Shown: positions 1 through 64,000 of the stretch, piece by piece
Layout of the letters: every line of letters begins with the position of its first letter
Numbering within the stretch: position 1 is the first letter of the stretch
Program-made: the position numbers and the translations under genes
Notes under the pieces: generated by a model
The model's database searches: none
Seen by the model: only the letters and a program-made list of their open reading frames with translations
What the model was told of the DNA's origin: nothing
Source of the DNA: Williamsia limnetica
GTDB taxonomy: Bacteria; Actinomycetota; Actinomycetes; Mycobacteriales; Mycobacteriaceae
DNA length: 64,000 nt
Assembly (NCBI RefSeq): GCF_003217475.1
Contig: NZ_QJSP01000019.1
Location: forward strand, 1-64,000
Direction of reading: 5' to 3'

Positions 1-834
1 ATCAGATGCACCACACAGGTCTGGACCGTGGTGGCCGGCCACACATGCTCGACAACCTCCGGCAGGCCCTTGAGACCGTCGCAGACGAGAAAGAAAACGT
101 CCCTGGCGCCACGGTTACGGATGTCAGTGAGCACGCTCATCCAGAACTTGGCACCCTCACCGCCCGTGCCGGCCCACAAACCAAGCACGTCGCGGCGCCC
201 GTCCAGGCTCACCCCGATGGCCGCGTAGATCGGCCTGTTCGCGACCTGCCCGTCGCGGATCTTGACCACGATGGCATCGATGAAGATCGCCGCGTAACAC
301 CTCATCGAGCGGACGTGCAGACCAATCCTGCATCTCCTCGATCACCTTGTCGGTGATCCGAGAAATCGTCTCCTTCGAGACCGATGCACCGTAGATTTCA
401 GCGAAGTGCGCGCTGATCTCCCCAGTCGTTAACCCTCTGGCGTACAACGATAAAACGATCTCATCAACGCCGTTGAGCCGACGCTGCCGCTTCTTGACGA
501 TCTGCGGTTCGAACGTACCTTCGCGGTCTCGGGGGACTTCGATCGGGACCTGCCCGGTCGACTCGGTCAGCACCGTCTTCGACCGAGTGCCGTTGCGGAT
601 ATTTGTTGATGCCCGATCCGGGTTGGCCTGGTTCTTGTCGTGCCCGAGATGCTCGGTCATCTCCTCGTTCAATGCCGTTCCCAGGACCGTCTTGGTGAAC
701 TGCTTGAGCAGCCCATCCGGGCCCGTCAGCGACAGGCCCTGCTCTCTCGCCAAGCGCACGAGCTCCGCTGCCGCCGCCTCCTCGGCCGACGGTGGTGTCG
801 ACTTCTTCTTCGTCACATCATCCAGCGTCGTCAT
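1..834 (-). pseudogene. IS256-family transposase, frameshifted and cut by window edge
   Basis: This is the N-terminal part of a mutator/IS256-type DDE transposase, read leftwards from ATG at 832-834 (MTTLDDVTKKKS). The start is followed by the family's EMTEHLGHDKN and ETISRITDKVIEEMQDW segments. In-frame coding stops matching near position 297: there the frame shifts and continues in another frame as YAAIFIDAIVVKIRDG and later VWPATTVQTCVVHL at the window edge. Comparing the two frames points to one extra T (minus strand, in GAGGTGTTACGCGG). A full-length protein would be about 400 residues. As read, the gene cannot make a complete transposase, unless the extra base is a sequencing error. Confidence 0.8.
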
Positions 835-903
835 CACGGCACCCTTCTCGCCGGGCATTCACCCAGCGTGTCGGGCCGAAACACCGTTTAAGAAACACTC
901 CCG
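1..903 (-). mobile_element. IS256-family insertion sequence, right-hand part only
   Basis: The element enters from outside the window and ends near 903. Its outer end on the minus strand begins around GGGAGTGTTTCTTAAACGG (about 885-903), the kind of terminal sequence IS256-like elements carry. The other end is outside the window, so neither the inverted repeat nor a target duplication can be confirmed. Its only gene is the transposase, which carries a frameshift. The element abuts the beginning of a short-chain dehydrogenase gene at 904. Confidence 0.75.
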
Positions 904-927
904 AAAATTGAAGGGGCATCAGCAATC

Positions 928-1662
928 GTGACCGGAGGCGCGTCCGGCCTTGGATTAGCAACGGCACGAGCGCTTACCGACCACGGTGCGAGGGTCGTTA
1001 TTGTTGACCTGCCGTCCGCCCACGCAGCCGAAGCTGTTGCAGAGATCGGTGATTCGGTGGCATTTGTACCCGCAGATGTACGGGAAGAAGCGGGCGTCCA
1101 AAACGCAGTAGATCGGGCAAGCGAACTGGGTTCTCTTCGGGTCTTGGTGAATTGCGCCGGTATCGGCGATCCAGTACGCATGTTGGGTCGTTCAGGTCCG
1201 TCCGACCTTGAGCGCTTTCGTCGGGTTGTTGACATCAATCTCGTGGGTTCATTCAACGTGACACGGCTAGCAGCTGAAGCAATGGCCGCGAGTCAGTCAA
1301 TCGACGGCGAACGCGGAGTAATTGTGAACACCGCATCCGTGGCAGCGTTTGACGGCCAGATTGGACAAGCATCGTATGCTGCGTCGAAAGGCGGAATAGT
1401 AGCCCTGACGCTGCCGCTCGCCCGGGAACTGGCTGCCCGTCAAATTCGGGTCGTCACCATCGCCCCCGGAATGTTCGAGACGCCAAGCCTTCAAGGCCTG
1501 AGCGGCGAGATCCTGGCTTCGCTCGGTGCTCAAACGCCGCACCCATCACGGCTCGGTCTTCCAAATGAATATGCGTCGCTCGTTACATCGATTCTTGCCA
1601 ACCCCATGCTGAATGGCGAGACCATCCGACTCGACGGAGCCATTCGGATGGCGCCCCAATAG
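928..1662 (+). CDS. SDR-family dehydrogenase, start region destroyed by IS256 insertion
   Basis: This is an NAD(P)-dependent short-chain dehydrogenase of the 3-hydroxyacyl-CoA dehydrogenase type-2 kind. Visible motifs are the cofactor glycine motif TGGASGLG at the very N-terminus, the NCAGIG strand and the YAASKGG active site (Tyr/Lys) near residue 151. The C-terminus looks complete. The coding frame continues upstream of the GTG at 928 as KIEGASAI back to position 904, where the IS256 element begins and a stop follows at 889-891. The native ATG was therefore almost certainly just before 904 and has been removed. The only remaining start codon is the GTG at 928, inside the Rossmann motif, with no ribosome-binding site, so translation is doubtful. 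It is best read as a pseudogene, with the family assignment secure. Confidence 0.8.
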   Translation: MTGGASGLGLATARALTDHGARVVIVDLPSAHAAEAVAEIGDSVAFVPADVREEAGVQNAVDRASELGSLRVLVNCAGIGDPVRMLGRSGPSDLERFRRVVDINLVGSFNVTRLAAEAMAASQSIDGERGVIVNTASVAAFDGQIGQASYAASKGGIVALTLPLARELAARQIRVVTIAPGMFETPSLQGLSGEILASLGAQTPHPSRLGLPNEYASLVTSILANPMLNGETIRLDGAIRMAPQ

Positions 1663-1821
1663 GCTCCATCTGCAGCGTCAGTGCGCGGGTCTCTTCGCTA
1701 GCCTGGATTTTTCGCGTGTCATCTGGGAAAAGAGTGTGTAGATAAGCGAAAGTGCCTGTCCTGCAAGGCATAATGGGACTTCTCTACGGTTCCATCACCC
1801 AGGCAGAAAGGCACTTCGCAG

Positions 1822-3228
1822 GTGAAGAATATCGCAACGGTTTCACGAGTGAAAGTATCGGCCGACGGACACGGGGTCCTCTCGCACGCCGGAGTGGGAA
1901 TGGTGCGCGAAGTCGCGGACCTGACCGGTCTGTCCGCGCAGGTCACAGGGGTGTTGGCTGATACCTACCGGGGTCCGTGGTCCCATGCACCGGGTGCGGT
2001 GTTTGCTGATCTGGTGGCCGCGGTCGCCGACGGCGCCGACTGCGTCGACATCGCCGCACAAGCAAGCCGGAGCCGTAGCCGTAGCCGTAGCGCAGTGTTC
2101 GGTCCGGCTGCCTCGACTACCACGATGTGGCGGCTGATCGATGAACGGATCGACGCCGAGCATCTATCTGCGATTCGTACCGCACGTGCCCATGCTCGGG
2201 CGGCGGCGTGGGCTGCTGGAGCCGCACCGGTGACCGAGTGGTTGTGCATCGATGTCGATGCCACCATCACCATCGATCACTCTGAAGGCAAAGAGAACGC
2301 GGCCGCGACCTGGAAAAGAACCTTCGGAATGCATCCGTTGATGGCCTATCTGGACCGACCTGACATCGCCGGTGGCGAAGCGTTGGCCGCGCTGCTGCGA
2401 CCTGGGAACGCCGGAAGTAATACCACCGCCGACCACATCACCGTCCTACATCAGGCGCTGCAATACCTACCGCAGGACTATCAACCCGCGCCAGGTGTTG
2501 GTGATGGACAGAAGATTCTGGTCCGCTCGGACTCAGCCGGCGCCACTCACGGGTTCGCTGCGGCATGCCGCGATGCTGGGGTTGGGTTCTCGTTCGGGTT
2601 CGCCGTCGATCACCGGGTCCGAGAGGCCGTCGAGCACCTCAATGCCACCGCCGGATGGATGCCGGCGATCGATTCTGACGGAGAGGTTCGCGAGGGCGCA
2701 TGGATGGCCGAAGCCACTGACCTGGTCTCGCTCGGGTCGTGGCCGGCCGGGACCCGACTGTTGTTGCGTAAAGAACGCCCTCACCCTGGTGCGCAGTTGC
2801 GGTTCACTGATTCCGACGGGCACCGGATCACTGGGTTCATTACCGACACCCGTCGATCTGTAGTGCCCGGCGGGATGGCCGGACTCGAACTGCGCCATCG
2901 GCAACACGCGCGGGTTGAAGACCGGATCCGTCAGGCCAAAGCGACCGGGTTACGCAACCTGCCCTGCCACCACTTCGATGCGAATGCGGCCTGGCTCGAA
3001 ATCATCTGCGCCGCGACCGACCTGGTTGCTTGGACCAAACTCATCGGCTTCGCCGACGAGCCAGCCTTGGCGCGCTGCGAGATCGAAACCTTCCGCTACC
3101 GGGTCCTGCACGTAGCCGCGAGAATCACCCGCGGAGCCCGAGACATCCGACTCCGCATCGATTCGAGTTGGCAACGGGCACAACAGATCGCCGACGCGTG
3201 GTGCCGAATCCGATGTGCCTTCACCTGA
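1822..3228 (+). CDS. IS1380-family transposase
   Basis: The open frame encodes a 468-residue DDE transposase of the IS1380 family. Recognisable segments are VLSHAGVGMVREVADLTGL near the N-terminus, the CIDVDATIT strand around residue 140 that carries the first catalytic Asp, the RSDSAGATHGF strand with the second near residue 234, and the C-terminal RQAKATGLRNLP block. The length is normal for the family and no stop or frameshift interrupts it, so it may be active. The start is the GTG at 1822, about 125 bp inside the left inverted repeat. Residues 82-92 are a run of Ser-Arg pairs encoded by a hexanucleotide repeat. Confidence 0.85.
   Translation: MKNIATVSRVKVSADGHGVLSHAGVGMVREVADLTGLSAQVTGVLADTYRGPWSHAPGAVFADLVAAVADGADCVDIAAQASRSRSRSRSAVFGPAASTTTMWRLIDERIDAEHLSAIRTARAHARAAAWAAGAAPVTEWLCIDVDATITIDHSEGKENAAATWKRTFGMHPLMAYLDRPDIAGGEALAALLRPGNAGSNTTADHITVLHQALQYLPQDYQPAPGVGDGQKILVRSDSAGATHGFAAACRDAGVGFSFGFAVDHRVREAVEHLNATAGWMPAIDSDGEVREGAWMAEATDLVSLGSWPAGTRLLLRKERPHPGAQLRFTDSDGHRITGFITDTRRSVVPGGMAGLELRHRQHARVEDRIRQAKATGLRNLPCHHFDANAAWLEIICAATDLVAWTKLIGFADEPALARCEIETFRYRVLHVAARITRGARDIRLRIDSSWQRAQQIADAWCRIRCAFT
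2065..2091 (+). repeat. Short AGCCGK hexanucleotide repeat inside IS1380 transposase
   Basis: Four consecutive copies of AGCCGG/AGCCGT plus a partial copy encode alternating Ser-Arg. The unit is a multiple of three, so copy-number change keeps the frame. Confidence 0.8.
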
Positions 3229-3434
3229 CCACGATCTCCCGCCCCAACGACCAGTGAAAGGCAAACCCCGGCCCGCGAAACCGGCACCCACCCGAGCGAC
3301 ATCGGGCAAATCCCCACACCTACACACCGAAAACCGCCCCGGACCACCCAGGCCCGACCGAAACCCGCACACTGAACAACCGGCACGAAAAATCGAGGCT
3401 AACTGACAGGGGTAAAGTTACTAGAAGGTCAAAG

Positions 3435-3653
3435 ATGTCTTTTCTGCTCCGTAGAATTGGTATTACCGATAACCTCATTACCGGAGTCGTAGCGAAAGAC
3501 ATGGACAACGTACTCGCCCTGTTTCGTACGTTCAACGACGGTACTCACGGGCATGCCGGACGCTTTACAATCACCGAGCTGTCAGCGATCCGAACCCGAG
3601 TCGAAGCCGCAATAGCGTTCGTACACGAGATCGTCACCACGCCTCACGTTTGA
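3435..3653 (+). CDS. Small hypothetical protein, possibly the C-terminal remnant of a larger gene
   Basis: The frame encodes 72 residues with a natural, well-folded look: a central DNVLALFRTFNDGTHGH segment followed by an amphipathic helix (ITELSAIRTRVEAAIAFVHEI). A usable ribosome-binding site (AGAAGG) precedes the ATG at 3435. I do not recognise the family. The gene starts only about 30 bp beyond the right end of the IS1380 element, so the reading frame may be what is left of a longer gene whose 5' part was displaced, with a fortuitous start. No neighbour gives a functional hint; it lies between two insertion sequences. Confidence 0.5.
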   Translation: MSFLLRRIGITDNLITGVVAKDMDNVLALFRTFNDGTHGHAGRFTITELSAIRTRVEAAIAFVHEIVTTPHV

Positions 3654-3879
3654 GCTAATCACTGCACGAAGGGGCCCTTTGGCAGGTCGCGTGGCGTTCG
3701 ACAAGAAGTTGACGGCTAGGACCACATCACAGCGGTTATGACCGAGCAACACTCAAATTTTGGCCGTTCACTAAACACATGAGTATTGGACCATGCGCGT
3801 AGTCCTGTGGCGTGTCCCCAGTAGATGAGTCCACGAGGTTTTAGAGTCTTTGTTGCCCCGACCTGGGGTTGGAAGGACG

Positions 3880-4170
3880 ATGAACATCATGGCTGGACGG
3901 AAACGTGACTCCGCGGAGCAGATCGTGCGCAAACTGCGCCAGGGCGACGAGCTGGAGGCGGCCGGTAAGACCTCTGAGGAGATCGCTGCCGAACTGGAGG
4001 TGTCGGTGGCGACGTTGTTCAACTGGCGCCGTCAGTACGGCGGTATGGACACCGACGCAGCGAAGGAGCTCAAAGAGCTCCGGGACCAGAACGGCAGACT
4101 CAAACGGCTGCTCGCCGACGCTGAGTTGGAGAAGGACGCGCTGCGAGAGGTGGCCAAGGGAAAATTCTGA
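3880..4170 (+). CDS. IS3-family transposase OrfA
   Basis: The 96-residue protein has an N-terminal helix-turn-helix (residues about 10-45, with EEIAAELEVSVATLFNWRR) followed by a leucine-rich coiled coil (AKELKELRDQNGRLKRLL), the standard OrfA plan for end recognition and dimerisation. The ATG at 3880 is chosen because GGAAGG lies just upstream; a second ATG at 3889 is possible. The gene ends in GGAAAATTCTGA, where the A-rich run before the stop is a plausible slippery site for the -1 frameshift that makes the OrfAB fusion in this family. Confidence 0.87.
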   Translation: MNIMAGRKRDSAEQIVRKLRQGDELEAAGKTSEEIAAELEVSVATLFNWRRQYGGMDTDAAKELKELRDQNGRLKRLLADAELEKDALREVAKGKF

Positions 4171-4199
4171 GCCCAGCTGCCAAACGCCGCGCCGTCGAT

Positions 4200-5032
4200 A
4201 TGCTCGTAGAAACCAAGGGCATCTCGAAACGGTTGGCGTGCAGAGCTGTTGGTCTTGCCCGTTCCACCTACAGTCGTACCCCGATCGCCCAGACCCCGGC
4301 CGACCCGGACGCTGAGTTGCGTGGTTGGTTGCGGACCTACGCCACCAAACACCCGCTGCATGGGTTCCGGCGGGCGTGGGCGGCGCTGCGGTTCGACGAG
4401 CATCGCGATGTGAACAAGAAGAAGGTGCACCGCCTGTGGAAGGAAGAGGGCCTGCAGGTCCGCATCAACCATCCCCGCAAGCGGGCCGGCGAATCGTCGG
4501 TACCGTTGTCGATGCTGATGCACCGAAGGTGGTGTGGGCTCTGGACTTCCAGTTCGACTCCACGATCGATGGGAAGGCGGTTAAGATCGCGTCGATGATC
4601 GACGAACACACCCGCCTGTCGGTCCTCAACATTGTCGAACGATCGATCACCAGCGACCGGTTGGTTGTTGAGCTGGGCAAGGCGTTTGCGCTGTGGGGTG
4701 GGCCGCCGCAGGTGCTGCGGATGGACAACGGTCCGGAGTTCATTTCCTATGCGCTGCAACAGTTCTGCGACAAGAGGGTCGGTATCTCCTACATCCCGCC
4801 GGGCACGCCGTGGAACAACGGCCACATCGAATCTTTCAACAACCGGCTACGGAAGGAATGCCTCAACCGCAACCACTGGACCAACCTGCTCGAGGCCCGC
4901 GTGGTCATCGAGGACTTCAAAGATGACCACAACCACCGACACCGGCACTCATCACTCGGCTACAAGACGCCGGCCGAGTATGCTGCCCAATGCACCCACA
5001 CCCATCATCCCGTGGAATGCGAGATTGACTAA
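4200..5032 (+). pseudogene. IS3-family transposase OrfB, disrupted by a 1-base deletion
   Basis: This is the integrase-type DDE catalytic subunit. The first part (from ATG 4200, MLVETKGISKRLACRAVGL, HPLHGFRRAWAAL) runs in one frame to about 4500. The catalytic core continues in a different frame: VVWALDFQFDSTIDGK with the first Asp, VLRMDNGPEF with the second, and FNNRLRKECLNR with the Glu. The switch maps to GTACCGTTGTCG near 4500-4510, where GTACCGGTTGTC would restore a continuous VPVVDADAPK, i.e. one G is missing. The second part is also open on its own from 4325. The full OrfB cannot be produced without a corrective slip. Confidence 0.85.
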
Positions 5033-5124
5033 TCACCGTGGCTCTACAACCACGTGGCCCGACTATCGGGGACCTGCCACCTGGTTTAGACGTTGACGAA
5101 CGTCTGTCGGCCAGCAGTCGTTAG

Positions 5125-6219
5125 TTACTCCGAGAATGTGTCCTTTAGATCGACGCAGAGCGTGTTCCCAAATCGATAATCGAGCAAGCGCTTTCGGTGC
5201 ATTTGATGCACGGCTACTCCCGGCGAGATCCCTACTTGTCTCGCGGCGCGTGCGATATCACCATCCCGCGTAAGACCCCGAAAAGGTTCCATGCCGCTCT
5301 CGCTGAAAAGTGTGTTGAAGGCGAAGTGGTTTGCGCCTTTCTCTGCGGAGCTGGTTCGCCGCTTCTCCGTCTTGTACTCCAGATGCATTTCGCCGCGCGG
5401 GTCGTTGAGCACATGACCAAGTTCATGAAACAAGGTCCAGACCACAAAACCATCTTTGCCCCAACGGCCCGTCTGCTGAATGACCGGAACCCGCTTGTCA
5501 ATCCATCTCGTCATCCCTAGGAGCGGAAAGCTCTTCGGTGGCTCCACAACAACGAAGACAACACCAACATCGGCCAGGAGACCAGCGATGTCGCGCAGCA
5601 TCGTCTGGTCCGGCCGCGCCGCGCGGGTGCGGAGATCAGGCAACGCCGCACGCAGGTCGGTTTCGTCATAGTTGTACGTTCGGCCACGCTCGAAGCGCTC
5701 AGTAAGCTCAGCTGCGCGAAGCCATGTCGTGAGGGCAGTCGGCGCGACGTCGGCACCTGACTCCTTCAGCGCAGCAAGAGCGTAATCGCCTTGCGACGCA
5801 CTCTCGTGGAGGTGCAAATAGACGTCCCACGTGCCGCAACGGTGGAATGCGAGGAAATCAGAGACCAAACGGCCAGGGTTGGCGCGCGTTGCGGTAGTCG
5901 CCCCTAGGCTTCGCAAGTAGGTCGCAGCGTTTGCGTCAATGTCGTCGACGTGGCGCGCTAAGTTCTCCTCGTCGGCTATGCGGGTGAGGTCCGCGCGGTA
6001 CGCCGCTTCGTACCGTAGCCAAGCGTCGGCCGGTATCCGGCTGACCCGTTCCAGCCTTCGCGCGGTTTCCGGCGTTACCGAGGCACGGCCATTGACGATC
6101 TCATTCACGTGTTTTCGGCTAACCCCGAGAAGCTCCGCAGCCTGCTGCTGGGAGAAGCCTTGGTCGTCAATCCACTCCTCGAGATACTCCCCGGGGGCTA
6201 CAGCGTAGTTTGTGGTCAT
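5125..6219 (-). CDS. higA: HigA-type antitoxin fused to an ImmA/IrrE-like metallopeptidase domain
   Basis: The protein has 364 residues. An N-terminal Xre/HigA helix-turn-helix (about 18-60: GFSQQQAAELLGVSRKHVNE) should bind the operon promoter. A long C-terminal domain carries the zinc-peptidase motif HELGH at 265-269 and a downstream EKGANHFA (Glu near 293) as likely third ligand, as in ImmA/IrrE (COG2856). The start ATG at 6217-6219 has a strong AAGGAG site. It lies 12 bp after the toxin gene, so both are one operon in toxin-first order, typical of higBA. Classical HigA is about 100 residues; the fused form is known but less common. The peptidase could process a partner or itself under stress; this is an inference. 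Confidence 0.85.
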   Translation of the reverse strand: MTTNYAVAPGEYLEEWIDDQGFSQQQAAELLGVSRKHVNEIVNGRASVTPETARRLERVSRIPADAWLRYEAAYRADLTRIADEENLARHVDDIDANAATYLRSLGATTATRANPGRLVSDFLAFHRCGTWDVYLHLHESASQGDYALAALKESGADVAPTALTTWLRAAELTERFERGRTYNYDETDLRAALPDLRTRAARPDQTMLRDIAGLLADVGVVFVVVEPPKSFPLLGMTRWIDKRVPVIQQTGRWGKDGFVVWTLFHELGHVLNDPRGEMHLEYKTEKRRTSSAEKGANHFAFNTLFSESGMEPFRGLTRDGDIARAARQVGISPGVAVHQMHRKRLLDYRFGNTLCVDLKDTFSE

Positions 6220-6231
6220 TGGCTTCTCCTT

Positions 6232-6540
6232 TCAGTGGTAGTCGTAGATGTCGATCACCGTCACGGTGACTGCGTCCCAAGGGTCCGAACCGCCTTCGGG
6301 GCGGATCAAGATTCGATAATTACCGCTAAGCTTCCCTGCCCACTCGCCGGCATGATCGCCCGTGAGCTGGTGCCAGTTACCCAGCGGGTCGAGGGTGGCA
6401 AGTTCACCCACCGTGACTGCTGTGCGCAGAGCGTTAACACGTAAGCGGAGTCTGCCGGCGATGTCCCCACGCTTCCTCTGCATCTCCTGCTCGTCCGTGC
6501 ACAGCGTCTCCAGCTTTCGGTTCTCATACAGCACTTCCAA
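6232..6540 (-). CDS. higB: HigB/RelE-family toxin (ribosome-dependent mRNase)
   Basis: This is a RelE-superfamily toxin expected to cleave mRNA on the ribosome. The core EVLYENRKLETLC, the RLRVNALRTA helix and the C-terminal GNYRILIRPE / VTVIDIYDYH strands match plasmid-maintenance killer proteins (HigB) of about 100 residues. The TTG at 6538-6540 gives 102 residues with the family's usual N-terminus. An ATG at 6588 would add 16 residues. The gene directly precedes the antitoxin-protease gene (12-bp gap) and sits in an accessory region full of insertion sequences, as mobile stabilisation modules often do. Confidence 0.8.
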   Translation of the reverse strand: MEVLYENRKLETLCTDEQEMQRKRGDIAGRLRLRVNALRTAVTVGELATLDPLGNWHQLTGDHAGEWAGKLSGNYRILIRPEGGSDPWDAVTVTVIDIYDYH

Positions 6541-7805
6541 CAGGGTGTCACCGATCTCGTTACATTCTAACGCTGGCCGACGACACATTATGCCGGATGT
6601 GACCAAGCAGGCCCACTGGGAGCACGTCACGTGGGATGGCGGCCGCGGACCTAGCGGCGAAAGTGTTCTCTGGAGTCGCCTCCGGCGAGAAGCGGGCGAC
6701 CAGCGGCATCAACACCGTTGGCTGTGTCAGTACGCTCGCGGCGCCAGGTTGAATTACCGTTGGCCGCCCTCCACATCTTGTCCGGATGCTACTTTCTATT
6801 CCAACAATTTCGCGGTGTGGGCGAATAATGCGCCATCTGGCGGTCCAGCGCGTCGAAGACATCGCCGAGATCTTTGAACTCGATTGGCGGCGCGTCGACG
6901 TGCCGCGATGCCGTCGCCGTAGCTGTCGTCATGGTCGACCGCGTTACCGGGGAATCAACGGTCGCAGGGGCCCAAATGCTCCGTTCGAGAACTCCGCTAG
7001 TCCATCGAGTAGCGGAGTCCACGCACGGGTCGTTCCGTCGCGTCGACTCCGCTCGAGTATCCAGCAGTGACGCTCCTCCCCCGCGCCGCAGATCCTCGAG
7101 CTGCTATACCGGGCATCCCGGGCCCCGCGATCTCCTTGGTCACTGCGCGGTCAGGTTCGTGGCAAGTTCGAGCGCTGTCGCGGGCTACGTTCGCGAGCAG
7201 CACCACGTTGCCCTCGCATCGACGACTGCCGCCCAGCGCGGGATCGAGTATGTTGCGAACAACAGGCCGTCGTCGGCGAGGCGTACCGGCAGACGAGCCA
7301 CTGCCCCTAATGGTCGACCCGCCGCCGGGTGTGTAGTCGATGGCCGCACCGACCGCGCCGGGGTGTGCGGCGTTCCAGTCCCAGTCCTCATCGGTCGCCT
7401 AGTCGACGCGGCATCCACCCGCCAGCGGGATCGCATCCGGATACATCTCTGCGAACGCGCCGGCTACCCAGTAATGGCCCGCCACGCCGTGCGGTCACGC
7501 ACAACCAGCGGCTCGGTTCCTGCGCCATCGTCACAGTGACGGGCCGCCTTCGCACCTCAGCAATTTCGGATGACCTCTTGGCTACCATTTCTGCAGGCAG
7601 TTGGCGCTGTATCTGCGCTAATTGGATTTAGCGCAGCCAGGAACGGCAGGTCGGCGCATGCGTCGTCTGAGCACCCACGTTTTAGGCCAGGGCGTTTCGT
7701 ACCAACTCAATATGTCGATAATTGCGTCGACGGTGGGCCCAATCGCTACGCTCAACCCTTGTTACCGGCCGGTAGGTGGCCGCAGGACGATACATCGGGG
7801 GAAAT
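6541..7805. other. Decayed 1.2-kb stretch without an intact gene
   Basis: No reading frame here has a convincing start, length and composition. The minus strand from 6789 to 7022 contains a plausible coding remnant (APPIEFKDLGDVFDALDRQMAHYS). Another short minus-strand stretch around 7330-7490 reads naturally for a few dozen residues in pieces (YPDAIPLAGGCRVD, ATDEDWDWNAAHPGAVGAAIDY) interrupted by a stop. These look like fragments of one or more old genes on the minus strand, but I cannot name a family. The last 250 bp would contain the promoter of the beta-propeller gene at 7806. Confidence 0.5.
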
Positions 7806-9047
7806 GTGCGACGTTCGAGGGCGATAGTGGCTGCTGTAGCGGTGCTCACCGCAGTGGTGACGAGTGTGTCGACGGCAGGTGTTTCACACTCCGATCCAGG
7901 CTTGCGGGACGTCCTGATCGTCGGCAACAACTGGGAGGGCACCGCCGACGTCCTCACCTCCACCGCGCCGTACACCAAGATGGGCCGCATCAACGCCATA
8001 CCCGACAAAGACGAACGCCTGCGGGAGATCTTCGCAGATCCGGTGAAATCAGCGCTGTTCCTGGGGATTCGGTACACCGTCGGCGAAGGTCACGATCAAT
8101 ACATCGACGACATCTACGCCACCGCAGACGGGCAAGCAGTGGTCCTGTCGCGACCCAGTTTCGCCGACGTCGTCTCGATCGACCTCGCCAGCGGCAAGAT
8201 CCTCTGGCGATTCCCGGTATCAGGCGCACGCGCAGATCACATGGCGATCTCCCCGGACGGACACAGCATTGCAGTGTCGGCGTCAACCTCGAACACGGTG
8301 CACGTCATCGACGTGGCCACCGGCAAACAACAAGGACGTTTCGGCACCGGTGACAAGCCCCACGAGAACGTCTACACCAACGGCGGCCGATACCTCTGGA
8401 ACATGTCAATCGGGGAGGTCAACACACCGCTCGATGCTCCCGCCCTGGACGCCACCAAGGGCGACCGCAAGATCACCGTGGTCGACACCACCACGTTCCG
8501 CGTCGTACGGACCATCGACATGCGTCAGCGCCTCGATGCGATCGGTCGACGAGACCTGTCCGACGCAGTACGGCCGGTCGCCTTCTCCCCCGACGAGAAA
8601 ACGATGTACTTCCAAGTGTCATTCTTCGCCGGGCTCGTCGAGTACGACGTCGCGTCAGACACCATCACCCGGGTGGTGGACCTGCCCAAAAACCCTGCCA
8701 CGTCGCCGGATCGGACACGCTGGGTCAACGACTCCCGACATCACGGCCTGTCGATGAACACTGACGGAAGTCAGCTGTGCGTGGCCGGCACCATGGACGA
8801 CTACGTCACCATCGTCGACCGTCGCTCCCTGACGCCCGGCCCCCTGGTGCGCACCGCGAAACCCTACTGGGCGACGGTCAATGGCGACAGCACTGACTGC
8901 ATCATCTCCGAAAGCGAATCAGACACAGTCTCCGCGATCAGCTTCTCGACCGGTCAACGCACCGCCCAGATACCGGTCGGAGATCACCCACAACGAATCC
9001 GGCTCGGGAAGGTCTCGGCCGCCTGGACAGGCAACTCGGAACACTGA
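7806..9047 (+). CDS. Secreted YVTN/YncE-type beta-propeller protein
   Basis: The protein has 413 residues and begins with a Sec signal peptide (RRSRAIVAAVAVLTAVVTSV, cleavage near STAGVSHS). The rest is built of repeating beta-propeller blades with the characteristic patterns ISPDGHSIAVSAS, NTVHVIDVATGK, FSPDEKTMYF and VGDHPQRIRLG, as in cytochrome-cd1/YncE-like repeat proteins. These fold as seven-bladed propellers and usually act as extracytoplasmic binding scaffolds. The substrate is unknown. The GTG at 7806 is chosen because GGGGGA sits 5 bp upstream and it opens the signal peptide directly. The gene stands alone between the decayed region and the CoA-catabolic cluster. Confidence 0.75.
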   Translation: MRRSRAIVAAVAVLTAVVTSVSTAGVSHSDPGLRDVLIVGNNWEGTADVLTSTAPYTKMGRINAIPDKDERLREIFADPVKSALFLGIRYTVGEGHDQYIDDIYATADGQAVVLSRPSFADVVSIDLASGKILWRFPVSGARADHMAISPDGHSIAVSASTSNTVHVIDVATGKQQGRFGTGDKPHENVYTNGGRYLWNMSIGEVNTPLDAPALDATKGDRKITVVDTTTFRVVRTIDMRQRLDAIGRRDLSDAVRPVAFSPDEKTMYFQVSFFAGLVEYDVASDTITRVVDLPKNPATSPDRTRWVNDSRHHGLSMNTDGSQLCVAGTMDDYVTIVDRRSLTPGPLVRTAKPYWATVNGDSTDCIISESESDTVSAISFSTGQRTAQIPVGDHPQRIRLGKVSAAWTGNSEH

Positions 9048-9110
9048 CGCCGGCAGCGTCGGTTGCCTTTCAAATCGCCGCGAAGCGGGACGTCACAGCA
9101 CTGTGGACAG

Positions 9111-9950
9111 TCACTCAAAGACAGTCGGCAGCCCGTCCGACACCCGCTGCGGGAATTCCGGCACCCGCTTGTCGAGGAACGCGGTCACCCCTTCTCGCAC
9201 ATCGTCGGAGGTACCGCGGATATAGATGGCTTTCGACTCGGCTCGGTGTGCGACCTCGGGACTGTCGGCACCGAGCATCCGCCACATCAGCTGCCTGGTC
9301 AGCGCAGCCGACACAGGCGCGACGCCTGCCGTCAACTCGGTCGCGACGGCAATCGCGCGATCGAGCACCTGATCGGCCGGCACCAGTTCGCGGACCAACC
9401 CGCGCTCGAGTGCTTCGTCCGCAGTGACCATCTTGCCGCCGATCGTCCACTCGAGCGCGGTGGAAATCCCGACAATGCGCGGCAAGAACCAATTGGAACA
9501 GGCCTCGGGCACCAAGCCCCTGCGGGTGAAGACAAATCCGAACTTCGCAGTGTCGGCGGCGATACGGATGTCGGCAGGCAACGTCATCGTCACTCCAACG
9601 CCTGCGGCCGGGCCGTTGATGGCAGCGATGACCGGCTTGAGCGACCTGAATATCCGGAGACTGACTTGGCCACCCTCGTCGGGCGGCGCATGCCCGGTCC
9701 CCTTGTCGTCGAGCACGAAGGTGTCGCCGCCCGCACCCAGGTCTGCTCCGGCGCAGAACGCCCGACCTGCCCCGGTGATCACAACCGCCCGCACCGAGTC
9801 GTCAGCATCGCACTCGTCGAACGCCTCGATGATCCGGTCATGTATCTCGCTCGTGAAGGCATTGAGCCGATCCGGCCTGTTCAGCCGGACAATCGCTATG
9901 GGCCCCCGACGCTCCAGCTCCACCACATCGCCTGCGCTCGGTACGGTCAC
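9111..9950 (-). CDS. Enoyl-CoA hydratase/isomerase (crotonase) family protein
   Basis: This is a 279-residue crotonase. The oxyanion-hole segments are AFCAGADL (about 65-72) and GPAAGVGVTMTLPADIRIA (about 116-134). The GLVPEAC segment near 148 provides an acidic residue where crotonases carry a catalytic Glu. The GTG start at 9948-9950 follows a perfect AGGAGG. It should hydrate or isomerise an enoyl-CoA within the neighbouring catabolic cluster; the substrate is not evident. It is the last gene of the leftward unit after the MaoC hydratase (57-bp gap). A second, 5'-truncated copy with roughly 80% nucleotide identity by eye lies at 16904-17638 in the same orientation. Confidence 0.85.
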   Translation of the reverse strand: MTVPSAGDVVELERRGPIAIVRLNRPDRLNAFTSEIHDRIIEAFDECDADDSVRAVVITGAGRAFCAGADLGAGGDTFVLDDKGTGHAPPDEGGQVSLRIFRSLKPVIAAINGPAAGVGVTMTLPADIRIAADTAKFGFVFTRRGLVPEACSNWFLPRIVGISTALEWTIGGKMVTADEALERGLVRELVPADQVLDRAIAVATELTAGVAPVSAALTRQLMWRMLGADSPEVAHRAESKAIYIRGTSDDVREGVTAFLDKRVPEFPQRVSDGLPTVFE

Positions 9951-10006
9951 AACGGCTCCTCCTCGCGTCCTCGTGCTCTCGAGATCACACGGTAGACCCG
10001 TCGCCG

Positions 10007-11005
10007 CTACCCGCCGGCCGCCAGTGCCGTGAACCGCCAGTCCAGCACCGGTACAGCCCCGTCCTGACCACCGACCACCTCGGCGATAGACCGCAGTCGC
10101 AGCAGCATTGCACCTCCGTCGATCGTTTCGGCAGACTCGACGTGCAGCCGACTTGTAATCGTGTCACCTTCCCGGACCGGACCCAGGTGATCGCACGACT
10201 GCCAGCCGAGGACGGTCACGAGATTCGGCAGCGCCCTGGTCGCCTGCGAAAGTGCGATGCCGATGGTATGCCCGCCATAGACCAGCCGGGAACCACCGTT
10301 GACTCGTGAATCATGATGTGTTGCGGCGATGTTGAGGGTCAATCGGGCCAACTCCGGTGCGCTGGAGACAACATCGGCGCTGCTGCTGAACACTGTTCCG
10401 GCAAGGTCTGTCGAGGTCGTCGGCATCCCCGAGAGATCCCAGCCCTCCGGGATGCCGTAGACAGGTTCGTCGGCCGGACCGATTGCCGACAGGTCGTCGG
10501 CCGCCGACTCGCTGCCGTCGCGCGGTGAATCCGAGAACGGGATCATGGCGCACCGGTAGAAGTCCAGGATCTTGCGGCCGGTCTGATCGACGGTCTCCAT
10601 GCGCAACGCCACCAACCCGGTGGGGCGTCGACCCGGTTTCACGGTGTTCGCTTTGAGCCCAACGACTTCGGTCCGGGTGTCGAGCGAGTCGCCGATGTGC
10701 GGAAAAAGGTGAAACCGCAGACCCCGGTAGAACAGATTCGCCTTCACGTGATGGGTGGCCAGAGTCGATTGGCCGATGGCAATGTCGCAGACCAGCCCGG
10801 GATGGGCGAGTTCAGCTGACCGTCCGGTGATCTCCGCGGACAGGTGCGCATCGAGCGGCAGGCGCAGACGGTCTCCGAGGATGGCCTGATGCATCGCCGC
10901 GGCACCGCTGGTGAGGGTCATCGACGGCGCGGTGTCGAAGACCTGGCCCACTGCCAATTCGTCGAAGTACGGGCCACCGACATCGATCGGATCCGCTTCG
11001 GTCAT
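10007..11005 (-). CDS. Two-domain MaoC-like hydratase, related to mesaconyl-CoA hydratase
   Basis: The protein has 332 residues forming a double hot-dog. In the C-terminal half, RLVYGGHTIGIALSQ is the MaoC hydratase signature region. In the N-terminal half, VVGLKANTVKPGRRPTG and ILDFYRCAMIPF resemble mesaconyl-CoA hydratases of C5-dicarboxylate pathways rather than the short R-specific enoyl-CoA hydratases. It starts 5 bp after the CitE-like gene with a GGGAACTGAG ribosome-binding site, so the two are translationally close and probably act in sequence: hydration of mesaconyl- or itaconyl-type CoA, then cleavage by the lyase. The exact substrate is inferred from context. Confidence 0.72.
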   Translation of the reverse strand: MTEADPIDVGGPYFDELAVGQVFDTAPSMTLTSGAAAMHQAILGDRLRLPLDAHLSAEITGRSAELAHPGLVCDIAIGQSTLATHHVKANLFYRGLRFHLFPHIGDSLDTRTEVVGLKANTVKPGRRPTGLVALRMETVDQTGRKILDFYRCAMIPFSDSPRDGSESAADDLSAIGPADEPVYGIPEGWDLSGMPTTSTDLAGTVFSSSADVVSSAPELARLTLNIAATHHDSRVNGGSRLVYGGHTIGIALSQATRALPNLVTVLGWQSCDHLGPVREGDTITSRLHVESAETIDGGAMLLRLRSIAEVVGGQDGAVPVLDWRFTALAAGG

Positions 11006-11010
11006 GATGC

Positions 11011-11853
11011 TCAGTTCCCTTCTGCCAGTGCCAGCACACGACGCGCCGACACCGCGATCGCCTCATCGAGCATCTGCCCGTTGAGCGCGGCGGCTCCGGC
11101 ACCCTTGGTCTCGGCGTCCGCGAGAGCACCCAGGATTTGTCTGGCCTCTTCGACGGCCTCGGCTGTCGGGGTGAATGCCTGCAGGGTGAAGGCGATCTGG
11201 GCCGGGTGGATGACCCATTTGCCGTCGAAACCGAATTCACGGATCCAGCGGCCCGCGGCCCGGAAGTACTCATCATCGGCGATGGTCAGGTGCGGTCCGT
11301 CGATGGCCGCGATACCGGCGGTCCGGGCGGCGATCAGTATTCGATCCTGAACGGCCGACCACCGGTGCGGCGGAAGATTACGTTCTCGGCCGAGTGCTGC
11401 CGCGAGATCCGCGTAGCCGATGACAATCGCATCCAGGCGGTCAGTCGCGCCACAGATGCCGTCGAGATGGGTGAGCCCGGCGGGTGTCTCGATGAGCGCC
11501 TGCAGACCAGCAGGGTGCGCGCCCAGCGCCTGGTCCGCCGCCCTGAGGTCATCGGCACTCTCGACCTTCGGCACAACCACACTCGACAACGCCCTACCTG
11601 TTGTCGCCAATGCCGCCAGATCGTCGCGTGCCCAAGGCGAATCGATGCTGTTCATCCGGACCGCAAGCCTCGGACCCGAGGTGGCATCGCCTGCGAGCAG
11701 CTCGACCACCAACGCCCGAGCCGCATCCTTCTTCGTCGCGACGACCGCATCCTCGAGGTCCAAGACCACTTCATCAACCTCGAGCGCCAGGGCCTTGTCG
11801 ATCTTCCGGCGGTCGGACCCGGGTACGACCAATACCGACCTGCGTCGTTGCAT
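11011..11853 (-). CDS. HpcH/HpaI-CitE-like CoA-thioester lyase
   Basis: The 280-residue protein is a CitE-type beta/alpha barrel: RSVLVVPGSDRRKI at the N-terminus, VVLDLEDAV (Mg-binding acidic residues) near 30, LAVRMNS (Arg contacting the acyl-CoA carboxylate), VVPKVES, LQALIETPAGL and KWVIHPAQI. This family cleaves malyl-, citramalyl- or beta-methylmalyl-CoA to acetyl-CoA plus an oxo acid. I chose ATG 11853 because GAGGTGAGG precedes it at good spacing; upstream starts at 11880 (ATG) and 11892 (TTG) would run into the operator. It is the first gene of the leftward unit (lyase, hydratase, crotonase), divergent from the GntR gene. Confidence 0.8.
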   Translation of the reverse strand: MQRRRSVLVVPGSDRRKIDKALALEVDEVVLDLEDAVVATKKDAARALVVELLAGDATSGPRLAVRMNSIDSPWARDDLAALATTGRALSSVVVPKVESADDLRAADQALGAHPAGLQALIETPAGLTHLDGICGATDRLDAIVIGYADLAAALGRERNLPPHRWSAVQDRILIAARTAGIAAIDGPHLTIADDEYFRAAGRWIREFGFDGKWVIHPAQIAFTLQAFTPTAEAVEEARQILGALADAETKGAGAAALNGQMLDEAIAVSARRVLALAEGN

Positions 11854-11877
11854 CGACTGATACCTCACCTCGATTGT

Positions 11878-11895
11878 CATATGTACGGCCAAATA
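11878..11895 (-). promoter_or_regulatory. Putative GntR operator 1 (near CitE-like gene start)
   Basis: Read on the minus strand, CTATTTGGCCGTACATATG contains the GGCCGTAC core (11883-11890) flanked by A/T-rich positions. It lies 25-42 bp upstream of the chosen start of the lyase gene. It is one of four copies in the cluster. Confidence 0.6.
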
Positions 11896-11951
11896 GTCAC
11901 GGGATTTTTCCTAAATGTCAAGGTGCTGCTTCAAACGGCTGCGGAGGCCCT

Positions 11952-11970
11952 GAATATGGCCGTACAATAT
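11952..11970 (+). promoter_or_regulatory. Putative GntR operator 2 (upstream of gntR)
   Basis: The sequence GAATATGGCCGTACAATAT has its core at 11958-11965, 87 bp upstream of the gntR start. It is inverted relative to operator 1, with 75 bp between core centres. Confidence 0.6.
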
Positions 11971-12056
11971 GCACGTCGGCCGATCACCCCTTCATCCGAC
12001 ACGACGTGTGGACCAGGTTGGTGCAGGCGCATGAGCTGCATAGCATCTGAGGAACC

Positions 12057-12797
12057 ATGACCGGTAAGAAGCGCGAGGCCGAACCCGCCTACCAGGTGTT
12101 GTCCAACCAGCTGCGACAGGACATTGCCGGAGGGCTGTATGACAACGGCGCAAAACTCCCCACCGAGGCTGAGCTCTCCGAACGTTATGAAGTCAGCCGA
12201 CAAACCGTACGACGCGCGTTCGTCGACCTCGTGGCGGCAGGCATCGTCTATCGGGTGCCGGGGCGCGGCACGTTTGTCAACGAATCCGGTGGTCGCTACC
12301 TCCGCCAGCAAGGCTCGATCCAGGACCTGCTGAACCTGTCGACCGACACGACGATGGAAGTGGTCAGCCCCCTGTCCCGCCGCATTGACGTGGAGGCCGC
12401 GAGCCGGCTCCGCCTCGACAGCGATGTCGTCTACACCATGGTCTTCCGGCGCATGCACGACGGAATTCCGTTTGTTCTCACCACGGTGCACCTGCCCGAG
12501 CACACCGCAAAACTGGTCCTGAGTGCGCCGGAGGTTGCCGCCGGCGCAGTCAGCACTTACACGATGATCGGCCTGCTCGAACCCCATCTCGATTCGCCGA
12601 TTTCCGAAGCAGCGCAGTCCATCACGGTCGATGCCGCGAACGGTCTGGATTCCGCGCACCTCGGCTGCACCGAAGGCCACCCGGTCTTGCGTATCGATCG
12701 TCTCTACACCGATGCCGCCGGTGTCGCCCGTGAACTGTCGGTGAGTCACTACCTACCGGAGCACTACACCTACCGGGTGACCCTGCAACGCGCTTGA
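12057..12797 (+). CDS. GntR/HutC-family transcriptional regulator
   Basis: The protein has 246 residues. An N-terminal winged helix-turn-helix (about 10-75: KLPTEAELSERYEVSRQTVRRAFVDL, then GRGTFVNE wing) is followed by a UTRA effector-binding domain (about 95-240), the HutC subfamily layout. It sits in the middle of the catabolic cluster, divergent from the lyase unit and convergent with the CoA-transferase gene. Four copies of one motif in the two divergent promoter regions are its likely binding sites, including one in its own promoter, so autoregulation and control of the whole cluster by a pathway CoA-ester or acid are expected. Confidence 0.85.
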   Translation: MTGKKREAEPAYQVLSNQLRQDIAGGLYDNGAKLPTEAELSERYEVSRQTVRRAFVDLVAAGIVYRVPGRGTFVNESGGRYLRQQGSIQDLLNLSTDTTMEVVSPLSRRIDVEAASRLRLDSDVVYTMVFRRMHDGIPFVLTTVHLPEHTAKLVLSAPEVAAGAVSTYTMIGLLEPHLDSPISEAAQSITVDAANGLDSAHLGCTEGHPVLRIDRLYTDAAGVARELSVSHYLPEHYTYRVTLQRA

Positions 12798-12801
12798 GCG
12801 G

Positions 12802-13956
12802 TCACACCTGAACGCCCAGTTCCCGGCGGATCAGCTCATTGTGCTCGCCCAGCCGGGGTACCGACCCCAACGGGACGTCATCGGCCCCGGCAACAGTCAC
12901 AGGAGATCGGAGACCTCGAGCAGTTCCGGTTTCGGTGTCGACGTCGCGCCATCGGTCACGCGACTGGAGGGCCGGGTGATCGAGCAGCTCGGCCGCCGTA
13001 CGCATCCGGGCGTTGGCGATACCGGCCTGATCGAGTTGCTGGACGACGTCAGCTGACGAACTACGTTGCAGCGCCTCGGTGATGAGCGCATTGAGTGCTG
13101 CCGCGTTCGCGACACGGTCCGGGTTGTGGATGAACCGCTCATCGGTGGCGAGTTCGGGATGATTCAACACGAGCGAGCACAGGGATGCCCACTCTCTGTC
13201 GTTCTGCACCGCCAAGAAGACGGACTGTCCGTCACCACACTCGTAGGGGCCGTAGGGGGCGATCGTTTGGTGGCGAGCGCCGGTGCGCGGCGGAGTCGCC
13301 CCCGAGAAGCCGGCGAGCAGCGCCGGCTGACTCATCCACTCCCCTAGCGCATCGATCATGGCGACCTCGAGCGAAGCACCTTCTCCTGTTGCCTGGCGAT
13401 GGTAGAGCGCAGTCAAAATACCTGTGTAGGTGTACATCCCGGCGGCGATGTCGGCGATGGAGAGGCCGGCTTTCGCGGGTTCATCCGGCGAACCGGTGAC
13501 CGCCAACACGCCCGTTTCGCACTGGATGAGCAGGTCGTACGCCTTCTTCGACTGATACGGTCCCTCGGTCCCGTAACCGGACACGCTGCAATGCACCAGG
13601 TCCGGGTGGTTTTCGCGCAGCGTTCCCGCGTCCAGCCCGAGGCGGTCGATGGCCCCCGGCCCGAGATTGCTGACGAACACATCTGCCCGCTCGATCAGGA
13701 CGTCGAGGACCCGTCGGTCGTCGGCGTTTTTCACATCGAGTTCGAGACTTTCCTTGCCGCGATTGAGCCACACGAAGTAGCTCGATTGTCCGTGCACACT
13801 GTGGTCATAACCGCGCGCGAAGTCGCCGACGCCGGGGCGCTCGATCTTGATGACCCGAGCGCCGAGGTCTGCAAGCTGACGGGTGGCGAAGGGCACGGCA
13901 ACGGCGTGTTCGAGCGAGACGACGGTGATGCCGGCGAGAGGCTGAGCTGAGGTCAT
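12802..13956 (-). CDS. CaiB/BaiF (class III) CoA-transferase
   Basis: The protein has 384 residues with the family's N-terminal GITVVSLEHAVAVPFATRQLADLGARV and IERPGVGDFAR. The NLGPGAIDRLGLD segment precedes the SVSGYGTEGPY region, and the catalytic aspartate lies near AGLSIADIAAGMY (about 169). The enzyme transfers CoA between carboxylic acids with no ATP cost, probably activating the cluster's acid substrate. In itaconate degradation of pseudomonads this family supplies itaconate CoA-transferase; that role here is inferred. The gene follows the acyl-CoA dehydrogenase with 9 bp between, so the two form a unit, and it converges on gntR with a 4-bp gap. Confidence 0.85.
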   Translation of the reverse strand: MTSAQPLAGITVVSLEHAVAVPFATRQLADLGARVIKIERPGVGDFARGYDHSVHGQSSYFVWLNRGKESLELDVKNADDRRVLDVLIERADVFVSNLGPGAIDRLGLDAGTLRENHPDLVHCSVSGYGTEGPYQSKKAYDLLIQCETGVLAVTGSPDEPAKAGLSIADIAAGMYTYTGILTALYHRQATGEGASLEVAMIDALGEWMSQPALLAGFSGATPPRTGARHQTIAPYGPYECGDGQSVFLAVQNDREWASLCSLVLNHPELATDERFIHNPDRVANAAALNALITEALQRSSSADVVQQLDQAGIANARMRTAAELLDHPALQSRDRWRDVDTETGTARGLRSPVTVAGADDVPLGSVPRLGEHNELIRRELGVQV

Positions 13957-13965
13957 CGCCGTCTC

Positions 13966-15120
13966 TCAGATGCCGCCGCGGGAGACCAATTGGCCCGCTA
14001 TGACGTTGCGCTGGATCTCGTTCGTTCCCTCGCCGACGATCATCAACGGTGCATCCCGGAAGTAGCGTTCGACGTCGTATTCGGTCGAGTACCCGTAGCC
14101 ACCGTGAATACGAACTGCGTTGAGCGCGATCTCCATCGCGATCTCGGAGGCGAACAGCTTGGCCATGCCCGCTTCCATGTCGCACCGTTCGCCCGAGTCG
14201 TATTTCTCGGCCGCGTAGCGGGTGAGTTGACGGGCGGCGGTCAGTTTCGTGGCCATGTCGGCGAGGTAGTTGCCGATCGACTGATGCTTCCAGATCGGCT
14301 TCCCAAAACTCTCGCGCTGCTGCGCATAGGCCAGCGAATCCTCCAGCGCCGCAGTCGCAACACCGAGCGCACGGGAGGCGACCTGGATCCGACCTGTTTC
14401 CAGGCCCTTCATCATCTGGGCGAACCCCTTGCCCGGGGTGCCGCCGAGGATGGCCGTCTGTGGGACGCGGCAGTTGTCGAAGGAGAGCTCACACGACTCG
14501 ACACCCTTGTAACCCAGCTTGGGCAGATCCCGCGACACCGTCAGTCCCGGTCCGTGTTCGGCCAGCACGATCGAGATTCCTGCGTGTCGGGGCTGGGCTG
14601 TGGGATCGGTCTTACACAGCAACGCGATCACCCCCGACCGACGCGCATTGCTGATCCACGTCTTCGACCCACTGATCACAAGGTCATCGCCCTCGGTCTT
14701 GGCAACCGTCGTGAGGGCTTGCAGATCGGATCCGCCGCCCGGTTCGGTCAACGCCATCGTCGCCCGCATCTCCCCGGTGGCCATGACGGGCAAATACTTC
14801 TGCTTCTGCTCGTCCGTGCCGTACAGCGCGATGAGTTTGGCCACCACCGTGTGTCCACCCATGGCACCGGACAGACTCATCCAACCCCGCGCCAATTCCT
14901 CGGTGACCGCGACGTAGCAGGGCATCGACACCGGCGACCCACCGTAGGCCTCGTCGATCGCCAGACCGTAGATACCGATCTGCTTCATCTGCTCGATCCA
15001 TTTCTCCGGATACTCGTTGGCCTTCTCAACCTCCCGTACCGACGGCTTCACCTCGCGGTCGACGAAGTCGCGAACAGTCCGCACCAGCATTGCTTCTTCG
15101 TCGTTCAGGTTGTAGCCCAC
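13966..15120 (-). CDS. Acyl-CoA dehydrogenase
   Basis: This is a flavin-dependent acyl-CoA dehydrogenase of 384 residues. Family signatures are ALTEPGGGSDLQAL (FAD/substrate loop, about 128-141), ISGSKTWISN, FGKPIWKHQSIG, and the C-terminal IHGGYGYSTEYDVERYFRDAP and VGEGTNEIQRNVIAGQL. The GTG at 15118-15120 is chosen for the GGAGG 6 bp upstream; the longer frame would begin with a TTG at 15132. It is the first gene of the leftward dehydrogenase/CoA-transferase unit and is divergent from the hydrolase at 15297. Saturated dicarboxylyl- or branched acyl-CoA is a plausible substrate. Confidence 0.88.
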   Translation of the reverse strand: MGYNLNDEEAMLVRTVRDFVDREVKPSVREVEKANEYPEKWIEQMKQIGIYGLAIDEAYGGSPVSMPCYVAVTEELARGWMSLSGAMGGHTVVAKLIALYGTDEQKQKYLPVMATGEMRATMALTEPGGGSDLQALTTVAKTEGDDLVISGSKTWISNARRSGVIALLCKTDPTAQPRHAGISIVLAEHGPGLTVSRDLPKLGYKGVESCELSFDNCRVPQTAILGGTPGKGFAQMMKGLETGRIQVASRALGVATAALEDSLAYAQQRESFGKPIWKHQSIGNYLADMATKLTAARQLTRYAAEKYDSGERCDMEAGMAKLFASEIAMEIALNAVRIHGGYGYSTEYDVERYFRDAPLMIVGEGTNEIQRNVIAGQLVSRGGI

Positions 15121-15140
15121 GTGATCCTCCAAGACAGAAA

Positions 15141-15159
15141 GTTTGTACGGCCATATTCG
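15141..15159 (-). promoter_or_regulatory. Putative GntR operator 3 (near acyl-CoA dehydrogenase start)
   Basis: On the minus strand CGAATATGGCCGTACAAAC shares GAATATGGCCGTACAA with operator 2. The core is at 15145-15152, about 25 bp upstream of the chosen start codon, as for operator 1 and the lyase gene. Confidence 0.6.
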
Positions 15160-15212
15160 CGTGACGGAGCCCGTCTGTCAATATTCGCAGCCAAAGTGGA
15201 TCGCTGACCGCA

Positions 15213-15231
15213 GTTTTTGGCCGTACATTTA
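15213..15231 (+). promoter_or_regulatory. Putative GntR operator 4 (upstream of hydrolase gene)
   Basis: GTTTTTGGCCGTACATTTA has its core at 15219-15226, 71 bp upstream of the hydrolase start. It is inverted relative to operator 3, with 74 bp between core centres. Confidence 0.6.
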
Positions 15232-15296
15232 GGGTCGGCCGGAAGCCCTACAGTTCAGCCGTCAGTGATACCAGTACCGGTATTCTCGATGCGACC

Positions 15297-16115
15297 ATGG
15301 ACCACTCCTCCTCGAGCACGCCGCGCCACCGCACCGTAGAGACCACCGACGGTGCGATGCTCGCCGTACAAGAAGGCGGACCCGCCGACGGACCGCCGCT
15401 GCTCCTTTTGTCCGGTCAAGCCAACTCACACGACTGGTGGACGGGCATTCGCGATCACTTCGAGGGGCGTTTTCACACGATCACGTTCGACTACCGCGGC
15501 ACCGGGGCCAGTCGCGCCGTGGAGTCCCCCGGCTGGTCGACCACGCTGTTCGCCGATGACGCAGTACAGGTGTTGGAGTCCGTCGGTGCCGACTACGCCC
15601 ACGTCTACGGCACTTCGATGGGTGGCCGAGTCGCACAAATGCTCGCCATCAACCACCCCGCAGCAGTGGAGCAACTGGTGCTCGCGTGCACGACGCCGGG
15701 TGGAACTCTCGCCGTCGAGCGCGACAACAACGTTCGACGCGCTCTGGCACAAAAAGATTCGCACGCCAGGATCGCTGCGCTCCTGGATCTCATGTACACG
15801 CCGGCCTGGTATGCGCCGGGTAGACGAAGCCACCTGCTGGGAGATCCCGACATGTCGGCCCGTGCACAGTTACTTCATCTGAAGGTCAGCGGCAGCCATG
15901 ACGCCGTCGACCGGCTCTGCGAGATACGTTCGCAGACCCTGATCCTGCATGGCAGCGACGACCGTATGGCCCCAGTTGTCAACGCCCACAACCTCGGCGA
16001 CGCCATTCGGGAGGGCCGTGTCGACATCACCGCGGGTGGTCGGCACGGCTTCTTCGACGAGTTCGCCGACGCTGTCTCAGCTCAAGTCATACAGTTCCTC
16101 GACCACGGCCTGTGA
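15297..16115 (+). CDS. Alpha/beta hydrolase
   Basis: A 272-residue alpha/beta-hydrolase-fold protein. The oxyanion region is LLLLSGQANSHDWW, TFDYRGTGAS follows, and the nucleophile elbow is YGTSMGGRVAQ (Ser near 106). The acid is likely in ILHGSDDRM (about 218-226) and the His in GGRHGFFDEF (about 252). The family includes esterases, lactonases and 3-oxoadipate enol-lactonase-like enzymes. Within the cluster it could release the acid that the CoA-transferase activates, but this is only contextual. It is divergent from the acyl-CoA dehydrogenase and shares an operator-bearing promoter region with it. Confidence 0.8.
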   Translation: MDHSSSSTPRHRTVETTDGAMLAVQEGGPADGPPLLLLSGQANSHDWWTGIRDHFEGRFHTITFDYRGTGASRAVESPGWSTTLFADDAVQVLESVGADYAHVYGTSMGGRVAQMLAINHPAAVEQLVLACTTPGGTLAVERDNNVRRALAQKDSHARIAALLDLMYTPAWYAPGRRSHLLGDPDMSARAQLLHLKVSGSHDAVDRLCEIRSQTLILHGSDDRMAPVVNAHNLGDAIREGRVDITAGGRHGFFDEFADAVSAQVIQFLDHGL

Positions 16116-16129
16116 CGACCCCCATCAAC

Positions 16130-16202
16130 GCAAACCCACCCGTTCTGGTCACACCCAGGGGTTCACGCCCCGTGGGTCTGACCAATACGGGTGGGTCTGT
16201 GC
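16130..16202. repeat. Long imperfect palindromic element, copy 1
   Basis: Arms beginning GCAAACCCACCCGTTCTGG (16130 on) and ending GGGTGGGTCTGTGC (to 16202) surround the central segment GGGGTTCACGCCCCGTGGG. The same arms and centre recur at 17629-17699. It lies 15 bp beyond the hydrolase stop codon and 14 bp before the 3' end of the reductase gene, between two convergent genes. It could act as a bidirectional terminator in this place. Confidence 0.8.
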
Positions 16203-16215
16203 ACCGCGGCGGTTT

Positions 16216-16779
16216 TCAGCGCGGCCGATAGTGGAGATACGCGGTGCCGTTGTCGAAGATTGTGTGCTCGACAAGATCCAGATCGAGGCGAACATCGTCT
16301 GGCAAGGCCCGGAGTCCGCCGCCCACCACCTTCGGAACCACAAAAAGGTGAAAGTCTTCGATGAGACCCGCACGAATCGCCGCAGCCGCGGTGGTCGGGC
16401 CGAAGATCTCGACCACACCGGCCGCGCCGTCGACGATGCGCCGCAACTCGTCCAAGCCCAACTCAGGCACAAGACGCGCGCGGTCTGATTGGAGCTCGCC
16501 GGGCGACATCGTCGATGACACCACCACCTTGTCGATACCCCGCCACCGTCGGGCGAACTCCCGCGCGGCCTCAGGACCGTCAGCGTCGTCAGGGTAGGTC
16601 TCCCAGTAGTCCATCCCCGCATATGTCTTTCGGCCCAGCACCTCGGTCGACACCGTCGCGATACGATCGAGATGGACGGCGAACACCGCATCGCTCGGGC
16701 CGGTCCACTGGAAGTCACCATCAGCGTCGGCGGCATAGCCGTCGAGAGACACTGTCGCGGCGTAACTCAGAGTTCCCAT
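16216..16779 (-). CDS. Dihydrofolate reductase family protein (RibD C-terminal-like)
   Basis: The 187-residue protein has the DHFR/RibD reductase fold: SYAATVSLDGYAADADGDFQW at the N-terminus, VLGRKTYAGMDYW (about 50), KVVVSSTM, EIFGPTTAAAAIRAGLIEDFHLFVVPKVVGGG at about 120-155. Such proteins (COG0262) are NADPH-dependent reductases of unknown physiological substrate and are common in actinobacteria. The ATG at 16777-16779 has a GGAGAT site upstream; 39 further codons upstream in frame are not needed. It lies between the two copies of the palindromic element. Confidence 0.78.
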   Translation of the reverse strand: MGTLSYAATVSLDGYAADADGDFQWTGPSDAVFAVHLDRIATVSTEVLGRKTYAGMDYWETYPDDADGPEAAREFARRWRGIDKVVVSSTMSPGELQSDRARLVPELGLDELRRIVDGAAGVVEIFGPTTAAAAIRAGLIEDFHLFVVPKVVGGGLRALPDDVRLDLDLVEHTIFDNGTAYLHYRPR

Positions 16780-16903
16780 ACTGTGCCGATCTCCTCGGGC
16801 GGGCTGCAGTGCAGCCGACCCTACCGGCTTTCTCTTACGCGCCGGTGTTGCAGTGCCGGTGCGGCCGAAAAGCCGGTAGAGATGGGGGTCCGACAAGGGA
16901 TGC

Positions 16904-17638
16904 CTAGTCGAAGACCCGTGGCAGTCCGGCCGACACCTTTAGAGGAAATTCCGGAACCCGCTTCTCGAGAAACGCCGCGACCCCTTCGCGAACATCGTCG
17001 GACGTTCCGCGTACGTAGATGGCCTCGGACTCCGCACGGTGGGCCACTTCCGGACTCTCAGCGCCGAGCATCCGCCACATCATTTGCCTGGTCAAAGCCA
17101 CCGAGACCGGTGATGTGCCGCAGACCAGGTCAGTTGCCACCGCAATCGCCCGGTCGAGAACCTGGTCAACCGGCACCACCTCCCGCACGAGACCTCGTTC
17201 GAGAGCCTCGGACGCCGACACTATCTTGCCGCCGACAGCCCATTCCAGCGCCGTGGAGATGCCGACAACCCGAGGGAGGAACCATGTCGAACATGCCTCC
17301 GGCACCAGACCCCTCCGGGTGAAGACGAAGCCGAACTTCGCAGTCTCCGAGGCGATTCTGATGTCAGCGGGCAGACTCATCGTGACACCTACGCCGGCAG
17401 CAGGGCCGTTGATCGCGGCCACCACGGGCTTCGTCGACCGGTAGAGACGCAGGGCAACTTCCCCACCGGAATCTGCGGGTGCGCCTCCGGTCTCCGGGTC
17501 GTCGTCGAGGACAAAGGTGTCGCCACCCGCCTCCAGGTCTGCTCCGGCGCAGAAGGCTCGCCCCCTGCCGGTCAGAACCACCACCCGAATCGAGTCGTCC
17601 GCATCGCACTCATCGTTGACCCAGCAGCGCAAACCCAC
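16904..17638 (-). pseudogene. Crotonase paralogue lacking its first ~44 residues
   Basis: The frame matches the crotonase at 9111-9950 from DECDADDS onward (AFCAGADLEAGGDTFVLDD, GPAAGVGVTMSLPADIRIA, FTRRGLVPEACSTWFLP) to the same C-terminus. The N-terminal strand-helix, including the RLNRPDRLNAF region that holds part of the CoA site, is missing. Homology ends abruptly where the palindromic element begins (about 17622-17629). The open frame reaches a GTG at 17638 only through element sequence (GLRCWVN), which is unrelated to crotonases. A stable functional enzyme is unlikely. It could be a deletion or insertion scar. Confidence 0.8.
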
Positions 17639-17699
17639 CAGTTCTGGTCAAAATCAAGGGTTCACGCCCCGTGGGTGTGACCAGAACTGGTGGGTTTGC
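17629..17699. repeat. Long palindromic element, copy 2 (perfect 22-bp arms)
   Basis: Left arm 17629-17650 (starts GCAAACCCACCAGTTCTGG) and right arm 17678-17699 (ends CTGGTGGGTTTGC) are perfectly complementary over 22 bp with a 27-bp spacer containing GGGTTCACGCCCCGTGGG. It is closely related to copy 1 at 16130-16202. It forms the breakpoint of the truncated crotonase gene. Confidence 0.88.
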
Positions 17700-17727
17700 T
17701 GGATTGGACTGGTGCGGTCGAGACCGG

Positions 17728-18069
17728 CTATCCCCGATTCAGTGCCACCGCGCTCTGCACCAACGCCACGAAAGCATCAGCGTCGAGCGCATCCGTCTCG
17801 TTGATGTCGATCGCACGCCGAACACCGGCACCGAGACATGCGTTGAACAGCTTCGCCGGGTCCGGAAGGGACGCGCCCTTGGCAAATGTCACCTTGATCT
17901 TGTCTTTGTACGTCTCGAGTGTGCAGACGAGACCGTCGAGTGAAAACGTCGGCACCCCATCGGGGTTGGAGGGCTTACGCCACTTCACTTCTTCGACGAC
18001 GTCGGGCTCAGCCCGCATGATCAGTGACCGCACTTCACCGACCCTGGATTCCCGCCAATCGTTACCCAT
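17728..18069 (-). CDS. DUF1801 family protein
   Basis: A 113-residue protein of the DUF1801/YdhG-like group. The pattern EVRSLIMRAEPDVVEEVKWRKPSN, then PTFSLDGLVCTLETYKDKIKVTF and LFNACLGAGVRRAIDINETD, is typical. The fold resembles the iron-chaperone frataxin-like group, but the function is unknown. The start ATG (18067-18069) gives the standard length; the frame upstream is spurious. It is read towards the palindromic element, away from ychF. Confidence 0.72.
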   Translation of the reverse strand: MGNDWRESRVGEVRSLIMRAEPDVVEEVKWRKPSNPDGVPTFSLDGLVCTLETYKDKIKVTFAKGASLPDPAKLFNACLGAGVRRAIDINETDALDADAFVALVQSAVALNRG

Positions 18070-18124
18070 GCGATCACGATAACGGATGTCAGGTTCGGTG
18101 AACCCGGTTGCTTCAAACCGTCTT

Positions 18125-19204
18125 TTACACGTTGAAGCGGAACTCCACGACATCTCCGTCAGCCATGACGTAGTCCTTGCCTTCCATCCGCACTTTGCCC
18201 GCAGCTTTCGCGGCGGCCATCGAACCGGCGGCGTCGAGGTCGGCGAAGGACACGATCTCGGCTTTGATGAAGCCTTTTTCGAAGTCGGTGTGGATGACGC
18301 CGGCGGCCTTGGGAGCGGTGTCGCCTTTGTGAATCGTCCAGGCGCGCGACTCTTTTGGTCCAGCGGTCAGGTAGGTCTGCAAACCCAGGGTGTGAAAACC
18401 GGCGCGGGCCAACGAGTGCAGACCGGGCTCGTCCTGACCGATCGAGTCGAGCAACTCCTGGGCGTCCTCAGCATCGAGTTCGAGGAGCTCACTCTCGACC
18501 TTCGCATCGAGGAACACCGCATCTGCCGGAGCCACCAGCTCTTTGAGCTTTGCGATCCGCTCGGGGTCGGTCAGCACGGATTCGTCGGCGTTGAACACAT
18601 AGAGGAATGGCTTGGTGGTCATCAAGTGCAGCTCGCGCAGTTTCGCGAAGTCCAGCTTGTCCTTCTGTGAGAACAGCGTCTTGCCCTCGTTGAGGATCTT
18701 CTGCGCTTCTTGAACAGCGGCGACGACCTCGACGAGGCCCTTGTCCTTGCGCGAATCCTTCTCGAGCCGCGGCAGCGCCTTTTCGATGGTCTGCATGTCA
18801 GCGAGAATCAACTCGGTCTCGATCACCTCGATGTCGGAGACCGGATCGACGCGACCGTCGACGTGCACCACGTCATCGTCGGCGAACACCCGCACGACCT
18901 GACAGATGGCCTCGGCCTCGCGGATGTTGGCGAGGAACTGGTTGCCCATCCCCTCCCCCTCGGAGGCACCCTTGACGATGCCGGCGATGTCGACGAACGA
19001 CACGGTTGCGGGCAGGATGCGCTCGCTGGAATGGATTTCAGCCAGTCTCGCCAGCCGGGAATCGGGCAGCTCCACCACACCGACGTTGGGCTCGATGGTG
19101 GCGAACGGGTAGTTCGCAGCCAGCACATCGTTGCGGGTCAGCGCATTGAACAGGGTGGATTTGCCGACGTTGGGCAATCCGACGATTCCGAGGGTAAGAC
19201 TCAC
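18125..19204 (-). CDS. ychF: Redox-regulated ATPase YchF (Obg-like)
   Basis: The 359-residue protein is the universally conserved YchF/Ola1 P-loop ATPase. The G1 motif is [11 protein letters not shown] (about 8-18). [21 protein letters not shown] is the G3 region, and NADE replaces the usual NKxD, which explains the ATP preference. The C-terminal TGS domain ends [17 protein letters not shown]. It binds ribosomes and affects stress responses and translation. The start is the GTG at 19202-19204 ([11 protein letters not shown] follows); the frame upstream is not coding. Confidence 0.95.
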
Positions 19205-19269
19205 GGGTGACCAGTCTAGTTCCCGGTGGAAGTCACTCTGCGCGCCGTCCGACTTCGACCGCACACAGG

Positions 19270-20496
19270 TCAGGCCTGCTCGGGTCTGGCCACGCCGTCG
19301 TCGGGAACCACCAGATCGTCGTCCTCATCGTCTGCCACCACCCGTTCTCCGGCCCTGATCGCGATCTGTTCGTTCAGGTACCGCAAGATCACCGCCACCA
19401 CGGCAGCCACGGGAACCGCCAAGAATGCTCCGATGATGCCGAACAGCGTGCCGCCGCCGGTCACCGCGAGCAGCACGATCGCGGCATGCAGGTTCATCGA
19501 CCGTGATTGCAGCCACGGCTGCAGCACATTGCCCTCGAGCTGCTGCACCGCGACGATGATGCCGAGCACGATCAGCGCCGTCCACGGACCGTTGCCCACG
19601 AGCGCAACCAGGACGGCGAGCGCGCCGGCGACAAAAGCTCCCACGATCGGGATGAAACCGCCGAAGAACGTGATGATGGCAAGTGCATAGGCCAAGGGCA
19701 CACCGAGAATCACGAGCCCGAGTCCGATCAGCACGGCATCGATGGCGCTCACCAGAGCCTGGGTGCGGATGAAGCCACCGAGAGTCGACCAGATTCTCGT
19801 GAGCACCTCTGCCAGGTGCTCGGCGGCCGGCGCTCCGCTGGTACGACGCAGCCACGGCACGAACTTCGGACCGTCTTTGAGGAAGAAGAACGTCAGGAAC
19901 AACACCGTGAAGAGGGTGATCAGCACAGACGTCGCGGCGGTTACGCCCGTGAACACGCCTGAGGCGATGGTGGTGCTGGAATCCTGGATCCGGCTGGTGA
20001 TCGCGTTGACCGCATTGTCCAGTTGATCGTCGCTGAAATTGAACGGTGGGCCGTGCAACCACTCCTGGATCTTCTCGACGCCGTCGGTGGCCTGCGCGGC
20101 CAGGTCTCCCGATTGGTCGACCACGGACGGCGCGATGGCACTGATGATCCCGCCCACCACCCCGATGGCCAGCAGCAGGACCACCACGGTCGCCGCAGCG
20201 GCATTCATGCCTTTACGCCGCAGCCACCCCACCGGCGGCCAGAGCACCGTGCACACGATGATGGCGAGCAGTATGGGCAGCAGCATGACCCAGGTCTTGC
20301 CGACGATCCACGCCAGTACCCAGGCCCCTCCGGCGATGAGGATCAGGCGCAGGCTGTGCTTGGCCAGCCACTGAGTTCCTTGGCCGATCACATTGCCGCG
20401 GTTCGGGGTCAGCGCGGCCGGAACACTGGACACCACGTCCTTTTCTTCGTCACCTGACGAGCCCTTGGCAGGTTCGTCCGCTGATGTCTTTGCCAT
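19270..20496 (-). CDS. AI-2E family transporter (YdiK/PerM-type permease)
   Basis: A 408-residue integral membrane protein. After an acidic cytoplasmic tail, two hydrophobic segments (about 50-90) and a third (about 97-120) precede an extended polar region, then TSVLITLFTVLFLTFFFLKDGP. The remaining helices include GGFIPIVGAFVAGALAVLVALV and end IAAFLAVPVAAVVAVILRYL-like. This is the layout of the AI-2E/PerM superfamily (Pfam PF01594). Members export varied solutes or act as Na+/H+ antiporters; the substrate is unknown. The C-terminus is strongly acidic (VADDEDDDLVVPDDG). Start ATG 20494-20496. Confidence 0.83.
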   Translation of the reverse strand: MAKTSADEPAKGSSGDEEKDVVSSVPAALTPNRGNVIGQGTQWLAKHSLRLILIAGGAWVLAWIVGKTWVMLLPILLAIIVCTVLWPPVGWLRRKGMNAAAATVVVLLLAIGVVGGIISAIAPSVVDQSGDLAAQATDGVEKIQEWLHGPPFNFSDDQLDNAVNAITSRIQDSSTTIASGVFTGVTAATSVLITLFTVLFLTFFFLKDGPKFVPWLRRTSGAPAAEHLAEVLTRIWSTLGGFIRTQALVSAIDAVLIGLGLVILGVPLAYALAIITFFGGFIPIVGAFVAGALAVLVALVGNGPWTALIVLGIIVAVQQLEGNVLQPWLQSRSMNLHAAIVLLAVTGGGTLFGIIGAFLAVPVAAVVAVILRYLNEQIAIRAGERVVADDEDDDLVVPDDGVARPEQA

Positions 20497-20613
20497 TGCT
20501 TGATGGTCACACACCCCGCAGGCTTCGTCTCCTTCGACGTCCTCTCCCGGCATGGATGTCGGTGGGCGGACATACAGTGGTCACCGCAGGTACATCCGGT
20601 TTCGGGAGGCCAT

Positions 20614-21717
20614 ATGGAGACCATCAGCCGCGCTCAAGTCCTCGCGATGCGCTGGCACGTTCAGCAAGTCGATCGGGAACCCGGAGCCACGGACTGCGAT
20701 CTACTCGACTACGGCGTCCAGGACACCGGACCAGACGGAGCCCCGTGGGCGCTCCAGATACGCGGCGTCGATCGATCCGACGATGCCCTGGCCGTCGCCT
20801 GGACCATCCGCGGCGCACCGCACTACTACCGGCGCGCCGACCTCGCGCAGGTTGCTGTCGCCGCGAGTCCTCTGTCCCCCGAGGATGCCGGCAAGCGCAT
20901 CTACGACGCGAGCAAGAAGTTCAAGGATGCGGGCACCGACCCTCTCGAGGCGATGGCGGAGCTCTCGGTCGAGATGCGCAAGATCGTCACGACCCCGACG
21001 GTCAAGGGCGAGATGTCGCGGAAACTGACGTCGGTCCTGCCCGATCATTTTCTGCGTTACTGCAAGCCCTGCGACGCCATCCACCCCTACGAGAACTCGT
21101 TTCGGCTGGCCGCGATCCAGGCAGGGCTCGAGTTGCAGCCGCACACCAGTCCTCCGATCCTCCAGCGGATCAAGGGCTTGCGTCCGAATCACTTTCGCCA
21201 CCTGGGTGCCGAGGCCGCCGAACGGTTCGATGTCATCCGCAACTACCTGCGCTTCTATGGCGCCGCGACCCCGAAACAAGTCTCGGAGTACCTCGACGCA
21301 CCCGTTCGGGACATCAAGGCGCACTGGCCTACAGATGTCGTGGACGTGTTGGTGGACGGCCAGACGAGATCGGCACTCGCCGGCACACTCCAGGTGCTGA
21401 CCGATCCTCCGGAACCTTCAGGTCTCCGCCTTGTCGGTCCCTACGATCCCCTGCTGCAGGCCCGCGATCGCGAGTTACTGATGCCGGACGCCGCACGTCG
21501 CAAAGCAACGTGGCCTGTGCTCGGACGTCCCGGGGTGATCTTCTCCGCGGCCGAACCCATCGGCACCTGGCGACCGGCGAAAGCAGGTAAGAAGCTCAAC
21601 ATCACCGTTGAGTTGTGGGCCAAAACCAACAGGGCAATCAATGCTGCCATCGAGGAGCAAGCCGCCCGATTGGCTCGGTTCCGAGGCCTCGACCTCGGAA
21701 CCGTGACACCGAGGTGA
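20614..21717 (+). CDS. Winged-helix DNA-binding domain protein (YcaQ/HTH_42-like)
   Basis: The 367-residue protein begins METISRAQVLAMRWHVQQVD and belongs to the winged helix DNA-binding family (Pfam PF06224). Features are HYYRRADLAQVAVA, RRYLR-like NYLRFYGAATPKQVSEYLDAP (helix-turn-helix) and the C-terminal LVGPYDPLLQARDRELLMPD and RPGVIFSAAEPIGTWRP. Members include the YcaQ/AlkX glycosylases that unhook DNA interstrand crosslinks, so a repair role is possible; the active-site residues cannot be confirmed by eye. GGGAGG precedes the ATG at 20614. Confidence 0.7.
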   Translation: METISRAQVLAMRWHVQQVDREPGATDCDLLDYGVQDTGPDGAPWALQIRGVDRSDDALAVAWTIRGAPHYYRRADLAQVAVAASPLSPEDAGKRIYDASKKFKDAGTDPLEAMAELSVEMRKIVTTPTVKGEMSRKLTSVLPDHFLRYCKPCDAIHPYENSFRLAAIQAGLELQPHTSPPILQRIKGLRPNHFRHLGAEAAERFDVIRNYLRFYGAATPKQVSEYLDAPVRDIKAHWPTDVVDVLVDGQTRSALAGTLQVLTDPPEPSGLRLVGPYDPLLQARDRELLMPDAARRKATWPVLGRPGVIFSAAEPIGTWRPAKAGKKLNITVELWAKTNRAINAAIEEQAARLARFRGLDLGTVTPR

Positions 21718-21720
21718 GTC

Positions 21721-21987
21721 TCAGCCGCGTCGACGCTGGAGCCAACGGAACATGCCGCTGACCGCGTCGAGGTCTTGCTGCACGGGGTCGGCCTGCGACA
21801 CCGGAGCCTCTTGTCGAATGGCTGAAGCGCTGCGTGCCGACGCCTCCGGCGCCGCCGCTGCGGGTTTTTCGGCCTCGAGCGCCGACTTCACAGACTGTTC
21901 GCCATACAGACCCATCATGATCTCGATGCCCCAGCCCGGAAACTGCGACAACGGCGCTTCTTTGCGTCCCCATCGTGTTACGTACAT
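21721..21987 (-). CDS. Small hypothetical protein
   Basis: An 88-residue protein (MYVTRWGRKEAPLSQFPGWGIEIMMGLYGEQ...). The N-terminal half is compact and aromatic, followed by an Ala/Glu-rich linker and a C-terminal QQDLDAVSGMFRWLQRRRG. The composition and codon use suit a real gene, and its stop lies 3 bp beyond the stop of the convergent winged-helix gene. I do not recognise the family. Confidence 0.55.
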   Translation of the reverse strand: MYVTRWGRKEAPLSQFPGWGIEIMMGLYGEQSVKSALEAEKPAAAAPEASARSASAIRQEAPVSQADPVQQDLDAVSGMFRWLQRRRG

Positions 21988-22182
21988 ATTTCACACTCTG
22001 GCACGCGTTACCAGTTTTGTCCTCCCTTTCCTGCGTAGAGACCATAAATCGAGGTCTGCGGTGCCCCTTACGCAAGACATCGAGGTGATCCAGGACACAC
22101 GGCCGGGTCGCCGTGGAGGGCGGTCGACCGTGACGTCCGATTCCCGCTAGTGAAGTCTCGAGAACACTGCCAGAGTGATGGC

Positions 22183-23709
22183 ATGAGTTCAGGTCCCGCA
22201 GCGAGCGCGCGTCAGCTCGACTTCGACAGCTGCTACCGAGCCGTTCAGTCGCGGGACGCGCGGTTCGACGGCCAGTTCTTCGTTGCGGTCCGCACCACAG
22301 GTATCTACTGCCGCCCCTCATGCCCGGCCATCACCCCCAAACCACACAACGTGTCGTTCGTGCTCACCGCCGCCGTCGCTCAGCAAGAGGGCTACCGCGC
22401 CTGTCGCCGCTGCCTGCCCGATGCGGTGCCGGGCTCACCGCGGTGGAACGTCAATTCCGATCTGGCATCCCGGGCGATGCGACTGATCGAGGACGGACTG
22501 GTCGACCGCACCGGTGTCAATGGTCTGGCCGGGCAACTCGGCTATTCACCCCGCCAGCTCAACCGTGTACTCGGCGATCAAATCGGAGTAGGACCGTTGG
22601 CCTTGGCGCGTGCCTACCGCGCAACCACGGCGCGCATGCTCATCCAGTGCACGGACATGTCGATGTCAGACATCGCCTTCGCCGCCGGCTTCGCCAGCAT
22701 CCGGCAGTTCAATGACACGGTGCGCGAGGTGTTCGCCCAGACGCCGACCGAACTGCGAACCAAGGGCACGCCGCGCGGTGCCGGGCAGACCGGAGCCACG
22801 GTCACCCTGAAACTCGCCGTTCGGCAACCTTTTTCGCCGCCCTGGCTGCACTGGTTCCTTGCCGCTCACGCCGTGACAGGAATCGAGAGCTGGGACGGTC
22901 ACACGTACCGTCGCTCACTCGACCTGCCGCACGGCCCAGCGATCGTGGGCCTGCAGATCGACACCGATCACGTCCGCGCAGAACTGGACCTGCAGGACAT
23001 GCGCGACCTCGGCGTCGCGGTGAATCGAGTTCGCAAGCTACTCGATCTCGATGCCGACGTCGCCGCTGCGAACGACGTCTTGCAGCGCGATCCGGCCCTG
23101 TCCACCCTGGTCGAGGCAATGCCCGGGATCCGCGCGCCGGGCAGTGTCGACCCGACCGAACTACTCCTGCGAACGATGATCGGTCAGCAGATCTCGCTGC
23201 CCGCCGCCCGCACCCATGCGGCCAAACTCGTTGCGGCACTGGGTGCTCCGTTGCCCAACCCCGACGGCGACATCACCCACCTGTTCCCGACCGCCGCGGC
23301 GATCGCCGAACGCGGGCACGAGGTACTTACCGGGCCTACGGCCCGGACGACTGCGATCGTGGACGTGAGCCGGGCCATCGCCGAGGAGCGCTTGCCCATG
23401 CACGCCGGTCTGCCCCCGGATGAACTGCGGGCGCGGCTGATCGCCCAGCGCGGTATCGGGGCCTGGACCGCCGATTACGTCGTCATGCGACTCCTGGGCG
23501 ACCCGGACATCCTGTTGAACACCGACCTGGTCCTGCGGAAGTCCGCTGCCGACCTCGAGATCGACCTCAGCGATACCAGTCGCTGGTCGCCGTGGCGGTC
23601 ATACGCCTCGATGCACCTGTGGCGCAGCGCAGTTGCTCGCGTCGTACCCGCACTCGCCGCTGCACCGGCAGTCCCGATCACCCTCCGAACCCGAAAGAAG
23701 GTCTCATGA
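22183..23709 (+). CDS. AdaA-AlkA fusion: methylphosphotriester sensor plus 3-methyladenine DNA glycosylase
   Basis: A 508-residue protein with three parts. The N-terminal Ada domain (about 10-75) has the four zinc cysteines GIYCRPSCP and YRACRRCLPD, one of which accepts methyl groups from DNA phosphotriesters. An AraC-type double helix-turn-helix follows (about 85-190, DIAFAAGFASIRQFND). The AlkA part is last (about 200-505), with helix-hairpin-helix RGIGAWTADYVVMRLLGDP and the Asp of LLNTDLVLRKSA as catalytic residue. It should be an alkylation-inducible activator that also excises alkylated bases. It overlaps ogt by ATGA, so they are co-translated. Confidence 0.9.
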   Translation: MSSGPAASARQLDFDSCYRAVQSRDARFDGQFFVAVRTTGIYCRPSCPAITPKPHNVSFVLTAAVAQQEGYRACRRCLPDAVPGSPRWNVNSDLASRAMRLIEDGLVDRTGVNGLAGQLGYSPRQLNRVLGDQIGVGPLALARAYRATTARMLIQCTDMSMSDIAFAAGFASIRQFNDTVREVFAQTPTELRTKGTPRGAGQTGATVTLKLAVRQPFSPPWLHWFLAAHAVTGIESWDGHTYRRSLDLPHGPAIVGLQIDTDHVRAELDLQDMRDLGVAVNRVRKLLDLDADVAAANDVLQRDPALSTLVEAMPGIRAPGSVDPTELLLRTMIGQQISLPAARTHAAKLVAALGAPLPNPDGDITHLFPTAAAIAERGHEVLTGPTARTTAIVDVSRAIAEERLPMHAGLPPDELRARLIAQRGIGAWTADYVVMRLLGDPDILLNTDLVLRKSAADLEIDLSDTSRWSPWRSYASMHLWRSAVARVVPALAAAPAVPITLRTRKKVS

Positions 23710-24230
23710 GCACCGCAGCCTGGGCTACGATCACCACTCCCACCGGACCGTTCACCATGGTTGTCGACAGCGATGGACAGGTGTTGGCCTCCGGATGGTC
23801 CGGCGACGCCGACTACCTCAATGCGCTGGTACACAAATCGATCCGACCAGACGTTCTGGTCAACAAACCCGATCTCGGAACGGTCACCGCCGCTGCAGAG
23901 GCCTACCACCGCGGCGACATCACCGCGATCGACGAGGTCGGGGTGAAGCAGCGGTCAGGCGAGTTTCTCGAGCACGCCTGGGACGTACTGCGCCAGGTGC
24001 CGGCCGGCGCCCCGGTGAGTTACACCGAGTACGCCCGACTCAGTGGCCGGCCCCTGGCGATCCGGGGTGCGGCCGGCGCCTGCGCACGTAACGCAGCAGC
24101 CCTGTTCGTTCCCTGCCATCGCGTGCTGCGTTCTGACCGGACGCTCGGAGGGTTTCGGTACGGGTTGAACGTCAAGTCCTGGTTGCTCACGCATGAGAAC
24201 TCGGAGGAAACGCTCTTCACCTCCGCCTGA
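23706..24230 (+). CDS. ogt: Methylated-DNA--protein-cysteine methyltransferase
   Basis: A 174-residue O6-alkylguanine-DNA alkyltransferase. The acceptor cysteine lies in PCHRVLRSD (about 138-146), preceded by the winged-helix region PAGAPVSYTEYARLSGRP and the arginine-finger segment GAAGACARNAA. It transfers alkyl groups from O6-guanine irreversibly to itself. The ATG at 23706 overlaps the stop codon of the AdaA-AlkA gene, so the two make one alkylation-repair operon. Confidence 0.92.
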   Translation: MSTAAWATITTPTGPFTMVVDSDGQVLASGWSGDADYLNALVHKSIRPDVLVNKPDLGTVTAAAEAYHRGDITAIDEVGVKQRSGEFLEHAWDVLRQVPAGAPVSYTEYARLSGRPLAIRGAAGACARNAAALFVPCHRVLRSDRTLGGFRYGLNVKSWLLTHENSEETLFTSA

Positions 24231-24260
24231 GTGTCAGACCACTCATGCACCATCACTCCC

Positions 24261-25412
24261 ATGAGTATCACTGCGGTCGTACTGCTGGTTGTCGGTCTGG
24301 CACTCGGATTCGCGCTGGGCTGGTTGGTCCAGGCCAGCCGTACCGGTACCGAGCTCGCTGTGGCCCGGGCCGAGGCCGAGGCGGCCCACGCCAACCACGA
24401 CCTGCTAATCCGGTCACTGTCGGCTGCCAGTGAGGATGCCGCGCGCCGGCAGTCGGGCGCCATCGGCCAGCAGGTCTCGCACATCGTCACCCCACTACGC
24501 GAGACGCTCGACACGCTCGCCGGCGAGCTGCGACGCACGGAACGCAATCGGATAGCGGCCTACGCGGGCCTGACCGAACAGGTGTCCGGGATGCGAGAGA
24601 CGTCGGCCCATCTGGGCTCGCAGGCCGAGCAGCTCGCCGGCGCCCTGCGGTCGCCGCAGGCCAGGGGCAGGTGGGGTGAACTGCACCTCGAGCGTGTCAT
24701 CGAAGCGGCGGGCCTGCAGCGACACTGCGATTTCACCAGTCAGGTCAGCGGGACCACCAACGACTCGTCGAAGGTTCGCCCCGACCTCGTCGTACATCTG
24801 GCGGGCGGCCGCGATGTGGTGATCGACGCGAAGGTGCCCTTGTCGGCGTACCTCGAAGCGTCCGACAGCACTGACCCGGCGGTCCGCGCCCACGCCTACC
24901 GAGCTCACGCGCGGGCACTGCGCGGACATGTCTTGCAGTTGTCGTCCAAGGCTTACTGGGAGGCGCTGCGGCAGTCACCGGAGTTCGTCGTCCTGTTCGT
25001 CCCCGGCGAGGCAATCCTGGAGATGGCGTGCCGAGCGGATCCTGATCTCATCGAATACGGGTTCACCCACAACGTGGTGATCGCGACGCCGACCAACCTG
25101 GTCGCGCTGCTTCGCACGATCGCACTCGGCTGGCGGCACGAAGCCCTCACCAGGGACGCCCAGCAGATCCACCAGCTCGGAAAAGAGCTCTATCAGCGGA
25201 TCGGTCTGGTCACCCGGCACCTCGACAAGCTCGGCGGATCGCTGGGTAAAGCCGTCGAGTCGTACAACTCGGCAATCGGCACCATCGACTCGCGGGTCAC
25301 GGTCACAGCCCGCAAGCTCTCCGAGCTCGACGCATTCTCCGACCTGGACGATCTGGACCCACCCGTCGCCATAGACGTCGCTCCCCGGCGTGCGGAATCA
25401 CGCGTCAACTGA
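24261..25412 (+). CDS. rmuC: DNA recombination protein RmuC
   Basis: The 383-residue protein starts with one transmembrane helix (SITAVVLLVVGLALGFALGWLV), then a long coiled coil (about 28-130, with repeated Ala/Glu/Arg heptads). The RmuC nuclease-like domain follows: RGRWGELHLERVIEAAGLQ, VVIDAKVPLSAYLEA, FVVLFVPGEAILEMA and VIATPTNLVALLRTIA. The VIDAKVPL segment resembles the D-(D/E)xK core of restriction-type nucleases. RmuC limits inversion at repeats in E. coli. Start ATG 24261 is preferred because it begins the membrane helix. Confidence 0.9.
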   Translation: MSITAVVLLVVGLALGFALGWLVQASRTGTELAVARAEAEAAHANHDLLIRSLSAASEDAARRQSGAIGQQVSHIVTPLRETLDTLAGELRRTERNRIAAYAGLTEQVSGMRETSAHLGSQAEQLAGALRSPQARGRWGELHLERVIEAAGLQRHCDFTSQVSGTTNDSSKVRPDLVVHLAGGRDVVIDAKVPLSAYLEASDSTDPAVRAHAYRAHARALRGHVLQLSSKAYWEALRQSPEFVVLFVPGEAILEMACRADPDLIEYGFTHNVVIATPTNLVALLRTIALGWRHEALTRDAQQIHQLGKELYQRIGLVTRHLDKLGGSLGKAVESYNSAIGTIDSRVTVTARKLSELDAFSDLDDLDPPVAIDVAPRRAESRVN

Positions 25413-25562
25413 GAGATCGGGTGCGGATCCAGTCGCCTTCAGGCCTCCAGGCCAAGCAACTTGGAAGCTCGGCGACCCGGGTTCCATGCAGACTTCAAGC
25501 CCATTCCAAGCGGTTCACGACAACCTGAGTCCAGTCACCCTTTCACCCCTGGAGTCAGTCAC

Positions 25563-26066
25563 ATGTTTGTCAGCCGCACAGCAGCCACCACCGCCCGCAC
25601 CAGCCCGTCCGGATGTGTCGTCGGCGGCTGGCTCCTCGCGCTGGCGGCTGTCGGCGGGTTCGCTTTCGCCGCGGGCGACAACATGCACAGCTCCACCGAG
25701 AACCCGGTGCCCACACCCGTGGTCGCGACAACCCCGGCACCGACCAACTCGCAGATCTCCGGATCTGCGGTCACCGTGTACCTGCCCACCCGCGCGGGCG
25801 CACTTTCGGATGGCCGAGTCACCGCCGCCGTCAACGCGCCGGTGCACGTGCAACCTCATCCCACAGACATCGCCTGCCGGCTGACCGAGCGAGCGGGCCT
25901 CACCGTCTCCCGTGTGCACGCGCCCGATCGCGCGGTGCGCTCGTCGAACAGTCGTGGCCCGGCGAGTATGGCCCGGGTCAGTGCGACGGCGTGCCGGCTG
26001 GCCACCGCGAATGCCAACGCGACCAAACCCGCCATCAAGGCCGCGTCAGCGATCTCCGGCCGGTGA
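25563..26066 (+). CDS. Hypothetical membrane-anchored or secreted protein
   Basis: A 167-residue protein with one hydrophobic segment near the N-terminus (GGWLLALAAVGGFAFAAG, about 19-36) and a Pro/Thr/Ala-rich region behind it (NPVPTPVVATTPAPT). The C-terminal third is rich in Ala, Arg and Asn. GGAG about 11 bp upstream supports the ATG at 25563. No family recognised. The reading frame is supported by start, signal-like segment and position between rmuC and the DUF6542 gene, but the coding evidence is only moderate. Confidence 0.5.
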   Translation: MFVSRTAATTARTSPSGCVVGGWLLALAAVGGFAFAAGDNMHSSTENPVPTPVVATTPAPTNSQISGSAVTVYLPTRAGALSDGRVTAAVNAPVHVQPHPTDIACRLTERAGLTVSRVHAPDRAVRSSNSRGPASMARVSATACRLATANANATKPAIKAASAISGR

Positions 26067-26127
26067 CCCTAGCGTCTCCACCGCGTTCGTTACCCGGATT
26101 CTCAGTATTTACCGGTACGGTCAACAT

Positions 26128-26940
26128 GTGATTTCTGGCCCGCGCTCACGCTCGGGGGTACCCCTCGACGAGCAATCCGCCCTTCCCACCGCACCTGGCG
26201 TGCCCTGGTGGGGTGCGGTGCTGATCGCAGTTGGCCTCACCACGGTCGGTGCGGTCATCGCCGTCTCCGGTGATGAATCGAATCTCGGTTTCTCGTTCAA
26301 GGCCCTCTATGTGGTGGGTTGCATCGCCGCCGTCCTCGCCGTTCGCCGCCGCGCGCTCTTCACCGCCGTCGCCCAGCCGCCGCTGGTGCTGTTCGGGGTG
26401 GCGGTCATCGCGCTGTACTTCCTGGTGTCCGAGACCGACGCAGGCCTGAAGAAGCTCGTGTTCGATGTGGCATTACCGGTGGCGAAGCTGTTTCCGCTCA
26501 TGGGATGGACCTTCGTCGCCGTCCTGGCCATCGGAGCAGCCCGCTTCTGGTTCACCCACCCGACCAACACCGGTAAGCCTGCTCCGCGGCGCCGAACGGC
26601 GCCGAAGAAGGCTGCAGCGGCGAAGTCGGAGACCACCACTCGTCCGAGGCGCACCAGCTCACCGAAGCCGTCCATGGTCAAGGAAGACGCTTCGAGCACT
26701 GCGACCACGCCTCGTACCCGGGCGGGCCAGACCCCGCGCACTCCCCGCCCGCCTGAGCCCCGGCTGCGGAACCCCGAAGACGAAGTACCCCGTCGACGTC
26801 GGGCTACCCCGGACGCGCCGGAACCACGGCGCCGGCACGCCGGATCGTTCGACAATCCGCCGCAGCCCGGCGCACGTGCCTACCGGAATCCGGACGGTTA
26901 CGAGCCGGCCCCCCGCCTGCGTCACCGCGACCTGCACTGA
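26128..26940 (+). CDS. DUF6542-like membrane protein with basic, proline-rich tail
   Basis: A 270-residue protein with four hydrophobic segments in the first half (GAVLIAVGLTTVGAVIAV, FKALYVVGCIAAVLAV, LFTAVAQPPLVLFGVAVIALYF, PLMGWTFVAVLAIGAARFW). Its second half is polar and very rich in Arg, Pro, Lys and Thr (residues about 150-270), likely disordered and cytoplasmic. Similar proteins occur near ychF/rmuC in mycobacteria and their function is unknown. The GTG at 26128 is taken as start because it directly precedes the cytoplasmic N-terminus before the first helix. Confidence 0.68.
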   Translation: MISGPRSRSGVPLDEQSALPTAPGVPWWGAVLIAVGLTTVGAVIAVSGDESNLGFSFKALYVVGCIAAVLAVRRRALFTAVAQPPLVLFGVAVIALYFLVSETDAGLKKLVFDVALPVAKLFPLMGWTFVAVLAIGAARFWFTHPTNTGKPAPRRRTAPKKAAAAKSETTTRPRRTSSPKPSMVKEDASSTATTPRTRAGQTPRTPRPPEPRLRNPEDEVPRRRRATPDAPEPRRRHAGSFDNPPQPGARAYRNPDGYEPAPRLRHRDLH

Positions 26941-26952
26941 CCCGACGGCCGG

Positions 26953-27507
26953 TCAGGCCACGACGTTGCGCTCGAGCCATTCGCCGATGGATCTGGCGGC
27001 CGCATCCACTCGGGCGGGCCAATCCATGGCGGTCTCATCGGCCTCGTCGCTGACGACCTTGATGAGCCGGCACGGAACATCGAACCGACTGCACGCCTGC
27101 GCGATCGCGAACCCTTCCATGTCGACCAAACCTGCGCGGGCAGCAAGGACATCGCGGTGCACGGGGTCGGCGACGAACGTGTCACCGGTCGCCACCTCGC
27201 TGCCGTCACCGCCGGGCAGGTCATACCGATCGACGACCGGATAGCCCATGGAACTGAGCGCTGCGCTGCTGATGTCGTGCTGATGAACCACCGACGGCAC
27301 GAACAGACCTGCGGTCGCTGGACGCAACGCGCCGGCGGTACCGACGTTGAGCACCATGAGACGGCTCGTGTCCGGGTGCGTCGCCAACGCCTCGGTGACG
27401 GCGATGGCCGCCGAGACCTTTCCGATGCCGCAGATCAACAACGGCAGCCGAGCAGGTACATAAGCGGCCTCCGAGCGGGTGGCGGAGACCACCAACACAT
27501 TCTTCAC
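26953..27507 (-). CDS. Nucleosidase (MTA/SAH nucleosidase-like phosphorylase superfamily)
   Basis: The 184-residue protein has the nucleoside phosphorylase/hydrolase fold. VLVVSATRSEAAYVP is at the N-terminus, GIGKVSAAIAVTEAL (about 28-40) binds the sugar side, VGTAGAL is at about 55, LVDMEGFAIAQAC (about 127-140) carries the conserved Met-Glu, and VSDEADETA the catalytic Asp. Length is short for MtnN but normal for actinobacterial nucleosidases. The GTG start overlaps the stop of the upstream kinase gene by 4 bp, coupling the two genes. Confidence 0.82.
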   Translation of the reverse strand: MKNVLVVSATRSEAAYVPARLPLLICGIGKVSAAIAVTEALATHPDTSRLMVLNVGTAGALRPATAGLFVPSVVHQHDISSAALSSMGYPVVDRYDLPGGDGSEVATGDTFVADPVHRDVLAARAGLVDMEGFAIAQACSRFDVPCRLIKVVSDEADETAMDWPARVDAAARSIGEWLERNVVA

Positions 27508-28271
27508 GCGGCGAGCTCCACTGTGCGGCGGGCGGCGCGGCCCAGCTCTGTGCCGTAGCCCGGACCATGACCGGCGGCGTGCACCGCCAGCGGGTGCAGC
27601 TGATGCACCGGGACGCGGTCCTGCCACCCCGTCCGTAGCCGATGAGTCAGTTGGTAGCCCTCGATCACCGACTCGAACTCCGGACAGCCGAACAGTGCCA
27701 GCATCGCAAGATCGGTCTCCCGGTGTCCGCCATGCGCGGCCGGATCGATCATCACCACCCCCTCCGGTGTCCACATCACGTTTCCACTCCATAGGTCACC
27801 ATGGATTCGCGCGGGTTGCTCGTCGTCGTCGAACCGGCCGGACGCGATCACCTCGCAGGCAGCCCTGGTGTCGTCTGCGTCGCGGCGAGTGAGGTTGCCC
27901 GCGGACACGGCGGCGTCGACGAAGGCCAGTACCCGTTGCGCGGCGTAGAACTCTCCCCAGGTCGACGTCGGTTCCGACGGCATCGGCCGACTTCCGATGT
28001 AGAGCTGACCGTCGAAACCGGCGGGTGGACTGCCGAATTTCGGTGCCCCGCCATCGTGCATCCAGGCGAGTGCAGCGCCGAAGGCATGGGCCGCGGCCGA
28101 CGTCGGCGGCGCCGAGGCCAGCCGCTCCAGGGTGATGTGCTCAGCCGACACGTCGAGCACTGCCACCACCGGTGCCCCGGCGGCGCCGAGCCAGCGCAAT
28201 CCGGCCGCTTCCGCGGCGAAGAAATCGGAATGGGCGCCAGGGCGTCGTTTGACGAATTCTGCGGTGGTCAC
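27504..28271 (-). CDS. Fructosamine kinase family protein
   Basis: A 255-residue kinase of the fructosamine-3-kinase/aminoglycoside phosphotransferase superfamily. The catalytic loop is [14 protein letters not shown] (about 171-184), the metal-binding motif is [18 protein letters not shown], and [11 protein letters not shown] lies near the N-terminus. It probably phosphorylates sugar-amine (Amadori) adducts on proteins or small amines so they decompose. The GTG at 28271 is chosen because GGAAGG lies just upstream. The coupled nucleosidase downstream suggests a metabolite-repair pair. It is divergent from nadE. Confidence 0.85.
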
Positions 28272-28316
28272 CCTTCCAGCGTGCCGGATCACCATAGGTC
28301 GCACTACCATCGGCTC

Positions 28317-29141
28317 ATGGCCAGCCTGCAGAAGAGCATCATCGCCGAACTAGAGGTGTCCGCGACCATCGACCCACAGTCGGAGGTGGAGCGACGCGTC
28401 GACTTCCTCAAGAGCTATCTGAGTTCGACCGGAACCGCAGGTTTCATCCTCGGTATCAGCGGTGGCCAGGACTCAGCGCTGGCCGGTCGTCTGTGCCAGC
28501 TGGCGGTCGAGGCCGTACGCGCCGACGGCGGCGAGGCGACTTTTCTTGCGGTCCGTCTGCCCTACGGCGAGCAGGCCGACGAAGACGACGCCCAGATCGC
28601 TTTACAGTTCATCAAGCCCGATCGCAGCGCGGTCTACAACGTCAAACCGGGTTCGGACTCCACGGCGGAGGAAGTGGTGCAGACGTTGGGCGAGCCACTG
28701 CTCGATCTGGTCCGCGGCAACATCAAGGCGCGCGAACGTATGGTGCTGCAGTACGCGGTGGCCGGTCAGGAAAACCTCCTGGTCGTCGGGACCGACCACG
28801 CCGCAGAAGCAGTCACCGGCTTCTTCACCAAGTTCGGCGACGGTGGGGTCGACATCACACCTTTGACCGGCCTGACCAAACGACAAGGCGCGCAGATCCT
28901 CTGGCATCTCGGCGCACCTTCGTCGGTGACGTCCAAGGTGCCGACGGCCGACCTCGAGGACGACCGTCCGGCGCTGCCCGACGAAGAGGTTCTCGGAGTC
29001 AGCTACAGCCAGATCGACGACTACCTCGAAGGTGCCGAGGTAGAAGCGCACGTCGCCGAACGGATCGAGTCACTCTTTCTGCGCACACGGCACAAGCGGA
29101 CCGTGCCGGTCACCCCTTTTGACGACTGGTGGAAGAGCTAG
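28317..29141 (+). CDS. nadE: Ammonia-dependent NAD(+) synthetase
   Basis: The 274-residue protein is the single-domain, ammonia-dependent NadE: P-loop [13 protein letters not shown] (about 44-56), GNIKARERM (about 136), [25 protein letters not shown] and the C-terminal [13 protein letters not shown]. It amidates deamido-NAD using ATP. M. tuberculosis uses the long glutamine-dependent form, so the short version is a noteworthy difference. Its last 32 bp overlap the 3' end of the convergent SDR gene. Confidence 0.95.
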
Positions 29142-30060
29142 AGCTCGAATCTGAGGGTGCAGCAAGGTCTTCCAGATTGCGGCCGCTGATGCGTGCCAAT
29201 TGGTCGAAACGGTTGTTCGCGATTCGCATGACGATCTCGTAGGGCAGCGCGAACTTGCGTGCCACGAAATACCCGAAACGGATGTCGAACGACGTGTAGA
29301 CCATGAACTGGTTCTTGCGGATACCTGTCAGGATCGCCTCGGCGGCTTTTTCAGGGGAGACCGCGACCTTGTGGAAGTGGCCGATCTCGCGCTGAATCAC
29401 CGGATTCTCACGGTCCAGTCCGGCGATGTCGACGGTCCCCACCAGCGGTGTGTCGACGCCACCGGGGCACACCAGGGACACGCCGATCTTGTGTCGGCGC
29501 AGATCCATCCGGAGAACCTCGGAGACACCACGGATACCGAACTTGCTGGCGCTGTAGGCGGCGTGCCATGGGAGCGCCAGCAGACCGGCCGCCGACGATA
29601 CATTCACCAGATGTCCACCCCGGCCGCGTCGCACGATCTGCGGGACGAAGCACTCGATGATGTGGATCGGCCCCATCAGGTTGACGTCGACCATCTTCTT
29701 CCAGTGCCGATGCTCGAGATTTTCCACTGTGCCCCAAGCCGATACACCAGCGATGTTCATGACGACGTCCATCACGCCCACCTCGGCGTCGACCTGCTGC
29801 GCGAACCGGCGGACCCACTCGTAGTCGGACACGTCACCTGCACGGTGGAACAGGATCTTGCCGTCCGCACGCTTGACCTCGGCGACGGTCTCGTTGAGAT
29901 TCTCCGCCGCGATGTCGGTCAGCACGAGGGCCGCGCCGTCACGCGCTGCCGCCAATGCGGTTGCCTTGCCGATCCCGCTGCCCGCACCGGTGATCAGGAC
30001 GCGTTTGCCCTGAAGATCCTTCACGGGCACGCTCATCACCAGGAGATCTTTGATGCTCAT
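29110..30060 (-). CDS. SDR-family oxidoreductase
   Basis: A 316-residue short-chain dehydrogenase. [12 protein letters not shown] (about 24-35) binds NAD(P), [11 protein letters not shown] is the NAG motif with the middle residue changed, and [10 protein letters not shown] (about 170) is the Tyr-Lys active site. The C-terminus is extended ([24 protein letters not shown]) with a serine-rich tail, as in membrane-associated mycobacterial SDRs. Substrate unknown. It converges with nadE, overlapping by 32 bp. Confidence 0.83.
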
Positions 30061-30088
30061 GACTCAACCCTACGGGTCACGTCAGTAC

Positions 30089-31411
30089 TCAGATGGGTAG
30101 TTTGCCGCCAAACATCTGATAGATCACCGAGAGCATTGCCTTGAGGACCTGCGACGAGGCGTCGTTGCCCTCGCTCGACAGCAGCCCCTCGATCACCTTG
30201 GGATCCTTGGTGTCCGAGAGCTCGCTCAGCAACGGCAGGATCGACTGCAACCCGGTGAGGTCGAGACCTGATTCACCTGTGGCGCCCGGTGTCGCCGGGG
30301 TCTGGTTGTCGAGCGGCAGGCTCGGCAGGCCCAGTCCCGGAGCGACCGGCGTCGTAGTCGTGGCCTTGGTGGACGGGGTCGTCGTCCGACCGGACGCCGG
30401 AGGTGTCGACGTGGATGCCGTGCTGCGCGAGGGGGTCGTGGTCGACGGTGTGGTGGTCGACGGTGTGGTGGTCTTTTGGGCCTGGTTTTGGCCTCCAGCC
30501 ACAGGTGCCGGCGGGCTCGCCGGGGCGCTGGGTGTCGTCGTCGACGGCGCAGTGGTGGACGGCGCAGTCGTCGTCGGGACAGTGGTCGGCGCAGTGGTCG
30601 TCGAGGCCGCCGCCGGGTTCGACCCTGTCAGCAGGAAGCGAAGGATCCCGTCGACGAGGCCGATGGCGTACTTGAGCTGGCCATCCTTGCTGGACAGCGT
30701 CGCGGCGTCGGTGGGGTTGGACAGGTTGCCGAGCTCGGCGAACACGTCGGGGACTTTGGTCAAGTTCACCGCGGCGACGTCGGCGCGGGTCTGCAGACCG
30801 TCCTGGGCTCCGGCATAGTTCGCGGGTACGAGTCCGGCTGCCTTGAAGGCGTCACGCATCTGCTCCGCGGCCTTGCGGCCCGGGCCCGACTGCACCTCGT
30901 TGACCGTTGCGTCGGGGATCGGCAGCTCCGGAACGATGATGTGGAAGCCGCTCTTCGCCGCGTCCGTCCCGGGCGAGGTCGAGTCGGCGTGGATGTTGAC
31001 GGCAACGTCGGCGTCGGACGCATTGGCGGCGTTGGCGCGCTCGTCGATGCAGCCGCCCCACCCGGTGTCGTCCTGGCGACTGAGGACCACCTTGGCGCCC
31101 TGGCTTTCCAAACCGGCCTTGACCAGCTGGGTGATATCCCAGTTGACGGTGTGCTCGGCGATTCCGTCAGGGCTGGTTGCCCCTGAGGTCTGGCAGGGCT
31201 TGGTGCCGCCGCGACCGTCGGGTACCGGCTTGTTCATATCGTTGCCGGCTGCCGACCCCTGGTGCCCGGGGTCGAGGAAGATTGTCTTTCCCACCAGCGA
31301 ATTGCCCTGTGTGGGAGCGGGATCGGCCGAGGCCGTGGTGGGCATCGCGATCAGCGAGGCCGCGAGGGCAAGGCAGGTGAGCCCGGCCACGCGGAGGTCC
31401 TTCTTGGTCAC
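30089..31411 (-). CDS. Secreted N-acetylmuramoyl-L-alanine amidase (Amidase_3) with Thr/Pro-rich tail
   Basis: The 440-residue protein has a signal peptide (DLRVAGLTCLALAASLIAMP, cleavage after TASA). The amidase_3 domain (about 35-240) carries the zinc/catalytic set FLDPGHQG (His), GIAEHTVNWD (Glu), VNIHADS (His) and FAELGNLSN (Glu), as in the mycobacterial amidase Rv3717. Residues 245-360 are low-complexity Thr/Ser/Pro repeats (TTTPSTTTPS), probably a flexible wall-spanning linker, followed by a small helical C-terminal segment. The GTG at 31411 has a clear GAAAGGA site. It should cleave the amide between MurNAc and the stem peptide in peptidoglycan remodelling. Confidence 0.88.
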   Translation of the reverse strand: MTKKDLRVAGLTCLALAASLIAMPTTASADPAPTQGNSLVGKTIFLDPGHQGSAAGNDMNKPVPDGRGGTKPCQTSGATSPDGIAEHTVNWDITQLVKAGLESQGAKVVLSRQDDTGWGGCIDERANAANASDADVAVNIHADSTSPGTDAAKSGFHIIVPELPIPDATVNEVQSGPGRKAAEQMRDAFKAAGLVPANYAGAQDGLQTRADVAAVNLTKVPDVFAELGNLSNPTDAATLSSKDGQLKYAIGLVDGILRFLLTGSNPAAASTTTAPTTVPTTTAPSTTAPSTTTPSAPASPPAPVAGGQNQAQKTTTPSTTTPSTTTPSRSTASTSTPPASGRTTTPSTKATTTTPVAPGLGLPSLPLDNQTPATPGATGESGLDLTGLQSILPLLSELSDTKDPKVIEGLLSSEGNDASSQVLKAMLSVIYQMFGGKLPI

Positions 31412-31577
31412 GGTGTTCCTTTCGAGTGCGCCAAACGACGCAACATCAGTCACAATATTCACTTCAGTAACAGTGAAGCAGCAGTTGAGACTTTTGGGAA
31501 ATTCTCGACCAGCGATCGGCAAACCGTTGTGGGGTCGTGATCGGGACGATGCGCAATCGTGCGGCGCACAGACCCAC

Positions 31578-32600
31578 CTACCGCTCGTACCTCGTGATAC
31601 TCAGCATCGATTGGGTGTCCATGACGTCGTCGGCGCGAGCTTTCTCCAGAGCGGCTCGCACCTCGGCCTCGTCGATGCCGGCTCCGATGACAACGAGTTG
31701 AGTACCCCGGGATTCGTCGGGCGCCCAGGGTTGAGTGTGGACGCTGACGTAGTTCCCGACGGTGTGGACCACGTATTTTCGGCGGTACCGGGGCACCTCG
31801 AAGTAGGCGAACCCCTTGATCCGGAACACCCCAGGCGGAGGTTGCTCCAAGAAGGCTGCCAACGCCCGAGGGTTCATCGGCGCGGCAGCGGTGAAGCTGA
31901 CCGACTGGTAGTCGTGGTGCAGGTGCCCGCAGTGGTCGTCGCCCTCGTCGTCGGCGAGCAGTTCGTCGAGGCCGAGTTGGCGCGGGGCGGCATCATCGTC
32001 GCGTGGCGCGGTATCGAGGTCGGCGAGCAGCGCCAAATCGACCACCGCGTCGCGGGTGGTGATGATCGGAGCGCCGGCGTTCGCACTCCGGATCAGCGCG
32101 CGAGCCCTGTCCACCTCGCCGGAGTCCGTGAGGTCGGTCTTGTTCAATACGACGAGGTCGGCGAGCCCCAGGTGCTGATCGATCCGCGGATGCTGCTGCC
32201 TGGTCTCAGCGTAGTTGCGGGCATCGACCAGATAGAGCAGGCCGCCGTACTCGATCCGTGGATTGTCACTGCCCGCGACCATGCGGATCAGGTTGCGGGG
32301 TTCGGCGAGACCACTGGCCTCGACGACGATGAGGTCCAGACCCGCGCGGGGTTTGACGAGTGAGGCGAAGGTGGCGTCGAGACCGTCGTCGTCGACGGTG
32401 CAGCACATGCACCCGTTGCCCAGCGACACCGCGCCGTCGACTTGCCCCGCAACGAGCATGGCATCGATGTTGACCGCCCCGAAGTCGTTGACCACCACCC
32501 CGATTCGCAGACCGGACCGGGTACGCAGCAGGTGGTTGAGCATTGTCGTCTTGCCGGCGCCGAGAAAGCCCGCCACGATCACGACGGGTATGCGTTTCAC
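31578..32600 (-). CDS. CobW/COG0523 family metal-chaperone GTPase
   Basis: The 340-residue protein is a G3E GTPase: Walker [16 protein letters not shown] (about 10-24), the metal-binding GNGCMCCTV (about 65), VEASGLAEP and NKTDL. A His/Cys-rich insert, [11 protein letters not shown], lies in the middle, and a CobW C-terminal domain follows ([20 protein letters not shown]). Such proteins deliver zinc or other metals under limitation. Start GTG 32600 overlaps the stop of the upstream TrhO gene by 4 bp, so they are co-transcribed. Confidence 0.87.
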
Positions 32601-33475
32601 GACGCCTGACCGGCGAGACAATCGGGGCAGACCACCACCAATTCGCGACCGTTCGCATCCGGATAGTTCGCGACGTTCTTGGTAGGGGTTCCACACTTCG
32701 TACACGAGCCGACGACTGTGGCGTGATCGGTGAAATCGACGCTCATCCGTTTGTCGAAGACGTAGAGCGAGCCGTCCCACAGCCCGTCGTCGCCGAAGCG
32801 CTCGCCGTAACGAACGATGCCACCGTCGAGTTGGTAGACCTCATTGAAGCCGCGATTGCGCATCAGTACCGAGAGCACCTCGCACCGCACCCCACCAGTG
32901 CAGTAGGTGACGACGGGCTTGTCCTTGAGGTGGTCGTAGTCGCCGCGCTCGATCAGCTCGACGAAGTCGCGTGTGGTCTCGGTCGGTGGCACGATGGCGT
33001 CGCGGAACCGCCCGATCTGCGCCTCGATGGCGTTACGCCCATCGAAGAAGACGACGTCGTCGCCGCGCTCGGCCACGAGTTCGTGCAGCGACTCCGGGCT
33101 CAGGTGAGTGCCGCCTCCGACCACGCCGCCGGCGTCCACCTGCAATTCGCCTGGAGCCCCGAACGTGACGATCTCGGAGCGCACCTTGACGCTCAACCTC
33201 GGGAAGTCGTCACCCACCCCGTCGGACCACTTGATGTCGGCGCCGGAGAACGCGGCGTAGGAGCGTGTCCCCCGCACATAACGCTTGACGGCCCTGATGT
33301 CGCCGCCGACCGTGCTGTTGATTCCGTGCTCGGAGATGATGATCCGACCCGTGACTCCGGCCGCTTCGCATAATGTTTGCTGCCATAGCCGGATCGCTTC
33401 AGGATCGGGCAGTGGCGTGAAGACATAGAAAAGCACGATCTTGGGTGTCGACACAGGGGTAAGGGTACTGAACAT
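32597..33475 (-). CDS. trhO: Rhodanese-domain tRNA uridine(34) hydroxylase
   Basis: A 292-residue YceA/TrhO protein. The N-terminal acylphosphatase-like domain includes [16 protein letters not shown] (about 42-57), the rhodanese domain has [15 protein letters not shown] (Cys of CTGGVRC), and the C-terminal zinc-binding part has CTKCGTP and CPDCL. It hydroxylates U34 of tRNAs using O2. ATG at 33473-33475 overlaps the start codon of the divergent lipoprotein gene. The GTG at 33454 ([10 protein letters not shown]) is an alternative start that would remove the overlap. Confidence 0.88.
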
Positions 33476-34154
33476 GTGGAACAGGACGATCGGCATGGTG
33501 GCTGCGGTGGGGGCAGCTGTAGCCGTGCTCACGGGATGCTTCCCCGAGGACGGACCGAGCACGAAGGACATCCCTCCCACGGACGAGTTGTCGACCGAGA
33601 CCTCGGTGAGTGCCACCACCACCACGCGCAGCACGACGGCGAACCGATCGTCCGGGCTGACCCTCGCCACCGCGATCAGCACCGCCACACGGGTCAACAA
33701 CAGTGACTTCCACGAGGCCGCGCTCGAGGGCGGCCGCCTCGAGGACACCTCAGAATTTCACTTCTCCACCCCGGACTCGGCCGTGAACTGTTCGACGGTG
33801 GAGCGCGACGTCCCGACGCTCGCCTGCGACGTGACCGACACTCCCGTGCAGACCCGTGACTACTGCAATTGGGAGGCCGGCTACATCGTGCTGACCGACA
33901 CCGCCAGCCAGGGGACCTGCGCCGACACGCCGTGGGTGTGGACCCGCGGATCGGTGTTGCCGTTCGGGTCGACCATCTCGGTGGGTACGTTTCAGTGTCT
34001 GAGCGACTTCTCGGGTCTCTACTGCCTCAACACCCGCTCCGACAACGGGTTTGCGCTGCGGGACGGGGCTTATCGCACGGTCTCGGGCGCCGACCCCGCT
34101 CCCGCCGCACTCACCGACGGCGCAGAAGCAAGCGCCACCACTTCGGGGCGTTAG
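33474..34154 (+). CDS. Putative lipoprotein
   Basis: A 226-residue secreted protein. Its N-terminus [22 protein letters not shown] is a type II signal with lipobox LTGC (Cys at 22). The mature part begins with an acidic Ser/Thr-rich stretch ([13 protein letters not shown]). A Cys-containing domain follows: [54 protein letters not shown]. The six cysteines after the lipobox probably form disulfides. The family is actinobacterial and of unknown function. ATG 33474 overlaps the divergent trhO start by two bases; ATG 33492 is less good because it loses the positive charge. Confidence 0.75.
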
Positions 34155-34243
34155 ACCGATAGACTGCTCGGCAGACGAGCCGGCCTCAGGGAGCACCCGC
34201 GTGCATCCCCTGCCATCCCGGTATCTGCACTCTGTGAAAGGTG

Positions 34244-34783
34244 ATGGCCGTGACTTATCCTCCGCCGTACGATCCACCCTCGAACGACCCGCTGCGCAAG
34301 CGGGACTCGAGCGGTGAGGACCAGAGTGCGTCGGGTCCCCCGCCGGCCGATCCCGGTTTCGCCCCGACGAACTACGACTACGGCAATCCGCAGTCCGGCT
34401 ATCAGCCTGGCTACCAGCAACCCGGGGGTTACCAGCAGCCCGGCGGTTACCGGCAGCCCGGCGGTTATCAGCAACCCGGCGGTTATCAGCAACCTGCGTA
34501 CGGCGGATACGGCGCACCCGTCTCCGAGACCAACTCCAACGCCATCATCGCGCTGGTGTGCGGCATCGGGGCGTTCGTGATCTGCGGTCTCGGTGCAATT
34601 CCTGCCATCATCTTCGGCAACAAGGCGATCGCGGAGATCGACGCGTCGGGCGGCAGGCAGAACGGCCGTGGGATGGCTCAGGCGGGCAAGATCATCGGGT
34701 GGGTCGCCGTCGCCATGTGGGTCATCGGCATCGTGCTGTTCGCCATCATCTTCATCGCAGCGGCAGCGTCGTCCTCGACCTGA
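34244..34783 (+). CDS. DUF4190 membrane protein with Gly-Tyr-Gln-Gln-Pro repeats
   Basis: The protein has about 179 residues. A proline/tyrosine-rich N-terminal half carries five near-identical units of the type GYQQPG (about 52-85). Two transmembrane helices follow (NAIIALVCGIGAFVICGLGAIPAIIF and IIGWVAVAMWVIGIVLFAIIFIAAA), joined by GNKAIAEIDASGGRQNGRGMAQAG, the DUF4190 signature loop. The first 90 residues are likely disordered and cytoplasmic. The start could be GTG 34241, ATG 34244 or GTG 34250; GAAAGG at 34236-34241 gives the best spacing to 34250. Confidence 0.75.
   Translation: MAVTYPPPYDPPSNDPLRKRDSSGEDQSASGPPPADPGFAPTNYDYGNPQSGYQPGYQQPGGYQQPGGYRQPGGYQQPGGYQQPAYGGYGAPVSETNSNAIIALVCGIGAFVICGLGAIPAIIFGNKAIAEIDASGGRQNGRGMAQAGKIIGWVAVAMWVIGIVLFAIIFIAAAASSST
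34403..34495 (+). repeat. 18-bp in-frame tandem repeat in the DUF4190 gene
   Basis: Five copies of an 18-bp unit close to GGTTACCAGCAGCCCGGC encode GYQQPG/GYRQPG. Small differences between copies show synonymous drift. Confidence 0.75.
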
Positions 34784-34851
34784 TCGACCTCCTCGATCAG
34801 CCCACCAGCAACGAGCAGTGCCGGCCTCCCGTCGACGGTTTCGATGGACAC

Positions 34852-35487
34852 CTAATCGGCCGGCAGACCCGAGAACTCGATGACGGCGATCAAGTCGTCG
34901 AGAGCCTGGGACAACGCCTCGATCCGCGCGGGGGTGCCAGGAGCCGAGAGGATCTTCTGGCGGTCGGCGGGTCCGAGACCCAGGCGCACCGCAGTGCCGT
35001 ACACCTTGGCGTCCAAGGGCTCCTCAGCCTCCAACGGCTGAGTGAGCCGGTCTCCGACCTCGATGCCGCGCACGCGATCCAGCGTCGCAGCCAGTTGTCC
35101 GAGCCTGGCGATCACCGGGTTGAGTGCACCCGCAGAGGCAATGGGATCCGTGGTGGGCCACAGCTCGATCTCGGCCTGCGGGTAAGGATCATCGGGCAGC
35201 CATGAGTTGACCCGGAATCTGTCGGTGCCCACGCAGGTGAGGTGGAACCGCCCGTCGGGCCGAGGACTGCATTCTTCGATCTGCGCCAGCGTGCCGACAT
35301 CGACCCGCTCTTCGCCGCCACCCGTTTCCCGACCGCGGGAGATCAGCACCACCCCGAAAGAGTTGTGCCCGGTGTCGGAGGTGCAGTCCTCGAGCATCTG
35401 CACATACCGGGGTTCGAAGATCTGCAGATTCAGCGGTTCGCCGGGAAGCAACGTCATCCCGAGCGGAAACATCGGATGTGCGCTCAT
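34852..35487 (-). CDS. LON-substrate-binding (LAN) domain protein
   Basis: A 211-residue protein made of the N-terminal substrate-binding domain of Lon protease alone: MFPLGMTLLPGEPLNLQIFEPRYVQMLEDC (N-terminal strand-turn) with FGVVLISRG, GTLAQIEEC, FHLTCVGTDRFRV and YPQAEIELW. The C-terminal helices follow. No ATPase or protease domain is present. Stand-alone LAN proteins are common in actinobacteria; the role is not established. ATG 35485-35487 begins the domain. Confidence 0.82.
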   Translation of the reverse strand: MSAHPMFPLGMTLLPGEPLNLQIFEPRYVQMLEDCTSDTGHNSFGVVLISRGRETGGGEERVDVGTLAQIEECSPRPDGRFHLTCVGTDRFRVNSWLPDDPYPQAEIELWPTTDPIASAGALNPVIARLGQLAATLDRVRGIEVGDRLTQPLEAEEPLDAKVYGTAVRLGLGPADRQKILSAPGTPARIEALSQALDDLIAVIEFSGLPAD

Positions 35488-35540
35488 TGCACCAGCATGC
35501 CCGTCCCGGGCGAGTGCCAACCACCCGCCCGGCCGCAGGG

Positions 35541-36401
35541 TCAGGTCGGCAGGCGACCGAGCACCGCGCCGGCCCCGGCTGTCCGGACAGCCGCCACGCG
35601 CTGGAGTATCCGCGCGTATCGCGGCATCAGCTCCTCTGGGCGGTGATGCACGGCGTGGGTGATCCAGCTCGCGGCCTGCTCCGCGGTCAGCGCGGGAAGC
35701 GCGTTGTACTCGGCGGTCGGCGCAATCATCGGGGTGCGGATCAGCGGAAAGTAGATGGTGCTCACCGCGATCCCGTCTGCTCCCAGTTCGAGACCGATGC
35801 TGCGACCCACGATGCTCAACGCCGCCTTCGATCCCGCGTATGCCGAGAACTTCGGCATGGTGCCCGCGGGTACGCCCCAGGTGGAGACATTGACAATGTG
35901 CCCGCCGCCGCGCAGCTTCATCCCCGGCAGGAATCCGAGCATGAGTCCGACCGGGCCGAAGTAGTTCACTGCCATCGTGCGGCGATAGTCGTGCAGCCGG
36001 TCAACCGAGTCGATCGCCGAACGCCGGATGGAGCGGCCGGCGTTGTTGATGAGCACATCCGGAGTCCCGTGGGTCTCCAACACGGTCGCCACCAGACGAT
36101 CGACGTCGTCTTCGTCGGCCAGATCGGCGGGATATGCGGTCGCCGCGCCACCCCGGGCAACGATGGCGTCGCGCACACGTGAGAGCTCCGCTGCGCCGCG
36201 CGCGACGAGGATCAGCTCAGCTCCCTGCTCGGCGAGAGCCAGCGCGGCGGCCTCCCCCACGCCGGACGATGCGCCGGTAAGCACGATCTTCTTGCCGTCG
36301 ATCCTGTCGGGCGTCGAGGAGAATGGTCGATCGTTCAGCGAGATCGGCCGATCCAGGCCGAAGTGCGCGAGTCGAGCTCCGAGGCGGCGGGCGATGGTCA
36401 T
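35541..36401 (-). CDS. SDR-family oxidoreductase
   Basis: A 286-residue short-chain dehydrogenase. The cofactor motif TGASSGVGEAAALALAEQG is at about 42-60, INNAGRSIRRS (NAG) at about 117, WG of VSTWGVPAG near the Ser position, and YAGSKAALS (Tyr-Lys) at about 183. The N-terminus is extended by about 35 residues (RRLGARLAHFGLDRP), and the C-terminus has HRPEELMPRYARILQ. The pattern resembles mycobacterial membrane-associated reductases. Substrate unknown. Confidence 0.82.
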   Translation of the reverse strand: MTIARRLGARLAHFGLDRPISLNDRPFSSTPDRIDGKKIVLTGASSGVGEAAALALAEQGAELILVARGAAELSRVRDAIVARGGAATAYPADLADEDDVDRLVATVLETHGTPDVLINNAGRSIRRSAIDSVDRLHDYRRTMAVNYFGPVGLMLGFLPGMKLRGGGHIVNVSTWGVPAGTMPKFSAYAGSKAALSIVGRSIGLELGADGIAVSTIYFPLIRTPMIAPTAEYNALPALTAEQAASWITHAVHHRPEELMPRYARILQRVAAVRTAGAGAVLGRLPT

Positions 36402-36461
36402 GAGTGATCACCCTGGCACATCGACCGGACGTCGATGCAGGGCAACCTCGCGAGCAGCCGC

Positions 36462-37022
36462 CTACTTCGCGGCGGCGAACTGCGTGACCAGGGTCGAGCA
36501 GAAGGCCGGCAGATCTCCCGGGTTGCGGCTCGTGATCAGCGTGTTGGGGCCGCCGGCACAGACGACCACTTCGTGATCGGTCCAGGTGCCGCCGGCATTC
36601 GTGATGTCGGTCTTGATGCTGGGGAACGACGTCAACGTCCGGCCCGACACCACGCCGGCCTCGACGAGAGTCCACGGGGCGTGGCAGATCGCAGCCACCG
36701 GCTTGCCCTCGGTGAAGAAGTCGGCGATGAACTTCACCGCCGCCTCGTTGGTACGGAGGTTATCCGGATTCGCGACGCCGCCCGGGAGTATCAGTGCGTC
36801 GAAATCTGCGGCAGGTACGTCGGCGACAACCGCGTCTACTGGGAACGTGTCGGCCTTGTCGAGGTGGTCGAACGCCTGAATTTGGCCGGTCTCGGTGGAG
36901 ACCAGAGTTGGCTTGCCACCCGCTTTCTCCACCGCGGCCCACGGGTCGGTGAGCTCGACCTGCTCAACACCTTCGGTCGCCATCAGAAACGCGATTCGCT
37001 GTCCTTGGAGTTCGTTTGCCAT
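36462..37022 (-). CDS. DJ-1/PfpI family protein
   Basis: A 186-residue type-1 glutamine-amidotransferase-like protein: IAFLMATEGVEQVELTDPW at the N-terminus, FDALILPGGVANPDNLR (about 75-90), and the nucleophile elbow AAICHAPWTLVEAGVV with the reactive Cys at about 113. Most members are stress-induced glyoxalase III, deglycase or chaperone-like proteins; proteolytic activity is uncertain. ATG at 37020-37022 follows GGAGGG. It is divergent from the small zinc-ribbon gene, with a CRP-like palindrome in between. Confidence 0.83.
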   Translation of the reverse strand: MANELQGQRIAFLMATEGVEQVELTDPWAAVEKAGGKPTLVSTETGQIQAFDHLDKADTFPVDAVVADVPAADFDALILPGGVANPDNLRTNEAAVKFIADFFTEGKPVAAICHAPWTLVEAGVVSGRTLTSFPSIKTDITNAGGTWTDHEVVVCAGGPNTLITSRNPGDLPAFCSTLVTQFAAAK

Positions 37023-37119
37023 ACCGGGCAAATACCCTCCGTTGAAACCGAGCAAACGCCGGCCGGGCAGCGTCGCACTCGCAGAAGTCATTTAGTTGAC
37101 ACCAGCCCCAACCTCTGGA

Positions 37120-37135
37120 CGTGACCTGGGTCACA
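37120..37135. promoter_or_regulatory. CRP-like palindromic site between divergent genes
   Basis: CGTGACCTGGGTCACA fits the CRP consensus TGTGA-N6-TCACA at nine of ten specified positions. It has perfect 6-bp arms (GTGACC/GGTCAC). It lies 15 bp upstream of the zinc-ribbon gene start and about 100 bp upstream of the DJ-1/PfpI gene. Confidence 0.5.
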
Positions 37136-37150
37136 GTCCTATCGTGGGTC

Positions 37151-37315
37151 ATGGCTACCAAGACATACAGCAAACACGTCATTCACCACTGCCAGGACTG
37201 CGGCCAGTCGATGGAGGTTCAGGTCAAGGAATTCCGCACCTTCGGCGGCGATATTCACAAGACGAAGTCGGAACCGCACTGCATCAATCCGAAGTGCAGG
37301 AGTTACCAACACTAA
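37151..37315 (+). CDS. Small zinc-ribbon-like protein
   Basis: A 54-residue protein with two cysteine pairs, HHCQDCGQS (about 14-20) and HCINPKCRS (about 43-50), suggesting one zinc site. Between them is a short basic/aromatic beta-hairpin (EFRTFGGDIHKTKSEP). Function unknown. The composition and the precise Cys spacing support a real gene. ATG at 37151 follows the CRP-like site. It precedes the sigma factor gene by 75 bp in the same direction. Confidence 0.65.
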   Translation: MATKTYSKHVIHHCQDCGQSMEVQVKEFRTFGGDIHKTKSEPHCINPKCRSYQH

Positions 37316-37390
37316 GCAACATTCGGATAAGCAAAGTTATGGTTAGTAATCCTGTGTGACATGTAACAAATCTACGACCGGACCCTATAA

Positions 37391-37975
37391 GTGGATATGA
37401 CCGCGGAGTCAGCACACGACCCGAACTCGACAGTCGACTTCGCGAATTTGCTTGCCCGAGTTGCAAATAAGGACACTCAGGCGTTCCGAGAACTGCACGA
37501 CGCCACTCAATCCCGGCTGTTCGCCTTGATCTACAAGGTCGTTCGTGACGTCGGTTACGCAGAGGAAACGCTGCAGGAGGTCTATCTCGAGATCTGGTTG
37601 AAGGCAGACACTTATCGACCCGAATTGGGAAAGCCATTGTCGTGGCTGATGATGCTCTGCCATCGCCGCGCCGTCGACCGTGTGCGTTCCGAAGAAAGGC
37701 TGCGCCGCAAGACCGCTCTGCTGTCGATGATCTCGTGTGACGTGGACGCCGCTGGCGCCGACGAGCCCGTACTCCTGCGCGACGAATATCAGCGACTGGT
37801 CAGACACCTCAGCGCGCTCACCCACAGGCAGCGCCAGAGCATCAATCTCGTCTACTTCGCCGACCTCACCCAGCGCGAGGCCGCCAAACACCTGAACATT
37901 CTGGTGCCGGCGTTCAAGACACGGCTGCGCGACGGGGTCCTGCGCTTGCGGACGCAGATGCGCGCGGAGATCTGA
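37391..37975 (+). CDS. ECF-type RNA polymerase sigma factor, SigK-like
   Basis: The 194-residue protein has sigma region 2 (about 15-90: LLARVANKDTQAFRELHDATQ, AEETLQEVYLEIWLKADTY, LSWLMMLCHRRAVDRVR) and region 4 (about 130-190: LSALTHRQRQSINLVYFADLTQREAAKHLNI, KTRLRDGVLRLR). It is most like the SigK group of mycobacteria. The start is GTG 37391 or ATG 37397. No anti-sigma factor gene follows; the next gene is convergent and encodes a DUF1707 protein. Control must therefore be elsewhere or differ from the SigK-RskA pair. Confidence 0.85.
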   Translation: MDMTAESAHDPNSTVDFANLLARVANKDTQAFRELHDATQSRLFALIYKVVRDVGYAEETLQEVYLEIWLKADTYRPELGKPLSWLMMLCHRRAVDRVRSEERLRRKTALLSMISCDVDAAGADEPVLLRDEYQRLVRHLSALTHRQRQSINLVYFADLTQREAAKHLNILVPAFKTRLRDGVLRLRTQMRAEI

Positions 37976-37988
37976 AGCCATTTGCCGC

Positions 37989-38594
37989 TCACGCCCGTCT
38001 GATTGTCAGACCCGTCATCCACGAGATGGAGCCGGTGACGTTGATGACCGATCCACCGACCCGAACCGGGGCTCCAGCTTTGTCTTTGACGCTCGACCAC
38101 CGGGATCTGTCGAGCGTGGCGTAACGGATCTCTTGATCGTGGCCGACGCGCAGCTTGACCGTGCACGTCGACACCTGCAATTCCAGGTTGACCAACGGCC
38201 CCGGGAGCATTGCGCTCGTGAAGTCCAGGTCAATCGTCCCCATCGACCCCGTCACAAGGATATTGGCGGGCACCGACCAGCCACCTTTGCGGCGAACCGT
38301 CTCCCACTCCGCATCGAACGTCACCTGCTGCCCCACCGGGACCACCGCCCCGCCGACAGGTACCACCGCACCGGCAACAGGGGCCTCAGGGAACAGATGA
38401 CCGGCGACGGGCAGATTGTCCAGCACCACTCGTAGGTCGCCGCGCGTCTTGGCTGCGTAGACCGACTCCGACCGCTCCTCGAACTCGACTATCTCGAGGT
38501 AGCCACCGGAGAACGCATCGTTGAGCAGACCAATCGCCCGTTCGCGCTCTGGCGTCCCTACTCGTACTTGGTCGTCGGGGTAGTCCTGGGCCAT
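37989..38594 (-). CDS. DUF1707 domain protein
   Basis: A 201-residue protein. The DUF1707 domain lies at the N-terminus (about 10-55): VRVGTPERERAIGLLNDAFSGGYLEIVEFEERSESVYAAKTRGDL. A hydrophobic, Val/Pro-rich stretch follows (GAVVPVGGAVVPVGQ), then a beta-rich C-terminal domain with ILVTGSMGTIDLDFTSA and VNLELQVSTCTVKLRVG. Function unknown; DUF1707 proteins are common in actinobacteria. It converges on the sigma factor gene with 13 bp between stops. Confidence 0.75.
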   Translation of the reverse strand: MAQDYPDDQVRVGTPERERAIGLLNDAFSGGYLEIVEFEERSESVYAAKTRGDLRVVLDNLPVAGHLFPEAPVAGAVVPVGGAVVPVGQQVTFDAEWETVRRKGGWSVPANILVTGSMGTIDLDFTSAMLPGPLVNLELQVSTCTVKLRVGHDQEIRYATLDRSRWSSVKDKAGAPVRVGGSVINVTGSISWMTGLTIRRA

Positions 38595-38684
38595 GCCCTC
38601 CACTGTATGAGATCGGACATTCAGCAGTCCTGTCGTGATGGCGCGGCAAATCTCGCCCAGCCACACAAATACACACCGTTAGTT

Positions 38685-38714
38685 CATATGCACACGTTCA
38701 AACGTGTGCATATG
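38685..38714. promoter_or_regulatory. Perfect 30-bp palindrome (candidate operator)
   Basis: The arms CATATGCACACGTT (38685-38698) and AACGTGTGCATATG (38701-38714) are exactly complementary with a 2-bp spacer. It is 91 bp upstream of the DUF1707 gene start, and on the other side precedes the terminator of the tRNA gene. Confidence 0.6.
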
Positions 38715-38745
38715 ACTGATCAGTGTGTTTTTCTGCGACTCAGCC

Positions 38746-38780
38746 AAAAAACCGAGCCGCCCTGACGGGCGGCTCGGTTT
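38746..38780 (-). terminator. Rho-independent terminator of tRNA-Ala
   Basis: A perfect 14-bp GC-rich stem (38749-38762 with 38767-38780, loop TGAC) is followed on the minus strand by a run of T residues (38751-38746). It begins 8 bp past the 3' end of the tRNA. Confidence 0.9.
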
Positions 38781-38788
38781 CTCATGGG

Positions 38789-38861
38789 TGGAGCTAAGGG
38801 GACTCGAACCCCTGACCCCCACACTGCCAGTGTGGTGCGCTACCAGCTGCGCCATAGCCCC
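38789..38861 (-). tRNA. tRNA-Ala (anticodon GGC)
   Basis: On the minus strand the acceptor stem GGGGCTA pairs with TAGCTCC. The D arm is GCGCAGCTGGTAGCGC, the anticodon stem-loop CACACTGGCAGTGTG gives anticodon GGC, and the T arm is AGGGGTTCGAGTCCCCT. All four stems form. The 3' CCA is not encoded (discriminator A followed by CCC). Confidence 0.95.
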
Positions 38862-38963
38862 GTATTCGGTTTTCACACCCTGCCACGGCCACTTGCTCCG
38901 GCGCAGCGTGCTCGACCGAAATTACACCATCAGCGCGAGCGCGACCAAATCCGCTGTGCGTTC

Positions 38964-39710
38964 TCAGCTGTTGTTCGAGCCGATGAGGTCCGCGACCCAC
39001 TGAGGTCCCTGGGTCACCGCGACCTGCTTGCCGTCTTGCAGCACGCTGGGTGTGCCCACCTGGCCACCGGTGGCATTGGCCAACTCCGTCTGCGACTGCT
39101 CCGCCGAATCCTCGGCAGCGCGCACCTGGGTGCCGTCTGCGATGCACTGCTGGGTCGCGTCGCTTGCGCCGACGTCTTTCGCGAACCCGGCGAGCGCCGC
39201 GTTGTCGTGATCTTGGCCGCCTTCTTGAGGCTGCACCTGGAAGAGCTTCGAGTGGAACGCGAGTTGCACGTCCTGATTCTCACTGTCTGCAACGCACTTC
39301 ATGGCCCCCGCCGCACGGGAGCTGTATGTGCCCGACCCCGACTGCTTGTTCAGGAACGTGAGCATGTGGTACCTGACCTGCAGCTGACCGCTGTTGACGG
39401 CATCGGTGACCGCGGCGCCCGATGACTGCTCCAGGTTCCGGCACGCGGGGCACTGGAAGTCCTCGAACATGTCGATGGTGTGGGGTGCGGTGGCGCTGCC
39501 GACGGTGAAGGTCGATGACGTGGCGAGGACATCGGTGTCGGCCTCGCCGTTGCTCCGACTGTTGTTCCAGACGATCCCGCCGATCACCACCGCGGCGATC
39601 AGCACCACGGCCAGCCCGCCCAGCACATAGGTCATGGTGCTCGACTGTTTGCGCGGCTGATACTTCGACGTCGTCACCTTGGGTACAGATTGCTTCTTCT
39701 TGTTACTCAC
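38964..39710 (-). CDS. Membrane-anchored DsbA-like thioredoxin-fold protein
   Basis: The 248-residue protein has a basic N-terminus and one transmembrane helix (TYVLGGLAVVLIAAVVIGGIV, about 27-47). An extracytoplasmic thioredoxin-fold domain with the active site FEDFQCPACRNLE (about 80-92) follows. The cis-Pro region is GGQVGTPSVL near 220. It resembles DsbA/MdbA-type oxidases that form disulfides in exported actinobacterial proteins. The GTG at 39708-39710 has AGAGGAAAA upstream. Residues after the membrane helix hold two more cysteines (MKCVAD, TQQCIADG). Confidence 0.83.
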   Translation of the reverse strand: MSNKKKQSVPKVTTSKYQPRKQSSTMTYVLGGLAVVLIAAVVIGGIVWNNSRSNGEADTDVLATSSTFTVGSATAPHTIDMFEDFQCPACRNLEQSSGAAVTDAVNSGQLQVRYHMLTFLNKQSGSGTYSSRAAGAMKCVADSENQDVQLAFHSKLFQVQPQEGGQDHDNAALAGFAKDVGASDATQQCIADGTQVRAAEDSAEQSQTELANATGGQVGTPSVLQDGKQVAVTQGPQWVADLIGSNNS

Positions 39711-39844
39711 TGCTTTTCCTCTGGGACAATCTTCTTCACGACACCCGCGCGGACCGCAGGTCTGTTTCCCACCCGCATCAGCGTAACGACGAGTGCCTGA
39801 GAAGATTCTGAGCGCCGGTTTCGCTCCGCGGATACGATCGTTCG

Positions 39845-40624
39845 GTGCCAGCTCCCCTGCCCCCGGACGATCTGCCACCGGACCATCTGCCACCGGACGA
39901 GGAACCACATCCGCCCGACGAGGGCGTCGACGAAGTCGGCCACACCCATGCCAACGTCGCGGGCGGACGCCTGCGCGCTGCCACGTTCGGTGCGATGGAC
40001 GGGCTGGTGACAAATATCAGCCTGGTCGCGGGAGTCGGCGCGTCGGGAGCCTCCGGTCAGACCATCATCCTCAGCGGGATGTCCGGGTTGGTGGCCGGCG
40101 CGTTCTCGATGGCGCTGGGCGAGTTCACTTCGGTGACCACCCAGAATGAGCAGGTTGACGCCGAGGTGCTCGTCGAACGCCGAGAATTGGCGAGACACCC
40201 GAAAGCCGAGCTCGACGAGCTCATCGAACTGTTCGTCGACCTCGGCATGCGCGAAGAGACAGCGGCCGCCGCCGCCGCCGAGATCCACCTCGACAGCGAC
40301 AAAGCCGTCAACCTGCACCTGACCCATGAACTGGGACTCGATCCCGACGATCAGCCGTCGCCCATGGTGGCTGCGGTGTCGTCGTTCGTGATGTTCTCGC
40401 TCGGCGCGATCATCCCTCTGCTCACCTACCTGGCGGGGTTCGAATCCTTGACGGTTGCATTGCTTGTGGGCGCGGTCGGGTTGCTGCTGGCCGGCGGACT
40501 GGCTTCTCGCTTCACGAGCCAGCCGATCTGGAAGGGTGCACTGCGGCAGCTGGCCTTCGGCGCGATCGCCGCCGGCGCAACGTATTTCGTCGGCTATCTC
40601 ATCGGTGTCCCGGCGACGGGCTGA
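39845..40624 (+). CDS. VIT1/CCC1 family (Fe2+/Mn2+) transporter
   Basis: The 259-residue protein begins with an unusual Pro/Asp-rich stretch (PPDDLPPDHLPPDEEPHPPDE), then GRLRAATFGAMDGLVTNISLVAGV, the first-helix signature of the VIT1 family. GMSGLVAGAFSMALGEFTSV with metal-binding Met/Glu residues follows, a cytosolic acidic helix region (EELAR-like, 100-165) that would hold the metal-binding domain, and three more helices (MVAAVSSFVMFSLGAIIPLL, LLVGAVGLLLAGGLA, LAFGAIAAGATYFVGYLIG). It should export or store iron/manganese. GTG start 39845. Confidence 0.85.
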   Translation: MPAPLPPDDLPPDHLPPDEEPHPPDEGVDEVGHTHANVAGGRLRAATFGAMDGLVTNISLVAGVGASGASGQTIILSGMSGLVAGAFSMALGEFTSVTTQNEQVDAEVLVERRELARHPKAELDELIELFVDLGMREETAAAAAAEIHLDSDKAVNLHLTHELGLDPDDQPSPMVAAVSSFVMFSLGAIIPLLTYLAGFESLTVALLVGAVGLLLAGGLASRFTSQPIWKGALRQLAFGAIAAGATYFVGYLIGVPATG

Positions 40625-40639
40625 GACCGGCCCGCCGCG

Positions 40640-42283
<1,644 letters not shown>

Positions 42284-42532
42284 TGGTTTTCCTTCCGGTT
42301 GTCCCGTGCTCACCGCTGGGCGGCATCCACGGTCCTCGGCGACATTGACTGGACCACCTGAATTCTGCCATCGATCACTCTCCCCGTGTTGTCGGCGCCG
42401 AAATCGTCGCCGCAGTGAGGCGACCGCAATTCGACGGTCGCCCGATGCGGTCGCGGGTTACACTTCCACCCGAATCACCGCTCGCGTGTCCCGAGCGGGG
42501 GGACCCTTGGTCGGGGTGACGGAGAGTATTCG

Positions 42533-43738
42533 ATGCGTGTTCGTGGTCTGTTCGGTCGCCGGGTTCTGGGGAGTGTCGCAGCGGCGGCGCTCAGTGCCGC
42601 CGCGATCATCAGCTTCACCGCTGCACCCGTGGGCGCAGCTCCATATCTGCCGGCCGGCGACGGTGATCCGTTCTATGCCGCTCCGGCCGACCTCGCGTCT
42701 GCGGCCAACGGTCAGGTCCTCAAGGTCGCGCAGGCTGCGAGCCCCTTCCCCGGATCGACGGCACAGAAGATCCAGTTCCGGAGCACGAACTCCCAGGGCG
42801 AGCCGATCGCCGCGGTGACCACCGTGCTCGTGCCGAACGGTGGCGCCAGACACGACCTGCTCTCGTATCAGCCGTTCACAAACTCGCTCGGGCTGCAGTG
42901 CGCCCCGTCGCATCAGCTCTTCCGGGGCGGTCTGCAGGAGCAGCAGTTGATCGGCCTGGCGCTTGCCCGCGGCGTCGCGGTCAACGTTCCCGACCACCTG
43001 GGTCCGACCAGCGCCTACGGCGCGGCCCGCCTGGGCGGCACCATCACGCTGGATTCGATCCGGGCGGTGCAGTCCGAACCCGGCTTCCGGGTCGGTAAGG
43101 TCCGCACGGCCCTGGCGGGGTACTCCGGTGGAGCGATGGCCAGCGCATACGCGGCGGTACTCGCTCCGACGTATGCCCCCGAACTGAACCTTGTCGGGCT
43201 GTCGGCGGGTGGCACACCGGTCAACCTCGAAGCGATTGCCCGGACTCTCGGAGTCAATCCGAACCCGCTGTTCGGTCTGGGCTTCGCCGCATCGCTCGGC
43301 CTCGAACGCGAATATCCCAACGAGCTCGCACTGTCCGAGCAACTCAACCCACGCGGGGTCGCGTTGGCCAACCAGATCCGTAACAGTTGCACCCAGCAGA
43401 TCATCGACGCCGGGGCCAATCTGAAGATCGCAGACGTCGTCGGCGCCGGCAGCCTGTCCGATGACCAGGCGGGCGTCGACGCCCTCAATCGCAACAGCGT
43501 CCAGATGTTCCCGGGTGCTCCGAGGATCCCGGTGCTGCTCTACCAGGGTGCGAGCGACCAACTGACCCCCACCGCACGGGTTCAGGCGACCGCGGCCAAG
43601 TGGTGTCGCCAGGGCACGCGGGTGCAGACGATCATCGTGCCCGGTGACCACGGCTCCACCATCGCCACCGGGGTGCCGTTCGCGCTGAACTACATCAATG
43701 ACCGACTGTCGGGTGTGCCCGCGCCCAGCACATGCTGA
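42533..43738 (+). CDS. Secreted LIP-family lipase
   Basis: A 401-residue secreted triacylglycerol lipase. Signal peptide RVLGSVAAAALSAAAIISF to about residue 36, then the LIP domain with AGYSGGAMAS (nucleophile Ser at about 200), ATVVLVP-like AVTTVLVPNGG, and LLYQGASDQLTP with the acid. The catalytic His is in VPGDHGSTIA near 380. Two Cys pairs are possible (LQCAPS/NSCTQQ, KWCRQG/PSTC). The family is typical of mycolata. Its 3' end overlaps the next hydrolase gene by 7 bp, so the two are probably co-transcribed. Confidence 0.88.
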   Translation: MRVRGLFGRRVLGSVAAAALSAAAIISFTAAPVGAAPYLPAGDGDPFYAAPADLASAANGQVLKVAQAASPFPGSTAQKIQFRSTNSQGEPIAAVTTVLVPNGGARHDLLSYQPFTNSLGLQCAPSHQLFRGGLQEQQLIGLALARGVAVNVPDHLGPTSAYGAARLGGTITLDSIRAVQSEPGFRVGKVRTALAGYSGGAMASAYAAVLAPTYAPELNLVGLSAGGTPVNLEAIARTLGVNPNPLFGLGFAASLGLEREYPNELALSEQLNPRGVALANQIRNSCTQQIIDAGANLKIADVVGAGSLSDDQAGVDALNRNSVQMFPGAPRIPVLLYQGASDQLTPTARVQATAAKWCRQGTRVQTIIVPGDHGSTIATGVPFALNYINDRLSGVPAPSTC

Positions 43739-44316
43739 TACCCGGCCGAAAGCCACGCGCGTCGGTGCTGGTGCTGCCCGGCGGAACCGACTCCTCTCGC
43801 GAACCGTTCAGCCGGAAGCAGCCTGCGGCGTTGCGGATGTACCCGTTCACGCTGTCACTCAAGGCCATACCAGGTGTTGTCGTGCACCAGGCCGTCTACG
43901 AGTTGCACGGCTGGAACGGCGACGACGACAGCCCGATGGCGCCCGCCCAACGCGCCCTCGACGAACTGCTGCGTGCGCACCCCGATGCCCCGGTGATCCT
44001 GGTCGGTCATTCGATGGGTGGTCGGATTGCGGCCAGGCTCGCAGCGGACAAGCGCGTTGCCGGGGTGCTCGCACTCGCCCCCTGGTGGCAGCACGCCGAC
44101 TGGCGCTACATCAATGTGGGCGCGAAAGTGCTTGCCTTGCACGGGACCGCCGACACCCGGACATACCCGAAGCGCACCGCGAAGGGTATTGCCGAGTTGC
44201 AGGAAAACGGCGTCGACGCCGTCTTCGTTCCGATCGAAGATGGTAAGCACGCCATGCTCGACCATATCTGGACCTGGCAGTCGACGGCGGTCCGATTTGT
44301 CCGAAGTTTTTTGTGA
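43732..44316 (+). CDS. Alpha/beta hydrolase (serine hydrolase)
   Basis: A compact 194-residue hydrolase without a signal peptide: ASVLVLPGGTDSSREPF (oxyanion region), VILVGHSMGGRIAARLAADKRV (Ser at about 92), ALHGTADTRTYP (Asp at about 140) and EDGKHAMLDHIW (His at about 166). Substrate unknown. The overlap with the upstream secreted lipase suggests joint expression, perhaps one enzyme outside and one inside the cell. Confidence 0.82.
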   Translation: MLIPGRKPRASVLVLPGGTDSSREPFSRKQPAALRMYPFTLSLKAIPGVVVHQAVYELHGWNGDDDSPMAPAQRALDELLRAHPDAPVILVGHSMGGRIAARLAADKRVAGVLALAPWWQHADWRYINVGAKVLALHGTADTRTYPKRTAKGIAELQENGVDAVFVPIEDGKHAMLDHIWTWQSTAVRFVRSFL

Positions 44317-44389
44317 GACAACCACTTTCTTGGTTTTCTCACATCCAAATGCACAGCGAACGTACAGAATTGCCGACGACTCTTAGTTC

Positions 44390-45670
44390 GTGAATCCAGC
44401 TGAGGTGCCGCTGTTCGGCGGCTGGTTCGTGTTGTCCACGGAATTGGCAGCGGCGATCGCGATCGTCGCCGCCGTCCGGTGGCGACACCGCCGAACGTGG
44501 CGCCTGTGGCTACCGCTCGCCGTCGCAGTGGGAGCGACCGCAGCGGCCACGACCTACTGGGTCCTGGCCCGTCGAGACCTCGCACCCGACGCCGCGCCCT
44601 GGACCTTCTGGATCTGGTTGTCTCTGGCGGTCGCGCTGATGTTCATGGTGCCCGCCGCGTGGATCGGAGCCCGCTGGTGGCGCCGGATCACCGGGGTGGC
44701 GGCGGTGGGACTGACCGTCGTCTGTCTCGCTCTGGCTGCCAATCAGTGGGCGGGTTTCTATCCCACGGCCGGCCGCGCGTGGCAGGGTCTGACGGACCAG
44801 CCGCTACCTGGTCAGATCTCGTTCGCAACGCTTGTACAACTGCGCGGGAATCCCGAACCCGACGGCAAGATCGTCCCACTGCGGAGTTCGGACCGCATCA
44901 GCAGCTTTCATCACCGACCTGAGTACGTCTACCTGCCGCCCGCCTGGTTCTCGGGCAAGGTCCCCCCACACCTGCCCGCGGTCGTGATGATCGGCGGCGT
45001 GGTCACCACACCCGAAGACTGGGTGCGCAGCGGCTCGGCCCTGCAGACTGTCCGCGCGTACGCAGCCACACATGGCGGGCAGGCTCCGATCCTGGTCTTC
45101 GTCGACCCGTCCGGCAGTCTGTCGAACGACACCGAATGTGTGGACGGTCCGCACGGCAACGTCGACACCCACATCACAAAAGAAGTTCGGCCGGCGGTGG
45201 TCTCCGAGTTCGGCGCCTCGGATCATCCTGGCAAGTGGGCGGTTGCAGGATGGTCGATGGGCGGCACCTGCGCGATCGATCTCACCGTCGAACATCCCGA
45301 TCTGTTCCGGACGTTCGTCGACATCTCCGGCGATGTCGGTCCCAACCTGGGCAACCGGGCGCAGACGACGTCGACCCTGTTCGGTGGTCGAGCAGCTGAT
45401 TGGGAGCGTTTCGACCCGGCGACGGCGATGCGACGCCACGGCCCGTACAGCGGGGTCGGCGGCTGGTTCCAATCCGAGGGCCACCACCACGGACCAGGGC
45501 TGACCTCCCCACAGATACGTGCCACGGAGACTCTGTCGACAGTGGCGCGCGACAACGGGATCGACGTCGTCGTCCGGCCGGTGCCCGGACGCCACAACTG
45601 GCAGTTCGCCGCGCAGGCGTTCGCGGACGCGCTGCCCTGGTTGATGGCCAGGATCGACGCGCCGAACTGA
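44390..45670 (+). CDS. Membrane-anchored esterase of the antigen-85-like hydrolase group
   Basis: A 426-residue protein with four hydrophobic segments in the first ~125 residues (FVLSTELAAAIAIVAAV, WLPLAVAVGATAAATTYWV, FWIWLSLAVALMFMVPAAW, VAAVGLTVVCLALAANQ). An external esterase-D/antigen-85-type hydrolase domain follows, with VVMIGGVVTTPEDW, KWAVAGWSMGGTCAIDLTVEHPDLF (nucleophile Ser near 288) and VPGRHNWQFA (His near 405). Similar proteins in mycolata are putative mycolyl- or acyl-esterases. GTG at 44390 opens the frame. It ends before a strong terminator-like hairpin. Confidence 0.78.
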   Translation: MNPAEVPLFGGWFVLSTELAAAIAIVAAVRWRHRRTWRLWLPLAVAVGATAAATTYWVLARRDLAPDAAPWTFWIWLSLAVALMFMVPAAWIGARWWRRITGVAAVGLTVVCLALAANQWAGFYPTAGRAWQGLTDQPLPGQISFATLVQLRGNPEPDGKIVPLRSSDRISSFHHRPEYVYLPPAWFSGKVPPHLPAVVMIGGVVTTPEDWVRSGSALQTVRAYAATHGGQAPILVFVDPSGSLSNDTECVDGPHGNVDTHITKEVRPAVVSEFGASDHPGKWAVAGWSMGGTCAIDLTVEHPDLFRTFVDISGDVGPNLGNRAQTTSTLFGGRAADWERFDPATAMRRHGPYSGVGGWFQSEGHHHGPGLTSPQIRATETLSTVARDNGIDVVVRPVPGRHNWQFAAQAFADALPWLMARIDAPN

Positions 45671-45697
45671 CCCGACAAATCTGCTCCGGTTACAGCA

Positions 45698-45735
45698 ATC
45701 CGCTCCGGTTCCAGGGCTCTGGAACCGGAGCGGAT
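45698..45735. terminator. Strong hairpin between convergent genes
   Basis: Perfect 15-bp arms ATCCGCTCCGGTTCC (45698-45712) and GGAACCGGAGCGGAT (45721-45735) with an 8-bp loop, 27 bp after the esterase stop codon. There is no T run, so it may be a terminator of the GC-hairpin type common in actinobacteria. Confidence 0.6.
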
Positions 45736-45774
45736 CAACGCAAGTGGAGCAGTTCTTGCCCCATTATCGGGTCA

Positions 45775-45841
45775 GCCGATGGGTTAGTCGACCGGTTGGC
45801 CGATGGGTTAGCCGATGGGTTAGCCGATGGGTTAGCCGATG
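45775..45841. repeat. 12-bp tandem repeat covering the stop codon of the aldo-keto reductase gene
   Basis: Unit GCCGATGGGTTA occurs at 45775, 45799, 45811 and 45823, with a diverged copy at 45787 and a partial copy at 45835. On the minus strand each unit reads ATC GGC TAA CCC, so the last two codons and the stop of the adjoining gene are part of the array. Confidence 0.9.
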
Positions 45842-46677
45842 TAATCGAACGTATCCGGGTTGGGGCCGCCTCGGCCGTCCTCACCCTTGTCGAGTGCAGA
45901 GATCGCCTCGACTGCTGCGTTGTCGAGTTCGAAGTCGAAGAGCGCGAAGTTCTCCTCGACGCGCTTCGGCGTGACCGACTTCGGGAAGATGATGTCGCCG
46001 CGCTGGATGTGCCAGCGCAGCACCACCTGGGCTGTCGACTTACCGACCTTGTTCGCGATCTCGGAGATGGTCGGGTCGTCGAGCACCTTGCCCTGCGCGA
46101 TCGGTGACCAGGCCTCGGTCGCGATGCCATGCTCCTTGCCGTACTGCCGGGCGATCTCGTTGGTGAAGTACGGGTGGACCTCGATCTGATTCACGGCCGG
46201 CACCAATGACGTCTCGGCGGCCAGACGCTCGAGATGGTCGGGCTGAAAATTCGATACGCCGACTGACTTGGAGCGGCCATCCTTCGCGAACTCGATGAGG
46301 GTGTTCCAGGTAGACACGAAGTCGCCCCCGTACTGCGTCGGCAGTGGCCAGTGGATGAGGAACAGGTCGATGTAATCGAGGCCCAGATCCGCCAGGGTGG
46401 TGTCGAAGGCCTTCCGCGCGGCGTCCGGCTCATGGAAGGTGTTGTTGAGCTTGCTCGTCACGAAGATCTCGTCCCGTGCGATCCCCGACGCCCGGATGCC
46501 TTCGCCGACCTCTTTCTCGTTGCCGTACATCTGCGCGGTGTCGATGTGGCGATATCCCACCTCGAGGGCGGTCTTGACCGCGTCCGCGGTGTCTTTCGGG
46601 TCGATCTGGAACACACCGAAACCCAGCTGGGGGATGGTGTTGCCGTCATTGAGTGTGATGTTCGGAACTCGAGTCAT
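45832..46677 (-). CDS. Aldo/keto reductase
   Basis: The 281-residue protein is an NADPH-dependent AKR of the 2,5-diketo-gluconate reductase type. PQLGFGVFQID is at the N-terminus; GYRHIDTAQMYGNEKEVGEGI (Asp/Tyr of the tetrad) is at about 42-62. TSKLNN carries the Lys, IHWPLP the His, VGVSNFQPDHLERL follows, and IIFPKSVTPKRVEENF binds the NADPH phosphate. The protein ends FDYIG, where YIG and the stop coincide with a short tandem repeat. Substrate unknown, probably small aldehydes or diketones. A single gene with no operon partner. Confidence 0.88.
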   Translation of the reverse strand: MTRVPNITLNDGNTIPQLGFGVFQIDPKDTADAVKTALEVGYRHIDTAQMYGNEKEVGEGIRASGIARDEIFVTSKLNNTFHEPDAARKAFDTTLADLGLDYIDLFLIHWPLPTQYGGDFVSTWNTLIEFAKDGRSKSVGVSNFQPDHLERLAAETSLVPAVNQIEVHPYFTNEIARQYGKEHGIATEAWSPIAQGKVLDDPTISEIANKVGKSTAQVVLRWHIQRGDIIFPKSVTPKRVEENFALFDFELDNAAVEAISALDKGEDGRGGPNPDTFDYIG

Positions 46678-46820
46678 CGTCGTCCTCTCCTACTGCTGCT
46701 GCGCCACGCGGAAGACTTCACAGTGGCTTGTCGTCGTACCCGTAGTTCCAACCGAAGGGCGGCCCGCCCCTATTCCTCCAGCCCGTCGACCTGCAGCGGA
46801 ACCGAACCGAGGTGGATACG

Positions 46821-46859
46821 AAAAGAGACAGGCCAGAGCGTGTGCTCTGGCCTGTCTCT
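46821..46859 (-). terminator. Rho-independent terminator of tmRNA
   Basis: A perfect 16-bp stem (46824-46839 with 46844-46859, loop of 4) followed on the minus strand by T residues, 8 bp beyond the 3' end of the tmRNA. It is the strongest terminator in the window. Confidence 0.9.
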
Positions 46860-46866
46860 CGGGCGG

Positions 46867-47231
46867 TGGAGCTGCCGGGAATCGAACCCGGGTCCTTCGC
46901 CGTTTCAGTAGGGCTTCTCCGTGTGCAGTTCGCTAAGTCTCTACTCGGATCTCTCAGTCACGCGAACAAACTGAGATGACGATCCCAGTCGCTGTTTGAT
47001 GTCCCATTGCGGTCCGCGACCGCCCGCAACGGTTAGCTCTCTGAATGATGCCGGTACCCGGGGCGAGAGCTCACCCGGGCCGACAGACCAGCCGTCGCTT
47101 AGGCAGCGAGGGCGTAGTCGCGCTGATTTTTGTCGGCGCTTAATTGTTTGCTATGACGCTTACGGTGGTCTCTAGCCTGCACCGACACGCTTCCCCTACC
47201 TAGACGCACGCAGTCGAAACCGTTCAGCCCC
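46867..47231 (-). ncRNA. ssrA: tmRNA (transfer-messenger RNA)
   Basis: On the minus strand the RNA begins GGGGCTGAACGGTTTCGACT and ends GGTTCGATTCCCGGCAGCTCCA, so GGGGCTG pairs with CAGCTCC to form the tRNA-like acceptor stem with a T arm. The tag reading frame lies within: ADKNQRDYALAA followed by TAA (about 47099-47138), the actinobacterial consensus QRDYALAA. Length 365 nt is normal. CCA is not encoded. tmRNA, alanylated and bound by SmpB, frees stalled ribosomes and tags the product for proteolysis; smpB lies 1.2 kb away. Confidence 0.95.
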
Positions 47232-47310
47232 TTGGTAGCACCCCGCCGTTGTTCGCGACGGGACAATCAATTGTAACAAGAGTCGACGACAAGTCATTCC
47301 ATTTTCTCGT

Positions 47311-48318
47311 TCAGGCCCCGATCGCCGGGCCGATGACGCGCCAGCTGTCGCGCATCTGCTGCTCGAACGAGCCCCAGGTGTGCGCGCCTCTCGGGAACAC
47401 CGTGTAGGTGTGGCCGACCCCGGCCGCGCGCAGGCCGGCGGCCATCTGATCGGTGCACTGCCGGGTGATCACCTCGACCTGGGCGGGGCCGAAGAACAGC
47501 GGAACCGCCGCAGGCCCCGGAGCCGCCCGCGGAAGTCCGGTGGCAGCGGAAATGTAGATCGCTTTGCCGCGCAGCCGGTTCGGGTGCAATGTCGCATCAT
47601 GCTGGGCCCATGCAGGATCGCCGGGTGGGCCGTACATCGCCAGCGGGTTGGCACCTCCCGACGCCACGGTCGCCGACACCGCAGCGGTCCCGAGTGGACT
47701 GCTGATGGCGGGACAACCGCTATACGACGCGACGGCGCGGTAGACGTCCGGTGCCTGCCCGGCGAGGTCGAGCGCCGGTCCCCCGCTCATCGAGAGCCCG
47801 GCAATCGCATTGCTGCCGTTGGACTTCAACTCCGGTGCCAGCGCTGCGGGTAGTTCCCGGGTCAGGTAGGTCTGCCACTTGTTGATGCCGGTCACGAGGT
47901 CGGGGCCGCGCCAATCGGCGTACCAGCTGTATTTGCCACCGAGCGGTGAGACGACGTTGACGCGTTTACCCGCGAAAAAGCTCTCATAGTTCGTGTAATT
48001 CACCCAGCTGTCACCTTCGGTCCCACCCCCTTTGCCGTTGAGGAGGTAGAACGTCGGCGCACCTGCGGCGTTGCCTGCCGGGCGCAGGACCTGATTGGGG
48101 ATCACCCTGTTCATCGACGGCGAGTACACGTAGATGATCGACAGTCGATCGGTGACCTGCTTGCTACCGGTCACCGACGGTGCCGACGTCGCCGGTCCGA
48201 CTCCCTGGCACAGGGCAATCACCACCGCGACAGCCCCGACACATGCTGTCAGTCCACGAGAAATACCGCCCCGAATGTCCACTCGGGACAGTGCAGTCGA
48301 CTGTGGGCCGTACGACAA
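47311..48318 (-). CDS. Antigen-85-like mycolyltransferase/esterase
   Basis: A 335-residue secreted esterase. Signal peptide LTACVGAVAVVIALCQGV, cleavage around SAPSVT. The Ag85/FbpC-like domain has TFYLLNGKGGGTEGDSWVNYTN, VNVVSPLGGKYSWYADW, AIAGLSMSGGPALDLAGQ (nucleophile Ser near 175) and a late His in FPRGAHTWGSFEQQM (near 315). Such enzymes move mycolic acids onto arabinogalactan or trehalose, so the gene indicates a mycolate-type cell wall. It lies upstream of the tmRNA gene in the same direction. Confidence 0.85.
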   Translation of the reverse strand: MSYGPQSTALSRVDIRGGISRGLTACVGAVAVVIALCQGVGPATSAPSVTGSKQVTDRLSIIYVYSPSMNRVIPNQVLRPAGNAAGAPTFYLLNGKGGGTEGDSWVNYTNYESFFAGKRVNVVSPLGGKYSWYADWRGPDLVTGINKWQTYLTRELPAALAPELKSNGSNAIAGLSMSGGPALDLAGQAPDVYRAVASYSGCPAISSPLGTAAVSATVASGGANPLAMYGPPGDPAWAQHDATLHPNRLRGKAIYISAATGLPRAAPGPAAVPLFFGPAQVEVITRQCTDQMAAGLRAAGVGHTYTVFPRGAHTWGSFEQQMRDSWRVIGPAIGA

Positions 48319-48384
48319 ACCGAATCACCCGGACGTCACCGGGCTGATATCAAACCCTGACCCCGCCGATACCCCGCGAACGGG

Positions 48385-48858
48385 TCAGCGCATGCCCTTG
48401 ACGCGTCTGCCGAGTTCCCGGGTCACTTCTCGCTCGGCGTCTCGCTTGGCCAGGTCGTGGCGTTTGTCGTGGTCCTGCTTGCCTCGTGCGAGCGCCAATT
48501 CGACTTTCACCTTGCCGTCGTTGAAGTACATCGACAAAGGCACAAGGGTGAGGTTGCCGTCGCGGATCTTGCCGATCAGGCCGTCGATCTCTTTACGGTG
48601 CAGCAGCAGCTTTCGAGTGCGCCGCGGCGCGTGGTTGGTCCAGGACCCGTTGCCGTACTCGGGGATATGGAGTCCACGCAGCCAGATCTCGCCGTTGTCG
48701 ACGGTCGCAAAAGCATCGACCAGCGACGCCTTGCCGTCGCGCAAGCTCTTGACCTCGGTCCCGACCAGGGCGACACCGGCTTCGTAGGTGTCGAGGATGG
48801 CATAGTTGTGCCGCGCCTTGCGGTTCGTCGCAATGGCCTTGCGGCCTTTTTCCTTCAT
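48385..48858 (-). CDS. smpB: SsrA-binding protein SmpB
   Basis: The 157-residue OB-fold protein: [45 protein letters not shown] is the RNA-binding face, then [21 protein letters not shown] and the basic C-terminal tail [27 protein letters not shown] that inserts into the decoding centre. It is required for tmRNA entry into stalled ribosomes. It is downstream of ftsX in the same direction. Confidence 0.96.
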
Positions 48859-48940
48859 CGATGTTCACCTACTCTCGCCGGAAACTCATGCCTGATGGCC
48901 CCGCAACACTACACATGCCGGCCTCGCGCCGTCGCCTCGA

Positions 48941-49846
48941 TTATTCGCGGACGTAGAACCGGAGCGTCGCGTACGCCGTCACGCTGGACAGCGCCACACC
49001 GATGATGATCAGCCACGGAGCCACGAACAGCACGTCCGAGACCCCGATCTTCGCCAGGATGTTCACGCCGTACAGATCTTGCAGCGCCCGATCGAAGAAC
49101 AACGCCTTGGCGCCGAATAGTCCCGCAATGGCCAGGACGGAACCGACCATCGTCGCGATCACCGCCTCGAGCAGGAACGGTAGCTGGGTGTACCAGCGAG
49201 TGGCGCCCACCAGACGCATGATCCCCACCTCGGTCCGCCGCGTATAGGCGGCCACCTGCACCGTGTTCGCGATCAGCAGGACCGCGGCGAACACCAGGAC
49301 AAGGGCGATGGCAAACGCCGCATTGCGCGCTCCGTCGAGCACGCTGAAGATGCGTTTGACCAGTTCACGCTGATCGAGGACGCTGTCCACCCCGTCTGCG
49401 GTCCGGAACTGGTCGAGAACCACCCCGAACTGACCCGGATCCGACATCCGCACCTTGAACGACGCGGGTAAGGTGTCTTCCCTGACCAGCGCCGCGATAT
49501 CCGGATTGTTGGCGAATGTCTTTGTCGTGGCGTCGCGGTACGCCTGGGCGCGGTCGATGTACTGCACCGATTCCACTCCGGCGGCCCCCTCGATGTCAGA
49601 GCGCAGGGTGGAGCACGGCGCCGACGCGCAGTCAGGGTCGGCATCGGTCACCGCATCGGAGATGAAGATCTGCATCTCGACGCGATCGAGAAAGATGTCT
49701 TGCGTCTTGTCGGCCATCTGCACCACCAGCAGGCCGGCGCCGAACATGCCGAGGGTGATGGCTGTGGTGATGATCATCGCCACCGTCATGGTGACGTTGC
49801 GGCGCAGCCCGTTCAGGACTTCGCTCAGTATGAAACTCGCGCGCAT
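48941..49846 (-). CDS. ftsX: Cell-division membrane protein FtsX
   Basis: The 301-residue protein has the FtsX topology: a first helix (TMTVAMIITTAITLGMFGAGLLVV, about 18-42), a large extracellular loop (about 45-170) and three more helices near the C-terminus (AIALVLVFAAVLLIANTV, LLEAVIATMVGSVLAIAGL, LFVAPWLIIIGVALSSVTAYATL). It couples ATP hydrolysis by FtsE to activation of external peptidoglycan hydrolases (RipC in mycobacteria). The extracellular loop holds one Cys pair (ADPDCASAPCSTL). It follows ftsE closely. Confidence 0.94.
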   Translation of the reverse strand: MRASFILSEVLNGLRRNVTMTVAMIITTAITLGMFGAGLLVVQMADKTQDIFLDRVEMQIFISDAVTDADPDCASAPCSTLRSDIEGAAGVESVQYIDRAQAYRDATTKTFANNPDIAALVREDTLPASFKVRMSDPGQFGVVLDQFRTADGVDSVLDQRELVKRIFSVLDGARNAAFAIALVLVFAAVLLIANTVQVAAYTRRTEVGIMRLVGATRWYTQLPFLLEAVIATMVGSVLAIAGLFGAKALFFDRALQDLYGVNILAKIGVSDVLFVAPWLIIIGVALSSVTAYATLRFYVRE

Positions 49847-49909
49847 CGGAGTTCGGGTGTCCTCCCGGTCGGGACTGCAGAAGAAATGGAATGGTCGGCT
49901 CGGCCGGCC

Positions 49910-50599
49910 TCAGCCGCCGAGGCCGTAGACGCCGTGGGCGTCATCGCGGGTCAGTCGACCGTTGCTGAACTCGAGAACGCGCCGGCGCATCGAGTCGACG
50001 ATCTGGCGGTCGTGGGTGGCCATCACGACGGTGGTGCCCCGACGATTCACGCGGTCGAGGACCTCCACGATTTCCCGGCTGGTGTCGGGGTCGAGGTTGC
50101 CGGTCGGCTCGTCGGCCAGCAGCAGCAACGGCCGGTTCGCGATGGCCCTGGCGATGGCCACGCGCTGCATCTCGCCACCGGACAGTTCGTACGGCATCCG
50201 GTCCGCCTTGCCCGACAGGCCCACATAGTCGAGAACCTCGGGCACCACCTTGGCGACGGTGTTGCGCGGTTTGCCGATCACCTCGAGCGCGAACGCCACG
50301 TTCTCGGCCACCGACTTCTGCTGCAGCAGCCGGAAGTCCTGGAAGACGCAGCCGATCGACTGTCGCAATTTGGGGACCTTGCGACTCGGCAGCTTGTTGA
50401 CGTGGAAATCGCCCACATAGACGTCACCGGAGGTCGGCTTGTCTTCCTTTAGCAGCAGCCGGAAAAACGTTGACTTGCCCGAGCCCGAGGGCCCGATGAG
50501 GAATGCGAAATCGCCTTTGTCGACGTCGAGAGACAGATCCCGCAGTGCGGGCCGGGTCGATGCCTTGTACTGCATCGTCACATTGTTGACGCTGATCAT
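49910..50599 (-). CDS. ftsE: Cell-division ATP-binding protein FtsE
   Basis: A 229-residue ABC ATPase. Walker [12 protein letters not shown] (about 36-46), Q loop FQDFRLL, ABC signature [15 protein letters not shown] (about 139-153), Walker [11 protein letters not shown] (about 160-169) and H loop ATHDRQI. It forms the FtsEX complex with the next gene; the 63-bp gap suggests an operon. Confidence 0.95.
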
Positions 50600-50653
50600 G
50601 GTCGCCCAGTGTAGCCACGAATGCTTGCCGCGCCCCTCAGACTTGCCGCCCGG

Positions 50654-51106
50654 TCAGGGCGCAATGCTGATGGTCGGCAGCTCCGGGAGCCGAAAGCCTC
50701 CTTGCGGCGGCGTGGTCGTGGTGGGTTCCGAGCTCGAACTGGAGCTGGGTTCCTCCTCGATGGTGGGCGGCACGGTCGTGGACTGCGTCGTCGTCGTCGA
50801 CGGCGTGGTGCTGGTCTCGGTGGGTTCTTCCTCGACCGGCGGCGGCGGTGTGGTGGTCCGCGGTGCCTGCACCTGCGAGATCTGGTTCTGCCGGGCCTGC
50901 TCATCGAGATTGGCGTAATGGTCGGAGCGCTGGCCATAGAGGAACAGCGCCGCGATGAACAGCACGACGAGCGCAGCCGTGGTGGTGCGGACGCGTCCAC
51001 GGAAGAGGTGGCGCGGGATCCTCTCCCACAGCGACTTCTTTGGTTCGGCCTCCAGCGCTTCGGAGGTAGGCGAGGCTTCTTGGTCTCGTCCGCTCTGCTC
51101 GCTCAT
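50654..51106 (-). CDS. Membrane protein with Thr/Pro/Glu-rich external tail
   Basis: A 150-residue single-pass protein. Cytoplasmic N-terminus with SLWERIPRHLFRGRVR, one helix (TTAALVVLFIAALFLYG, about 42-58) and an external low-complexity region (EEEPTETSTTPSTTTTQST, PSSSSSSEPTTTTPP). Its ATG overlaps the stop of the mscS gene by 4 bp, so the two are translated together. The order mscS, this gene, ftsE resembles mycobacteria. Function unknown. Confidence 0.75.
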   Translation of the reverse strand: MSEQSGRDQEASPTSEALEAEPKKSLWERIPRHLFRGRVRTTTAALVVLFIAALFLYGQRSDHYANLDEQARQNQISQVQAPRTTTPPPPVEEEPTETSTTPSTTTTQSTTVPPTIEEEPSSSSSSEPTTTTPPQGGFRLPELPTISIAP

Positions 51107-52050
51107 CGGCTTCCCTCCTCTGCGGCTGCAGCTGCCGGCGCGACGCCGTCGGTCTCGATGGCCGTTCCCGGCGCCAATGCGATTCCGGCGCGGCCGAACG
51201 CCCTGACGATCCTGGCCCGCAGGTCCCGGCTGACCTCGAACTGTTTACCCGGCAGGGTTCGTGCCACGATCCGCACGGTCATGGTGTCGACCTCGATATC
51301 GGTGACACCCATGGCCGTGGGTTCGTCGAGCAACAGGTTGCGGGTGCGGGCGTCGGTGAACGCCTGGTGCCCGATCTGAGCGATCAGTTCGTTGACCCGT
51401 GCCATATCGGCACCGATCGGCAACGGGATGTCGACCACGGAACGGGCCCAGTCCTTCGACAAGTTGATGGCCTTGACGATCTGGCCGTTCGGGATGGTGA
51501 TCATCTCGCCGTCGGCCGACCGCAGTTTGGTGACCCGCAGCGTGACGTCCTCGACGGTGCCTTCGGCCGGCTCCGCTGCCCCGGTGATGGCCAGCGACAC
51601 CACGTCACCGAATCCGTACTGCTTCTCGGTGATGATGAAAAAGCCCGACAGCAGGTCCTGCACGATGCGCTGGGCGCCGAAACCGAGCGCCGCACCGAGC
51701 ACGGTGGCCGGCGCGACGAAGCCGGTGATCGGGACGCCGAGCGCCCTGACGATGCTGAAGCCGGCGATGATGTAGACCACCGCGATCGCTCCCCAGGCGA
51801 TGACCTGGGCGACCGAATGGCGATGTTTGATCGCTTCCGACCGCACCAGCGCATCGGATTCGGTGAACTTCGAGTCGATCTTGGTGGTGATCTTGCCGAC
51901 CATCCACTGTACGAAGCGGGTCGCCAGCAAGGCGCCCACCACCCACAGCAGGATGGTGAGGCCCTGCAACGAGAGCCATCGGATCAAACGGTCCGATCCC
52001 GCGGGCCCGGACGGGGCCGACGTCACGAACGCGACTACATCATGAAACAA
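51103..52050 (-). CDS. Small-conductance mechanosensitive channel (MscS family)
   Basis: The 315-residue protein has three hydrophobic helices (LQGLTILLWVVGALLATRFV, VAQVIAWGAIAVVYIIAGFSIV, and the pore helix GFVAPATVLGAALGFGAQRIVQDLLSGFFIITE, typical MscS glycine/alanine packing). A beta domain (YGFGDVVSLA, VEDVTLRVTKLRSADGEMITIPNGQI) and an alpha/beta C-terminal domain follow. It opens on membrane tension to release osmolytes. The start is a TTG at 52048-52050, supported by GGAGGAG 7 bp upstream. Confidence 0.9.
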   Translation of the reverse strand: MFHDVVAFVTSAPSGPAGSDRLIRWLSLQGLTILLWVVGALLATRFVQWMVGKITTKIDSKFTESDALVRSEAIKHRHSVAQVIAWGAIAVVYIIAGFSIVRALGVPITGFVAPATVLGAALGFGAQRIVQDLLSGFFIITEKQYGFGDVVSLAITGAAEPAEGTVEDVTLRVTKLRSADGEMITIPNGQIVKAINLSKDWARSVVDIPLPIGADMARVNELIAQIGHQAFTDARTRNLLLDEPTAMGVTDIEVDTMTVRIVARTLPGKQFEVSRDLRARIVRAFGRAGIALAPGTAIETDGVAPAAAAAEEGSR

Positions 52051-52151
52051 ACGATTTGCTCCTCCGGTGTGGTGCTGCGGCCCTCATGGTCAGGTCGAAC
52101 TCCGCTGCGGTGGAAAAATCAGGGCCGAGCATCTGTGCGGCCCGGCACGGC

Positions 52152-53270
52152 CTACGCGGTCTGCGCCATCCTCCAGCGGATGCCCGATTCGATGAACCCG
52201 TCGATGTCTCCGTCGAGGACCGCCGTCGGATTGTTGACCTCGAACTCGGTCCGCAGGTCTTTGACCATCTGATAGGGGTGCAGCACGTATGACCGCATCT
52301 GATTGCCCCAGCTGGATCCGCCGTCGCCTTTGAGGGCGTCCATCTCTGCGCGTTCTTCCTTGCGTTTGCGCTCGAGCAGCTTGGCTTGCAGAACCCGCAT
52401 CGCTGCGGCTTTGTTCTGCAATTGGCTCTTTTCGTTCTGACAGGTCACCACGATACCGGTCGGGATGTGCGTGAGCCGCACAGCCGAGTCCGTGGTGTTC
52501 ACCGACTGGCCTCCGGGGCCTGATGACCGGTAAACGTCAACGCGCAGTTCGGTTTCCGGAATGTCGATGTGATCTGTGGTTTCGACCACAGGCAGTACCT
52601 CGACCTCCGCGAAGGACGTCTGACGGCGACCCTGGTTGTCGAAAGGACTGATACGGACCAGCCGGTGGGTGCCCATCTCGATCGAGAGTGTGCCGTACAT
52701 GTACGGCCCCTTGACGGCGAAGGTGGCGGACTTCAGACCCGCTTCTTCGGCGTACGAGGTGTCGTACACCTCGACTTTGTAGTCATGCTTCTCCGCCCAG
52801 CGGATGTACATGCGCATCAGCATCTCGGCCCAGTCGGCGGCATCCACGCCCCCGGCGCCTGACCGGATGTTGACCAGGGCGTCGCGGTGGTCGTATTCAC
52901 CGGCGAGCATGGTCTTGACCTCCATCGCCTCGATGTCGGTGCGCAGCGAGACGCGCTCGGCATCGGCGTCGGCCATCGCTTCGGTACCGGAGGCGCCTTC
53001 TTCTGACTCGGCCAGCTCATACAACAACGGAAGATCTTCGAGTCGCTGGCGCAATTCGGCGACCCTGCGTAGTTCGGTCTGCGCATGCGAGAGCTCGCTG
53101 GTCACCTGCTGAGCGTGTTCCTGGTTGTTCCACAGCTCGGGATCGGCGGCCTGATGTTCGAGCTCATCGATGCGTCGCCGAAGCTCCTCGAGGTCGAGAA
53201 CCTTCTCCACCGTGGTGAGGGTCGAATCGAGGGCGTCGATGTCTGCTGAGGCGTCTGGATGCACGATCAC
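52152..53270 (-). CDS. prfB: Peptide chain release factor 2
   Basis: The 372-residue class-I release factor has a coiled N-terminal domain, then [29 protein letters not shown] and the catalytic GGQ loop [11 protein letters not shown] (about 252-260). The codon-recognition segment should be the SPF type seen in RISPFDNQG (about 206-214), which identifies RF2 (UGA/UAA). No programmed frameshift is visible: the frame is continuous, as usual in actinobacteria. GTG start at 53268-53270. Confidence 0.95.
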
Positions 53271-53328
53271 TCAGGGTACCGGTTGGTGGCAGTGCAGACC
53301 TATCGGTCGAGCCCGACGGGGGTCGCGA

Positions 53329-53733
53329 TCAGTCTTTGCGAAGGTTGGGCCCGGCCTGCGGGTCGGGTCCGATGGGGCCGGCCAGCTCCCAGCTCGACTC
53401 CGCTTTACCCGGTTTGTACGTCACGGGGATCTGATCCCCGATGGACGGCCAGCTCATCGACATCGGCACCACGAAGCGTCCGTAGACATCGGTGGGCGCG
53501 GTGTCGGGGCCGATGATCGTGCCCGACATCGTGCAGAACACCTGGTGGTTCTTGTCGCCCTCGACCGGCTGGTCGGATACCCCGGTCAGCGTCAAGGTCC
53601 CCGGAACGCGATTGGAGAACCGGGGGTCACCGGGCCTGCCACCGGCGGTCTCGCCGGAGCGGGCGCGGCGCCATTGGATCAGTATCGCCGCGAGGAGTGC
53701 AGCGAGCATCAGGATGATGATGATCTCGAACAT
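53329..53733 (-). CDS. Hypothetical membrane-anchored protein
   Basis: A 134-residue protein: N-terminal helix MFEIIIILMLAALLAAILI, a short basic/Gly-rich linker (RRARSGETAGGRPGDP), then a beta-rich domain (GTLTLTGVSDQPVEGDKNHQVFC, YGRFVVPMSMSWPSIGDQIPVTYKPGK). The N-out/C-in orientation cannot be fixed. I do not recognise a named family. It precedes prfB in the same direction. Confidence 0.62.
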   Translation of the reverse strand: MFEIIIILMLAALLAAILIQWRRARSGETAGGRPGDPRFSNRVPGTLTLTGVSDQPVEGDKNHQVFCTMSGTIIGPDTAPTDVYGRFVVPMSMSWPSIGDQIPVTYKPGKAESSWELAGPIGPDPQAGPNLRKD

Positions 53734-53856
53734 GTCCGGCGGGCTCCTACGGGTTGGTCACGACTTCGGCGATACGCACTTTTCAGGTTAACCGGACATC
53801 GGGACGGTCACCGCGCCGATGAACTCGCCTCCGGCGCCCAAGTAGCGTGAGCGTCC

Positions 53857-54642
53857 ATGACCGAATCTCGCGACCTGCGGATCGCGTCGGCGTTGGCCGA
53901 TGCCGCCGACGCCATCACCACCGCCCGTTTCGGCGCCCTCGATCTGATCGTCGATTCCAAACCCGACCTCACCCCCGTGTCAGACGCCGACCTGGCCGTC
54001 GAGACCCGGCTGCGCGAGTTGATCGCCCAGGAGTGCCCGGATGACGACGTCCTCGGAGAGGAGTTCGGCGGCGACGTCGCACTGTCCGGCCGCCAATGGG
54101 TGATCGACCCGATCGACGGCACGAAGAACTTCGTCCGCGGCGTCCCCGTCTGGGCGACCCTCGTCGCCCTGCTGATCGACGGGGTACCGCAGACAGGCGT
54201 CGTCAGCGCGCCCGCGTTGGGCCGGCGCTGGTGGGCGACGGCGGGCGAAGGCGCGTTCGCCCAGGGCCCAGATGGCGCTGTGCGGCCGATCCGGGTGTCG
54301 CAGGTGTCAGAGATCCCGGCGGCGAGTCTGGCGTTCTCCAGCCTGTCCGGGTGGCGCGATCGTGGGATTCGCGAGCAGTTCATCGGTCTCACCGATGAGG
54401 TGTGGCGGGTGCGCGGTTACGGCGACTTCTACAACTATTGCCTCGTTGCCGAAGGCGCCGTCGACATCGCCGCCGAGCCGGAGGTCTCACTCTGGGATCT
54501 GGCGCCGCTCGACATCCTCGTACGGGAAGCGGGCGGGGCGTTCACCGCGCTCGACGGCAGCGCAGGCCCGCACGGCGGCAGCGCGGTGGCCACCAACGGC
54601 GGCCTGCATGCGGCGGTTCTGGCGGCACTACGACCCGCCTGA
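53857..54642 (+). CDS. hisN: Histidinol-phosphatase, inositol-monophosphatase type
   Basis: A 261-residue Mg-dependent phosphatase of the IMPase fold: GEEFGG (about 68-73), the metal/phosphate motif [15 protein letters not shown] (about 83-97) and the C-terminal metal motif [15 protein letters not shown] (about 213-227). The mycobacterial counterpart in the same genomic position (Rv3137) is the histidinol-phosphate phosphatase HisN. Substrate is therefore probably L-histidinol phosphate. The first ATG gives the expected length. It is divergent from the membrane protein at 53329-53733. Confidence 0.87.
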
Positions 54643-54659
54643 GGCGCATACTGGTGTCC

Positions 54660-55322
54660 ATGCAGATCACACACTTCGGCCATTCCTGCATTCTCGTCGA
54701 GTTGAACGGCACCACAGTTCTTTTCGATCCTGGCAACTTCTCACACGGCTTCACCGGCGTGACCGGAATCGACGCCATCCTCATCACGCATCAGCACCCC
54801 GACCACGTGGATGTGGCAGCGCTACCCGACCTCGTGGCAGGCAATCCGGAGGCGGCGCTATACGCCGATCCGCAGACGACGCGCCAGCTCAACGAGGATG
54901 ACGTCGCAGGTACCTGGACCGCGGCGCAGCCGGGTGACGAGTTCACCATCGGCGGGATCACCACCCGCATCGCCGGCGGCACCCATGCAGTGATCCATCC
55001 GGACATCCCGACCATCGACAACGTCGCCTATCTCCTCGGCGACGAGAGCAATCCGGCGCAACTGATGCATCCGGGCGATTCGCTGTTCGTGCCAGAGGAG
55101 AAGGTCGACGTGTTGGCGATGCCGACCATGGCGCCGTGGATGAAGATCAGCGAAGCCATCGATTATCTGCGCGCGGTCAAACCTCGACTGAGTTTTCCGA
55201 TCCACAACGCCTTGCTGGTGGAGGCCGGACTGAAGATGCACTACGGGCGGTTTTCCGAGATGAGCGACGCCGCGACCGACTTTTTCGTGCTGCCGGATCA
55301 AGACGCACTCGAGGTCACCTAG
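54660..55322 (+). CDS. MBL-fold metal-dependent hydrolase (UlaG-like)
   Basis: A 220-residue metallo-beta-lactamase-fold protein: THFGHSCILVELNGTTVLFDPG at the N-terminus, the metal motif LITHQHPDHVDV (about 39-50), GGTHAVIHPD (about 105) and MHPGDSLFVP (Asp near 140). The C-terminal FPIHNALL supplies a last His. The substrate is unknown; UlaG-like enzymes open lactones or phosphodiesters. ATG 54660 follows hisN by 17 bp. Confidence 0.85.
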   Translation: MQITHFGHSCILVELNGTTVLFDPGNFSHGFTGVTGIDAILITHQHPDHVDVAALPDLVAGNPEAALYADPQTTRQLNEDDVAGTWTAAQPGDEFTIGGITTRIAGGTHAVIHPDIPTIDNVAYLLGDESNPAQLMHPGDSLFVPEEKVDVLAMPTMAPWMKISEAIDYLRAVKPRLSFPIHNALLVEAGLKMHYGRFSEMSDAATDFFVLPDQDALEVT

Positions 55323-55330
55323 GTTTCTCG

Positions 55331-55401
55331 CCGAGATCGTCCGATTGAGGGGTCGCCGAGGGCAATACGCCCTTTGCACCCTCGGATTCGGACGATCTCG
55401 G
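55331..55401. terminator. Long nested hairpin between convergent genes
   Basis: Outer arms CCGAGATCGTCCGA (55331-55344) and TCGGACGATCTCGG (55388-55401) are perfectly complementary over 14 bp. A second stem CCGAGGG/CCCTCGG (55356-55362, 55379-55385) sits inside. It lies 8 bp after the hydrolase stop and 10 bp before the DUF2752 stop, so it can terminate both. Confidence 0.7.
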
Positions 55402-55410
55402 GGCCGAACG

Positions 55411-55857
55411 TCAGGCGATGTCGGGAAACACACCGCCGCCGACGACTTGATCGATCACCCTCGCGATGCCGTAGAGCACCCAGATCACGATCACCCCGAT
55501 GACAATCGGGTGGCGGAACAGGCGGGCGACCGGCGCGGCAGGCTTTTTGCGGGCGACGAGGATGCCGACCGCGACGACGAACATCATCGTGGCAACAAAG
55601 CTGATGGGCCCGAAGATGTTGTACGCGAATGCGTCGGCAAAATCACCGTGTGCGCTAGCAACCCAGCTGCGGGTGAGGCCGCAACCAGGGCACGGCAGTC
55701 CGGTGATCAGTCGCATCGGGCACATCGTCGGGCCGGACGTACTGAGAGAAGGTGTCACCGCAAACGCGGTGACGAGGGCGCCGACGCCGAAACCGGCGGC
55801 TATCCGAGTCGCTTTCTCGGATTGCCGCCGGGCCGGAAGGGTCGACGGGGACGTCAC
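55411..55857 (-). CDS. DUF2752 membrane protein
   Basis: A 148-residue protein. The hallmark MRLITGLPCPGCGLTRSW (about 47-64; CPGCG) follows one helix, then two more hydrophobic helices (FVATMMFVVAVGILVA, VIGVIVIWVLYGIARVI). Function unknown. The GTG start at 55857 overlaps the stop of the TM2 gene by 4 bp, so both are one unit; TM2-DUF2752 pairs are frequent in actinobacteria. Confidence 0.82.
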   Translation of the reverse strand: MTSPSTLPARRQSEKATRIAAGFGVGALVTAFAVTPSLSTSGPTMCPMRLITGLPCPGCGLTRSWVASAHGDFADAFAYNIFGPISFVATMMFVVAVGILVARKKPAAPVARLFRHPIVIGVIVIWVLYGIARVIDQVVGGGVFPDIA

Positions 55858-56273
55858 TTCAGTGGAACACCATTCGAGTCGGGGAGCTTGCGCATCGCAA
55901 TCAACACGATATCTATCAGGGTCCAGATGCCCAGACCACCGCACGTCAAGAGCTTGGCGATGCCGAGCCCGGTGTAACCCAGGTAGAAGCGGTCGATGCC
56001 CAGGCCACCGACGAACACCGAGATGAGCAGCGCGGTGAGCCACTCTTTGTCGGAGAAGAGCCCGGGAACCTGAGAGACGGGGAACCAGTTGCTCGCCTGC
56101 GTCCGTACCTGGGTCTCGGGCTTCACCTGGCCGGACCGGACCAGTCCGGCGAGGTCCTGGTAGCCCATGGGCCCCTGTTCTTGGCCGAACAAGGATACGA
56201 AGAAGGTGTCGTTGTGCGGGCCACCCTGCGGCTCGAAAGGCTTGGCGGGATACCCGGGAGGAGGTTGTGTCAT
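55854..56273 (-). CDS. GYF/TM2 domain membrane protein
   Basis: A 139-residue protein. A cytoplasmic GYF_2-like domain at about 22-68 (FFVSLFGQEQGPMGYQDLAGLVRSGQVKPETQVR, WFPVSQVPG) is followed by a TM2 domain: WLTALLISVFVGGLGIDRFYLGYTGLGIAKLLTCGGLGIWTLIDIVLI, with the DRF motif between the helices. Role unknown. First gene of the TM2-DUF2752 unit, read away from the fadE24 promoter region. Confidence 0.85.
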   Translation of the reverse strand: MTQPPPGYPAKPFEPQGGPHNDTFFVSLFGQEQGPMGYQDLAGLVRSGQVKPETQVRTQASNWFPVSQVPGLFSDKEWLTALLISVFVGGLGIDRFYLGYTGLGIAKLLTCGGLGIWTLIDIVLIAMRKLPDSNGVPLK

Positions 56274-56451
56274 GCAGAGGACAATATGGCACCCGCACAC
56301 CGATCGGCGGCTCCCGACGGAAATACTGATCGATTGAATGACCTGCGCGTCTACGCCTTCTGAGCAGCGACGATAGAAGTTTTGCATTGCTACCGACTTG
56401 CTGTTCGCACCCAACCCCGAGCCAACCCTCCGTGTCGGTGGGTGACAAAGG

Positions 56452-56492
56452 ACCTTACTCGGGAGTAAGGTCGTTCTTACTGCCGAGTAAGA
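56452..56492. promoter_or_regulatory. Two TTACT-N4-AGTAA palindromes, TetR-type operator
   Basis: Site 1: perfect inverted repeat ACCTTACTC-GG-GAGTAAGGT (56452-56471). Site 2: perfect inverted repeat TCTTACT-GCCG-AGTAAGA (56475-56492). Centres are 22 bp apart, two helical turns. They lie 67-107 bp upstream of the fadE24-like gene. Confidence 0.75.
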
Positions 56493-56558
56493 TCGGCATG
56501 CCCGGCACCGCCGGGCACCTGGAACTGGCCGCAGAACGCACGAGACAAGCTGGTGAGA

Positions 56559-57926
56559 ATGAGTACTCATACCGAGCCCCGCGACACATCCGCAGTTGGC
56601 AAGAACCCGCACCGCCGCAGCGCGATCGGAACCGCGATGCGAGTGTTGACCACGGTCACCGGTTCGGATTTCGCTGACAAGTACAAGATCCGCGAACCGC
56701 TGAACCGCATCGCCTACGAGGGCACCAAGACCGGCTTCCGGACCATCGGCGCCGCGAACCGCGCCTTCGCGTCGGCTCAGGGGGGCGGCAAGGCCAAGCG
56801 GCTGACGACCACCCCGAAGAACTACTTCAACCTGTTCCCGGACGACGAACAGAAGATGATCGCCGATACGGTCCGTGAGTTCGCCGACGAGATCCTCCGT
56901 CCGGCCGCACACGACGCCGACGCCGCGGCCCAGGCACCGGCCGAAATCCTCACCCGCAGCGCGGAGCTGGGGATCACCATGATCAACGTTCCCGAGGAGT
57001 TCGACGGCGCGGCCACCGAACGCGGCGTTGTGACCAACTCGCTGGTCGCCGAGGCAATGGCCTACGGAGACATGGGACTGGCCCTGCCCCTGCTCGCACC
57101 AAGCGGTGTGGCAACGACGCTGACCCAGTTCGGTAGCGACGCCCAGCAGAAGACCTACCTGCCCGATTTCGCGGGCGAGAGCGTCCCGCAGTCGGCCGTG
57201 GTCATCGCCGAGCCGCGAGCATTGTTCGATGCGATGACGCTGCAGACCAAGGCAACCCGCGTTCCGAGCGGGTATCGACTCAACGGCGTCAAGTCGTTCG
57301 TGCCCGCCGCCGGCTCGTCCGAGCTGTTCATCATCGGCGCTCAGCTCGACGGGCGTCCCGCGCTGTTCATCGTCGAGTCCAACACCAAGGGCCTGGTGGT
57401 CGAGGCAGATCCCGGAATGGGCGTGCGCGCGGCCGGCATGGGACGCCTCCTGCTCACCGACGTCGCCGTGCCGTCGAACGCGCTGCTGGGTGAAGAAGAA
57501 GGCGACGCTGCGTTCTCCGCATACCGCGACGTGGTCCGGCTCGCCCGCCTCGGCTGGTCGTCACTGGCGGTGGGTACAGCCCATGCCGTCCTGGACTACG
57601 TGATCCCCTACGTCAACGAGCGTGAAGCGTTCGGCGAGCCGATCTCCAACCGCCAAGCCGTCGCGTTCATGGTGGCCAACATGGCGACCGAACTCGACTC
57701 GATCCGACTGGTCACCCTCCGCGGAGCGGCACGCGCCGAGCAGGGACTGTCCTTCGCCCGCGAAGCGGCACTCGCCCGCAAGCTCACGGCCGACAAGGGC
57801 ATGCAGATCGGTTCTGACGGAGTGCAATTGCTCGGTGGACACGGGTTCACCAAAGAGCATCCCGTCGAGCGCTGGTTCCGCGATCTGCGCGGCGCCGCGA
57901 TCGGCGAGGGCATCGTCGTCCTGTAA
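56559..57926 (+). CDS. Acyl-CoA dehydrogenase, FadE24-like
   Basis: A 455-residue acyl-CoA dehydrogenase with an N-terminal extension of about 75 residues before the dehydrogenase domain (FPDDEQKMIADTVREFADEIL), as in mycobacterial FadE24. Other signals are MINVPEEFDGAATERGVVTN, MGVRAAGMGRLLL, VNEREAFGEPISNRQ, and the end LLGGHGFTKEHPVERWFRDLRG. The usual ALTEPxxGSD loop is changed to VIAEPRALFD, so the flavin/substrate loop is atypical. ATG 56559 (GTG 56553 possible). It pairs with the second dehydrogenase 47 bp downstream, under a double operator. Fatty-acid side-chain or sterol-type acyl-CoA oxidation is likely. Confidence 0.87.
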   Translation: MSTHTEPRDTSAVGKNPHRRSAIGTAMRVLTTVTGSDFADKYKIREPLNRIAYEGTKTGFRTIGAANRAFASAQGGGKAKRLTTTPKNYFNLFPDDEQKMIADTVREFADEILRPAAHDADAAAQAPAEILTRSAELGITMINVPEEFDGAATERGVVTNSLVAEAMAYGDMGLALPLLAPSGVATTLTQFGSDAQQKTYLPDFAGESVPQSAVVIAEPRALFDAMTLQTKATRVPSGYRLNGVKSFVPAAGSSELFIIGAQLDGRPALFIVESNTKGLVVEADPGMGVRAAGMGRLLLTDVAVPSNALLGEEEGDAAFSAYRDVVRLARLGWSSLAVGTAHAVLDYVIPYVNEREAFGEPISNRQAVAFMVANMATELDSIRLVTLRGAARAEQGLSFAREAALARKLTADKGMQIGSDGVQLLGGHGFTKEHPVERWFRDLRGAAIGEGIVVL

Positions 57927-57973
57927 CTGATCTGTTCACTCCTGTCTCACAACACTTCACGAAAGATTCAGAC

Positions 57974-59197
57974 ATGGCAATCAATCTCGAGCTTCCCAAG
58001 AAGCTGAATGTGACGGTCGACCAGGCCCATCAGGCTGCCGCCCAGATCTTCCGTCCCATCTCACGCAAGTACGACCTCGCCGAGCATTCCTACCCTGTCG
58101 AACTCGACACGCTCGCAAGCCTCTACGACGGCCTTTCCGAGGCCGGCGCCGCCGGGGCGGGTGCCGACGGTGGTCGTGGCCAGAAGCAGGACAAGAAGGA
58201 ACTGCCCGCAGGAGCCGTCGTCAACGGCGGCAACATGCAGTCGGTGCTCAACACCATGGAGACCTCGTGGGGCGACGTCGGCTTGATGCTGTCGATCCCC
58301 TACCAGGGCTTGGGTAACGCCGCGATCGCCGCAGTTGCCTCGGAAGAGCAACTCGAGAAGTTCGGCAAGGTGTGGGCCGCCATGGCCATCACCGAACCGT
58401 CCTTCGGGTCCGATTCGGCCGCGGTGTCCACCACTGCCACCCGCGACGGTGATGACTACATCATCAACGGCGAGAAGATCTACGTGACTGCCGGTTCGCG
58501 CGCCGACCACATCGTCGTCTGGGCATCGGTGGACAAGAGCGCCGGTCGCGCCGCGATCAAGAGTTTCGTGGTCCCCCGCGAGCACCCGGGCGTCACCATC
58601 GAACGTCTCGAACACAAACTGGGGATCAAGGCCTCGGACACTGCTGCAATTCGTTTCGAAAATTGCCGGGTTCCCGCCGAGAACCTGCTCGGCTCACCAG
58701 AGGTCGACACCAAAAAGGGCTTCGGCGGGGTCATGCAGACCTTCGACAACACCCGGCCGATGGTCGCCGGCATGGCAGTGGGCGTCACACGTGCGGCACT
58801 CGAAGAGCTGCGGCAGTTGCTCGAAGAGGCCGGTGTCGAGATCGACTACGACAAGCCGGCCAACAACCAGCATGCTGCTGCCGCGGAGTTCATCCGGATG
58901 GAGTCGGATTTCGAAGCGGCTTACCTGCATTCACTGCGCGCCGCATGGATGGCCGACAACAAGGAGCCGAACTCGAAAGAGGCTTCGATGTCCAAGGCGA
59001 AGGCGGGCCGCACAGTCACCGACGTCACCACCAAGACTGTGGAACTGGCAGGCACTCTCGGTTACTCCGAGCACCTGCTGCTCGAGAAATGGGCCCGGGA
59101 TTCGAAGATCCTCGATATCTTCGAAGGCACCCAACAGATCCAGAACCTGATCATCGCTCGTCGCGTTCTCGGGAAGAGCAGCGCCGAACTCAAGTGA
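57974..59197 (+). CDS. Acyl-CoA dehydrogenase, FadE23-like
   Basis: The 407-residue partner dehydrogenase. MAITEPSFGSDSAAVSTTA is the FAD/substrate loop (about 136-154), IINGEKIYVTAGSRADHIVVW, GIKASDTAAIRFENCRVPAENLLG, and the C-terminal VTTKTVELAGTLGYSEHLLLEKWARDSKILDIFEGTQQIQNLIIARR with the FEGT motif. The acyl-CoA-active base would be the Glu of that FEGT motif. FadE23 and FadE24 are adjacent in mycobacteria and may form a heteromer, as several actinobacterial acyl-CoA dehydrogenases do. Confidence 0.88.
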   Translation: MAINLELPKKLNVTVDQAHQAAAQIFRPISRKYDLAEHSYPVELDTLASLYDGLSEAGAAGAGADGGRGQKQDKKELPAGAVVNGGNMQSVLNTMETSWGDVGLMLSIPYQGLGNAAIAAVASEEQLEKFGKVWAAMAITEPSFGSDSAAVSTTATRDGDDYIINGEKIYVTAGSRADHIVVWASVDKSAGRAAIKSFVVPREHPGVTIERLEHKLGIKASDTAAIRFENCRVPAENLLGSPEVDTKKGFGGVMQTFDNTRPMVAGMAVGVTRAALEELRQLLEEAGVEIDYDKPANNQHAAAAEFIRMESDFEAAYLHSLRAAWMADNKEPNSKEASMSKAKAGRTVTDVTTKTVELAGTLGYSEHLLLEKWARDSKILDIFEGTQQIQNLIIARRVLGKSSAELK

Positions 59198-59227
59198 TCT
59201 GAACACTTTTCGTCTCTCTCACAGCGA

Positions 59228-59267
59228 AGAGCCCCGCCGTATCGAGGGGTACGGGCGGGGCTCTTTG
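59228..59267 (+). terminator. Rho-independent terminator after the dehydrogenase pair
   Basis: Stem AGAGCCCCGCC (59228-59238) with GGCGGGGCTCT (59254-59264) and following T residues, 31 bp past the stop codon. Confidence 0.87.
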
Positions 59268-59937
<670 letters not shown>

Positions 59938-60030
59938 CGCCAGTACTTTTATCGCCCGGGCCGCACCACGCGGTCCGGGCGATGTCATGTGGCGAACAAA
60001 TTCAGCGGTAGTGCTCCGAATTTCGCGGTA

Positions 60031-60044
60031 GTGTCGATTGACAC
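60031..60044. promoter_or_regulatory. Inverted repeat upstream of the TetR gene
   Basis: GTGTCGATTGACAC (5-bp arms, 4-bp spacer) flanked by TTTCG...CGAAA, 30 bp upstream of the TetR start. A likely autoregulatory operator. Confidence 0.4.
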
Positions 60045-60073
60045 GAAATAGCGGTGCCGCTAGCGTGTGATGG

Positions 60074-60661
60074 ATGAAGACGACGCGCAATTACGTCATG
60101 CGCTCGCGTGCCGAGTCAGCCGAACAGACCCGGCAGCGTGCGCTCCACGCCACGGTGACCTTGGCGGGCGAGAAACCGTTTTCGACGATAGTGCTCCCCG
60201 AGGTCGCGGCCCGTGCGGGTGTCAGCGTGCAAACCGTCCTGCGCCAGTTCGGGAACCGGGACGGGTTGTTGGACGCGGCCACCGCGTTCGTCGGCGAACA
60301 AATCCACTCTCAGGCGGTGACCACGCCGGGCAACGTGCGTGCCGCCCTCGATTCCCTGTTCGACCACTTCGAGGCCCGCGGCGACGTCATCATCATGTTG
60401 CTCGGCCAGGAGGGCTGGGATCGTCGGGCGCAGTCCCTCACCAGCGCTGAACGCGAGGGCCATCGCGAGTGGGTCACCACTGTGTTCGCTCCGCAATTGG
60501 CGGGCATGACGACTCGAAGCCGAAACGAGCTCATCGACATGCTGCTGGTGGCGACCGACGTGTACACCTGGAAGGTGCTCTGCCGCGATCGCGGTCTGAC
60601 GCGAGTGCAGGCGCAGAAGCGCGTCGGCCGAATGATCACGGCGCTCCTGACGAACGACTAG
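60074..60661 (+). CDS. TetR/AcrR-family transcriptional regulator
   Basis: The 195-residue protein has an N-terminal helix-turn-helix (about 15-60: AEQTRQRALHATVTLAGEKPFSTIVLPEVAARAGVSVQTVLRQFGNRDGLL) and a helical ligand-binding C-terminal half. It ends 9 bp before the glycosyltransferase gene, so the two are one unit. The inverted repeat in its promoter is a candidate binding site. Whether it also binds the TTACT sites of the fadE pair is unknown. Confidence 0.85.
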   Translation: MKTTRNYVMRSRAESAEQTRQRALHATVTLAGEKPFSTIVLPEVAARAGVSVQTVLRQFGNRDGLLDAATAFVGEQIHSQAVTTPGNVRAALDSLFDHFEARGDVIIMLLGQEGWDRRAQSLTSAEREGHREWVTTVFAPQLAGMTTRSRNELIDMLLVATDVYTWKVLCRDRGLTRVQAQKRVGRMITALLTND

Positions 60662-60670
60662 GCTCATCCG

Positions 60671-61780
60671 GTGCCGACCGAAACGCGTTCCGCCCGCGTG
60701 CTGTTCGTGACGTTCGACGCCGGCGGCAACTTCCCGCCCGTGATCGCCCTGGGACGCGAAATCGCCTCCCGCGGCCATCGCGTGACCGTCCTCGGGCATC
60801 AGCAACAGCGCGAGAAGGTCGAGGCAGCCGGACTGTCGTTCGTTGCCTACACCGATCCGCCGCCCTGGTCCTCCGCTCAGCACCACGGGATGCTGTCAGC
60901 GATCCTGGGTTATCTGAAAATGTTCACGACTGATGCACTCGTCGATGACGCGGTGTCGGCGGCGGCCGACCAGGACGTAGTCGTCGTGGACTGCATGCTG
61001 CTGCCCGTCATGTCGGCGCTGACAGGCCGCGACGTCCCGGTGGTGGCCCTCTTCCATACCTTTTTCGCTTATCTCGACGGATCTTTCCGACGTGCCATCG
61101 GCATGGTCTCCAGGGTGCGTGGACTCGGCGTCCGTAAGACCTGGCGCGCCACCGATCTTCGTCTGGTGGTCTCCGACCGGGCACTCGATCCCGCCGGTGG
61201 CCGAGCTTCCGATCCGCGACTCGTATGGTCGGGGCCTGCAGAGCCGGCGGCACGGCCTCATGTGCCGCAACAGCTTCCAGTGGTTCTGGCCAGCCTGAGC
61301 ACCACCGACTTCCCGGGCCAGCAGCAGACTTTGCAGAATATTCTCGACGCCGCGGCCGACATGCCGATCCGCCTCGTGCTGACCACCGGTCCGGCAGTCG
61401 ATCCCGGATCACTGCATCCACCGGCGAATGCCGAAGTGCACGGGTTCATCCCGCATCGCGACATACTGCCCACCTGCTCGGCGGTCGTCGGACACGGAGG
61501 TCATTCCACAGCGGCCCAGGCGCTGGCGCACGGGCTACCGATGGTCGTCATCCCGATGCATCCGCTCCTCGATCAGCCGATGGTCGGAAAGGCCGTGGCC
61601 GCATCGGGCGCCGCGATCGTCTTGCCGAAGAAAGCCTCACCGGACTCGATCGCGGTCGCACTGACGCGGATACTCGAGGACCCGTCGTACACCGCAGCCG
61701 CGACGGTGATAGCGGAACGACTCGCCGACGGCAGGGGCACGGCTCGTGCGGCCGACGCCATCCTGGACCAGCTCAGGTGA
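60671..61780 (+). CDS. MGT-type (UDP-glycosyl) glycosyltransferase
   Basis: A 369-residue GT1-like glycosyltransferase: RVLFVTFDAGGNFPPVIALGREIASRGHRVTVLGH at the N-terminus, and the nucleotide-sugar motif VHGFIPHRDILPTCSAVVGHGGHSTAAQALAHGLPMVVIPMHPLLDQP at about 255-305. The family glycosylates macrolides, sterols and phenolic or lipid aglycones. Coupled to the TetR gene, it may detoxify the ligand that TetR senses. GTG start 60671. Confidence 0.83.
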   Translation: MPTETRSARVLFVTFDAGGNFPPVIALGREIASRGHRVTVLGHQQQREKVEAAGLSFVAYTDPPPWSSAQHHGMLSAILGYLKMFTTDALVDDAVSAAADQDVVVVDCMLLPVMSALTGRDVPVVALFHTFFAYLDGSFRRAIGMVSRVRGLGVRKTWRATDLRLVVSDRALDPAGGRASDPRLVWSGPAEPAARPHVPQQLPVVLASLSTTDFPGQQQTLQNILDAAADMPIRLVLTTGPAVDPGSLHPPANAEVHGFIPHRDILPTCSAVVGHGGHSTAAQALAHGLPMVVIPMHPLLDQPMVGKAVAASGAAIVLPKKASPDSIAVALTRILEDPSYTAAATVIAERLADGRGTARAADAILDQLR

Positions 61781-61848
61781 TCAGCGGCAGGATCATCGAC
61801 GACTCGAACGGCGCGAGAGGACGGGTGATGTTCACCCAGCCGGCCCGG

Positions 61849-62334
61849 TCAGAACTCATCGTCGGCGTCGATCACGTGCACCGCGGCTTCTTCCGCTGAT
61901 GCTGCGCCTCCATCGAAGCCCGCGTCGGTGGCCAGCCGCTGCTGGATGTCGTGCACCGACACCCCCTCGTCCGGCGCGATCAGACGACCCGATCGCCGAC
62001 CACCCACCTGCTCATCCTCCGGGAACTCGGGATCGCTGTCCGCCTCGTCGGAGCGCCATTCCGAATCCGGGCTGTCGGGCTGATACGCCAACGACGTCGG
62101 ATCGGGTTCTTCCTCGGCGAGATGCTGAGCCAGGCTCTCGCCTTGCCTCTGCTCATCAGCGGTGGTGCCGAAGCGGTTGATGCCCTCAGGCTGTTCGGGA
62201 GGCGAATATCCCTCGTCCAGAACGTCGTCGACTCCCCTGTCGTCGAGCGTGTCCTCTGCCTGTAATTGATCGTCCTCGTCGAGGCTGTATTCCCCGGTCG
62301 AACCTTCCGAGGTGCTCTCAGGATTGGTCGTCAT
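61849..62334 (-). CDS. DUF5709 family acidic protein
   Basis: A 161-residue, strongly acidic, low-hydrophobicity protein: GEYSLDEDDQLQAEDTLDDRGVDDVLDEGYSPPEQPEG near the N-terminus, EEPDPTSLA in the middle, DEGVSVHDIQQRL near the C-terminus. The DUF5709 pattern is common in actinobacteria; the protein is probably intrinsically disordered and its role is unknown. A GTG precedes the ATG used. Confidence 0.8.
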   Translation of the reverse strand: MTTNPESTSEGSTGEYSLDEDDQLQAEDTLDDRGVDDVLDEGYSPPEQPEGINRFGTTADEQRQGESLAQHLAEEEPDPTSLAYQPDSPDSEWRSDEADSDPEFPEDEQVGGRRSGRLIAPDEGVSVHDIQQRLATDAGFDGGAASAEEAAVHVIDADDEF

Positions 62335-62397
62335 CACCTCACGATGTCACCGCCCGGGCAAGGTCACCACCCTGCCAGCACCCAAAGTCGATACTGG

Positions 62398-63630
62398 TCA
62401 CCGCTCCAGTTCCGCATAGGCGGTCTCGGCGTGCTCGGAGAAGTCGACACCCTCGCGTTCGTCCTTCGCGGACACCCGGAAACCGATCGTCCAGTCGATG
62501 ACCTTGCCGATGCCGAACGACATCGAGAACGTGTACGCCGCGACAGCGAGGATGGCCAGCAGCTGTTTGCCGAGCAGCAGCAGCCCGCCGCCGTAGAACA
62601 GTCCCTCGGCGTCGCCGGTCATCATCCCGGTGGCCAGTAGGCCGATCAACGCAGTGCCGACGACACCACCGGTGAAGTGGACCCCGACCACGTCGAGGGA
62701 GTCGTCGTAGCCGAACTTGAACTTCCACAGGACGACGTACGCGCAGACCACACCGGCCGCCAGCCCGACGACCGCAGCGCCCAGCGGGCTGACCGAGCCG
62801 CACGAAGGGGTGATCGCGACCAGACCCGCGACGATGCCCGAGGCCGCTCCGAAACTCGTCGGGTGTCCGTCCCGGCTGTTCTCGACGATCAACCAGCCGA
62901 CCATGCCCACGCTGCCCGCGATCAAGGTGTTGAGCAGGACTGCCGAGGCCATTCCATCGGCGGCGAGGGCCGACCCCGCGTTGAACCCGAACCACCCAAA
63001 CCACAGCAGGCCTGCACCTAACAACACGAACGGCAGGTTGTGCGGCCTCATCGGATCGTGTTTGAAACCGAGCCGGGGTCCGAGCACCAGTGCCAACGCC
63101 AATGCAGAGGCACCCGAGGTCACCTCCACCACCAGGCCGCCCGCGTAGTCGAGTGCGCCCAACTCTGAGATCCAGCCGCCAGGTCCCCATACCCAGTGTG
63201 CAACAGGCGCATACACGAGCAAGGTCCACACGGGCACGAACACGACCCAGGCGACGAACTTCGCCCTGTCCGCGATGGCACCACTGATCAGCGCTGCCGT
63301 GATGACGGCGAACGTCAGCTGGAACGTCACGAACAGCAGCGTCGGGATCGATCCGTGCACCGACTCGGGCCCGATACCCGCGAGCCCGAACGAGTGCACG
63401 CCCCCGATGAGACCGAAGCCCGCATCGTCGGAGAACGCGAGGCTGTACCCGGCAAGCAGCCAGGCCAGAGCTACGAGCGGGATCGCGATGTAACTCATCA
63501 TCATCATGTTCAGAACGGAAAAGCTCCTGACCATGCCGCCGTAGAACAACGCGAGCGCCGGAGTCATCAGCAACACCATGGCGGTCGCGATCAGGACCAG
63601 CGCGGTGGCGGCACCATCGATTTCGGGCAC
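62398..63630 (-). CDS. amt: Ammonium channel/transporter (Amt)
   Basis: The 410-residue protein has the eleven-helix Amt plan: ALALFYGGMVRSFSVLNMMMMS near the N-terminus, Phe-gate and WVWGPGGWI region, DYAGGLVVEVTSGASALALAL, WFGWFGFNAGSALAADG and VVGVHFTGGVVGTALIG (twin-His region has His at VHFTGG). It conducts NH4+/NH3 at low external ammonium. Amt is often followed by glnK/glnD; here no PII gene is adjacent in the window. GTG start 63628-63630. Confidence 0.92.
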   Translation of the reverse strand: MPEIDGAATALVLIATAMVLLMTPALALFYGGMVRSFSVLNMMMMSYIAIPLVALAWLLAGYSLAFSDDAGFGLIGGVHSFGLAGIGPESVHGSIPTLLFVTFQLTFAVITAALISGAIADRAKFVAWVVFVPVWTLLVYAPVAHWVWGPGGWISELGALDYAGGLVVEVTSGASALALALVLGPRLGFKHDPMRPHNLPFVLLGAGLLWFGWFGFNAGSALAADGMASAVLLNTLIAGSVGMVGWLIVENSRDGHPTSFGAASGIVAGLVAITPSCGSVSPLGAAVVGLAAGVVCAYVVLWKFKFGYDDSLDVVGVHFTGGVVGTALIGLLATGMMTGDAEGLFYGGGLLLLGKQLLAILAVAAYTFSMSFGIGKVIDWTIGFRVSAKDEREGVDFSEHAETAYAELER

Positions 63631-63851
63631 AGGAGCCCTCCCATGTCTTGGCAGGTGGAGTTACGAGATGAATCAGGACAGTAGCGGTAGTCGAGGGCAG
63701 CGGCCACCGCGGAGTCCTGCGATGTCCGAGTAGTCCGATTTCGAATGGACACCGAATTGCGCGAGCACCCGCGGCGATTGGGCGCTGTGGGTAGTTTCGA
63801 CACCGACGTCACCTGACACCGGTGACCACCCCACGGCGGGACGGACCCCAG

Positions 63852-64000
63852 ATGAGCATCTCAATGACGGCCGGCGCGAACTCCCCGCTCACCTCGTCGG
63901 AGTTCAGGATCGAGGTCAGCGCCTCCGGTCGACGCATCGATGTCTCGGCGCTGCTGCTCACCGCCGCCGGGAAGGTCCGCACGGACGCCGATCTCATCTT
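63852..64000 (+). CDS. TerD-family protein, N-terminal part (runs off window)
   Basis: From ATG 63852 the frame is open to the window end with MSISMTAGANSPLTSSEF, then RRIDVSALLLTAAGKVRTDA and DLIF. This is the beginning of a TerD/TerZ (calcium-binding tellurite-resistance-type) domain, where LTAGANxPL and DVSALLLTxxGKVRSDADxVFYNQ are conserved. About 50 residues are seen. A second start, ATG 63864, is possible. Ter proteins act in stress, phage and tellurite responses. Confidence 0.75.
   Translation, partial: MSISMTAGANSPLTSSEFRIEVSASGRRIDVSALLLTAAGKVRTDADLI

Follow-up and report, generated by a model that had tools for sequence, protein, structure and literature searches.

Four copies of one motif point to a probable GntR repressor regulon of acyl-CoA genes in Williamsia limnetica and its relatives

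Two divergent intergenic regions of the soil actinobacterium Williamsia limnetica (contig NZ_QJSP01000019.1), near 12 and 15 kb of the 64,000-bp stretch analysed here (the window), carry four copies of one short motif beside a gntR gene and several acyl-CoA genes. Are these copies the operators of the GntR protein, and does their nearly equal spacing in the two regions bear on regulation? The initial annotation proposed a GntR regulon with a symmetrical two-promoter design, compatible with looping or paired repression.

Exact TGGCCGTACA was found four times in the two regions (Table 1), with start-to-start distances of the paired copies of 75 bp in the 12-kb region and 74 bp in the 15-kb region, which bears out the reported copies and spacings. 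The copies near the leftward genes had been placed 25-40 bp from the start codon; the distances are 28 bp from O1 to the likely citE ATG (11853) and 23 bp from O3 to the likely acdh GTG (15120, preceded by GGAGG), in agreement within the choice of start codon. In the whole genome (6.35 Mb) there are 23 exact 10-mers; if the other 19 set the rate, only 0.001 copies would fall by chance in the 376 intergenic bp of the two regions (P of at least four, ~7e-14). None of the other 19 has A/T at more than four of the six flanking bases. For the 16-bp pattern WWWTGGCCGTACAWWW with at most one mismatch, five places were detected, the four window sites and C29:24248 (one mismatch), which is inside a 638-aa ORF, so the window sites are the sole such places outside long ORFs in this genome. 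As for a wider regulon in the same genome, one place at one mismatch and 12 at two mismatches exist beyond the four sites, while a reversed-pattern control gives 8 places in all. One of these places, C19:3758, lies within the window.

Table 1. Genes, operator copies and putative promoter elements of the two divergent regions
Feature	Coordinates	Strand	Remarks
maoC, Rv0216-like hydratase	10007..11005	-	2bi0 'Rv0216' 397 bits; next 8hgn beta-methylmalyl-CoA dehydratase, 74 bits
citE, HpcH/CitE-type C-C lyase	11011..11853	-	best PDB match malyl-CoA lyase 4l9y
O1 operator (TTTGGCCGTACATAT type), citE promoter	11882..11891	-	exact match
putative -10 (GACTAT), citE-maoC promoter	11893..11898	-	17-nt spacer from TTGACA
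putative -35 (TTGACA), citE-maoC promoter	11916..11921	-	TTGACN also 24 bp upstream of core in L024-L026
O2 operator (ATATGGCCGTACAATA)	11957..11966	+	90 bp before gntR; exact match; kept in L024-L026; putative autoregulation
gntR, HutC-type regulator, GntR HTH + UTRA, 246 aa	12057..12797	+	Pfam GntR 2e-19, UTRA 1.7e-15
caiB, class III CoA transferase	12802..13956	-	Pfam 7.8e-110
acdh, acyl-CoA dehydrogenase, FadE3-type	13966..15120	-	4iv6 FadE3 642 bits; next 6es9 (acyl-CoA dehydrogenase) 285 bits
O3 operator (ATATGGCCGTACAAAC), acdh promoter	15144..15153	-	starts on last base of putative -10; exact match
putative -10 (GAATAT), acdh promoter	15153..15158	-	last base shared with O3; 17-nt spacer from TTGACA
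putative -35 (TTGACA), acdh promoter	15176..15181	-	TTGACN 22-25 bp before core in relatives
O4 operator (TTTTGGCCGTACATTT)	15218..15227	+	69 bp before abh; exact match; kept in L024, L025, L026
abh, alpha/beta hydrolase, probable further target	15297..16115	+	profile match

Conservation was the ground on which the regulon was to stand or fall, and footprinting found the motif upstream of the orthologous clusters of Williamsia, Gordonia, Rhodococcus and Tomitella, and also in more distantly related members of the order. The most shared 8-mers of 34 orthologous intergenic regions are GGCCGTAC and TGGCCGTA, each present in all 34, and TGGCCGTACA is present in 32. Of 17 loci (L024-L040), 15 have a site with at most one core mismatch on the citE/maoC side (the exceptions are L034 and L037), and abh adjoins the cluster only in L024-L026 among the 18 loci examined (L024-L041).

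The site also tracks gntR. Among sampled genomes of the order, the exact 16-mer is found in 20 of 25 with gntR versus 1 of 273 without it (counts that ignore kinship), and in this single genome a 31% identical GntR adjoins the site; a tolerance of one mismatch brings in 36 of the 273 as well. Within the family, a site with at most one core mismatch lies upstream of acdh in all 14 gntR-containing genomes counted (15 in all; G230 was left out, its acdh being a 74% homologue in another operon), and at only 2 of 22 acdh loci (at least 80% identity) of 21 genomes lacking gntR. Six acdh loci of 65-74% identity (L167-L172), outside these 22, have no such site. The gntR search scored the best 9 candidates per genome, by which a gntR could be missed, and five genomes were rescored with all candidates; acdh was matched in 29 of 39 genomes, and loci were taken for 30 of 33 matches, three copies being outside the locus set (G148:C31, 81%; G254:C12, 73%; G297:C1, 72%).

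Could a different regulator bind the motif, gntR being a mere neighbour? In two genomes (G021 and G293) the site is kept with 0-1 core mismatch although no gntR orthologue could be found, and in G254 the acdh, citE and maoC genes with sites are ~141 kb from gntR, as this reading would allow. However, the genome co-occurrence argues against it, as do the sites at distant promoters of gntR-containing genomes, namely CoA transferase pairs of G079 and G107, which lie on different contigs from gntR, maoC ~158 kb from gntR in G230, and the G254 genes themselves. Moreover, the HTH stretch SRQTVRRA is invariant, along with the motif, in 39 regulators of 43-100% identity. We regard a different regulator as very unlikely.

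The GntR protein has an N-terminal winged HTH (PF00392, 69.4 bits against a cut-off of 27) and a C-terminal UTRA domain (PF07702, 57.5 bits against 23.8). Its scores are below the NCBIfam cut-offs of the named HutC equivalogs, with PRK11402 the best model (82.5 vs 269 bits), followed by Rv0792c (81 vs 400), HutC (75.6 vs 220) and PhnF (73.5 vs 156.8). The first Foldseek matches of its model include YvoA, DasR and PhnF, with TM of 0.45-0.59 (query length, full-length chains). NagR/YvoA, DasR and PhnF share its domain make-up and fold, and its mode is probably like theirs, that of a metabolite-released repressor. Their targets are aminosugar or phosphonate genes, unlike the acyl-CoA genes here. 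A literature search, largely at title level and with few subscription papers, found no description of the motif or of this GntR.

The core is asymmetric, with half-sites TGGCC versus TGTAC, and the best dyad axis of GGCCGTAC is between C5 and G6 (0.52, next 0.44). The putative operator of the window GntR, T-GGCCGTAC-A, differs from the GTMTAKAC given for the HutC group in PMC4494728: compared with NyGTMTAKACNy (4 nt between GT and AC), GGCCGTAC has the AC arm, but the GT arm is GG and the centre is CG instead of TA. This mismatch does not exclude a HutC protein, because membership of the subfamily is decided by the C-terminal domain; exceptions to the palindromic GT-AC operator are listed within HutC (PMC4494728).

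The place of the site relative to promoter elements is clearest at acdh, where TTGACN precedes the core by 22-25 bp in all 19 promoters that are not of the g2 type. Across the full set of 30 promoters, TTGACN is found 19-24 bp before the core in 18 (shuffle mean 0.63, maximum 3). A TTGACA-like box at the expected place is present at only 4 of 16 sites on the citE side, and in none of four gntR promoters, four abh promoters and 11 g2-type acdh promoters. Overlap with the putative -10 and start region at acdh, together with the four window sites all reading toward the gene beside them, would also suit a promoter element (extended -10/start region), not an operator. Against this, the motif is missing at 20 of the 22 acdh loci of genomes lacking gntR and its exact 16-mer appears in a single one of the 273; furthermore, both sites point the same way in 78 pairs of the g2 genus (motif pairs, with surrounding genes checked for a minority; one of 79 matches, with sites 30 bp apart and G/C-rich flanks, was dropped). 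We consider this reading very improbable.

Because the last base of the putative acdh -10 is already the first of the operator, the best explanation, which we hold with high confidence, is that this HutC/UTRA-type GntR acts as a metabolite-released repressor of its own gene and an acyl-CoA set, with one site per promoter and looping secondary. A GntR dimer would bind the 16-bp site WWWTGGCC|GTACAWWW at each promoter, each site serving the adjoining gene, and repress gntR, citE-maoC, acdh-caiB and probably abh. At acdh the bound protein would cover the start region and block RNA polymerase, until a metabolite of the pathway, perhaps a dicarboxylate or the CoA ester of one, binds the UTRA domain and releases it. 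The sequence itself shows the motif, how it is conserved, its presence together with gntR and its position at acdh relative to a -35-like box; from these, binding, repression, autoregulation, inducer, looping and substrate are inferred. In principle an activator, or some other factor, could also use a site at the start region. GntR as an activator would fit a motif that points toward the genes, but activators seldom work from sites overlapping -10/+1, as the acdh site does. The HutC relative NagR blocks transcription (PMC4333415), and an activator is highly improbable.

As for the proposed regulon with a symmetrical design, a single GntR regulon stands, since the motif is conserved and tracks gntR, while the equal 74/75-bp design is not conserved. 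The O3-O4 pair is 138, 76 and 138 bp apart in the three closest relatives (L024, L025 and L026), and the spacing of paired sites ranges from 54 to 153 bp across relatives (three of 88 divergent-pair rows were dropped: L259 and L286 with G/C-rich flanks and a secondary pair of L221). That one of the two regions recently arose from the other by duplication was considered for the equal spacing and rejected, as the motif-masked regions align with a score of 18 versus a shuffle mean of 20.6. The evidence is weak, since even against its orthologues the acdh-abh region hardly aligns (29, 37 and 33 vs shuffle maxima of 34, 36 and 33).

The spacings fall into classes ~11 bp apart, with tree-aware P of 0.003-0.006 for the best period (10-11.5) and 0.036-0.045 for 10.5 bp; the tree was modelled in this one phase test, on 67 acdh-citE/maoC pairs, and in the other tests each class, or each distinct value, counts as independent. 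The second genus gives P of 0.003 (10.5) and 0.027 (11.0), with distinct values taken as independent. Classes (a gap above 3 bp opens a new one) were set after the values were known, the phase was first hinted on 13 spacings, and spacings of 118-119 and 138 are poor fits to an 11-bp rule. Other distances, measured within these regions as controls, have no ~11-bp phasing. Looping or side-by-side cooperation is plausible because the spacing classes tend to keep phase while control distances do not; although the distances vary, this tendency to hold helical phase lends it moderate, indirect support.

The effector domain of AraR, a GntR-family protein of Bacillus subtilis, differs from that of the window GntR. 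Its operator, AtWtGTaCGTAcaaWT (PMC4218819), shares the dyad and the A/T outer arms of the present site, with two core bases of one half different, and AraR binds two in-phase operators cooperatively with a small loop; in contrast, the operator here is asymmetric and the distances vary widely. It is about an even chance that the two sites are fully independent, one per promoter without looping, with phasing a side effect of promoter packing or of there being few lineages. The longer the intergenic region, the wider the spacing (r 0.82, slope 0.55), a pattern that PMC4494728 assigns to separate sites, and five of 11 g2-type loci (L094, L096, L097, L099 and L101) have one matching site only, but the ~11-bp classes, set against the unphased control distances, speak against full independence. 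Somewhat less probable, at under even odds, is a Mycobacteriaceae-wide rule in which operators would be selected for phase and not distance, in ~11-bp steps, and two GntR dimers at divergent promoters would touch via a small loop, coupling two operons through a half-degenerate operator. For the repressor favoured above, cooperation or a small loop would be likely but secondary.

The enzymes suggest C5-dicarboxylate (methylsuccinate-like) catabolism. FadE3 and Rv0216 are mycobacterial proteins with very strong PDB matches to the window acdh and maoC (Table 1), the latter presumably of double-hotdog fold like Rv0216. An itaconate/methylsuccinate cluster of Pseudomonas/Cupriavidus also brings together a CoA transferase, an acyl-CoA dehydrogenase, a hydratase and a C-C lyase (PMC12290011, in whose main text the word 'regulator' is absent). 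Functional likeness to it is presumed, although scores are below the curated cut-offs for RipC (170.4 vs 375) and RipB (23.9 vs 340), and no MmgE/PrpD family match exists among ten window proteins scanned. The ethylmalonyl-CoA pathway was rejected, as the genome has no match above the cut-off for crotonyl-CoA carboxylase/reductase (TIGR01751, best 76.4 vs 378.55 bits). Some mycobacterial literature mentions both fadE3 and GntR.

In the literature searched, no regulator was named for FadE3 or Rv0216 and no paper naming both was found; the present system supplies a regulator and an operator that can be tested, and a likely pathway, for genes of these types. With its many independent changes, the spacing offers a natural experiment on how operators are helically phased, and the site and the regulator, present or lost together, are a clean case of co-evolution.

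The four operator copies lie exactly where the initial annotation had placed them, as a motif search of the window confirmed. In the 6.35-Mb genome (52 contigs; nearest named relatives Williamsia), TGGCCGTACA occurs 23 times, and the 19 other copies have A/T at no more than four of six flanking bases. The proposed genome-wide scan, run with WWWTGGCCGTACAWWW at up to one mismatch, gives five places, namely the window's four and one within a 638-aa ORF. From the background rate, 0.001 copies are expected by chance in the 376 bp of both intergenic regions.

Features of the window, from left to right
Feature	Position	Strand	Remark
Transposase-like ORFs	1822-5032		A large ORF and an IS3-like pair of ORFs (by eye)
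HigA-like antitoxin ORF	5125-6630		Small HigB-like ORF upstream, same strand (by eye)
Enoyl-CoA hydratase	9111-9950		Left of the regulon; similar to the right-hand copy, same best NCBIfam subfamily
maoC	10007-11005	-	
citE	11011-11853	-	
O1	11882-11891	-	Operator
O2	11957-11966	+	Operator
gntR	12057-12797	+	
caiB	12802-13956	-	
acdh	13966-15120	-	
O3	15144-15153	-	Operator
O4	15218-15227	+	Operator
abh	15297-16115	+	
Enoyl-CoA hydratase	16904-17638		Right of the regulon

The GntR protein search returned 47 loci, 17 of which (L024-L040) are close orthologues (64-97% identity). Footprinting, also proposed at first, found at least one exact core (10 bp) beside the cluster in all 17, and with no motif chosen beforehand GGCCGTAC and TGGCCGTA are the most widely shared 8-mers, each found in all 34 of the intergenic regions under comparison. 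Three of the 17 loci (L024-L026) are split as in the window; the other 14 (L027-L040) have a single divergent region, with maoC, usually plus citE, on one side of the site(s) and acdh followed by gntR on the other. The L028 record, titled Kitasatospora arboriphila, has a Williamsia-like cluster with a GntR 83% identical, and this genome is probably mislabelled.

Site and regulator also occur together. Among 298 genomes of the order, 25 carry a gntR orthologue (E <= 1e-40). The exact 16-mer (core plus A/T flanks) is found in 20 of these 25 vs 1 of the 273 others, and with one mismatch in 24 of 25 vs 36 of 273 (raw counts, uncorrected for kinship). In the sole exact exception, G087, a 31% identical GntR adjoins the site, together with a 36% CoA transferase. 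As a negative control, a site (up to one core mismatch, within 350 bp) was found at 2 of 22 acdh loci (>=80% identity) from 21 family genomes lacking gntR. At these two loci, L146 (genome G293) and L147 (G021), a site with 0-1 core mismatch lies about 57 bp upstream of acdh, and a dedicated search scoring all candidates found no gntR orthologue in either genome; here another regulator may use the site, or gntR may have been lost recently. In gntR-carrying genomes the motif can lie far from the gene: at CoA transferase pairs on other contigs (G079, G107), at maoC about 158 kb away (G230), and, with one core mismatch, at acdh-citE-maoC about 141 kb away (G254).

Across 71 distinct sites, picked at up to one core mismatch (which biases the core counts), the dyad is best centred between C5 and G6, where 0.52 of the pairs compared are complementary, against 0.44 for the runner-up axis. 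The half-sites are TGGCC and TGTAC, and A/T arms flank the dyad. The AraR box, AtWtGTaCGTAcaaWT in PMC4218819, has the same dyad but differs at two core bases, and the HutC consensus GTMTAKAC, as given in PMC4494728, is matched only partly. The HTH stretch SRQTVRRA is invariant in 39 regulators with identity down to 43%, in keeping with the invariant operator core.

In all 19 acdh promoters outside g2-type loci, TTGACN precedes the core T by 22-25 bp (22 bp in 15, 23 in three, 25 in one). At 22 bp, and assuming a 17-nt spacer, the last base of the putative -10 hexamer (in the window, GAATAT) coincides with the first core base. The acdh operator would thus extend over the last part of the -10 and over the start region, a position typical of repressors; promoter occlusion is the likely mechanism of repression. 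TTGACN also lies 24 bp upstream in the citE promoter of the window's lineage (4 of 16 citE-side sites), and no -35 was found for the gntR and abh promoters (0 of 4 each). In g2, a large genus which we take to be Mycobacterium, 11 acdh loci showed no TTGACN-like -35 at that place. In five g2-type loci (L094, L096, L097, L099, L101) the core contains, or is closely followed by, an ATG that could be where acdh begins, and these sequences suggest leaderless acdh messages in the genus.

The equal 75/74-bp design described initially is not conserved: the second pair has a spacing of 138 bp in L024 and L026 and of 76 bp in L025. Divergent pairs 60-181 bp apart were sought in 401 family genomes (50 and 32 matched; 87 stretches taken), and 85 of 88 rows were kept. 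Of these, 67 fall in the region separating acdh from citE/maoC, with spacings of 65, 85-90, 97-101, 110, 127-133, 143-144 and 153 bp. These classes, drawn only after the values were seen, need at least 11 changes on the acdh tree, and the best-fitting period for the seven centres is 11.0 bp, which also came out on top when periods from 6 to 20 were scanned (R 0.93 with one extra 142-bp spacing, 0.91 without). When indel drift was simulated along the tree, P was 0.003-0.006 for the best period in the range 10-11.5 and 0.036-0.045 for a fixed 10.5. Plain random placement gives P 0.001 to 0.019 for the seven classes, varying with the minimum gap allowed, and <0.001 to 0.213 when all pairs are taken, which adds 74, 75 and 142 to make ten classes. 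Control distances in the same regions (site to start codon, start codon to start codon) show no such period (R 0.14-0.27 vs 0.59, distinct values). Across 396 g2 genomes, 78 same-direction pairs at 54-57, 65-70 and 77 bp (56 of 78 at 57) are in phase with the acdh-citE/maoC set (P 0.003 for a 10.5-bp period and 0.027 for 11.0, taking distinct values as independent).

Looping, as first suggested, is partly sustained: the classes tend towards helical phase, but spacings of 118-119 and 138 bp agree badly with it. Spacing rises with the length of the intergenic region (r 0.82, slope 0.55). By a criterion in PMC4494728, such growth means that each site serves its own operon. One operator per promoter and in-phase contact can hold together, and looping between paired sites is possible; AraR, as described in PMC4218819, is a GntR-family precedent with in-phase operators and a small loop.

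In L098 (G183) and g2 matches in G834 and G824, an apparent decayed copy ATATGGCTGACA stands at the former place, and the acdh-nearest site seems shifted downstream by roughly one helical turn. Divergent pairs also form a second set (12 of 85; 108-119 bp) at other loci (L236-L244, L247, L249, L254), beside a 54% CoA transferase at L247 and a 39% acyl-CoA dehydrogenase at L249 and L254.

The regulator has GntR HTH and UTRA domains by domain search. In fold, its predicted structure (mean pLDDT 84.8) most resembles YvoA/NagR, and DasR and PhnF also rank among the top hits. For Acdh the match to FadE3 is very strong (4iv6, 642 bits), and second comes 6es9 (285 bits), a methylsuccinyl-CoA dehydrogenase whose entry is labelled only acyl-CoA dehydrogenase. 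MaoC likewise matches Rv0216 very strongly (397 bits), ahead of beta-methylmalyl-CoA dehydratase (74 bits), and malyl-CoA lyase is the nearest match of citE. Together with the class III CoA transferase CaiB, judging from these similarities, this looks like a pathway in which a short dicarboxylate would be activated, oxidised, hydrated and cleaved. The set resembles the methylsuccinate route of Pseudomonas/Cupriavidus described in PMC12290011. Since citE and maoC both score below the curated RipC/RipB cut-offs, and a profile search of the genome gave no crotonyl-CoA carboxylase/reductase above its cut-off, a short dicarboxylate as the regulon's substrate is a guess.

A literature search, mostly without full text, found no description of this operator and regulon. 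From the above, we describe a well-conserved candidate operator of GntR/HutC type, together with a small candidate regulon.
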